This document shows, in pieces, positions 1 to 39,050 of a DNA stretch of 39,050 nt (positions are counted from its first letter, which is position 1; each line of letters begins with the position of its first letter). The notes under the pieces were generated by a model, which was not told where the DNA came from, made no database searches, and saw only the letters and a list, made by a program, of their open reading frames with translations. This DNA comes from Oscillospiraceae bacterium. GTDB taxonomy: Bacteria > Bacillota > Clostridia > Saccharofermentanales > Saccharofermentanaceae. Location: the NCBI GenBank assembly GCA_902801755.1, contig CADCJM010000028.1, forward strand, positions 1-39,050, read 5' to 3'. The position numbers and the translations under genes are program-made.

Positions 1-262
1 CATCGAGCATGACGTCGCGACCTGAGTTGTTCTTCGGGAAGGCAATGCAGTCGCGAATCGAGTCGAGCTGTGCAAAGAGGCTGACGAAGCGGTCGAGACC
101 ATAAGCCAAACCTCCGTGAGGGGGTGCTCCGTACTTGAAGGCGTTCATTAGGAAACCAAACTTCTGCTGTGCCTGTTCGGGTGTGAAGCCGAGAATCTCA
201 AATATCTTCTCGTAGATCTCTTTGCTCTCAAAAATCTCAGGAAGCTTAAATCTGCATGATCC
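1..262 (-). CDS. aspS: Aspartyl-tRNA synthetase, C-terminal fragment (partial at both ends)
   Basis: The minus strand reads as the C-terminal catalytic part of a class II aspartyl-tRNA synthetase, which charges tRNA-Asp. Visible are [18 protein letters not shown], then GLAYGLDRF (class II motif 3 region with its arginine), then [10 protein letters not shown], all typical of bacterial AspS. The frame runs off the window at base 1. At the other end, homology fades just upstream of GSCRF (about base 262), where class II enzymes of this type normally have a longer GGGS-R stretch. Beyond that point the same DNA reads on the opposite strand as a different gene. The fragment is therefore cut off abruptly, by a chimeric join or a rearrangement. 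The family assignment is firm; the cause of the truncation is open. Confidence 0.82.
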
Positions 263-274
263 GAGATAAGCTGA

Positions 275-1159
275 AGGTGTTCTCTTAAGAAGCTCGATAA
301 TGCATTAAGATTTGCAGGTGTCCGCACGCAGCCTCTGTTCGCCCTGATATTTAATGTTATTGCACCTTTGGATTATCTTATCTCTTTCTTATTGGGCAAC
401 TGGGCTGTTAACCATGGAAAGGATCTTCCGTCTTATATCGACGGGTTATCTGAGATCGAATCCCTGATGTGTGCAGCACAGACAGGACTTGTTCTGGAAG
501 AGAGCACATTCCCTGTATTCGTTGAATCGGATAAGGCTTCTGACAATGCGTTTTTCGAAGGCACGGATCTTGCTCATCCGCTTCTGGAACATGAGACAGT
601 TGTCAGGAACTCAGTAACTATAGATAAGGATATAGCGATAATTACAGGATCTAACATGTCCGGTAAGACGACAATGATAAGAACTGTCGGCGTTTGCACG
701 ATACTTGCATTGACAGGAGGACTTGTTCCTGCTGCAAGCTTAAAACTTGGCAGAATGAGAGTTATGAGCTCAATGAGGATCGTTGACAGCATTGAAGAGA
801 ATATGAGCACTTTCAAAGCAGAGCTTATAAGGATCTCAGGGATCGTTAATGCGGCAGGTGAGGAGAAGCCTTTGCTGTTCCTTATTGACGAGATCTTCAG
901 AGGAACCAATTCCGATGACAGGACAGAGGGTGCTCTTACTGTACTGAAGAAGTTATCCAAACCCTATATCTGCGGCCTTATGACGACACATGATTATGCT
1001 ATGATCGACAAGACTGAGAAGGGGTTCGATAATATCAGATACTACCATTTTTCTGAATCTTACACCGATACCGGAATCGAATTCGATTACAGGCTTTCGT
1101 CCGGTATAAGCAGGCAGTCTAACGCGAAATATTTGATGAAACTGGTCGGAATCGAGTGA
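275..1159 (+). CDS. MutS-family ATPase, membrane-associated type, 5'-truncated
   Basis: This is the C-terminal half of a MutS-related ATPase of the roughly 600-residue clostridial type that carries hydrophobic segments before the ATPase domain. No start is visible: the frame stays open back to 275, and codons 281-360 ([11 protein letters not shown] onward) already look like the family's helical region, so the TTG at 368 is not a real start. The ATPase domain has Walker [10 protein letters not shown], then [10 protein letters not shown], and Walker [18 protein letters not shown], the MutS DEIxRGT signature. A C-terminal TTHDYAM matches the MutS His-loop. Family members lack the mismatch-recognition domain, so a role in ordinary mismatch repair is unlikely and the function is unknown. 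The truncation coincides with the aspS break. Confidence 0.8.
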
Positions 1160-1240
1160 GAAAAAAGGGACTATTACCTCAGTTTTCTGTCATTTATGTC
1201 AAAATTATCGCCTAAATATCAAATTCTTTGGCGTGATTTC

Positions 1241-1269
1241 TTGATTTCTTATTTTCCATTTATTAGAAT
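1241..1269 (+). promoter_or_regulatory. Sigma-A-type promoter of the kinase operon
   Basis: TTGATT at 1241-1246 and TAGAAT at 1264-1269 are separated by exactly 17 bases, 16 bases upstream of the GTG start at 1285. It is the best promoter match in the 125-base gap after the MutS-like gene and probably drives the kinase/VWA/PP2C module. Confidence 0.65.
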
Positions 1270-1284
1270 TATTTTGGAGAGAAG

Positions 1285-2997
1285 GTGTTTAAGAAAGCTA
1301 TGTTTGAAGGTCTTAGTAAGTATCTGTCGATTGTTTTAGATTACTCTGTTGTTTGGGAATGCTCCAACGGAGTATGGTTTGATGAACTTCTTAACCTTTT
1401 TAACGACTATGGTATCGACTGTTATGTCAATGATACTTTTAAAGTTCTGCACAAGTGTGTAACTGCCCAGCAGGATCCGAAGGATAAGTATGTCCAGCCT
1501 TCAATGCGTTCTCTGATGCAGAGCCTTCTTCCTACAAATAAGCTTCATCTTATCAACACCTGCAATACTGAAAGATTTATCGAGCTGGTTAATGAGCTCG
1601 ACTTTTCTGTTCTTCTTACGACTAAAAACAGCATTCTCTTTAAGAGACTTATAGAGAAGAAGCCTGTATATAATCACGATGTTGCTATTCTTTTCCCGAC
1701 CGGACTTAAGATCTATTCCTCCATGCAGGAGATGATCGATGACAATCCGCCGCCTAAGCTCAGCAACCTCGCTAAGATAGATTCTTTCCTTGATACAGAC
1801 GCCAGAGCCAATATCGGTGATATCGTCAATTACAACGGCGGTGAGAGGCTTACTCTTGAGAAGAGGCTTTCCGGCGGTGCAGAAGGAATGGTATTCCTTA
1901 CAGATAATTCAAAATTAGTAGCAAAGATCTATCATAAAGGGGTTATTACGCCTCTCAGATGGGCCAAGCTGAAGAAGCTTACAGAACTTAATATCACTTC
2001 TCCCCATTTCTGTGCGCCTCAGCATTTGCTATATTTCCGCAACGTTCCTGTCGGTTATACGATGTTTATCGGCAAGGGAACGACCTTAAGCAATGTTTTC
2101 GACGGTCCTGATGCGATCCTCGAGCAGTATCCTGACTGGACAAGACTTGATGTATGCGAGACCTTGCTGTCTTTGATCGGCAAGTATATCTATCTGCATA
2201 TGCATGACGTTGTAGCAGGTGATATCCAGCTTAAGAATGCCTTGATCGAGTCATCCAATTCCCAGTATCTTATCGATATGGACAGCGTCCAGGTCGGCAA
2301 TCTCCCTTGCCCTGTAGGTACAGAGGAGTTTACTGATCCTAAGCTCTGGGGCAGGGATTTCGCAGGCTTTGTCAGAACACTTGAAGATGAAGACTATTCT
2401 ATTGCAATGCTTGTTTTCTCAGTATTGTTCTGCGGACTCCATCCTTATGCCACAAGAAACGGTGCCGAGACATTAAGAGAAGAGATCCTGAATAAGAACT
2501 TCCCTTATACACTTGATAACTCTGAGACTGAGCATATTCCGCTCGGCGGTTATGTTCATATCTGGGAATATCTTCCTGATTATCTCAGAAAGATGCTCTA
2601 CAGGACTTTCAAAGAAGGCAAGTCTTACGAAGCTGTATGTTGGAGAGATGCGGTTCAGCAGTATATGACCGAGCTCGAGAATTTCAAATATGATGATCCT
2701 GAAGCCTATAAGCTTTTCCCTTGCGAGGATTATAAGCAGATCAGTATCAATGTTGAAGAATACAGAGCAAAGCTTGCAGAGGCTAAGGAGCAGACCAATA
2801 AAGCACCTGAGCCGAAGCCTAAGTTTGAGAAGAAGACATTTAATAATGTACCTTCCGGCAGATTTGTTTCTTCAAGTGTAGGAGAGTCGAGCAGCTTCAG
2901 ACCGGTTAAGTATGATGACGACAAACCGGCTAAGAATGATGCGGCAGCTGCAATGCCGACACCGGCTCCTAAAAAGAAATTCTTCGGTTTATTCTGA
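1285..2997 (+). CDS. Protein kinase-like protein of a TerY-P / YegI-type module
   Basis: This 570-residue protein has a central protein-kinase-like fold. A glycine-rich loop (LSGGAEGMVF, near 195-204) is followed by the ATP lysine in LVAKIY (K214). A catalytic-loop equivalent, AGDIQLKN (311-318, D313 and N318), and a metal-binding DMDS (331-334) replace the usual HRDLKPEN and DFG. The first ~170 residues match no domain I recognise. Residues ~480-570 are low-complexity, rich in Pro, Lys and Ala. The GTG start at 1285 lies just behind GGAGAG; an ATG at 1300 is a less well placed alternative. The gene is followed by a VWA protein and a PP2C phosphatase, the same trio as E. coli yegI/yegL/yegK and the TerY-P triad. 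It probably phosphorylates a partner in this module; the substrate is unknown. Confidence 0.8.
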   Translation: MFKKAMFEGLSKYLSIVLDYSVVWECSNGVWFDELLNLFNDYGIDCYVNDTFKVLHKCVTAQQDPKDKYVQPSMRSLMQSLLPTNKLHLINTCNTERFIELVNELDFSVLLTTKNSILFKRLIEKKPVYNHDVAILFPTGLKIYSSMQEMIDDNPPPKLSNLAKIDSFLDTDARANIGDIVNYNGGERLTLEKRLSGGAEGMVFLTDNSKLVAKIYHKGVITPLRWAKLKKLTELNITSPHFCAPQHLLYFRNVPVGYTMFIGKGTTLSNVFDGPDAILEQYPDWTRLDVCETLLSLIGKYIYLHMHDVVAGDIQLKNALIESSNSQYLIDMDSVQVGNLPCPVGTEEFTDPKLWGRDFAGFVRTLEDEDYSIAMLVFSVLFCGLHPYATRNGAETLREEILNKNFPYTLDNSETEHIPLGGYVHIWEYLPDYLRKMLYRTFKEGKSYEAVCWRDAVQQYMTELENFKYDDPEAYKLFPCEDYKQISINVEEYRAKLAEAKEQTNKAPEPKPKFEKKTFNNVPSGRFVSSSVGESSSFRPVKYDDDKPAKNDAAAAMPTPAPKKKFFGLF

Positions 2998-3006
2998 GGT
3001 CTCTTT

Positions 3007-3015
3007 TGATATAAT
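3007..3015 (+). promoter_or_regulatory. Extended -10 promoter ahead of the VWA gene
   Basis: TG at 3007-3008, one base, then TATAAT at 3010-3015 form an extended -10 element, 45 bases upstream of the VWA start. No good -35 is visible. It may let the VWA, phosphatase and coiled-coil genes be transcribed apart from the kinase. Confidence 0.5.
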
Positions 3016-3060
3016 TTTTATTGTGCATAGCTTTTAACTTCGAATGTGCGGAGGACTTTT

Positions 3061-3792
3061 ATGGCGGACGGTTTTTCTAGTTCAGATTTTGGTACAAGTA
3101 CGAAGCGAAGACTTCCTATCTGTTTTGCTCTTGATACATCAGGTTCCATGATGGGCAACCCGATCAAGCAGCTCAATATGGGTCTTCAGAATTTCGTAAC
3201 TTCGATCAAATCAAATGATGATACAAGATCTTCAACAGATATCGCTATCATTACTTTCGGATCAAAGGTAGAGATCGTAATGCCTTTCGGTAAGATCTCA
3301 AAGGAAAAGGGTTTACCTGAGATCACGGCTTCTACGACTCTTACACCTATCGGTGAGGGCGTTCTTACTGCATTAGAGCTTCTTAATGCGCGAAAAGAGG
3401 GCTACAAGGAAATGGGTATCAAGTATTTCCAGCCCTGGCTCGTTGTTATCACTGACGGTGCCCCTCAGGGTCCTAATGCGATGCAGAACATGGAACGTGC
3501 TATCGAAGCATGTAATGAACTTGAGAGAGAAGATAAACTCGTAGTATTTAATATCGGCGTTGGTTCGGGCGTAGACTTCGATATTTTGAAGAGACTTTCA
3601 ATTAAGCGCGCTGAGCCTATTTCAGTAAATTCCGCTGACTTTGGAAAACTCTTTGAATTCCTGGGATCTTCTTCATCTTCGATCGTATCCTCGGGTATGA
3701 ACGACGATGCACTTTATCATATAGATACAGAGCCGCAGGGCAAAGCTGTTGATATTGATGATTTCATGAAATTCATTAATGAGGACGACTGA
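3061..3792 (+). CDS. VWA-domain protein, TerY/YegL type
   Basis: This 243-residue protein consists almost entirely of one von Willebrand factor A domain. The metal-ion-dependent adhesion site is complete: DTSGSM near the N-terminus (D-x-S-x-S), the threonine in TTLTPIGEGV, and the aspartate in VITDGAPQG. Cytoplasmic VWA proteins of the TerY family act as metal-bound scaffolds beside a PP2C phosphatase and a kinase, which is the context here. I chose the ATG at 3061 because GCGGAGG lies six bases upstream; an in-frame GTG at 3046 would put the Shine-Dalgarno inside the gene. There is no signal peptide or membrane segment. The stop codon overlaps the next start by one base (TGATG), so translation of the two is probably coupled. 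Confidence 0.87.
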   Translation: MADGFSSSDFGTSTKRRLPICFALDTSGSMMGNPIKQLNMGLQNFVTSIKSNDDTRSSTDIAIITFGSKVEIVMPFGKISKEKGLPEITASTTLTPIGEGVLTALELLNARKEGYKEMGIKYFQPWLVVITDGAPQGPNAMQNMERAIEACNELEREDKLVVFNIGVGSGVDFDILKRLSIKRAEPISVNSADFGKLFEFLGSSSSSIVSSGMNDDALYHIDTEPQGKAVDIDDFMKFINEDD

Positions 3793-4874
3793 TGTATAAG
3801 GGAATTACTGTCGGTGCAATTACGACGATCGGCAATAAACATGTAAACAGGGGTACTCCATGTGAGGATGCCTCTTTTGCAGTTACTAAAAATGACGTTT
3901 CGGTTGTTTGTATTGCGGACGGTGCCGGCGGAAAGCAGTATACCGATGCAAGATTCGGCTCTGACTGCGCAGTTCATGTAATAACAGATACATTGTGCGA
4001 GCATTTCGATGCTTTATATGCTGAGAACAGGGAAGCAGCTGTAAGAGGATATCTTATGGCAAAGCTCCGTGTCGCTTTTGCGGGCATTATGGAAGAACGC
4101 ACGATCGATGTGATCGACAGGCTGTCCTGCACATTGCTCTTTGTAGCAGTAAAAGACAGAAGGATGATGATCGGTCACATAGGTGACGGTCTTATCGTAA
4201 GGATCTCTCCTTCAGGCGTGAGCCCTATCTCAATGCCTCAGAACGATAAAGACGGTAAGACATACTTTGTCACCGCAGCACATGCTGATAACTATATGCG
4301 TCTTTTAAAGACGACAGTAGACGATGTCCATGCCATTGCTCTCATGACAGATGGTGTTCAGGACAGCGTATATAACGAGGAGGCAGGACTCGTAAAACCT
4401 GTCGTTGCCAAGATGGCTGAGACTTTTGCTGAAGGCAGGGAAGAGGGCGAGAAGTCCATTCTCGAGACGGTGCAGAAATATATTGTCGGAGCATCCAATG
4501 CGAGTGACGACGCAAGCTTCGGCGTAATGTATTTCGAGGGCACCAAAGCTCCTTCTCCGGATAATCTGGAGAGTACCGCAGCAAAGTTTGCTTCATCTAC
4601 GGAGACTTTCAAGGAACTGTCACTGGCTATCAAGCCCGAACTCGTTAATGCACACGAGATCATCTTAAAGTGTGCAGGACAGGAGGTACCGGCTTCAGAG
4701 GAACAGTCTGAGACTGAGAACGTGAAATCAGCAGAGCCTGAGGCAGAAGAGAAGAAGGAAGATGTTAAGAAGGAACCCTCCAGAGTCAGCAAGATATCAA
4801 TTATCATTCTTGCTGCAGGAATTATTCTTTGTGCAATCGGTGCCATTGAACTGGTGCTTTCGCTTAAAGGGTGA
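3792..4874 (+). CDS. PP2C-family Ser/Thr phosphatase with C-terminal membrane anchor
   Basis: This is a 360-residue metal-dependent PP2C-type phosphatase. The metal-binding motifs appear in order: CEDA (24-27), ADGAGG (42-47), GHIGDG, MTDGV and DDAS, with roughly 240 residues of catalytic domain. A charged, Glu/Lys-rich linker follows (about 290-330), then one hydrophobic helix at the very C-terminus (about 335-357) ending in a short LKG tail. This layout predicts a tail-anchored enzyme with its catalytic domain in the cytoplasm. It should reverse phosphorylation by the module's kinase. The start overlaps the VWA stop by one base. It resembles E. coli YegK/PphC in context; the anchor is the unusual part. 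Confidence 0.87.
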   Translation: MYKGITVGAITTIGNKHVNRGTPCEDASFAVTKNDVSVVCIADGAGGKQYTDARFGSDCAVHVITDTLCEHFDALYAENREAAVRGYLMAKLRVAFAGIMEERTIDVIDRLSCTLLFVAVKDRRMMIGHIGDGLIVRISPSGVSPISMPQNDKDGKTYFVTAAHADNYMRLLKTTVDDVHAIALMTDGVQDSVYNEEAGLVKPVVAKMAETFAEGREEGEKSILETVQKYIVGASNASDDASFGVMYFEGTKAPSPDNLESTAAKFASSTETFKELSLAIKPELVNAHEIILKCAGQEVPASEEQSETENVKSAEPEAEEKKEDVKKEPSRVSKISIIILAAGIILCAIGAIELVLSLKG

Positions 4875-4881
4875 GTGATCT

Positions 4882-5763
4882 ATGAGAGACGAGAAGAAAT
4901 ACGAGATTTTACCCGGTGTTGAGATCCCGGATATGAAGAAAATTCAGGAAGCCGCTTCGGATTTCAGCATTTCCGAGGTCGGTGATGTTGATATCAAGAC
5001 TGTTAGTTATGAGCCTGTTTTCGAAGCAGCTGCGCCCGGTGTATCACCTGAAGAGCTTGCAAGACTCCAGCAGCTCGGTGTTAAGGTTGCTGAAGATGAA
5101 GAGAGAGCCAAGCTTGTAAGCCAGGCCAAGATGGCCAAGATCATGAACCAGGCTGTACAGGCGCCGTCATCTATCGGTGACCTTAAGGCTTCCCATATTG
5201 CCCAGCTCGATGAAGAGAAGCGTAAGCAGTTAGAAGAGAGCCAGAAGGAAGCAGATAAGCTGAAGGCTGAAGAAGAGGCAAAGAATAAGGCGCGTGAAGA
5301 GCGCCGTATCCTCCAGCAGAGGCTTTTGGAAGAATCCAGAGAAAAGGCTGCCAGGGAAGCAGAAGCGAAAGCAGCCAGAGAGGCCGAAGAGGCTGCCAGA
5401 AAAGAGGCTGAAGAAAAAGCTGCCAGGGAAGCTGCTGAGAAGGCTGCTGAAGAGGCTGCAAAGGAAGCCGCAGAAAAGGCTGCTAAAGAAGCAGAAGAGC
5501 AGGCCGCAAAGGAAGCCGCCGAGAAAGCTGCCGCTATCGCTGAAAGAGAAGCAAAGGTCCAGGCTGCCAGGGAAGCTGCACAGAAGGCTGCAAGAGAAGC
5601 TCTTGGCCTTGCTGCAAACAAAGCAGAAGTCAAAGCCCAGGAAAATAGCGAAAAGAAAGAGCCCACAAAGCCGATCTGGGAAGTTAAGAAGACCGCTACT
5701 ACTCTTTCTACCGAAGAAACATCCGCAGCATTCAAGGAATTCCTCGAAGACGACGATATCTGA
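4882..5763 (+). CDS. Ala/Glu/Lys-rich coiled-coil protein of the kinase-phosphatase module
   Basis: The product is 293 residues and of unknown function. Residues 1-~110 are mixed and mostly polar. From about 110 to 250 the sequence is an almost unbroken helix of repeating AAREAEE / AAKEAAE-like units with alternating acidic and basic residues and no Pro or Gly, as in a long coiled coil or a single stable helix. A short tail ends in LEDDDI. It starts 7 bases after the phosphatase stop, with AAAGGGTGAG upstream, and is closed by a strong terminator, so it is the last gene of the module. It may be a substrate, scaffold or spacer for the kinase/phosphatase pair; this is inference from position only. 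Alanine-rich repeats make database matches unreliable. Confidence 0.75.
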   Translation: MRDEKKYEILPGVEIPDMKKIQEAASDFSISEVGDVDIKTVSYEPVFEAAAPGVSPEELARLQQLGVKVAEDEERAKLVSQAKMAKIMNQAVQAPSSIGDLKASHIAQLDEEKRKQLEESQKEADKLKAEEEAKNKAREERRILQQRLLEESREKAAREAEAKAAREAEEAARKEAEEKAAREAAEKAAEEAAKEAAEKAAKEAEEQAAKEAAEKAAAIAEREAKVQAAREAAQKAAREALGLAANKAEVKAQENSEKKEPTKPIWEVKKTATTLSTEETSAAFKEFLEDDDI

Positions 5764-5792
5764 TAACAAAGAAACAATATCTGCAAATAAGG

Positions 5793-5822
5793 GGCTGTCT
5801 CTAAAAGAGATGGCCTTTTTTT
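5793..5822 (+). terminator. Rho-independent terminator of the kinase module
   Basis: GGCTGTCTC (5793-5801) pairs with GAGATGGCC (5807-5815) across a five-base loop, with two G-T pairs, and is followed by seven T residues. Confidence 0.88.
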
Positions 5823-5840
5823 CTGCATAGATAAAAAATA

Positions 5841-5869
5841 AAAAAAGACGGTGTCTTTATCAGACACCG
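5841..5869 (-). terminator. Rho-independent terminator of tRNA-Lys
   Basis: On the minus strand CGGTGTCT (5869-5862) pairs with AGACACCG (5856-5849) around a five-base loop and is followed by a T-rich run (the plus-strand A-run at 5831-5846). It lies 14 bases beyond the 3' end of the tRNA. Confidence 0.85.
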
Positions 5870-5882
5870 CCTTCGTTTGTTC

Positions 5883-5958
5883 TGGTGCACCTCCAGGGAC
5901 TCGAACCCTGGGCCCACTGATTAAGAGTCAGTTGCTCTACCATCTGAGCTAGAGGTGC
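5883..5958 (-). tRNA. tRNA-Lys (anticodon CUU)
   Basis: The 76-base minus-strand sequence folds as a tRNA. GCACCTC pairs with GAGGTGC in the acceptor stem, the D-arm contains AGCTCAGATGGTAGAGC, the T-arm contains GGTTCGAGTCC, and the CCA end is encoded. The anticodon loop reads CTCTTAA, giving anticodon CTT (reads AAG). It has its own near-perfect promoter and its own terminator. Confidence 0.96.
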
Positions 5959-5975
5959 GTCAAGCAACGTGAGTT

Positions 5976-6004
5976 ATTATAGCCATATGGTATTTTAAAG
6001 TCAA
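5976..6004 (-). promoter_or_regulatory. Promoter of tRNA-Lys
   Basis: On the minus strand TTGACT (6004-5999) and TATAAT (5981-5976) are separated by 17 bases, ending 17 bases before the tRNA 5' end. This is one of the closest consensus matches in the window, as expected for a stable RNA gene. Confidence 0.9.
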
Positions 6005-6012
6005 CAGGTTTT

Positions 6013-7152
6013 TTAATCAAAGAATCCTGTCATATCAACAGAATTGAAATTTTCTTCCAAAGGAAGCTTAACAGGACGTCCTTCTTTAGCTGATTTATAT
6101 ATACCTAAGAGCGTATCTACAGAGGAAAAACCCGCATAAGCATCAGCTATAGGATTCTTATCTCCGGTTATTGAATCAGCGAGATCCTTATAGATGCCGA
6201 GGTGCGGATTAAGGGCACACTTATAGGAAAATAAACCGCCCTCTTTAAACTGCCTGCGGATATAATAGCCGTTCATCTTCTTTGTCTTGCCGTTTGGCTT
6301 AACTCCGTAGACGGAGATATGAGGCTTGCCGGAATCAAGACCCATCGACAGCTGGCCGTTCTCACAGAAAACGGAGAATTCAGCCGTGTGCTTTGAAGGA
6401 ATCGTAGCAGTCGTGCCTTCGATCTGGGCGAGTGCTCCGTTCTCAAGTCTTAAGACAGCCATGCCGAGGTCTTCGGCTTCGATATTTCTTAATCTTCTGG
6501 CGATCATGGCGGAAGCTTCTTCAGGTTCGGAGCCCATAAGCCATACAAGAAGGTCAATTGCATGGATCGTCTGGTTCATGAGAGCACCGCCGTCACTCTT
6601 CCATGTTCCGCGCCAGGCTGCGCTCTGATAGTAATCTTCGCCGTGGCCCCAGCGTACATAGATAGTTCCGTGTGTGACCTTGCCGTATTTGCCCTCGGCG
6701 ATATCCTGTCTTACAAGGCCGACGATAGGGAGATAGCGGTAGATATGGCCCATTGCGATCTTAAGGCCGGTCTTCTGTGAGAGTTCGTAGATCTCACGGG
6801 CTTCAGATACGGACATTGTCATAGGCTTTTCGAGAAGGAGGTTCGAGCCATGCTCCATAGCATATTTCGCAATCTGGAAATGGAGACCTGAAGGAACAGT
6901 AACTGATACTATTGCAGGCTTGATCTCATCAATGGCCTGTTTGTAATCGCTGTAGCTCTTAACGTCTGCAAAACCCTTAACGGAACCTAAAAGCCTCTTG
7001 CAGGATTCAGGATTTACATCTACGACGGCATTAAGCTCAAGATTTTTGAACTTGGAAATAGCCTTTAAATGCTTTTCGGCGACTCTGCCGCATCCGATAA
7101 GAACAACGGGAAGCGGTGTGGAAAAAGATGCTGTATTTGAATTACCGGCCAT
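6013..7152 (-). CDS. Gfo/Idh/MocA-family oxidoreductase
   Basis: This 379-residue NAD(P)-dependent sugar or inositol-type dehydrogenase opens with a Rossmann nucleotide-binding motif, VVLIGCGRVAEKH, near residues 16-28. It carries the family signature EKPMTMSVSEA, whose EKP lysine is the usual catalytic residue, and a C-terminal alpha/beta substrate domain with GGALMNQTIHAIDLL, where the histidine is conserved. Length is normal for the family. The ATG at 7152 has GGAGG six bases upstream. There is no signal peptide. The gene stands alone, divergent from pdp, with only the tRNA downstream, so context gives no clue to the substrate. Confidence 0.88.
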   Translation of the reverse strand: MAGNSNTASFSTPLPVVLIGCGRVAEKHLKAISKFKNLELNAVVDVNPESCKRLLGSVKGFADVKSYSDYKQAIDEIKPAIVSVTVPSGLHFQIAKYAMEHGSNLLLEKPMTMSVSEAREIYELSQKTGLKIAMGHIYRYLPIVGLVRQDIAEGKYGKVTHGTIYVRWGHGEDYYQSAAWRGTWKSDGGALMNQTIHAIDLLVWLMGSEPEEASAMIARRLRNIEAEDLGMAVLRLENGALAQIEGTTATIPSKHTAEFSVFCENGQLSMGLDSGKPHISVYGVKPNGKTKKMNGYYIRRQFKEGGLFSYKCALNPHLGIYKDLADSITGDKNPIADAYAGFSSVDTLLGIYKSAKEGRPVKLPLEENFNSVDMTGFFD

Positions 7153-7265
7153 TTATAGCCTCCATAAGGTGTTTTGCTTGAATTAGTTTAGCACAATAAG
7201 GATATTTATCACGCAATAATGATTATAATATCTTTTATAGGACCTTGTACCGGAGGTGATCTTCC

Positions 7266-8518
7266 ATGAACATGAGAGATATTATTATCGCCAAGAGAGA
7301 TAAGCAGAGCCTTACTGATGAGCAGATCAGGTTCTTTGTATCAGGTGTAACGGATGGCAGCATTCCGGATTACCAGATATCAGCTCTCCTTATGGCTATC
7401 GTCCTAAACGGTATGGACGAGCGTGAGATGACAACTCTTACATTGGAGATGGCAGCATCCGGAAGCCAGATGGATCTCTCATATCTTGAAGGAGTTCCGG
7501 CGTTGAGACGGTTAAGCTCAGCGGCAGGGGGCTTGGCTTTACAGGCGGTACAGTTGATAAATTCGAATCCATTAAGGGTTTTAATGTAGAAGTCGATTCC
7601 AAAGAATTCCCAAGGCTCGTAAAAGAGACAGGCATGGTCATCTCAGGTCAGACTCCCGACCTTGCACCTGCAGATAAGATCCTTTATTCATTAAGGGATG
7701 TTACGGGTACTGTTGATTCCATCCCTCTTATAGCATCGTCCATCATGAGCAAGAAGATCGCAGGAGGCGCCAAGGTCATTGTCCTTGATGTTACATGCGG
7801 CTCAGGCGCCTTCATGAAGGATTTTAAGATGGCAAAAGAACTCGCCGAGGCCATGATCAAGATCGGCAAACTTGCAGGACGGAAGACCGTTGCCGTTATT
7901 ACTGATATGGACCAGCCTCTCGGAAGATTCTGCGGTAATATCCTGGAGATGCAGGAAGTATTCGATACCGTAACAGGCAAGGGCGAAGAAGATGTGATAG
8001 AAGTGGTTACTGAGCTTGCGTTCCATCTTATAACCCTTGCGGGCAAGGATGCAGGCATGAGCCCTGAGGTCTTAAGGGAAGAGATCCGCGCAAGACTTAA
8101 GGACGGAAGCTGCTATGAGAAGTTTAAATCTCTCATCAGATCACAGGGCGGCGAATTAAGCCCTTCAGGCAATCCTGTATATGTAGACAAACCTTTTGAC
8201 TGTATGCATGTTAATTCACCCGATGCCGGTTATGTACAGGGCATGAGAGCAGATCTGATAGGCCAGGCATCAGTTCTTCTTGGCGCAGGCAGACTTGCGA
8301 AAACTGACAAGATAGATTACGGCGCAGGAATCGGTTTCTTTGTAAAGACAGGTGACCGCGTAGAACGCGGAGATTCTCTCTGTGCGCTTTACCAGGGCGA
8401 GAACAGTAACTTGCCCGAAGAAAGGCTTTTCGACGCCATGGACCTCATTTTAGAGGCTTATGAGATAGGTCCGGAGAAGCCTGAGAAGAAACCTGCCATA
8501 TTGGATGTCATAACTTGA
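7266..8518 (+). pseudogene. pdp: Pyrimidine-nucleoside phosphorylase, internal deletion and frameshift
   Basis: The enzyme cleaves thymidine, deoxyuridine or uridine with phosphate to give the base and a (deoxy)ribose-1-phosphate. The first frame (7266-~7500) encodes the N-terminal helical domain (KRDKQSLTDEQI, ISALLMAIVLNGM). The rest is in another frame from about 7508: KLSGRGLGFTGGTVDKFE, the family signature, then PADKILYSLRDVTGTVDSIP and SIMSKKIAGGAK, ending at 8518. Between LEGV and GVETVKLSGR about 25 residues are missing compared with known enzymes, including the phosphate-binding KHSTGGVGDK segment, and the join is out of frame. As written it cannot make an active enzyme. The start has an ideal GGAGGTGAT. 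It is either a real pseudogene or an assembly or sequencing error. Confidence 0.83.
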
Positions 8519-8542
8519 TTTGTTATGCCGTTATTGTATAAT
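8515..8542 (+). promoter_or_regulatory. Promoter of the ruvCAB-queH operon
   Basis: TTGATT (8515-8520, overlapping the pdp stop) and TATAAT (8537-8542) are 16 bases apart, 32 bases before the ruvC ATG. Confidence 0.72.
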
Positions 8543-8574
8543 ACGAACAAATGTTTATATGAGACAGGAGTACT

Positions 8575-9141
8575 ATGACCAAAGAGCCCGTTAAGAAGAG
8601 AATAATCGGTATCGACCCGGGTTATGCGATTACGGGTTACGGCATAATCGATAAAGCAGGATCCAAATTCGAAGTGGTCGATTATGGTGTCATAGAGACT
8701 AAAGCGGGCGTGGATTTCCCGTTAAGGCTTCTTGCGATAAATGACAAGATAAGATTTATCCTTGAGCAGTATAAGCCTGACTTTATGTCTATCGAAGAGC
8801 TTTTCATGGGTCATAACCATACGACCGTAATAGGTACCGCACAGGCCAGAGGAGCAGTCCTCGTGGAGGCAGGCAGAGCCGGAGTCGAAGTATTCGAATT
8901 TACACCGGGTCAGGTAAAGCTCGCTATTACGGGCTATGGCAAGGCAGAGAAGAAGCAGGTCCAGCTTATGACTAAGTCTATCTTAGGCCTTAAGGAAGTT
9001 CCCAAGCCTGACGATGCTGCCGACGCGCTGGCTCTGGCGATCACTCTTGCCAATACGGGAACAGCTTATGCAGGCAAGGCAGTATCCGGTTACCAGTACG
9101 GAAGATACGGATACTCCGGCCGTAATCAGGGATTTGTCTGA
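8575..9141 (+). CDS. ruvC: Holliday junction resolvase RuvC
   Basis: This 188-residue endonuclease cuts four-way DNA junctions delivered by the RuvAB branch-migration motor. It has an RNase H-like fold with the acidic catalytic set visible: D14 in IIGIDPG, E74/E75 in SIEELF, and D146/D147/D150 in PDDAADALA. The stretch FMGHNHTTVIGTAQARG is typical of the family. A Gly/Tyr-rich tail of about 25 residues (YQYGRYGYSGRNQG) extends beyond the usual end. The ATG at 8575 follows ACAGGAG at proper spacing. It is first in ruvC-ruvA-ruvB-queH behind a clear promoter. Confidence 0.96.
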   Translation: MTKEPVKKRIIGIDPGYAITGYGIIDKAGSKFEVVDYGVIETKAGVDFPLRLLAINDKIRFILEQYKPDFMSIEELFMGHNHTTVIGTAQARGAVLVEAGRAGVEVFEFTPGQVKLAITGYGKAEKKQVQLMTKSILGLKEVPKPDDAADALALAITLANTGTAYAGKAVSGYQYGRYGYSGRNQGFV

Positions 9142-9183
9142 TTTATTGATAGAATAGTCCTATATGTCTTAAGGAGAACTTGA

Positions 9184-9810
9184 ATGTACGCATATATCAA
9201 AGGTGTTATAACTGAACGTAATGACCAGCAGATCGTAATCGAGAATAACGGTATCGGTTATCTTATTAACTGCCCTCTGGGGATCTCGGCTGAGATCGGA
9301 GGCATCGGCGATCAGGCTACTGTTTATCTCTACCAGAGCGTTAAAGAAGACGATATCTCGCTATATGGCTTTAGTTCCAGAGACCAGAAGGAGATGTTCT
9401 TAAAGCTCATTACAGTAAGCGGCATCGGACCTAAGGTCGCACATTCCATCTGTGCCGCATTATCCGCAGAGCAGATCGCTGCAGCGGTCATGAGCAATAA
9501 CGTGGCGCTTCTTACGGGCGTTAAGGGCCTTGGCAAGAAGACTGCCGAGAGGATCATTCTGGAGCTTAAGGATAAGCTTAAGGCGCAGCTCGGAGGTTCT
9601 GCTTCTGTAAGCGCCACACCTGTAGCTATGGCTGTATCCGCAGGCGGCGACACAGGCGTCATGCAGGATGCTGTCGGTGCTCTCGTTGTGTTAGGATATA
9701 AAGATCAGGAAGCAGCAGAAGCAGTAGCAGCAGGCTACGAAGAGGGAATAGGTCTCGAAGACCTTATCCGCAAGGCTTTGAAGCTCGCTTCAGGAAAGAA
9801 ATTCTCTTAA
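9184..9810 (+). CDS. ruvA: Holliday junction branch-migration subunit RuvA
   Basis: This 208-residue protein binds Holliday junctions as a tetramer and loads the RuvB motor. The N-terminal OB-fold begins MYAYIKGVI and includes YLYQSVKEDDISLYGF. Paired helix-hairpin-helix motifs follow: LITVSGIGPKVAHSICA, and LTGVKGLGKKTAERIILEL. A flexible linker rich in Ala, Ser and Gly leads to domain III (about 160-208), which contacts RuvB. The length is normal. It sits 42 bases after ruvC with AAGGAG upstream of the ATG. Confidence 0.96.
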   Translation: MYAYIKGVITERNDQQIVIENNGIGYLINCPLGISAEIGGIGDQATVYLYQSVKEDDISLYGFSSRDQKEMFLKLITVSGIGPKVAHSICAALSAEQIAAAVMSNNVALLTGVKGLGKKTAERIILELKDKLKAQLGGSASVSATPVAMAVSAGGDTGVMQDAVGALVVLGYKDQEAAEAVAAGYEEGIGLEDLIRKALKLASGKKFS

Positions 9811-9824
9811 GGAATTAACAGTCG

Positions 9825-10949
9825 ATGATGAATTTTAACGAACATGAGAATGAGGAAGAGCGCGTCCTTGGAAGGCTCAGACAGCCGGGCGACAACGAGG
9901 AGAAGGCCTTAAGGCCGGTAACCTTCGAAGAGTATTCCGGCCAGACTAAGGTCAAGACGAACCTCAAGATCTTTATAGATGCTGCCAGGAAGCGTGGCGA
10001 AGCTCTTGATCACGTTCTTTTATATGGTCCTCCGGGACTTGGTAAGACGACCCTTGCCGGTATCATCGCATCCGAGATGGGTGTTGCTATGCATATCACG
10101 ACAGGTCCCTCCATTGAGAAGGCCGGTGACCTTGCAGCTCTTCTTACGAACCTTAACGAGAATGAGGTTCTCTTTATCGATGAGATCCACAGACTTAATA
10201 AGAACGTAGAGGAAGTCCTTTATCCCGCGATGGAGGATTACTGCCTTGATCTCATGATCGGCAAAGGTCCTGCGGCAAGATCTGTAAGACTTGATCTGCC
10301 GCGCTTTACACTTGTCGGTGCTACGACCAGGGCGGGCATGCTGTCAGCACCTCTCAGAGACCGTTTCGGCATGATCCACCGCCTCGAACTGTATGAGACG
10401 GAAGATCTGATGGAGATCTTAAAGCGCGACGCTGATCTTCTCGGAATTGCAATCAATGATGAAGGCCTCAGGAATATCGCTTCCAGATCACGCGGCACTC
10501 CGAGAATCGCAATAAGACTTCTTAAACGTATGAGAGACTTTGCTTCATATCTCGAAAAGGATACGATCGACAAAGAAGTCTCCGACTATGGTCTTAAGGC
10601 TCTTGATATTGATGAGCTGGGTCTTGATGCTGTGGACAGAAGACTGCTTACATCTATTGCTGACATCTTCAAGGGAGGTCCCGTAGGACTTGAGACTTTG
10701 GCTGCCTGCACAGGAGAAGACCCTATAACGATAGAGGACGTATATGAGCCTTTCTTATTGCAGAACGGCTTCCTTCATAAGACTCCAAGGGGCAGAATGC
10801 TTACTTTAAGAGCTTTCGAGCACTTGGGGCTTACTCCTCCGCCGTCATTTATCACCGGCATGAAGAATGCTGAGACAGTGCCTCCGCGTTACGAGAATAT
10901 CTCTATCGAGGACTGGCAGAATTCTGAAAGGAACGGTGATAACAACTGA
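9825..10949 (+). CDS. ruvB: Holliday junction branch-migration helicase RuvB
   Basis: This 374-residue AAA+ ATPase drives branch migration with RuvA. Walker A is GPPGLGKT (68-75), Walker B is [10 protein letters not shown], and sensor 1 is [18 protein letters not shown], which includes the arginine finger region. A C-terminal winged-helix domain follows, with [12 protein letters not shown]. The protein is about 30 residues longer than typical, mainly from an acidic N-terminus ([10 protein letters not shown]) and a polar tail. The start at 9825 has AAGGA upstream, with a second ATG directly at 9828. Its stop overlaps the queH start by one base. Confidence 0.96.
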
Positions 10950-11545
10950 TGGGGAAGATGCTCCTTCATTGTTGCTGTGGCCCTTGCGCCATGTATCCTT
11001 TGGATCTTTTGCTGACTAATGCAAAGGATCTTGACTGCTTCTGGTATAACCCCAATATCCAGCCGCAGTTTGAGTTCGACAGAAGACATGTGAACCTTCA
11101 GAAAGCATGTGATCACTATGGCGTTAAGCTTATTTCTGTCGGTACAGAATGCATGCAGGATTACTGGCTCTCAAAAAGCTACCTTGAAGAGTTCGCTGCG
11201 CGATGTGATATGTGTTATGACATCCGTATGGACCAGGTAGCCAGGTTTGCTTCTGATAACGGCTACGAGTCTTTCTGCACAACGCTTCTGGTGAGCCCTT
11301 ACCAGCAGCACGACAAGATCGCTGAGATAAGTGACAGGAAGGCTTCACAGTATGGTGTGAAGTTCGAATATATGGATTTCAGGCCCGGATTCAGACAGGG
11401 GCAGGATATGGCAAGAGAGATCGGCCTTTACAGACAGAAATTCTGCGGATGCATCTTCTCTTTAGAGGAATCCAAGTTCAGGGATAAGATCTATAAGGAA
11501 ATACAGGATCATACCGGCGCACGTCTTGACGGCACATCTGTATAA
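10949..11545 (+). CDS. queH: Epoxyqueuosine reductase QueH
   Basis: This 198-residue protein of the former DUF208 family catalyses the last step of queuosine synthesis, reducing epoxyqueuosine in tRNA; it is unrelated in sequence to the cobalamin enzyme QueG. The family's cysteines are all present: HCCCGPC (C8, C9, C10, C13), RCDMC (C86, C89) and FCGC (C166, C168). These bind an iron-sulfur cluster and a second metal site in studied members. SPYQQHDKI, conserved in the family, is also present. The start overlaps the ruvB stop (TGATG), so it is the last gene of the ruv operon. It converges on rqcH with 12 bases between the stops and no clear terminator. Confidence 0.92.
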   Translation: MGKMLLHCCCGPCAMYPLDLLLTNAKDLDCFWYNPNIQPQFEFDRRHVNLQKACDHYGVKLISVGTECMQDYWLSKSYLEEFAARCDMCYDIRMDQVARFASDNGYESFCTTLLVSPYQQHDKIAEISDRKASQYGVKFEYMDFRPGFRQGQDMAREIGLYRQKFCGCIFSLEESKFRDKIYKEIQDHTGARLDGTSV

Positions 11546-11557
11546 TCCTGTATTTCC

Positions 11558-13489
11558 TTAGTCCTTTGAATGAGGCTCTTTTGCTTCTACAAGAACTGAA
11601 TAATAACCTTCGTAGATTACCATTCCGGGCTTTGCTCCCGGAATCTTTTTTACATGTGAGACAGGGCAGTAATCGACCTCGGCTTTGAGCTGGCCGGGCT
11701 TTGAATCTCCTGAAGTCATATGCTCTTCAAGGATGATGGCTTTAGAGAAGAATGCCGCAAGGCTTGCTGCTTCGAGGACTGCATTATCTGAAGGCATTTC
11801 TTCGTTCGGCTTTGTCTTAAGGATTACATGTGTTCCGGGAAGTCCTTTTACATGGAACCACCAGTCGCGTCTGGCAGCCACGTGGAAGGTGAGCTGGTCG
11901 TTCTGGATATTGTTTCTTCCTGCAAGGATCTCATAACCGTCGGAAGTCATGTATCTTCTTAAGGCAAGAGGCTTTTCCTTGCCTTGGTTCCTTCCTGATT
12001 TGCCCTGGTTTGCTCTCTTGGCAGCCTCTCTTAATGCTCTGGAAGATGCCTTTCCTGACTTGGCAACACCTACCATCTTGTTAGGATCGCCCTGGTTTGT
12101 GTTAGCTTTCTTGCCTGAAGATGGGCCTTTCTTAAATCCGGAATCACCGGCGATCTCAGCTCTGATCTCTTCATTAATAGCATCGAGATCTTCAAGGCTT
12201 GATGCCGCATTTACGGCAGCCATCAGTGATCTTAAGTACTGGGCAGCGAGCTCGTCTTCCTTAAGATATTTCTCGGCAAGTTCCATTTTTCGCTTAGCTT
12301 TATGGAATCTCTTATAGTAATCCTGGGCATTTCCGGAAGCGTCGAGGGTAGGGTCAAGCGCTATGACAATATCTTTCTGTCCCTCATCGGTATAATCAGT
12401 AAGGGTAACGCTTGTCTGGCCCTGGCTGATCATGTACTTGTAAGTGAGGATCATGTCGCCGGAATGCTTATAGAAATCAGCCTTTTTGCCTTCCTCGAGA
12501 TCCTGTTCGTGAAGCTCGCGCTTCTTTATCACTCGTGCGAGGGCAGAACTGATAATCTGCCTTAACCTGTCGCTGCCCATATCGAGAACGAGTCTGGAAT
12601 CCCTGGCTATGTAGCTTAAGTTGATTGCATCGGAGATTGAGGACAGTTCCTTTGTCTTTTCGTAGCCTTTAAGCTCGACTATTGAACAGTCTGCAGGTTC
12701 GCCGCTCTCATCGAAATAGACGCGGGCCTTGTATGTGCCTTCTACGATAGAAGATAAGAAGTCTTTTACGGCTGAGTTAAGTCTTTTGAGCTCTTCTTCT
12801 GAGAGCATCGACACAGTTTTCCTGTCATCTATTTCAGCCTTATCAGTAATATAAGCAGCCAGGATAGGGGAAAGGCCTTTAATGGAGCCGACTAGAGCCT
12901 TTTCGACAGGTCTGGAGAGCTCTGATTCCATTATGGGAAGATTGCCTTCCTTAGCCATTTTGCAGGCATCATCCGGTATGAGCTTATCCTGTGCCGGCGG
13001 ATAGATGTAGACCCTTGCGGGCATGACTTCTCTGACACGTGATACGGAGAAATCGACATGCACTGCTGAATCCAATATCTTGCCGTTCTCGTTTATGAGG
13101 ATAAGATTTGAGAACCTTCCCATCAACTCAACGGTGAGGGTATAGGTCTTGCGGTCCTTAAGCTCGTCGAACTTGCTTACCGTGATCTCGATGATCCTCT
13201 CATATCCGGGATTGGTAACGCTCTCGATGCGGGAGCCTGCAAGATACTTTCTAAGAAGCATGCAGAATGACGGCGGCATGGAAGGGTTCTCGATCGTATT
13301 CTCGCTGAAGCAGATCCTTGGAGCGCCCGGATCTATTGAGATCAGGAGCTTCTTATATCCGCCGGTAAATCTTATATGGAGAACTACCGTGTGTTTATCC
13401 GGCATGTAGATCTTATCTACACGCTTTCCTTCGAGTTCGGTATTAAGCTCGTTTGAAAGAAGCTGACAGGTAATGCCGTCTAAGGTCAA
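11558..13489 (-). CDS. rqcH: Ribosome-associated quality control factor RqcH (NFACT family)
   Basis: This 643-residue protein is RqcH/NEMF-like. In bacteria this factor binds obstructed 50S subunits carrying peptidyl-tRNA and adds C-terminal alanine tails that mark the stalled peptide for degradation. The NFACT-N domain begins at the N-terminus (GITCQLLSNELN, KRVDKIYMP). A long charged coiled-coil middle region follows, then a basic Gly/Ser/Lys-rich linker (about 465-500), and the NFACT-R domain with YEILAGRNNIQND and DWWFHVKGLPGTHVIL. The start is TTG at 13489 with GAGGT upstream; no ATG fits. It is three bases after the membrane-protein gene and is last of the minus-strand prs cluster. It is somewhat longer than typical (~570-590) because of the linker. 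Confidence 0.92.
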   Translation of the reverse strand: MTLDGITCQLLSNELNTELEGKRVDKIYMPDKHTVVLHIRFTGGYKKLLISIDPGAPRICFSENTIENPSMPPSFCMLLRKYLAGSRIESVTNPGYERIIEITVSKFDELKDRKTYTLTVELMGRFSNLILINENGKILDSAVHVDFSVSRVREVMPARVYIYPPAQDKLIPDDACKMAKEGNLPIMESELSRPVEKALVGSIKGLSPILAAYITDKAEIDDRKTVSMLSEEELKRLNSAVKDFLSSIVEGTYKARVYFDESGEPADCSIVELKGYEKTKELSSISDAINLSYIARDSRLVLDMGSDRLRQIISSALARVIKKRELHEQDLEEGKKADFYKHSGDMILTYKYMISQGQTSVTLTDYTDEGQKDIVIALDPTLDASGNAQDYYKRFHKAKRKMELAEKYLKEDELAAQYLRSLMAAVNAASSLEDLDAINEEIRAEIAGDSGFKKGPSSGKKANTNQGDPNKMVGVAKSGKASSRALREAAKRANQGKSGRNQGKEKPLALRRYMTSDGYEILAGRNNIQNDQLTFHVAARRDWWFHVKGLPGTHVILKTKPNEEMPSDNAVLEAASLAAFFSKAIILEEHMTSGDSKPGQLKAEVDYCPVSHVKKIPGAKPGMVIYEGYYSVLVEAKEPHSKD

Positions 13490-13492
13490 GGT

Positions 13493-13879
13493 TTATACCT
13501 CGTCTTCGTACTCGTCTTCAGAATCTGTATTTTTCTTCCTCGAAAATACAAGCGTAAGGATGACCCAAACGACAACTGCGATGAGGACTTCAATGCCTAA
13601 GATCTTGAAGAAAAGGTCATATATGTTCCAGCTTACGAGAAGGTCTATGCCGACTATCAGCAATACTGCAGCGATAAAGATGATTGGAGAAGCGGCCTTG
13701 GATGCGGCAAACTTCTTAACAACTTCTGCAAATCCGGTGTCTTCGCGGACGGGGGCATTCTTTCTGGAATTAGAGCGCGAAGAAGAATTGCGGGAAGACT
13801 GGCTTCTCGTAGTCTTTTTCGAAGTGCTTCTGGTGTTCCTTGAAGAACTGCCTGATCCGGATCTGCGCGAAGTAGCCAT
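13493..13879 (-). CDS. Small membrane protein with Ser/Arg-rich N-terminus
   Basis: This 128-residue protein is of unknown function. Residues 1-45 are almost entirely Ser, Arg, Lys, Asn and Thr and strongly basic, so probably disordered and able to bind nucleic acid or acidic surfaces. Two hydrophobic helices follow (about 64-84 and 91-111), then an acidic tail with EDEYEDEV. No signal peptide is seen; with two helices both termini probably face the cytoplasm. It lies between a PRPP synthetase gene (two-base gap) and rqcH (three-base gap), so all are likely cotranscribed. The ribosome binding site is weak, so translational coupling with prs is likely. Confidence 0.72.
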   Translation of the reverse strand: MATSRRSGSGSSSRNTRSTSKKTTRSQSSRNSSSRSNSRKNAPVREDTGFAEVVKKFAASKAASPIIFIAAVLLIVGIDLLVSWNIYDLFFKILGIEVLIAVVVWVILTLVFSRKKNTDSEDEYEDEV

Positions 13880-13881
13880 TA

Positions 13882-15087
13882 TCAGCCGATGTTCTCTTTC
13901 TCTTTGAGGAGCTTCTTGATCTTCTCAGTAGGATTGATGAGGCTTGAGAGGGAAGCATCGTGGTTAATAGCGTCGATAAGGAGAGCTACGAACTTGCAGA
14001 GGTTAACATCTGCAAACCAGGGAGCCTGTAAGAGCTCAGGTCTTCTGTAGATGAGGTTTGTAGCGAATACCTTATTGATGATGCCCTTTTCGTAAGCTTC
14101 ATTGAAGTGGTCGATGCCTTCTGTAAAGAGACCGAAAGTAACGGCGCAGTAAACATTGCGGGCACCCTTGTCCTTCATCTTCTCAGCGATGTCGATCATG
14201 GAATCACCGGAAGAGATCATGTCGTCTACGATGAGAATATCCATGCCCTCAACGGAATCACCGAGGAATTCGTGAGCGATGATGGGGTTCTTGCCGTCTA
14301 CGATCTTTGTATAGTCTCTTCTCTTATAGAATGTTCCCAAAGGTACACCGAGGATGGAAGCATAGTACATAGCTCTGCCGATACCTCCTTCATCAGGTGA
14401 GATGATCATGAACTTTCCGTCTGAGAAGCGGAGATCAGGGATCTGACGGTACATTTCCTTAATGATCTGATATGTTGTGGGAAGGCTCTCGAAGCCAGCA
14501 AGAGGGATTGCGTTCGCAACTCTCTCGTCGTGTGCATCGAAAGTGATGATGTTTGCTACACCGAGATCGTAGAGTTCTTCAAGTGCGAATGCGCAGTCCA
14601 AAGACTCTCTTGCGTTTCTCTTGTGCTGACGGCTCTCATAAAGGAAAGGCATGATTACATTGATTCTTCTTGATTTGCCGGAGCAGGCGAGGATAACACG
14701 CTTGAGATCCTGATAGTGATCGTCAGGGCTCATTCTGTTGTCCTGACCGAACATCTTATATGTGCAGGAGCAGTTCATTACGTCGCTGATGAGATAGAGG
14801 TCATGGCCTCTTACTGTGTTCTTAACGACAGCTTTACCTTCGCCGGATGAGAATCTTGCATTCTCAACGGGGATCGTATAATCCTCTCTGAAGAATCCCG
14901 GGTAGGTGTTAACGATCTGCTCTTTCTGGTACTCGTTACGTCTCTTGTTGAGGTAGAAGTTAACCTTCTGTGTGAAGTCTTCACTTCCTCTAAGAGCAAT
15001 AAGTCCAATAGGTCCTACGGGCGCCATCGGGTTGTCGCCGTATTGGTCGTAGCGGGAATAAGCTCTCTCGTCAGATGCTGATGTCAT
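13882..15087 (-). CDS. prs: Ribose-phosphate pyrophosphokinase (long clostridial type)
   Basis: This enzyme makes PRPP from ribose-5-phosphate and ATP for nucleotide, His and Trp synthesis. It has 401 residues against about 315 for the classical enzyme; the longer form is common in Lachnospiraceae and relatives. Features include RMSPDDHYQDLKR, INVIMPFLYESRQHKR, the metal/ATP-binding ITFDAHDERV, a catalytic flexible loop with FYKRRDYTK (the conserved KRR), and the PRPP loop ILIVDDMISSGDS. I take this as the functional housekeeping copy because these motifs match other long-type enzymes. It is 23 bases downstream of a diverged paralogue and upstream of the membrane protein and rqcH. Confidence 0.9.
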   Translation of the reverse strand: MTSASDERAYSRYDQYGDNPMAPVGPIGLIALRGSEDFTQKVNFYLNKRRNEYQKEQIVNTYPGFFREDYTIPVENARFSSGEGKAVVKNTVRGHDLYLISDVMNCSCTYKMFGQDNRMSPDDHYQDLKRVILACSGKSRRINVIMPFLYESRQHKRNARESLDCAFALEELYDLGVANIITFDAHDERVANAIPLAGFESLPTTYQIIKEMYRQIPDLRFSDGKFMIISPDEGGIGRAMYYASILGVPLGTFYKRRDYTKIVDGKNPIIAHEFLGDSVEGMDILIVDDMISSGDSMIDIAEKMKDKGARNVYCAVTFGLFTEGIDHFNEAYEKGIINKVFATNLIYRRPELLQAPWFADVNLCKFVALLIDAINHDASLSSLINPTEKIKKLLKEKENIG

Positions 15088-15110
15088 AATTGCAGCCTGC
15101 CTTTCATGCC

Positions 15111-16325
15111 TTAAATAGTTTCTGTGTCGTCTTCATCTATAAGATCACTGATCTTCATCTGGCTTGCAAGATCCTGTAATCTCGAAGTGGAATTGATCAG
15201 ATCGTAAATAGATTCGTCTGTGTTAAGTGCGTCAATGATCCTGCCGATGTACGGTACCATATCTGCCTGAAGGTACCATTCACGGGTCTTAAGTTCTTCA
15301 GGTGCATAAATAAGATTTGTCGTACAGATGCACTTGAAGATCCCTTCCTGGTATTTTTTGTCAAATTCTTCCAGTCCGTTTGTGAAAAGGGCAAACGGAG
15401 CGAGGCAGTAGATGTCCTTGGCGCCTGCAGCCTTGAGCTGTTCAGCGGTTCTGAACATTGTATTGCCTGAATTGATCATGTCATCGATAAGGAGAATATC
15501 CATTCCTTCGACATTCTCGCCAAGGTATTCGAATATCTTGCCGTTCTGGCCGGGCTTACCGGTATATTTCCTGTAGAACAGGCTCAAAGGAAGGTTTAAG
15601 TGTGATGCGTAAAAAATAGCCCGCGATACACCTGTCTCATCAGGGCTTACCACGAGCGTATGATCCTTATCAAGCTTGATAGAATCGAAGCAGTTCAAGA
15701 GGGTAGAAGTCATCTTAAACTGGCAGCGCGGCATCTCGATCGACATAAGAGGTACCGCATTCTCGATTCTCGCATCGTGAGGATCGAAAACAATGAGATT
15801 GGATACACCGAGCTTGTAAAGCTTCTTGAGCATATCCGCGCAGTCATAGGATTCCCTGTGGGAATCAAGCTTCTCGCGTCTGCCTTCGTAAACGAAAGGC
15901 ATGATGACATTTATCCTCTTAGCCTTGCCCTTAAGTACGGAAAGGATCCTCAAAAGGTCCATATACTGGTCATCAGGGGAGATAACATGTGAACCTTCAA
16001 GGAGTTCTATGTCCATATTGTGGGAAAGGACGTCTGTAATTACGAAAATATCGTGACCTCTGACACTCTCTCCGATAGAGAATTTACCCTCACCGGTCTG
16101 GAATCTTGTGAGCTCAGTGTCGAAAATATAATTGTCACGTGCGTAGCCGGGGTCGTTGGCATAAATGTTCTCGGGTCTCTTTGCACGGCGCTTTCTCCTG
16201 GCGGAAAGATCGTCAGAAACCGCTTTTACCAGATCATAATTGGAAGTGTGTGCAATAATGCCGATAGGGCCGAAAGGTGCCAATGTTATCGGCTTATAGT
16301 CTTTACTGACTTCCAAGTCACTCAT
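15111..16325 (-). CDS. Divergent ribose-phosphate pyrophosphokinase paralogue
   Basis: This 404-residue protein has the same two phosphoribosyltransferase-type domains as the downstream prs. Shared motifs include INVIMPFVYEGRRE, LIVFDPHDARI and the PRPP loop ILLIDDMINSGNT. It differs in the catalytic flexible loop: where the downstream copy has FYKRRDYTK, this one has FYRKYTGKPGQ and a shorter stretch before the conserved EGMDIL, so the KRR triad is lost. It may be a weakly active or regulatory partner of the other subunit, by analogy with eukaryotic PRPP synthetase-associated proteins; this is inference. The ATG at 16325 has GGGGGAG 11 bases upstream. It is first in the minus-strand cluster behind its own promoter. 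Confidence 0.83.
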   Translation of the reverse strand: MSDLEVSKDYKPITLAPFGPIGIIAHTSNYDLVKAVSDDLSARRKRRAKRPENIYANDPGYARDNYIFDTELTRFQTGEGKFSIGESVRGHDIFVITDVLSHNMDIELLEGSHVISPDDQYMDLLRILSVLKGKAKRINVIMPFVYEGRREKLDSHRESYDCADMLKKLYKLGVSNLIVFDPHDARIENAVPLMSIEMPRCQFKMTSTLLNCFDSIKLDKDHTLVVSPDETGVSRAIFYASHLNLPLSLFYRKYTGKPGQNGKIFEYLGENVEGMDILLIDDMINSGNTMFRTAEQLKAAGAKDIYCLAPFALFTNGLEEFDKKYQEGIFKCICTTNLIYAPEELKTREWYLQADMVPYIGRIIDALNTDESIYDLINSTSRLQDLASQMKISDLIDEDDTETI

Positions 16326-16372
16326 GGCAACGAAAACTCCCCCTGATGAAGTTGAAAAATGAAGCTATTTAA

Positions 16373-16400
16373 ATGATATCTAAGTAACAAAATATTTCAA
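16373..16400 (-). promoter_or_regulatory. Promoter of the minus-strand prs-prs-rqcH cluster
   Basis: On the minus strand TTGAAA (16400-16395) and TATCAT (16378-16373) are separated by 16 bases, about 48 bases upstream of the first prs start. Confidence 0.55.
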
Positions 16401-16449
16401 AGCATGGTAATACAAAAAATTGCACGAAAAGTGATGAAAAGATTGTTCA

Positions 16450-17055
16450 TTATTTGCATACCTCATCAGAGAGGGCCTGCTTTAAATCATTTATTCCTGA
16501 TCTTTGCGGATTGGTCTCACTCGAAGAAACCGCGAAAACACGGGCATCTTCGGCAAAATCAAGGATGTTTGACATCATTTGGAGCTGCTTTCTTACCTGC
16601 TGTGCAGAAAGCTTGTCACACTTGGTGAAGATCAGGAAGTAGGGAAGTCCCGCACTGTTAAGGAAATTAAGCATTCCGATGTCATCATTTGAGGGTTCGT
16701 GTCTGATATCTATCAGCAAAAGCACCAGATCGATTCCTTTTCTTACCCTGAAATAGTTGTCGCAAAGTTCGGAAAAGCCTCTGGACTTGTCTTTCGAAGC
16801 TTTTGAATAGCCATAACCCGGGAGGTCAGCAAGTATTGCCTGACTGTCCATATCAAAATAGATGATCTGCTGTGTCTTTCCGGGTGTCTGGGATACTCTT
16901 GCAAGCTTTTTGTTCCCGCCAAGTGCATTTACCAGAGAAGACTTGCCGACATTGGATCTTCCGGCAAGAACGATCTCCGGAAGTGTCTCGTCAGGAAGGT
17001 CCTTGATAGAACCGCAGGTCTTAAGGTGTCTGATCTTTCCAAAATTAATAGCCAT
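16450..17055 (-). CDS. engB: Ribosome biogenesis GTPase EngB/YsxC
   Basis: This 201-residue essential-type GTPase assists late assembly of the 50S ribosomal subunit. GTP-binding motifs are clear: G1 GRSNVGKS (32-39), G3 DLPGYG (77-82) and G4 TKCD (144-147). SQTPGKTQ carries the G2 threonine. The length is normal. The gene is divergent from comEC across 111 bases. Its ATG at 17055 has no good Shine-Dalgarno. Downstream, 124 bases separate it from the prs cluster, which has its own promoter. Confidence 0.95.
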   Translation of the reverse strand: MAINFGKIRHLKTCGSIKDLPDETLPEIVLAGRSNVGKSSLVNALGGNKKLARVSQTPGKTQQIIYFDMDSQAILADLPGYGYSKASKDKSRGFSELCDNYFRVRKGIDLVLLLIDIRHEPSNDDIGMLNFLNSAGLPYFLIFTKCDKLSAQQVRKQLQMMSNILDFAEDARVFAVSSSETNPQRSGINDLKQALSDEVCK

Positions 17056-17084
17056 TGTTTATAACTCTGTCCATATTGTAGAAG

Positions 17085-17143
17085 TTGTCGGTTTTGTCGG
17101 CTTTTCTGTCGGTTTTTATCAAAAGTTGAGACTAAAACCGACA
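17085..17143. promoter_or_regulatory. TGTCGG repeat element between engB and comEC
   Basis: Three direct copies of TGTCGG occur at 17086-17091, 17095-17100 and 17107-17112, each preceded by a T-rich stretch. The inverse ACCGACA ends at 17143, so TGTCGGTTTT (17107-17116) and AAAACCGACA (17134-17143) form a perfect 10-base inverted repeat around a 17-base loop. A similar array precedes the pseudopilin operon at 28853-28890. The repeats are spaced about one helical turn, as in sites for dimeric or oligomeric activators. The regulator is unknown. Confidence 0.5.
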
Positions 17144-17154
17144 AGCGGCCGCAT

Positions 17155-17160
17155 TAGAAT
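17155..17160 (+). promoter_or_regulatory. -10 box placing the comEC transcript start at its ATG
   Basis: TAGAAT lies six bases upstream of the comEC ATG, with no recognisable -35 and no Shine-Dalgarno. The transcript would start at or very near the ATG, giving a leaderless mRNA. The absent -35 fits activator dependence. Confidence 0.4.
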
Positions 17161-17166
17161 TTTAAC

Positions 17167-19554
17167 ATGAACAACTTTTATGGCAAAACAACACGAAAGA
17201 TAAGGCGCATGAGCCTTAAGGAACGGCTTGCTCTGTGGGCAGGAACGCGCCTTAATGAGATCGGGCTGCTTGGTATGGCTTTTTCAAAAAGGCCATTGCT
17301 GCTTCCTGCAATCCTGCTCCTGACATGCTGTTTTTTGAGTTACCTTACGGTAACCTTGATCCCGGCTGTTTGCCTGTGTATTACGGCCGCAGCAGTTTGT
17401 AGTTTCCAAGCCAAAAGAACCAGGTCTTATAATGTGGTCTTAACGGGTCTGATGCTCTGTTCGATCTTGTTATACGGCGGTTTTGTGATCTCGTCGGCGC
17501 TTAATGCGTATCAGGACCTGAATCAGGATGAATTCTGCTGCCGGATAACTTATCTGTCACGTGATCTTTCAGGAGATACGGACATAGTTGTCAAACTTAA
17601 CGGAGGCACTTATGCGGTGCTGAAATACTATGGAAATGACAGCAGGTATTCAGCTCTTAATACGGGTAATGTCCTTATCGTCAGCGGGAGCATCAGAGAT
17701 CCGGAGAAAGCCGGCAATCCGGGCGAATTCGATTACCGCGGATACCTAAGAAAACAGGGAATACTATATGTCATTAAGTGTGACAGCTTTGAGATTGCAG
17801 AAGAACCGGGTTTCCCGGCCAATATAACGGGACAAATCCTGAATCTGTTTTTCAGATTGAGGAAAAATGCGATAGAAGCAGTGACCGGAGGTTTTGATAA
17901 GACGTCGAAGGCTTTGGCGGCTGCTGTCTGTTTAGGAGACAAATCTCTTATTTCAGAAGAGGTAAGAAGAGACTTCAAAATGTCCTGCTGTTCGCATCTT
18001 CTGGCTGTGTCAGGTACTCATTTTTCCGGCTTTCTCGTGTGTCTTCCGGTGATCCTTAACAGCCTTAGGCTTAAGCGTAAACGGGCTTTTTTCGTACATG
18101 CACTGTTCTGTATTCTGATCGGCTGCATGACAGGCTGGAGCGATTCGGTTACAAGGGCTGCAATTATGAGCATTTGCGTATTTGCAGAGAGGGACTGGCT
18201 GTCGGCTTTAAGCCTTGCTTCGCTTGTAATGACACTGGCTGACCCGTTTTGCCCTTTATCGTCAGGATTTCAGATGAGCTTTTGTGCTGTGCTGGGAATA
18301 AAGATCTTCAGCAAAAGGATCTCGGAACTGCTTATGCGCTTGTATTTTAGTGAGAATCTGTCGTCAGTACTGGCTTCTGCGATTAGCGCTTCCCTTGGCA
18401 TGATCCCGTTCTGGTCAGATATTGCTATGAGGCCTGATATAGAACACCTTCTGATCCAGATGGCCGGCTCATTCATTGCCGGCCTGACATGCACTTTCTT
18501 TGTCCCGTGTGTCTTTCTTTGCGTGCTTTTCCCGGCATTATCGCAATTCTTATCTGCACCTTTTCTGGTATGCATTAAGTGCCTGCTCGGGATCGTTGAT
18601 CTCGGCTCTGGATTAAGCGAGAGGGGAGGGGCTCCTGTTCATCTGTCAGGAGGCTTTCTGCTGCTCCTCGGAGCCGTTGTCTTTCTGATGTTCCTGCCGC
18701 CCTGCACGATAAGACGTGTGTTTTTGAAGCCTTCCTGTCTGGTGTTGGCCGTATTTACCGGATTTTCGATAGTCCAGGTTGTGAAAAAGCCTGACGTAAG
18801 GTTAGTTTTCGCAGACGTAGGACAGGGGGACTGCTGCCTGATTATGACTCCGGCCGTGACTTGTCTTATAGATGCCGGGACCTATGAGGAAGGGGCTTCC
18901 ACTGTAAGTGATTTTCTGGATTATTACGGAATATATCAGGTCGATGTCTGTATCATGAGCCACTGGGATGTAGATCATGCCGGAGGAATTGCCGCTTTAT
19001 GCGCGCAGGGGCGGACAAAGAAGATCCTGACATCTTATGTGCCCGGGCCTGATGATCACGACAGGGATGTCTCTGATTTCTTCAAGTCCACAGGTATGAA
19101 AGATGCTGATAAAGCCATATTTAAAGGGCAGCTTGAGCCTGTACTGGCAGGTGACAGGATAGCCCTCTCTGAATCTGTAAATATCGATGTTTTATATCCT
19201 TATAAAAGCAGCGGAGGCGGAAATGAGGAAAGCCTTGTCCTGATGCTTAACATTAACGGGAAGGAAGATACGTCGGTCCTTTATACCGGAGATATAGGAA
19301 AACTGACTGAAGATCTGCTGGTAAAAGACGGGTGCAATCTTGACTGCGATATCTTAAAAGTCGCTCATCACGGCTCGAAATATTCATCCGGCAGCGATTT
19401 CCTGGACAGGTGTTCGCCTGAAATAGCCGTAATCTCAGTGGGAGCACATAATTTCTACGGCCATCCCGCACCTGCCACGCTTGAACGGCTGGAACATACC
19501 GGCTGTAAAGTATTCAGGACAGATCAGGAAGGGGCAGTTGTACTGGAATATTAA
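17167..19554 (+). CDS. comEC: Competence protein ComEC/Rec2 DNA-uptake channel
   Basis: This 795-residue membrane protein carries transforming single-stranded DNA across the cytoplasmic membrane. Two hydrophobic helices (about 36-80) precede an extracellular DUF4131-like region with PEKAGNPGEFDYRGYLR. Next is the multi-helix competence domain (about 255-530; SHLLAVSGTHFSGFLV and GWSDSVTRAAIM are hallmarks). The C-terminus is a metallo-beta-lactamase-like domain with FADVGQGDC, SHWDVDH (598-604), YTGDIG and VAHHGSKYSS. All domains are present at full length, so the gene looks intact. No ribosome binding site precedes the ATG at 17167; an in-frame ATG at 17209 is an alternative. The start of the gene is flanked by the TGTCGG repeats. 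Confidence 0.93.
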   Translation: MNNFYGKTTRKIRRMSLKERLALWAGTRLNEIGLLGMAFSKRPLLLPAILLLTCCFLSYLTVTLIPAVCLCITAAAVCSFQAKRTRSYNVVLTGLMLCSILLYGGFVISSALNAYQDLNQDEFCCRITYLSRDLSGDTDIVVKLNGGTYAVLKYYGNDSRYSALNTGNVLIVSGSIRDPEKAGNPGEFDYRGYLRKQGILYVIKCDSFEIAEEPGFPANITGQILNLFFRLRKNAIEAVTGGFDKTSKALAAAVCLGDKSLISEEVRRDFKMSCCSHLLAVSGTHFSGFLVCLPVILNSLRLKRKRAFFVHALFCILIGCMTGWSDSVTRAAIMSICVFAERDWLSALSLASLVMTLADPFCPLSSGFQMSFCAVLGIKIFSKRISELLMRLYFSENLSSVLASAISASLGMIPFWSDIAMRPDIEHLLIQMAGSFIAGLTCTFFVPCVFLCVLFPALSQFLSAPFLVCIKCLLGIVDLGSGLSERGGAPVHLSGGFLLLLGAVVFLMFLPPCTIRRVFLKPSCLVLAVFTGFSIVQVVKKPDVRLVFADVGQGDCCLIMTPAVTCLIDAGTYEEGASTVSDFLDYYGIYQVDVCIMSHWDVDHAGGIAALCAQGRTKKILTSYVPGPDDHDRDVSDFFKSTGMKDADKAIFKGQLEPVLAGDRIALSESVNIDVLYPYKSSGGGNEESLVLMLNINGKEDTSVLYTGDIGKLTEDLLVKDGCNLDCDILKVAHHGSKYSSGSDFLDRCSPEIAVISVGAHNFYGHPAPATLERLEHTGCKVFRTDQEGAVVLEY

Positions 19555-19616
19555 TTATTTCAGTTTTCCTTTGCCTTATTTTGTCCCATAAACCCCACTG
19601 GAAAACAGCCGCAATT

Positions 19617-19625
19617 TGTTATAAT
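19617..19625 (+). promoter_or_regulatory. Extended -10 promoter of the GH25 gene
   Basis: TG at 19617-19618, one base, then TATAAT at 19620-19625 form an extended -10 box, 58 bases upstream of the chosen start. No clear -35 is seen. Confidence 0.5.
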
Positions 19626-19682
19626 CGGAACGACAGGATATATAGGAGAGCATCCGGGCATCAAGTCCGGGGAATGGAGAGT

Positions 19683-20906
19683 ATGAGCATAAATATACGT
19701 AAAAATCTGAAGTTTTTGGCCGCTGTATCAGTCGTGGCAGTTGTTTCTATGTCAACATTGACAGCCTGCAAGATCCCCGGCGGCAATATTGGCGGCACAG
19801 AGACTCCGACAGTAACCACTACTGAGTCCACTGAGCCTACGCCCAGTCCCACACCGACAAATTCACCTACGCCCACACCAAGCCCCACTCCGGCAAAGGC
19901 CCATATGGATAAGCCTGCAGAGGATACGAAGGCTCCTATGTTCTTAAGCCTTCCTGAGACTGTAAGCGTCAAGGTCGGAAGTGAATTCAATATCCAGAAG
20001 CATATAGGTTATATCGATAACTGCGATGCGGAGGTAGATATCAGTGTTGAAGGCGATGTTGATACTTCCACTGTCGGAAGCTATCCCATCACTATCACTT
20101 TGACCGATGATGCAGGCAATACAAAGACCGGCAAGATGACTGTCAAGGTATATAAGCCCAGCAATACAGGCGGTGGCGGCGGAGGCGGAACCGACACCCA
20201 CAAGACATTGGCATACAGCGATTTTATGGCCAGATATCCTGACAGTGACATTGCTTATGGTATAGACGTCTCAAGATATCAGGGTGATATCGATTTCAAT
20301 AAGGTCAAGGCTGCAGGATGCGAATTCGTATATCTCAGAGCCATGATCTACAACAACGGAGAGCTCGGTGAGGACCGTAAATTCGAGCAGTATTATGTAG
20401 ATGCCAAGGCTGCCGGCCTTAAGATCGGCGTTTATTACTATTCGACGGACAGCACCATCGAGATGCTCCACGAGCACTGTTCAGAGCTTCTTAAGGTATT
20501 GGCCGGCAAGCAGATCGACCTTCCTGTCGCATTTGACTGGGAGAGCTGGTGGAATTTCCAGAAATACAATATGAGCATCGTTGATATCAACAACCTGTTC
20601 TATGAATTTGCGGATATCATGACCCAGAACGGTTATAAGACCATTCTCTACGCGAGCAAGTATTACCTTGAGATCATCTGGGAACCTGCAGGTTACGATG
20701 TATGGCTCGCTCATTATGTTAAGCAGACCAACTATGAGGGTGAATATACCATCTGGCAGACAGGTTCTATCGGCAGGATCGACGGATGTTCTGAAGATGT
20801 GGATACAGATATCCTCTTTAAGAGCAAATATCCTGAGGTATTTGGCAGCAGTTCCGGAGGAGGCGGTACAGCCACAGATTCCGGTGAAGGAGAGGCTGTT
20901 GGCTAA
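19683..20906 (+). CDS. GH25 lysozyme-like lipoprotein with Ig-like domain
   Basis: This is a predicted surface-anchored muramidase of 407 residues. A lipoprotein signal peptide ends in the lipobox LTAC with C29 as lipidation site. A Pro/Thr/Ser linker (about 48-75) follows, then one bacterial Ig-like domain (about 83-160; YPITITLTDDAGN, DUF5011/Cry22 type). A poly-Gly linker leads to a glycoside hydrolase family 25 domain (about 190-395) with YGIDVSRYQG (D195) and FDWES (D285, E287), the catalytic acids of the family. It should hydrolyse peptidoglycan outside the cell. The start is uncertain: ATG at 19683 or 19674, both with short spacing to GGAG-like sequences. The gene separates comEC from holA, which are usually adjacent. 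Confidence 0.87.
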   Translation: MSINIRKNLKFLAAVSVVAVVSMSTLTACKIPGGNIGGTETPTVTTTESTEPTPSPTPTNSPTPTPSPTPAKAHMDKPAEDTKAPMFLSLPETVSVKVGSEFNIQKHIGYIDNCDAEVDISVEGDVDTSTVGSYPITITLTDDAGNTKTGKMTVKVYKPSNTGGGGGGGTDTHKTLAYSDFMARYPDSDIAYGIDVSRYQGDIDFNKVKAAGCEFVYLRAMIYNNGELGEDRKFEQYYVDAKAAGLKIGVYYYSTDSTIEMLHEHCSELLKVLAGKQIDLPVAFDWESWWNFQKYNMSIVDINNLFYEFADIMTQNGYKTILYASKYYLEIIWEPAGYDVWLAHYVKQTNYEGEYTIWQTGSIGRIDGCSEDVDTDILFKSKYPEVFGSSSGGGGTATDSGEGEAVG

Positions 20907-21939
20907 GCCGAAGGCATTGCCCAAGGGAGTTTTGAATTCCCGTCAGATGCTCGCCAAAATCAGCAAAGAAGCTGATTCTTTGGGACTTGTCCTCTTATAT
21001 GGCACCGAGAACTATATGTTGGATGGTGCTATTTCCATGCTTAAGAAATCCTGCCTTGGCGATGGCGCTGAGGACATGGATTATGCCGTTATAGATACAA
21101 GGACAGGTGATAAGTTCGATATGGGCAAGCTTGAAGAGCTCGTTTCCATGCCTCCCTGGATGTCACCTAAAAGGCTTGTGGTTATTAAGCAGTCAGGACT
21201 TCCAAACAGGGAATTATCTGATAAGGATATCGAGATATTAAAAGATATCCCGTCTTCTGCGGTCGTGGTCTTTTTCGAGGAGACCGTAGACAGCAGGAAG
21301 AAGGCGTTTAAGGCGTTCCAGCAGTATGGAACCGTTGCATCTATGAGCGGTTTTGAAGAAGACGAGCTCACGGGGTGGATCACCAAGAGATTTGCTAAAG
21401 AGAACATTAAGATCGGCTTTGAAGCGGCAAATTCAATGTCTTCAAGATGTGCGAACAATATGATGGAGCTCGTAAATGAGATCAACAAGCTCACGCTCTA
21501 CTGCCAGGGCAAGGGGTATTCGGAAGTAACTCCCGATATCGTTGAGCTCTGCTGTCCTCCGGATCTAAGCGGCAAGATCTTTGACATTATGGATGCCTGC
21601 GGCTCCGGAAATGCCAGAACAGCCCTTGGTACGCTCGACAAACTCATTGCGAATAAAGAACCTCTGCCCAGGATCAGGGTCTCGATCGTAAATCACATAA
21701 AGGCTTTGATTATGGCCAAAGAGGCAGGGAATGCAAGTGTCCTGGTGGACAGGACCGGAATGAATGATTTCAGGGCCAAAAAACTTTGCAGCCAGGCCCA
21801 GAATTTTAACATGAAGAGCCTTATTTCTCTTTATCTGGCAGCTTCGGACTCCGACAGCGAGTTTAAGCACGGCCTTATCGATGAACGTTATTCACTTGAG
21901 ATAATTTTGGTAAAAGCATCTGCAAAGACCAATACTTAA
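20899..21939 (+). CDS. holA: DNA polymerase III delta subunit
   Basis: This 346-residue clamp-loader subunit opens the beta sliding clamp during DNA replication. The N-terminal AAA+-like domain shows LVLLYGTENYMLDGAIS and, near residues 90-110, PWMSPKRLVVIKQSG; family members lack a working Walker A. PSSAVVVFFEE and ITKRFAKENIKI follow, and a C-terminal helical collar domain has RVSIVNHIKALIMAKE. I chose the TTG at 20899 because AAGGAG lies six bases upstream and the product then has the family's usual length; it overlaps the lysozyme stop by eight bases. Neighbouring comEC supports the call, since comEC-holA is a common firmicute pair. Confidence 0.9.
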   Translation: MAKPKALPKGVLNSRQMLAKISKEADSLGLVLLYGTENYMLDGAISMLKKSCLGDGAEDMDYAVIDTRTGDKFDMGKLEELVSMPPWMSPKRLVVIKQSGLPNRELSDKDIEILKDIPSSAVVVFFEETVDSRKKAFKAFQQYGTVASMSGFEEDELTGWITKRFAKENIKIGFEAANSMSSRCANNMMELVNEINKLTLYCQGKGYSEVTPDIVELCCPPDLSGKIFDIMDACGSGNARTALGTLDKLIANKEPLPRIRVSIVNHIKALIMAKEAGNASVLVDRTGMNDFRAKKLCSQAQNFNMKSLISLYLAASDSDSEFKHGLIDERYSLEIILVKASAKTNT

Positions 21940-21977
21940 TTAGTCCGAATTCATGAGTTTTTTCCCCATTATCCTAT

Positions 21978-22006
21978 TTGACGTTAAGGGGCATATGTCT
22001 TAAAAT
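21978..22006 (+). promoter_or_regulatory. Promoter of the icd / mre operon
   Basis: TTGACG (21978-21983) and TAAAAT (22001-22006) are separated by exactly 17 bases, 32 bases before the icd ATG. No other strong promoter is visible until after mrdA at 27583. Confidence 0.75.
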
Positions 22007-22038
22007 CTTCTAGTATTATTTATAAGAATGGAGATCTT

Positions 22039-23235
22039 ATGGCTAAGATTCAGATGAAAACCCCGCTTGTAGAGATGGACGGGGACGAGATGACAAGAAT
22101 TATCTGGAAGCAGATAAAGGACATCGTCATTTTACCTTTTGTTGATTTGAAGACTGAGTACTTTGACTTGGGACTCAAGCACAGAGATGAGACAGCTGAC
22201 CAGGTTACTATCGATGCTGCGAACAGGACAAATGAGCTCGGCGTTGCTGTCAAGTGCGCTACTATCACACCTAACGCGCAGAGAATGACCGAGTATAACC
22301 TCCACACAATGTGGAAGAGCCCTAACGGAACGATCAGAGCTATCCTCGACGGTACTGTATTCAGAGCTCCTATCCTTGTTAAAGGCATCAAGCCCTTCGT
22401 TTCATGCTGGGAAAAGCCTATCACAATCGCAAGACATGCTTATGGTGATGTCTACAGAGATACGGAGTTCCTCGTAGACGGTCCCTGCAGAGCTGATCTT
22501 GTTCTCACTTATCCCGACGGAAGACAGGAGAGCCAGACGATCTTTGAATATAAGGATTCCGGTGTTGTTCAGGGTCTGTACAACACTGATAAGTCCATTT
22601 CGGCATTTGCCACTTCCTGCTTCGAATATGCATTGGATACAAAGCAGGATCTCTGGTTCGCTACTAAGGATACAATCTCCAAGAAGTACGACGGACGTTT
22701 CAAGGAGATCTTCCAGAATATTTATGACACTCAGTACAAAGAGAAGTTCGAAGCTTTAGGAATCACATATTTCTACACTCTTATCGATGACGCTGTTGCA
22801 AGAGTTATGCGTTCTTCCGGCGGATTTGTCTGGGCTCTTAAGAACTATGACGGCGACGTTATGAGCGACATGCTCGCATCCGCATGCGGTTCTTTGGCAA
22901 TGATGACATCCGTTCTCGTATCACCCAAGGGCGTTTACGAGTATGAGGCAGCTCACGGTACAGTAACAAGACATTACTACAGACACCTCAAGGGTGAGAC
23001 AACATCTACCAACCCTATGGCTACACTTTTCGCATGGTCAGGTGCATTGAGAAAGAGAGCTCAGCTCGACGGGCTTCCTGAACTCGAAGCTTTCGCTGAC
23101 AAGATCGAAAAGGCTTCTATCGAGACTATTGAGGAAGGCATCATCACAGGCGACCTCAACAATCTCCTTGAGAATGACAACAAGAAGACAGTTACAACCG
23201 AGGAATTCCTTAAGGCTGTAGCTTCTAAGCTTTAA
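22039..23235 (+). CDS. icd: NADP-dependent isocitrate dehydrogenase, type II
   Basis: This 398-residue enzyme oxidatively decarboxylates isocitrate to 2-oxoglutarate, probably to supply glutamate carbon. It is the eukaryote-like type II form. Substrate-binding TPNAQRMTEYNLHTMWKSPNG and GTVFRAPI are followed by KDTISKKYDG, and IDDAVARVMRSSGG, which provides metal-binding aspartates. EYEAAHGTVTRHY then lies in the cofactor region. Length and motifs are complete. The ATG at 22039 follows GGAG. It is the first gene of an unusual operon with a SEC-C protein and mreC-mreD-mrdA, with a 21-base gap to the next start. Confidence 0.95.
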   Translation: MAKIQMKTPLVEMDGDEMTRIIWKQIKDIVILPFVDLKTEYFDLGLKHRDETADQVTIDAANRTNELGVAVKCATITPNAQRMTEYNLHTMWKSPNGTIRAILDGTVFRAPILVKGIKPFVSCWEKPITIARHAYGDVYRDTEFLVDGPCRADLVLTYPDGRQESQTIFEYKDSGVVQGLYNTDKSISAFATSCFEYALDTKQDLWFATKDTISKKYDGRFKEIFQNIYDTQYKEKFEALGITYFYTLIDDAVARVMRSSGGFVWALKNYDGDVMSDMLASACGSLAMMTSVLVSPKGVYEYEAAHGTVTRHYYRHLKGETTSTNPMATLFAWSGALRKRAQLDGLPELEAFADKIEKASIETIEEGIITGDLNNLLENDNKKTVTTEEFLKAVASKL

Positions 23236-23256
23236 TAATTTGGAGGAATATTGAAA

Positions 23257-23781
23257 ATGGGCTATTACAAGACATGGATGGATAAGTCAGAGGACGCTTC
23301 CAACAGACAGGAATATATGGAATACATCAACCGTTATTATGCACTCGAGAAGGTTGCTTATGAGAAGATCCTTGGTGCATATCCTGACAACGGTGAATTT
23401 TTAAGCGGTACAGCAGCCGAGCTTGCCAAGAAGCTCGAATTCCCTAAGGATTCCATGGATGTATTCGTAGGATTCATCGATGGTATCAAGTCCAGCCTTA
23501 CAAACGGCGACGAGCTTGATATGGATGCAATTGACGATGACTACCAGATCAATCTCTCTATCGATTACGAGAAGCTTTACTACAACATGCGTGATGCAAA
23601 GGCTGACTGGCTTTACAACATCAAGGCATGGAAGGATATTCTCTCTGAAGAGAAGAGAAATGAGATCACAAAGGAATATCGTGAGAGCAATATGGCTCAT
23701 TCCGAGCATATCGGACGTAACGATCCTTGTCCGTGCGGTTCTGGTAAGAAGTACAAGAACTGCTGCGGCAAGAAGGGCTGA
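23257..23781 (+). CDS. SEC-C metal-binding motif protein
   Basis: This protein of about 174 residues belongs to a conserved but uncharacterised clostridial family. The body is helical and acidic ([45 protein letters not shown]). The C-terminus is a SEC-C zinc motif, [18 protein letters not shown], nearly identical to the tail of SecA in this window. SEC-C motifs bind zinc and often contact the ribosome or SecB-like partners. GGAGG at 23242 could serve either the ATG at 23257 or a TTG at 23251; I prefer the ATG. It lies between icd and mreC without promoter signals, so it is probably part of that operon. Confidence 0.85.
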
Positions 23782-23805
23782 TCTGTTTAAGTCAGGGGAA
23801 TAGTC

Positions 23806-24690
23806 TTGAAAAAACTGTTAAAGTCCAAATGGTTCATAGCACTTATCGTTCTGCTTTTACTGGCAGCAGGTGCTGTCTTGAGCCTGATTCCCGGAAGTCC
23901 TGTTAAGAATCTTCTTAAGCCCGTTCAGCTCGTAGGATCTCCTTCGCAGTCGATCGTTAAGAGAGCCGGTGATACTATTACCGACTTCTGGTCGGCTATT
24001 ACAGACGGTGTTGCTATCAGAGAAGAGAACAGAGCCCTTAAGGAGCAGATCGCGGACTTAAGATATCACCTTACACAGAACGAAGAGGCTGCGCTCAGAT
24101 ACGAAGAGCTCAAAGAAGCGCTTCATATCAAGGATATGTTCAGCAACTATGTTATCTATGGTGCTTCGATCCTTTCCAGAGAATCAGATGAATGGTTCTC
24201 CACGATCAGGCTTAATGCGGGAAAAGCAGACGGTATCGTTCTTGAGGAAGGTAATTCCTATCCGGTTCTTGACGTTGAGATGAACCTTGTCGGACGAGTT
24301 ATCGAGACTTCAGATACTGAATCGAGAGTTTTGCCGCTCCTTCACGAAGGTTTTGCGGTTGCCGCCAAGGTTAACGCAGTTAACGGTGCTACATTCATGG
24401 TTTACGGTGACGCCGAGCTTAAGAACAGGGGATTATGCCTTGCCAAGAACATTGATCCGGATGCGCGTCTCGAACCCGGAATGGAGATCGTCAGTTCAGG
24501 TGACGGCGGCCTTTTCCCTGAGGGTATCCCGATCGGAGTAGTCGAATCAGTTGATAACTCCAATCCGTTGGAAGTTACTGCCACGATCAGACCGTATTCA
24601 CAGATCGGCAAGCTCGAGGACGTGTTCATCATGATCCCTTATGTTGAACCTGAGGAGACAACAGCTCCTACAGTTGCGCAGGGTACTTGA
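23806..24690 (+). CDS. mreC: Rod shape-determining protein MreC
   Basis: This 294-residue elongasome protein links cytoplasmic MreB and the MreD/RodA/PBP2 machinery to the cell wall outside. A short basic N-terminus is followed by one transmembrane helix (about 9-29), a periplasmic-side coiled coil (about 72-108, ENRALKEQIADLRYH), then the beta domains with GRVIETSDTESRVLPL and PEGIPIGVVESV, characteristic of MreC. The start is TTG at 23806 behind AGGGGAA. It is followed by mreD and the class B penicillin-binding protein. No mreB is found in the window. Confidence 0.93.
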   Translation: MKKLLKSKWFIALIVLLLLAAGAVLSLIPGSPVKNLLKPVQLVGSPSQSIVKRAGDTITDFWSAITDGVAIREENRALKEQIADLRYHLTQNEEAALRYEELKEALHIKDMFSNYVIYGASILSRESDEWFSTIRLNAGKADGIVLEEGNSYPVLDVEMNLVGRVIETSDTESRVLPLLHEGFAVAAKVNAVNGATFMVYGDAELKNRGLCLAKNIDPDARLEPGMEIVSSGDGGLFPEGIPIGVVESVDNSNPLEVTATIRPYSQIGKLEDVFIMIPYVEPEETTAPTVAQGT

Positions 24691-24716
24691 TACATGCGCC
24701 TGGTTAACGAAAATAC

Positions 24717-25271
24717 TTGCAGGTATCGTTTCCTGATTCGTTCAGTCTTTGGGGTCAGGTGGCAGACCTGACTTTTGTTTTCGTTGTTCTTTCGGGTTAT
24801 TTCAACGGTTTCTGGGACGGCGCTTTAGTCGGTTTCTTATGCGGCCTCGTAAGAGATGTTTTCTCGCCTCCGGCGGTTATCGGACTTGACGGAGAGGTAA
24901 GAGTCACAGCATTTATCGGTGCTTTCACGCTCTTTTCGGCGGGCATTATCGGAGCATCTTTCTTTACGAGAAGAATGCACAGGAACATTCCTTTTTCTAT
25001 CGTTGCAGTAATCTTTACTACATTCTGCTATAAGACTGCCGGATATCTCCTTATTTACGGATGGAGCGTTCTGGCCGGATCTTACACAAGCATTTATTCG
25101 CCGCTGACTGCGCTGCTTTATTCATTCCTTCCGCAGTTGCTGCTTAATACGATCGCGGCTATTCCGATGATCGTGCTTATAAGATTTTTAGGTCCTGTTT
25201 CGTTCAAGAAGACCAAACAGGATGATGAGATAATTGAGAATCAGGGTGGTGGAACATGGCTCGGAATCTGA
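24717..25271 (+). CDS. mreD: Rod shape-determining protein MreD, N-terminus damaged or unusual
   Basis: This is a multi-helix membrane protein of 184 residues as read, with MreD features: VADLTFVFVVLSGYFNGFWDGALV and GFLCGLVRDVFSPP match the conserved first loop and second helix, and its place between mreC and mrdA fits. Helix 1, expected upstream, is missing from this frame; a stop lies at 24705 and the TTG at 24717 has no Shine-Dalgarno. An ATG at 24694 with AGGG upstream is in another frame and runs to a stop after 25 codons. A third frame there encodes hydrophobic TKILAGIVS. A frameshift or small deletion near 24705-24735 is therefore likely. The last 16 bases overlap mrdA. Confidence 0.78.
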   Translation: MQVSFPDSFSLWGQVADLTFVFVVLSGYFNGFWDGALVGFLCGLVRDVFSPPAVIGLDGEVRVTAFIGAFTLFSAGIIGASFFTRRMHRNIPFSIVAVIFTTFCYKTAGYLLIYGWSVLAGSYTSIYSPLTALLYSFLPQLLLNTIAAIPMIVLIRFLGPVSFKKTKQDDEIIENQGGGTWLGI

Positions 25272-27583
25272 TAGACGATTACGGTGCATTTGACCATAAT
25301 GCCGAAAAAGCGAACAAGGCGGATGCCGGTTCGGTCTTTAGACGCGCATTCCGGTTCCTCACTAACAGATATCTCGTTCTGGCCGTCGGATTTTCGGTGT
25401 TTGGCGTGATCATTCTCATCATGACCATACAGCTTCAGTTCTCCGGTTACCAGAAGACACTTTCCGAGAGTTCATCCGGTATCATCAGACAGTATTCGTC
25501 GCAGGCTCCGAGAGGCGATATCTACGACAATAAAGGAGTTCTTCTCGCATCTACAAACGAATATAACAGCGTAATGATCGCAAATGCATATCTGGATGAC
25601 GCGTCGCTTAATTCTTTATGTCTTGAGCTTTCTTATCTTTTCGATGAGTATCACTGCATCCATGTGTCAGATCTCGACCAGTATTTTGTTCTTGATCCGA
25701 AGGCAAGATTCCTTAAAGAAGAGTCAAAGATCAGAAAGTGGCAGACAGACGCGAACCTTTTTGACCTTAAGGACTATGCATCCGGTGTTATCGTTACATT
25801 CTCTGATGATTATGTAAAGACCGATCCGAACGTATTCTTCCTTTATCTGCGCCGTAAATTCAATATCGACAACAGTTATACGATCGAAGAAGCGTACAGG
25901 ATCATAAGGATCAGATACCAGATCTTTTCCGATAACTGGGCATTCGTTAAGGGAACGCCGGTTAAGATAGCAACAGATGTCCCGGCTGAGCTCATCAGAA
26001 AATTTGAAGAACAGAATTATCACTATATGGGTATCGTTGCAGGCAAGGAATATGCCAGAACGTACTCGTCAGAGGCTCTTTATGCGAGCCATGTCTTAGG
26101 TTACTGCGGTAAGATCTCAAGTGTTACTTATTCTGATCTTGCTCCGTTCGGTTATTCGAGTGATGACGTTGTAGGTAAAGCCGGTGTTGAAGCGCAGATG
26201 GAAAGATATCTGCACGGAAGCAGTGGTACAACGCCGTACAGTATCTGGACCAAGAACGGTGAAGAGGGCCTTTTCGTTCCATACAATTACGGTGTACAGC
26301 CGGTTGAAGGCGCAACAGTATACCTTACGATCGACTCCAGGATCCAGGAAGTCGGAATGGAAGCTCTTAAAGAATACATCCTTCAGGAGAAGGAAAACGA
26401 TATATCCGGATTTAAGACAGCGTCAGCCGGTGCTTTTGTTTTGATGAATGTAAATACCGGTGCCATCGTTGCGATGGGTTCTTATCCGAACTATGACCCG
26501 AATGACTTTATTCTTCAGAACTACGGTTCAGAACAGGCCAAAGAGCAGGTTAAGTGGTACCTGGGTATTGATGCATATGAGGAGATCACAGCAGCAGACC
26601 TTCCTTTGTGGAACCGTGCGATCATGTCAATGTACGCGCCCGGTTCAACATTTAAGCCCTGTACGGCTCTTGCCGGACTGGAGAGCGGTGCCATTACACC
26701 TAAACAGACAAGAATAGCATGTGTGAGCCCTTATGACGTAGACGGCTGGAAGTTCAAATGCCTCGAGTATCCGAACGGAGGTCACGGCTACCTCACTTTG
26801 GATGATGCCATGGCTCAGTCCTGCAATATCTACTTCATGATCCTTGGTATCCGTACGGGTATCGACAATATATCTGCTATGGCAAACAGGTTCGGTCTGG
26901 GTGTTAAGTCAGGAATCGATCTGCCGGGTGAGATCTCAGGAGTCATGTCCAGCCGTGAGAACAAGAGACTTACAAGACAGTCCGTTTACGATAAGACCTG
27001 GTTCCCGTCAAATACCGCTCAGGCTTCGATCGGCCAGTTCGATAACTGCTTTACGATCCTTCAGCTTTGCAGATATACGGCAGGAATCGCCACCAACAAG
27101 CTCTGCACGCCTTATGTAGTTGATAAGGTAGTCGCAAGTGACGGTACGATCCTTTATGAAGGCCAGCAGGAATCCGTTGATATCGGTATTTCCGAAGATA
27201 ACATCAAGGCTGTAAGAAAAGCCATGATAAGTGCTGCTTATGGTTCTTACTATTACAATTCGACGATCGGAAACGCATTTAACCGGGATGAATATCCGAT
27301 CAAGATGGCTTGTAAGACGGGTACGGCCGAGACGGGATTCGAGGATTCACGTAAAGAGTATTCAAATGGTCTCTTCATCTGTTACGCGCCTAACGATAAT
27401 CCTGAAGTTGCTCTGGCGCTCGTGGTTGAGAAGGGTAAGTGGGGTTCATCGTCCGTTGGTATCGCGAAAAAGATCATGGCAGCATATTTCAACCAGCCGA
27501 TGAACAAGCTAAAGACAACATATCCTCAGGGCAATCCGATGGTCGGTGACTATCTGCCGCCTTCAAACAGCAGAAGCCGTTAA
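25256..27583 (+). CDS. mrdA: Penicillin-binding protein 2, elongation transpeptidase
   Basis: This 775-residue class B penicillin-binding protein cross-links peptidoglycan during rod elongation with RodA and MreCD. A cytoplasmic N-terminus of about 38 residues leads to one membrane anchor (about 40-62). The pedestal/dimerisation domain starts with APRGDIYDNKGVLLAS. The transpeptidase domain has all three active-site motifs: STFK (464-467, S464 nucleophile), SCN (522-524) and KTGT (687-690). A Pro/Ser/Arg-rich tail closes it. The ATG overlaps mreD by 16 bases. It is longer than E. coli PBP2 (633), with extra sequence in the N-terminal domain, as in other Clostridia. Confidence 0.93.
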   Translation: MARNLIDDYGAFDHNAEKANKADAGSVFRRAFRFLTNRYLVLAVGFSVFGVIILIMTIQLQFSGYQKTLSESSSGIIRQYSSQAPRGDIYDNKGVLLASTNEYNSVMIANAYLDDASLNSLCLELSYLFDEYHCIHVSDLDQYFVLDPKARFLKEESKIRKWQTDANLFDLKDYASGVIVTFSDDYVKTDPNVFFLYLRRKFNIDNSYTIEEAYRIIRIRYQIFSDNWAFVKGTPVKIATDVPAELIRKFEEQNYHYMGIVAGKEYARTYSSEALYASHVLGYCGKISSVTYSDLAPFGYSSDDVVGKAGVEAQMERYLHGSSGTTPYSIWTKNGEEGLFVPYNYGVQPVEGATVYLTIDSRIQEVGMEALKEYILQEKENDISGFKTASAGAFVLMNVNTGAIVAMGSYPNYDPNDFILQNYGSEQAKEQVKWYLGIDAYEEITAADLPLWNRAIMSMYAPGSTFKPCTALAGLESGAITPKQTRIACVSPYDVDGWKFKCLEYPNGGHGYLTLDDAMAQSCNIYFMILGIRTGIDNISAMANRFGLGVKSGIDLPGEISGVMSSRENKRLTRQSVYDKTWFPSNTAQASIGQFDNCFTILQLCRYTAGIATNKLCTPYVVDKVVASDGTILYEGQQESVDIGISEDNIKAVRKAMISAAYGSYYYNSTIGNAFNRDEYPIKMACKTGTAETGFEDSRKEYSNGLFICYAPNDNPEVALALVVEKGKWGSSSVGIAKKIMAAYFNQPMNKLKTTYPQGNPMVGDYLPPSNSRSR

Positions 27584-27650
27584 GCAATTGAATGATCCGC
27601 TGTTTGTGCAAAAATCAATTTTCGGATTGTTGATTTGTAATAATAATTAG

Positions 27651-27679
27651 TTGCTCAAAAACACATTCTATTGTACAAT
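27651..27679 (+). promoter_or_regulatory. Promoter of the methylglyoxal-synthase-like operon
   Basis: TTGCTC (27651-27656) and TACAAT (27674-27679) are 17 bases apart, 32 bases before the ATG at 27712. The rest of the 128-base gap after mrdA is AT-rich; I see no strong terminator in it. Confidence 0.7.
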
Positions 27680-27711
27680 CTGTTCAGTAAAGTTTTAATG
27701 GGAGATTTCGG

Positions 27712-28104
27712 ATGAAAATAGTTTTGATGGCTGACAACAGGAAGACCGAACTTCTGGTCAATTTCTGCATTGCATACAAGCCTTTGCTTGAGAAGCATCA
27801 GCTCATCTCTGTATATAACACTGCAAAACTTCTTAAGTCTGCTGCTGATCTGGAGGTTTCAGGTCTTTCAGTAGATTATTCCAGCGGTTTTGAGCAGTTG
27901 GCTTCCAGAGCAGAATATAACGGAATCGACTGTGTCATTTATTTGAGGGACGGCCGTCAGGTAGGTGAGTCCAATCCTTTCGAGCTTTTGGACGTCTGCG
28001 ACCAGAATACTATCCCTTATGCTACTAATATCGCTTCAGCAGAGATCTTAGTTACCGCTATTGACAGCGGTGCTCTTGATTACCGCGAATGGACTGCAGG
28101 CTGA
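27712..28104 (+). CDS. Methylglyoxal synthase-like protein, divergent active site
   Basis: This 130-residue protein has the MGS-like fold of methylglyoxal synthase, which converts dihydroxyacetone phosphate to methylglyoxal. Family features kept: MVNF-like VNFCIAYKPLLEKH with K23, LRDG (78-81, the second catalytic Asp region), and PYATNIASAEIL near the C-terminus. Features changed: the phosphate-binding GTTGK is YNTAK (35-39), and the GGDQQ segment with the catalytic base is SGFEQ (58-62), Glu in place of Asp. Activity is therefore uncertain; it may be a variant enzyme or a sensor. The ATG follows GGGAG. The next gene, a glyoxalase-II-like hydrolase, overlaps it by 16 bases and fits methylglyoxal handling. 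Confidence 0.78.
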   Translation: MKIVLMADNRKTELLVNFCIAYKPLLEKHQLISVYNTAKLLKSAADLEVSGLSVDYSSGFEQLASRAEYNGIDCVIYLRDGRQVGESNPFELLDVCDQNTIPYATNIASAEILVTAIDSGALDYREWTAG

Positions 28105-28748
28105 TCCGTATTCCTTTAGGACCTTTAGAGTCCAATATGTATTTAATCACCGGCTCGTCCGGTGTTTATATTATTGATCCGTCTGTTTCTCCTGACAGTG
28201 CGGAGGATTTTACAGGGATTTCAGGTCTTGCAAAAGGTGATGCCGGTGTAAAAGCGATATTTTTAACCCATGGCCACCACGATCACATCAAGCATATTAA
28301 TGACTGGATCAAGGCTTATCCGTTTTCGCAGGTGTTTTTCAGCAGCAATGACAGTGAACTTTTGACCAACAGCTTTATGAACTGCTCTTATATGGAGGGT
28401 TCTGAAGTAGTTTACAGCTTTAAGTTCACGGATCTTGCAGGCACATATGGCCAGACGGCATATAAGGATGACGATGTCGAGATCAAGGCATATGAGACTC
28501 CCGGTCACACTATGGGAAGCTTATGCTTCCTGGCAGATCTTGATGGTGAAGAGGTGATGTTTACGGGTGATACCGTATTCAGAGGTTCTGTAGGCCGCAC
28601 AGATATGCCGGGCGGATCTTCCAAGATGCTGATGGAGTCTGTAAGGCGTATCAGCAAATTTGATCCTGATCTTAAGATCTACCCCGGTCACGGTCCCGAA
28701 TCCACTATTGGAGACGAGATAAAGTTCAATCCTTTTTTCGGATTTTAG
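28089..28748 (+). CDS. Metallo-beta-lactamase-fold hydrolase, glyoxalase II-like
   Basis: This 219-residue soluble hydrolase has the glyoxalase II-type metal site. THGHHDH at 60-66 gives the HxHxDH set (H61, H63, D65, H66), followed by TPGHTMGS, GDTVFRGSVGRTD with the bridging Asp, and YPGHGP. Typical substrates are thioesters such as lactoylglutathione or related thiol adducts, but many homologues are uncharacterised. It starts inside the end of the MGS-like gene, so the pair is translationally linked, suggesting a shared role in methylglyoxal or carbonyl metabolism. The start is supported by the family's RIPLGPLESNMYLI opening, although no Shine-Dalgarno is visible. Confidence 0.87.
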   Translation: MDCRLIRIPLGPLESNMYLITGSSGVYIIDPSVSPDSAEDFTGISGLAKGDAGVKAIFLTHGHHDHIKHINDWIKAYPFSQVFFSSNDSELLTNSFMNCSYMEGSEVVYSFKFTDLAGTYGQTAYKDDDVEIKAYETPGHTMGSLCFLADLDGEEVMFTGDTVFRGSVGRTDMPGGSSKMLMESVRRISKFDPDLKIYPGHGPESTIGDEIKFNPFFGF

Positions 28749-28828
28749 TTATAAATAGGATTGAAAAGACGTCCTTTCAGGAAAAGTTCCTTGAAACGCA
28801 ATAAATAAAGGCCTTTGAGCTGGCTGCA

Positions 28829-28857
28829 GCGTCCGTTTTAACGGGCGTTTTGTTTTG
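28829..28857 (+). terminator. Rho-independent terminator after the hydrolase gene
   Basis: CGTCCGT (28830-28836) pairs with ACGGGCG (28841-28847) around a four-base loop, with one extra G-T pair, followed by TTTTGTTTTG. The T-rich tail runs into the TTTTGTCG repeats. The upstream part of this 192-base gap (28749-28828) shows nothing else recognisable. Confidence 0.72.
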
Positions 28858-28919
28858 TCGATTTTGTCGGTTTTTGTCGAGTTTTGTATGGTAAATTAAA
28901 GGCTTTTCCATTGTAGAAT
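28853..28919 (+). promoter_or_regulatory. TTTTGTCG repeat array and -10 box of the pseudopilin operon
   Basis: TTTTGTCGA (28853-28861), TTTTGTCGG (28862-28870), TTTTTGTCGA (28871-28880) and a weaker TTTTGTATG (28882-28890) repeat every 9-10 bases. They are followed by a TAGAAT -10 box (28914-28919) with no recognisable -35, then GGAGG and the ATG at 28941. The same motif and -10 occur before comEC. This suggests an activator-controlled promoter; the regulator is unknown. Confidence 0.5.
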
Positions 28920-28940
28920 CTCCCAAAAAGGAGGTGCCTT

Positions 28941-29258
28941 ATGTCTTCATTGGAATCCGCTGTATGTTTTTCTCTTATCCTTGTCCTTCTTGCTTTCATG
29001 ATAGCAGGCCCGGAAACAATAGCTCTAGATTCTTTTCAAATGGCCAAAGACGGCGGAAATGAGCTTTTTTACATGGAAAAGGACCGGGATGTTCTATACA
29101 AAAACAATGTGAGGGGCGTCGACTGTTACGATGCTTCGCCTGAAAAACTCTGTACATTTCTCACGGGCATCTCGGACAACTTCAGGCTTTTCTATGGAAC
29201 TACATTCGATCTTGCGAATGCAAAGCCCGGAAAGGAGGCTCCGGATGAGGAGAATTAA
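28941..29258 (+). CDS. TadE-like minor pseudopilin lacking a leader peptide
   Basis: This 105-residue protein opens MSSLESAVCFSLILVLLAF, the hydrophobic helix of a TadE/F-type pseudopilin. It aligns with the mature N-terminus of the gene at 30622 (SVTLESAIAFTVTLV). The rest is a small extracellular domain with one Cys pair candidate (C62, C71) and an acidic tail. The start is firm: AAGGAGG is close upstream and an in-frame stop at 28914 rules out a longer leader. It thus begins where prepilin peptidase would normally cut, with Glu at position 5. It is first in a three-gene operon and overlaps the next gene by 14 bases. Likely a component of a pilus or DNA-uptake pseudopilus. Confidence 0.68.
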   Translation: MSSLESAVCFSLILVLLAFMIAGPETIALDSFQMAKDGGNELFYMEKDRDVLYKNNVRGVDCYDASPEKLCTFLTGISDNFRLFYGTTFDLANAKPGKEAPDEEN

Positions 29259-30606
29259 CCGCAAAGCAATAACAAAACATGGTGCTTCAACTATATTTCT
29301 GGCGATAATCATGTCAGCACTTGTACTTGTCGAATGCACATATCTCTCGTTTGTCTGGAACCTTGATTATGCATTAAGCGTAAATGCTGCCCTGAAGAAC
29401 CAGATAGAGACCATCTTAAGCGACTATAACAGGCAGCTTTACAGTGTATACGGCATTTATGCCTTTTCAATCGACGGCATTGACAACGAATGCTTCGAAA
29501 AAGCTCTGGAGATAAACGGTCTTGAATCAAAATCTGAGCTTTATATTTCAGGCAAACAGAGATTTACCTGTGATGATCTAAAGAAAGCAATCAATTCGTA
29601 TTACTGGTACAGAGGCACCGGAATCGGCTATAAGAGCGTTGTGGAAGGTTACCGGGACATGATCTTAGAACTTGATAAGCAGGGAATATTCCAAAAGGTC
29701 GGTCAGTTCATGAAGAGTCCGGCCGCTGAATATGTATCAAAGATCCTGTCAGGCTCCGAATCAGCAGCTGAATGGATAGCAAAGGCAGGAAATGTGCTTA
29801 ATATCGATGAACTCACTGATGAGGCTGACGGTATTGATTCGTTAAGTTCAGATTATAAGAAGGCGATCAAGGATTACGGGATCAATATAAAGATCGACGC
29901 GGCCGAATGGGAATCGTTTCTTAAAGCGGTTTCCACGCTCGAGAAAACATATGCGGTAATATCTGACAATTCAAACGGCATGATCACCAAGTGCAACGCT
30001 TCACACTACTGCGCATATAACTTTGACTGCTATTTCAGACCTTCAGGCGATACTTCGATCAACGGCACATCATTTGATTCGGTCCACAAAAGCAAAAAGG
30101 CTGACTGCGAGTACATTATTACCGGCAACAGTACTGATGCCGCGGCTGCAGAAGTCTGTTTCCTTATAGTCCACGTGCTTGTTGCTTCCTGCATGCTCAA
30201 AGACTTTGCCAATGAGAAGTTCAGGAACACGATGGAAGTGATAGCCAGGGTAATATCGTCTATCATATCTGCTGTCAGCGAAGGTGCAGTCAATATCGAT
30301 TACAGGATCATTGCTGTCGGATTGACTTTTTATTGTGCCCTTGTTCAGGCAATTAAAGATTATTACGCTGTGCTGCACGGCCAGAGGGCAGTTATCTTCG
30401 AATATGACGGTGAGAAGCTCGTTACCTTTACCTACAGGGATTTTCTCTATCTTTTCTGCCTTTGCGTACCTGTGGATACGCTACTTCAAAGAAGTCTTAC
30501 AGTACTCGAGAGGGACTTCGGAAAACTCTATAAGGGTTTAACTCTGGAAGCAGATTACAGGGGACAGACATATAAACTCACGAAGTCATACATGCTTTAC
30601 GAATAA
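29245..30606 (+). CDS. DUF5702-like pilus-associated membrane protein
   Basis: This 453-residue protein resembles the DUF5702 family found with Tad-type pilus genes in Clostridia. A basic leader and KHGASTIFLAIIMSALVLVE at the N-terminus give a pilin-like helix; the residue at mature position 5 is Phe rather than Glu. ILSDYNRQLYSVYGIYAF is a family hallmark. A long, mostly polar exposed region follows, then hydrophobic segments near 300-320 and 350-370, and TYRDFLYLFCLCVP close to the C-terminus, also typical. I chose the ATG at 29245 because AAAGGAGG lies six bases upstream; the longer frame from 29131 overlaps the previous gene. Function is unproven; a minor pilin or assembly role is inferred. 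Confidence 0.75.
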   Translation: MRRINRKAITKHGASTIFLAIIMSALVLVECTYLSFVWNLDYALSVNAALKNQIETILSDYNRQLYSVYGIYAFSIDGIDNECFEKALEINGLESKSELYISGKQRFTCDDLKKAINSYYWYRGTGIGYKSVVEGYRDMILELDKQGIFQKVGQFMKSPAAEYVSKILSGSESAAEWIAKAGNVLNIDELTDEADGIDSLSSDYKKAIKDYGINIKIDAAEWESFLKAVSTLEKTYAVISDNSNGMITKCNASHYCAYNFDCYFRPSGDTSINGTSFDSVHKSKKADCEYIITGNSTDAAAAEVCFLIVHVLVASCMLKDFANEKFRNTMEVIARVISSIISAVSEGAVNIDYRIIAVGLTFYCALVQAIKDYYAVLHGQRAVIFEYDGEKLVTFTYRDFLYLFCLCVPVDTLLQRSLTVLERDFGKLYKGLTLEADYRGQTYKLTKSYMLYE

Positions 30607-30621
30607 TAAGGAGAACCGGTC

Positions 30622-31632
30622 ATGAAAAGTAAGAATAAACGCGGCTCAGTGACTTTGGAATCGGCGATCGCGTTCACGGTCACGTTAGTCTTTATCGCAT
30701 CGATCGTATCTGCCATAGATTTTTACCGCACGGATATCCTTATGAGAAGGTCAGTTGAGCAGACATGCGAGAAAATGGCGCTCCTTTATCCTGTCTCGGT
30801 ACCTGCAAGTGATCTGGTATCCTCTGCAGTCAATGCTTTTCCTGATCTCGGGATCGGGAATACCAAAGGTGCCGAAGTCATAGCCAAGGTGGCATCCGCA
30901 GGCATGGGGCTTGACCAGAAGACAGGTCATACGATCAAGGAACTGATCCTTCAGGGACTGTTCTCGAAAACAATGGAAGAACAGATAAGAAAAGCCTTTA
31001 TCGAGCGGAACGGAGGCTCTGACTTCTTTGCGCCGGAAGAGATCAATGTGTTTTTCGCTGTAAACGACAGACACAACATAATTGAGGTTGTCACCGATTA
31101 CTCGGTCGTGACAATAGCAGGAAAGAAGACCAGGAGCATTTATTCGGTTATTCCGCTCTATGGTGAGCCTATCCTGATGCTTAACGGGGAAGAACACCTT
31201 GAGAACGGGGAAAAGGACAAAGACGGCATCTGGTCGCTTAATAATTTTGACAGGGGAGATGCGTTCAGGGAAAAGTACGGAGCAAATCTTCCAAAGACAT
31301 TTCCTGTAGTGGATTCAGTCAACGGGGGCGAGGTTACGGCTATAAGGAGCATCGATCTGACTTCGCCATACTATCAGGACACGAAGAACATCGAAAAGAA
31401 GATAATGGCCGATATCAAGTCTCTCAAGAACTTTGAACCCCAGACTGCCACGATAAACGGACAAAAATACAGTGTCGACAGGGTTGATTCCAGACATCTT
31501 AAGGTTATAATACCTGAAAACTCCGGCCCGATTGGCAAGGAAACCATTGAGAATCTTAAGGGATATGCCTTTGTCCAGGGCGTTATACTCGATATAAGCG
31601 AATACGGGACCTCGGAAAGATACAGTAACTGA
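30622..31632 (+). CDS. TadE-like pseudopilin with large C-terminal domain
   Basis: This 336-residue protein has a classic short basic prepilin leader: KSKNKRG followed by SVTLESAIAFTVTLVFIAS. The Gly before the cleavage point and Glu at mature position 5 match TadE/type IV pilin-like precursors processed by a prepilin peptidase. The remaining ~300 residues are soluble and unrecognised, and would lie outside the cell; this is much longer than ordinary TadE (~150-200). It is 15 bases after the DUF5702-like gene with AAGGAG upstream. No Tad ATPase, TadB/C platform or prepilin peptidase is in the window, so those must be encoded elsewhere if the system works. Confidence 0.75.
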   Translation: MKSKNKRGSVTLESAIAFTVTLVFIASIVSAIDFYRTDILMRRSVEQTCEKMALLYPVSVPASDLVSSAVNAFPDLGIGNTKGAEVIAKVASAGMGLDQKTGHTIKELILQGLFSKTMEEQIRKAFIERNGGSDFFAPEEINVFFAVNDRHNIIEVVTDYSVVTIAGKKTRSIYSVIPLYGEPILMLNGEEHLENGEKDKDGIWSLNNFDRGDAFREKYGANLPKTFPVVDSVNGGEVTAIRSIDLTSPYYQDTKNIEKKIMADIKSLKNFEPQTATINGQKYSVDRVDSRHLKVIIPENSGPIGKETIENLKGYAFVQGVILDISEYGTSERYSN

Positions 31633-31648
31633 CATGCCTGCCCCTTTA

Positions 31649-31677
31649 TTGTATTAAAAATAATAATTTGTTATTAT
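31649..31677 (+). promoter_or_regulatory. Promoter of the small membrane protein / yerC / secA operon
   Basis: TTGTAT (31649-31654) and TATTAT (31672-31677) are 17 bases apart, 27 bases before the TTG start at 31705. An AT-rich hairpin-like sequence overlaps the spacer. Confidence 0.5.
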
Positions 31678-31704
31678 GTATGGGTATGTTTGGAGGTATG
31701 CAAA

Positions 31705-31938
31705 TTGAGACATAATAACAACGTAAGACGTCCCAGTCTTGCTAATTCAAAAATTACTACCGACAAGACGGCGTCTCTTTCAATTGGGGACTCTCTTAGG
31801 AAGGCCAAGACAAATCTTATCTTCTCCAGATTGCTTCTGGGTATTCTTCTCATGCTTGCTGCAACAGTTATCTTTGCGGCAGTATATCTTGGATATGCCA
31901 AACCGATCTGGGATTATATCCTGAGAGTTGTTTCGTAA
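31705..31938 (+). CDS. Small single-pass membrane protein
   Basis: This 77-residue protein is of unknown function. About 35 basic and polar residues, with NNN and SLA/SIGDSLRKA stretches, precede one long hydrophobic segment (about 38-64), then a short tail with PIWDYILRVV. The start is taken as TTG at 31705, since GGAGG at 31692-31696 lies eight bases upstream; the longer in-frame TTG at 31690 would sit on that site. Placed 21 bases before the yerC-like gene and probably cotranscribed with it and secA. A role in the translocation system would be a guess. Confidence 0.65.
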   Translation: MRHNNNVRRPSLANSKITTDKTASLSIGDSLRKAKTNLIFSRLLLGILLMLAATVIFAAVYLGYAKPIWDYILRVVS

Positions 31939-31959
31939 TTACAGGTAAAAGGGGACAAG

Positions 31960-32385
31960 ATGGACGACATTAAGGATAACCATTTTACTGAAAGTGAGTT
32001 AGAGGAATTAACCGATCTTTATAACGCCATGCTGACCATGAGGGACAGTACCGAGATGCATAAATTCTTTGTGGATCTCTGCTCGATAAATGAGCTGCAT
32101 TCGTTCCTTCACCGTTGGCAGATCGTAAGAAGGATCGAACAGGGTAAGAGCTACGAAGAGATCATCAAAGAGATCTCGCCGGCAGAAGAACCGGCAGCCG
32201 ACAAGGCTAATGATGGCAAGAAATCAACCGGCAGGGTGCGTGGCAAGGCCAGATCTTCAACGAAGGTCAGCTCCACGACGATTTCGAGAGTCAAGAACTG
32301 CTATGTAAATCCCGAAGGCGGATACAGAACGGCACTTGAAAGACTCAAGGAAGCTTCCGGAGAAAATAACGAACAAAAACAATAA
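31960..32385 (+). CDS. YerC/YecD-family TrpR-like regulator with an insertion in the HTH
   Basis: This 141-residue protein belongs to the YerC/YecD family of TrpR-like DNA-binding proteins. The family core is clear: FFVDLCSINELHSFLHRWQIVRRIEQGKSYEEI (about 36-68) and VSSTTISRVKNCYVNPEGGY (103-122), the recognition helix and following loop. In relatives of about 100 residues, these two parts are joined directly by a short turn. Here about 30 residues rich in Glu, Ala, Lys, Gly and Arg (73-102) are inserted, with a basic end. The insertion may extend DNA contacts or loosen the domain. The ATG at 31960 follows AAAGGGG. It precedes secA by 14 bases. Confidence 0.83.
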   Translation: MDDIKDNHFTESELEELTDLYNAMLTMRDSTEMHKFFVDLCSINELHSFLHRWQIVRRIEQGKSYEEIIKEISPAEEPAADKANDGKKSTGRVRGKARSSTKVSSTTISRVKNCYVNPEGGYRTALERLKEASGENNEQKQ

Positions 32386-32399
32386 AGGTAACGGACAAA

Positions 32400-35195
<2,796 letters not shown>

Positions 35196-35224
35196 TTCTT
35201 AAACCTTTAGATTTAAAGACTGTT

Positions 35225-35259
35225 CCGGGTCGGTACATCATGTGCCGGCCCGGTTTTTT
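35225..35259 (+). terminator. Rho-independent terminator of secA
   Basis: A 13-pair stem, CCGGGTCGGTACA (35225-35237) against TGTGCCGGCCCGG (35241-35253) with two G-T pairs and a three-base loop, is followed by six T residues. It is the strongest terminator in the window. Confidence 0.93.
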
Positions 35260-35308
35260 GTGGTGATTTTTGGCCGTATAATCAATCGCGAAAAAAGAAA
35301 ATAAATAT

Positions 35309-35314
35309 TATAAT
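35309..35314 (+). promoter_or_regulatory. -10 box immediately before the PNP start
   Basis: TATAAT ends six bases before the ATG at 35321, and no Shine-Dalgarno precedes the ATG. The arrangement matches that of comEC and suggests a leaderless transcript. A second TATAAT at 35277-35282 is an alternative that would give a short leader, still without a ribosome binding site. Confidence 0.42.
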
Positions 35315-35320
35315 TGTCCT

Positions 35321-36166
35321 ATGATTACAGATATTAAAGCATTTGTTGAACGTGTTGACGGCGCTGCTGATTATATCAGGAGCGTTTTGTCTGACAGAAC
35401 TGTTCCCGCTGTTTGTATCGTGCTCGGTTCGGGTTTAGGTCCGCTCTCTAAGATGGCTGAGGACGCCATAGAGATCCCCTATAAGGACATTCCCGGATTC
35501 CCGGTATCAACAGCTCCTGGCCATAAGGGCTCACTTATTGCAGGACAGCTTTCAGGCAAGCCCGTTTTTATGATGAACGGCAGGTTTCATTACTACGAAG
35601 GGTATCCTATGGAGACCGTTACTTTCTACGTCAGGGTAATGGGCAGACTCGGTGTTAAGATCCTTCTTTTGACCAATGCGTCTGGCGGTATCAATCTTGA
35701 GATGAAGGTTCCTGAATTAGTTGCAATTACTGACCATCTGTCATTTAATGCCGAACCTGTTTTAAGAGGTCCCAATATCGCTGAATTCGGTACAAGATTT
35801 CCGGACCAGTGTCATGTTTACGATCCTGAACTTACTGATACTCTTGTAAATAGTGCAAGAGACCTTAATATCAGGATAAGCAGAGGTGTTTATGCTTATA
35901 CAAAGGGCCCCCAGTATGAGACACCTGCAGAGATAAGAGCACTCAGGGTCATGGGCGCTGACTGCGTCGGAATGTCTACTGTGCCTGAAGCTATTGCAGC
36001 ATCTCACATGGGTATCAGAGTTGCCGCCATGTCCTGTATAACTAATATGGCAGCAGGTATTTCCGGCAATCCTTTGTCAGAACAGGAAGTCCTGGATAAT
36101 GCTTTATTGGCATCGGAGAACAGCTGTGCACTGGTAAAAGAGTTTGTTAATAGAATCAATGTTTGA
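35321..36166 (+). CDS. punA: Purine nucleoside phosphorylase
   Basis: This 281-residue trimeric-type PNP splits inosine, guanosine or their deoxy forms with phosphate into base and (deoxy)ribose-1-phosphate. VLGSGLGPLS gives the phosphate-binding loop, PGHKG, MNGRFHYYEG and TNASGGIN follow, and GPQYETPAEIRA with MGADCVGMSTVPEA forms the base-binding region. All are typical of the PunA/human-PNP class. There is no Shine-Dalgarno before the ATG. It is 15 bases upstream of S-adenosylhomocysteinase, so the pair probably removes nucleosides released in S-adenosylhomocysteine recycling. Confidence 0.94.
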   Translation: MITDIKAFVERVDGAADYIRSVLSDRTVPAVCIVLGSGLGPLSKMAEDAIEIPYKDIPGFPVSTAPGHKGSLIAGQLSGKPVFMMNGRFHYYEGYPMETVTFYVRVMGRLGVKILLLTNASGGINLEMKVPELVAITDHLSFNAEPVLRGPNIAEFGTRFPDQCHVYDPELTDTLVNSARDLNIRISRGVYAYTKGPQYETPAEIRALRVMGADCVGMSTVPEAIAASHMGIRVAAMSCITNMAAGISGNPLSEQEVLDNALLASENSCALVKEFVNRINV

Positions 36167-36181
36167 GAGGAAGGTTTTCGA

Positions 36182-37441
36182 ATGGGCAGATTCAATTATG
36201 AAGTAAGAGATATCAATCTTGCACCTTCAGGTGTTGAGAAGATCGAATGGGCATACCGCAATATGCCTGTTTTAAGGGCTATCGAGAGCGAACTTATCGC
36301 CAAGCAGCCTTTTAAGGGCATGAAGATCTCAGTTTCCGTACACGTTGAAGCAAAGACTGCATGCCTTGCAAGAGCTTTGGCAAGAGGAGGCGCTGAAGTC
36401 GCTCTGACAGGATGCAATCCTTTATCCACACAGGATGATGTCGCTGCAGCACTTGCTTCAATGGACATAATGAATGTCTATGCAGTCCACGGTGACGGCG
36501 AGGCCGAATACTGGGGAAGACTTAAGAAGGCGTTGAGCTTTAAGCCTGATATCGTAATTGATGACGGCGGCGATTTTGCTTTGCTCCTGCATTCTGAATT
36601 GAAGGATATGGCGGCAAATGTGCTTGGCGGCTGTGAAGAGACGACTACAGGCGTTCACAGACTTGAGATACTTAAGGGAGAGAATAAGCTCCTTTATCCT
36701 GTGATCGCTGTTAACGATGCAAGGTGCAAGCACCTTTTCGACAACAGGTTCGGAACAGGCCAGTCTGTATGGACTGCGATCATGGCCACAACAAACCTTG
36801 TGGTAGCAGGAAAGACTGTGGTTGTCGCAGGTTACGGCATGTGCGGCAGAGGTGTTGCCATGAGGGCAAAGGGCCTTGGCGCAAAGGTTATCGTTACCGA
36901 GATCGATCCCGTTAAGGCATGCGAAGCCATTATGGAAGGCTACCAGGTCATGACCATGGATGAGGCAGCTCCTTTAGGTGATTTCTTCGTTACTGTAACA
37001 GGATGTAAGGATGTAATCGTCGGAAGGCATTTCGAGGCCATGAAGGACGGTGCCGTATGCTGCAACGCAGGACATTTCGACTGCGAAGTAAGTGTTGCAG
37101 AATTGAAGGCTATGTGTACAGAGAGCACAGAACTTCGTAACAACATCATCGGATATAAGCTTTCTAATGGTAAGACCGTCTGCGTTATCGCTGAAGGAAG
37201 ACTCGTTAATCTAGCATCCGGTGACGGACATCCTGTTGAGATCATGGATATGAGCTTTGCTCTTCAGGCACAATCTGCTATGTATATCGCTACAAATAAC
37301 GGCAGACTCCCTGTTGATGTATATCAGACACCTGAAGTAATCGACAACAGGGTTGCGCAAATCTTATTGGAGACAAAGGGCATCAGGATCGACGAGCTTA
37401 CTGAAGAACAGAAGAAATATATAAGTTCCTGGGATCTTTGA
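36182..37441 (+). CDS. ahcY: S-adenosylhomocysteine hydrolase
   Basis: This 419-residue NAD-dependent enzyme reversibly splits S-adenosylhomocysteine, the product of methyl transfer, into homocysteine and adenosine. Substrate-site motifs are VHVEAKTACLARAL, HGDGEAEYW, DDGGDFALLLH, EETTTGVHRL and NDARCKHLFDNRFGTGQS. The NAD-binding motif VAGYGMCGRGVA lies near 215-226 and is followed by NAGHFDCEV. It is the shorter form lacking the ~40-residue insertion seen in many proteobacterial and eukaryotic enzymes, and ends in YISSWDL instead of the KPxxYRY tail. Some short-form relatives prefer S-inosylhomocysteine, so the exact substrate is not certain. AGGAAGG lies ahead of the ATG; a hairpin follows the stop. 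Confidence 0.92.
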   Translation: MGRFNYEVRDINLAPSGVEKIEWAYRNMPVLRAIESELIAKQPFKGMKISVSVHVEAKTACLARALARGGAEVALTGCNPLSTQDDVAAALASMDIMNVYAVHGDGEAEYWGRLKKALSFKPDIVIDDGGDFALLLHSELKDMAANVLGGCEETTTGVHRLEILKGENKLLYPVIAVNDARCKHLFDNRFGTGQSVWTAIMATTNLVVAGKTVVVAGYGMCGRGVAMRAKGLGAKVIVTEIDPVKACEAIMEGYQVMTMDEAAPLGDFFVTVTGCKDVIVGRHFEAMKDGAVCCNAGHFDCEVSVAELKAMCTESTELRNNIIGYKLSNGKTVCVIAEGRLVNLASGDGHPVEIMDMSFALQAQSAMYIATNNGRLPVDVYQTPEVIDNRVAQILLETKGIRIDELTEEQKKYISSWDL

Positions 37442-37473
37442 TATTCATAGACAATTTAGACTAAAAACAGCGG

Positions 37474-37508
37474 GTGCCGGAGTAAATCTTCGGCACTTGT
37501 TTGTATTA
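37474..37508 (+). terminator. Hairpin terminator after S-adenosylhomocysteinase
   Basis: GTGCCGGAG (37474-37482) pairs with CTTCGGCAC (37488-37496) around a five-base loop with one G-T pair. The following TTGTTTGTATT is only moderately T-rich, so termination may be partial. Confidence 0.65.
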
Positions 37509-37524
37509 TATAATAATTTATAAT
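37498..37524 (+). promoter_or_regulatory. Likely promoter of def-fmt
   Basis: TTGTTT (37498-37503) is followed by two overlapping candidates, TATAAT at 37509-37514 and TATAAT at 37519-37524; the second gives a 15-base spacer. The stretch up to the def Shine-Dalgarno is very AT-rich. Confidence 0.42.
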
Positions 37525-37557
37525 ATATAAGGAAAAATATGGAATGGAGGCCATAAG

Positions 37558-38040
37558 ATGGCTTTAAGAAACTTGGTTTTAGAAGGCGATCCGCTCCTCC
37601 GCAAGACGAGCAGACCGGTAGAAGAGATTACACCCAGGATCATCAAGCTCCTGGATGATATGGCTGACACTATGTATTTTGAGGGAAGAGGCATCGGTAT
37701 TGCAGCTCCCCAGGTCGGCGTATTAAGAAGAGTATTCATCGTTGATGTAGGTGATGAGCACGGCCTTATCGAGTTCATCAATCCTGAGATCCTCGAAGCT
37801 TCAGGTTCACAGACTGATAATGAAGGCTGCCTTTCTGTTCCTGGCAAGACATGCGAAGTTGAAAGACCATCACATATTAAGGTTAAGGCTCTTGACCGTA
37901 ACGGCAACGAGTTTGAACTCGAAGCTGATGACCTTCTTGCCAGATGCATCTGTCACGAGAACGATCACCTGAACGGTATTCTCTTCATTGACAAATCTGT
38001 TGACGGTAAGATCTATAAGACTGAAAACGCTGAGGACTGA
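37558..38040 (+). CDS. def: Peptide deformylase
   Basis: This 160-residue metalloenzyme removes the N-formyl group from new proteins. The three family motifs are complete: GIGIAAPQV (45-53), EGCLS (89-93, with metal ligand C91) and HENDH (133-137, with ligands H133 and H137 and catalytic E134). ATG at 37558 follows GGAGG at good spacing. It is directly upstream of fmt, which adds the formyl group to initiator tRNA, the common def-fmt pairing. Confidence 0.96.
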   Translation: MALRNLVLEGDPLLRKTSRPVEEITPRIIKLLDDMADTMYFEGRGIGIAAPQVGVLRRVFIVDVGDEHGLIEFINPEILEASGSQTDNEGCLSVPGKTCEVERPSHIKVKALDRNGNEFELEADDLLARCICHENDHLNGILFIDKSVDGKIYKTENAED

Positions 38041-38044
38041 TAAT

Positions 38045-39004
38045 ATGGACAGGCGTGAACTTAAGATAATATTCATGGGAACGCCTGAATTCGCGGAGAC
38101 GAATCTAAAGGCACTTATCGAAGGCGGCTACAATGTCGTCCTTGCACTCTGCCAGCCGGATAAGCCCGTAGGACGCAAGCATATCCTTACAGCTCCTCCG
38201 GTAAAGGTCCTGGCTCAGGATAACGGCATTGAGGTTTATCAGCCCGATACATTAAAGACTGAGGAAGCACTCGAAAAGCTTTCCTCTTACAATTCCGATC
38301 TCATTGTTACTGCAGCATACGGAAAGATCCTTCCCAAGGCAGTTTTGGATCTTCCTAAATATGGCTGCATAAATTGCCACGGCAGCCTTCTTCCTGCAAG
38401 AAGAGGCTCTGCGCCCGTTCAGCGCGCAGTTCTGGAAGGTGATAAGGTAACAGGCATCACATTCATGAAGATGGATGTCGGTATGGATACGGGAGACATC
38501 ATCGAGAAGATCGAAGTCTCCATTGATCCCAATGAACACACGGAATCACTCATGAACAGACTTGCTGTTGCAAGCGCTGAGAAGCTTCCTTCAATTATCG
38601 ATTCATGGGTGGCAGGAGAACTTACTGCAACAAAGCAGGACGATTCACTTGCAACCTCATGCCCTCCGATAAGACCTGAGGAAGGCGAGTTTACATGGGA
38701 TCAGGATGCATCGGATATTCATAACAGGGTAAGAGCTTTGAGCGCCTGGCCCGGTGCATTTGTAATGAAGGGCGAGAACAAGCTCAAAGTGCTTGATTCA
38801 GAAGTAGTAGAGGACGAGACACTTATCCCGGCTGAGCTTATGAATGTCCAGCCCGGAATCGTAGTCAAAGCTAAAGGTGAGAACCTTATTGTTAAGTGCG
38901 GCAAGGGATTTCTTAAGGTAAAGGAACTGCAGGTGCCGGGGGGCAAGAGACTGGCTTCAAGAGACTGCGCCCATAATTTCACCGTCGGAAATCCGATAAT
39001 GTAG
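38045..39004 (+). CDS. fmt: Methionyl-tRNA formyltransferase
   Basis: This 319-residue enzyme transfers a formyl group from 10-formyltetrahydrofolate to Met-tRNA of the initiator. The N-terminal catalytic domain starts IIFMGTPEFA and has the active-site N110, H112 in INCHGSLLPARRGSAPVQ and the aspartate region MDTGD (147-151). The C-terminal OB-like domain contains RVRALSAWPGAF. I chose the ATG at 38045, four bases after the def stop with GAGGA upstream; the longer in-frame start at 37988 lies within def. It is about the usual length. Confidence 0.95.
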   Translation: MDRRELKIIFMGTPEFAETNLKALIEGGYNVVLALCQPDKPVGRKHILTAPPVKVLAQDNGIEVYQPDTLKTEEALEKLSSYNSDLIVTAAYGKILPKAVLDLPKYGCINCHGSLLPARRGSAPVQRAVLEGDKVTGITFMKMDVGMDTGDIIEKIEVSIDPNEHTESLMNRLAVASAEKLPSIIDSWVAGELTATKQDDSLATSCPPIRPEEGEFTWDQDASDIHNRVRALSAWPGAFVMKGENKLKVLDSEVVEDETLIPAELMNVQPGIVVKAKGENLIVKCGKGFLKVKELQVPGGKRLASRDCAHNFTVGNPIM

Positions 39005-39014
39005 GAGTAGCCTT

Positions 39015-39050
39015 ATGTCTGACGAGATCAAGTATAAGAAGAAAGAACTG
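39015..39050 (+). CDS. Start of an unidentified gene, cut by the window end
   Basis: An ATG at 39015 with TAGGAG eight bases upstream opens a frame reading MSDEIKYKKKEL up to the end of the window. It lies 10 bases after fmt and is probably the next gene of the same operon. Twelve residues are too few to identify the product. Confidence 0.55.
   Translation, partial: MSDEIKYKKKEL

Follow-up and report, generated by a model that had tools for sequence, protein, structure and literature searches.

Phased TGTCG arrays mark a putative competence regulon in a genus of Clostridia and point to a receiver-less Spo0A-type protein as its possible regulator

The window analysed here, a stretch of 39,050 nucleotides, is contig CADCJM010000028.1 (C28) of the draft genome GCA_902801755.1 (1.92 Mb, 89% complete), from an Oscillospiraceae bacterium of the family Saccharofermentanaceae. 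It carries on its forward strand the gene of the DNA-uptake channel ComEC (17167..19554), identified by the Pfam Competence domain (PF03772) and a metallo-beta-lactamase domain. Upstream of comEC, three TGTCG boxes start at positions 17086, 17095 and 17107 of the forward strand (span 17086..17111), an arrangement that is conserved in relatives. A fourth box, CCGACA, in inverted orientation (17138..17143, reverse strand), lies between this array and the -10 hexamer TAGAAT (17155..17160, forward strand), and is kept in close relatives at -28 from the comEC ATG. Because the hexamer sits 6 nt before the ATG, the comEC mRNA is predicted to be leaderless.

A second array of three TGTCG boxes (28856, 28865 and 28875; span 28856..28879), again on the forward strand, lies upstream of an operon of pseudopilin-like genes, which is preceded by arrays in other genomes as well. 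The -10 hexamer TAGAAT (28914..28919, forward strand) follows 39 bp past the last box. The genes of the operon, all on the forward strand, encode a 105-aa pseudopilin-like protein with an N-terminal hydrophobic segment (28941..29258), a pseudopilin-like protein assigned by Pfam to DUF5702 (PF18960; 29131..30606), whose true start is probably downstream of 29131, and a 336-aa TadE-like pseudopilin (30622..31632; N-terminal GSVTLESAIAFTVTLVFIASIVSAI). The last of these scores exactly at the Pfam threshold against the nuclease-fold family PF21111, a match that is probably spurious.

An initial annotation of the window had placed the boxes 69, 60 and 48 bases upstream of TAGAAT at comEC, and 58, 49 and 39 bases upstream of it at the pseudopilin operon. 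The inverted fourth box at comEC had not been listed there, nor had TGTCG been recognized as the core of the Spo0A box. All six distances were reproduced when recomputed from the coordinates, and these two arrays are indeed the only ones in the window, as had been remarked. Pairs of TGTCG separated by 2-8 nt occur four times, against 0.36 expected, a number not reached in any of 100 shuffles; none of 400 dinucleotide shuffles gave a triple array, of which the window contains two.

The search was extended by pattern searches to whole genomes. In the genome to which the window belongs, pairs of boxes counted at all spacings showed no excess over the reversed control (49 vs 53), and the subset of pairs with T-rich spacers stood out. 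The T-rich arrays precede yifB/comM-dprA, a Tad operon (encoding CpaE-like, CpaF ATPase, T2SSF and FHA proteins), comEC, the pseudopilin operon and two paralogues of a family of about 266 aa, and one more lies at a contig end. Boxes are also present at comEA (contig C6), where the middle copy is degenerate and one copy is inverted. A two-box array on contig C63 (L036:5830), flanked by a MATE-like gene and the end of pheT and followed by many further boxes in both directions, has no clear downstream gene.

Across the genus, arrays of at least three TGTCG at a spacing of about 10 bp were found upstream of comEC, comEA, comM/yifB-dprA, recA-recX, the Tad/Flp motor operon, the DUF5702 pseudopilin operon and a family of nuclease-like genes, ComEA and RecA being identified by Pfam. 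A single cis element is shared, in other words, by genes for the uptake channel, the DNA receptor, the handling of ssDNA and the pilus (comEC, comEA, dprA, comM, recA, tad and the pseudopilins). The initial annotation had suggested comEA, comF, dprA and tad or pil genes as possible further targets; the scan returned comEA, comM-dprA, recA, tad and pseudopilin genes besides comEC, and comF, for which no separate search was made, was not among them. In nine genomes (G005, G006, G007, G011, G017, G099, G110, G126 and G128, with yifB placed separately in G006 and G007), there are 51 strict arrays, of which 45 are followed by a competence, pilus, recombination or nuclease-like gene.

The three-copy pattern is present in 32 of 39 genomes of the genus, in most of which the reversed control gave few matches, and the strict pattern was matched about 150 times in 118 genomes of the order, against no match of the reversed pattern. 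Strict arrays occur in 29 of 35 same-genus genomes, being absent from the other six, and elsewhere in only three genomes with one match each; of these last, the match in G116 stands before a Tad operon, and that in G042, from a different family, before a comEC-like gene. It should be noted that the genomes are related, so that these counts are not independent. Two TGTCG copies 8-12 bp apart were found upstream of comEC in 17 of 30 loci and upstream of yifB in 20 of 30, and when all 1024 five-mers in these upstream regions were ranked, TGTCG and shifted versions of the repeat unit (TTGTC, TTTGT) came out at the top. The arrays are conserved across ComEC proteins sharing 36-64% identity. Arrays at random sites, or a lack of conservation upstream of comEC in close relatives, would have refuted the initial annotation; neither was seen, since the arrays stand before competence-type genes and are kept upstream of both comEC and yifB-dprA. 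The existence of a competence regulon marked by a shared array is strongly supported by these data. As to the further proposal that the array is the binding site of a competence regulator, targets and conservation speak for a regulon, and the regulation itself is inferred, in the absence of bench data.

The nuclease-like proteins of this regulon form a family of about 260-270 aa (e.g. L035:6352-7152 and L037:125-937, with orthologues in most genomes), usually present in at least two copies per genome and with the ATG about 60 bp past the first box. Fourteen members share invariant or near-invariant E, K-Y-E, P-D, E, G and K residues, and no Pfam match was found at E <= 5. On the strength of this motif only, the family is a candidate PD-(D/E)XK-like competence nuclease. 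It would resemble CoiA and other PD-(D/E)XK competence proteins in that a protein of a competence regulon carries a nuclease-like motif (E...KYE...PD...E..G...K), although it is a separate family, often with at least two copies per genome and without a Pfam match at the above threshold.

The arrays have a regular position relative to the promoter. In 98 non-redundant arrays, 175 of 214 gaps correspond to a box spacing of 10 bp, and a TANNNT hexamer lies 28 or 29 bp past the last box in 58 of them, compared with about 1.9 per offset in the background. A second peak is found at 39 bp, about one helical turn further out, and the offset in comEC promoters is 48-50. Offsets of this 10-bp type indicate helical phasing; moreover, placing the -10 element at -12 to -7 brings the end of the last box to about -36, in the position of a -35 element. 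The absence of a -35, pointed out by the initial annotation for the two promoters of the window, extends to the genus, in that -35 matches in array promoters are not beyond chance (2.29 vs 2.41 in shuffles), and a normal sigma-A promoter with a -35 element is therefore unsupported. The placement of an array before a -10 element without a -35 is the geometry of an activator. In 18 of the 58 promoters, the ATG follows the -10 by 6 nt, the same distance as at comEC, from which leaderless mRNAs are predicted for comEA-type and nuclease-type genes. Several of these promoters have the inverted CCGACA as well, close upstream of the -10.

A candidate for the protein acting on the arrays is encoded outside the window, on contig C45 of the same genome (7015-7536, minus strand). 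This protein of about 180 aa, the only Spo0A_C protein of the genome, is 96% identical to its counterpart in the rumen MAG RUG12748 and 94% identical to that of a Saccharofermentans sp. MAG, so that the organism can be placed among rumen Saccharofermentans-type clostridia. Its sequence matches the Spo0A chains 1LQ1 and 1FC3, and the fold of its C-terminal half is that of the Spo0A effector domain (VIA Z 12.6 to 1FC3 and 11.9 to 1LQ1, the next, unrelated match being at 5.5). The Spo0A_C domain (PF08769) was matched by 52 of 53 members of the family at E <= 1, the first member reaching 25.7 bits, barely over the cut-off of 25 bits. Residues E140, R141 and R144, invariant both in a set of 16 and in a set of 53 sequences, align with the ERxxR of Spo0A, where their counterparts in the 1LQ1 complex are the base-contacting residues.

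No member of the family matched the receiver domain Response_reg (PF00072) at E <= 1, and it is for the lack of a recognizable receiver that the protein is classed as Spo0A-type and not as Spo0A. For the N-terminal segment of only about 66 aa, the fold search gave no structural match with Z >= 2, a negative that by itself carries little weight. Residues D19, D50 and R52 are invariant in this part, and judged by eye it resembles a shortened beta-alpha-beta receiver start with D19 and D50, a resemblance supported neither by Pfam nor by the fold search.

The gene lies after ligA-fthC and before the HU gene and adjoins no array target; no array was found within 300 bp upstream of it, on which basis autoregulation through an array was rejected. 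Exactly one such gene is present in 37 of the 39 genomes of the genus. It is missing from G006 and G022, which also lack the adjacent ligA; because ligA is an essential gene, a true absence was rejected and assembly gaps are the likely reason. The family is found throughout the order, including relatives without strict arrays, and as nearly all strict arrays come from a single genus, co-occurrence alone cannot single out the regulator. SpoIVA is absent from all 39 genomes of the genus (a match was obtained in the Bacillus subtilis control), and the cells appear, from their gene content, not to make spores. In a survey of Firmicutes, Spo0A_C was regarded as a domain restricted to Spo0A response regulators (PMC6136694). 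In the literature available to us, which did not include subscription papers or preprints, we found neither a receiver-less Spo0A-type protein nor competence control by one; likewise, no paper uniting Spo0A, competence and the Tad pilus was found there, and the few with Spo0A, comEC and dprA concern other systems.

There are no binding data to connect this protein with the boxes, and the connection is inferred from the domain family, the contact residues and the core of the box. Spo0A contacts G2, C4 and G5 of TGTCGAA, and mutations at these positions lower binding about 10-fold in Clostridioides difficile (PMC3485338); the three bases all fall inside the conserved TGTCG of the arrays. The isolated DNA-binding domain of Spo0A binds and acts without phosphorylation (PMC3485338), so that a regulator that has lost its receiver could still be active. 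It is conceivable, even if unlikely, that the arrays do serve the competence regulon as operators but are bound by an unrelated and as yet unidentified transcription factor, the Spo0A-type protein regulating something else. The occurrence of the family in relatives without strict arrays would fit such a situation, as would the lack of a direct link between protein and box and the position of its gene away from any target. However, TGTCG is the exact core recognized by Spo0A (PMC3485338), the three invariant residues align with the E-R..R of Spo0A, and in each genome this is the only protein with a Spo0A_C domain.

We consider it probable that a receiver-less Spo0A-type protein activates the competence regulon through phased 0A-box-like arrays, with the identity of the binder, its activating role and the uptake of DNA by the cells being inferences from sequence. 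Protomers of the protein would occupy successive TGTCG boxes head to tail on a single face of the DNA. The last of them, near -36, would contact sigma-A in the way reported for Spo0A at spoIIG (Schyns et al. 1997, cited in PMC12090719). Recruitment of sigma-A RNA polymerase by the bound regulator to promoters having only a -10 is proposed because the nearest box ends near -36, where a -35 would be. In this way comEC, comEA, comM/yifB-dprA, recA-recX, the Tad/Flp motor operon, the pseudopilin operon and the PD-(D/E)XK-like nuclease family would be switched on, and the N-terminal domain may sense a signal other than that of a receiver.

The boxes could also be repressor sites, through which the protein would hold the regulon off until a signal arrives. 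Spo0A both represses and activates, and most 0A boxes at spo0A have a repressive effect (PMC12090719); in addition, comEC, comEA and some of the nuclease-like genes have the inverted box CCGACA immediately before the -10. This appears rather improbable, though, considering that the boxes lie upstream of the core promoter and do not overlap it, and that a fixed phase to the -10 and an absent -35 suit activation. Finally, while short T-rich repeats can expand, and near-identical arrays do occur at several loci in some genomes, it is hardly credible that the arrays are a mobile or structural repeat family, or a product of chance in T-rich intergenic DNA, without a regulatory role, because chance is rejected by the shuffles and by the reversed-pattern controls, and the lack of a role is refuted by the functional restriction of the targets and the phasing to the -10, to which the strand bias and the conservation across divergent comEC genes can be added.

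The proposed activator system shares with Spo0A and the 0A box of B. subtilis and C. difficile the TGTCG core, the Spo0A_C fold, the E-R..R at the recognition helix and the presence of several boxes per promoter. It differs in the size of the regulator and its lack of a recognizable receiver, in the targets, which are competence and pilus genes and not sporulation genes, and in the boxes, which form long arrays phased at 10 bp with G, T or A usually following the core instead of the canonical AA. Like the ComK, ComX/SigH and Sxy/TfoX-CRP regulons, it would join comEA, comEC, dprA, recA and pilus or pseudopilus genes under one cis element, but with another class of regulator and box, with a pilus of the Tad type, and with comM/yifB and the nuclease-like family included. 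In Micrococcus luteus, two separate tad clusters, one of motor genes and one of TadE/F-like minor pilins, are both needed for transformation (PMC4322843). The same split of motor and minor pilins is observed here, with both clusters marked by arrays; M. luteus, however, is an Actinobacterium without a described control of the Spo0A type. With somewhat less confidence, we are inclined to think that in a non-sporulating lineage the Spo0A DNA-binding domain, cut from its receiver and joined to a new small N-terminal domain, may have become a master activator of competence, acting via phased arrays at partly leaderless promoters, with uptake by a Tad pilus.

If this is true, the regulator of competence, the site it binds and the regulon it governs would be named for abundant rumen Clostridia, in which we came across no report on transformation or how it is controlled. 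It would also imply a fate of Spo0A after the loss of sporulation and predict DNA uptake through a Tad pilus in Firmicutes, and overexpression of one small protein could offer a handle for transforming gut Clostridia that are hard to manipulate.

Targets outside competence are toxin-antitoxin-like genes in G030 and one or more genes each in G005, G006, G011 and G099. At three loci of G030 (L188, L192 and L194), arrays about 1 kb from the locus edge stand before RelE/HTH-like and HicAB-like toxin-antitoxin genes and a nuclease/transposase-like gene, which suggests that the regulon may have captured extra genes there. In G023 (L288/L372) and G006 (L353), a perfect array stands before the gene for a 196-aa protein (MSTTTNEQQK...); downstream of this gene come a WYL-domain regulator and alaS. 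In G005 (L180), the DUF5702 pseudopilin operon is separated from its array by an IS110-type transposase gene, which probably severs the operon from its promoter.
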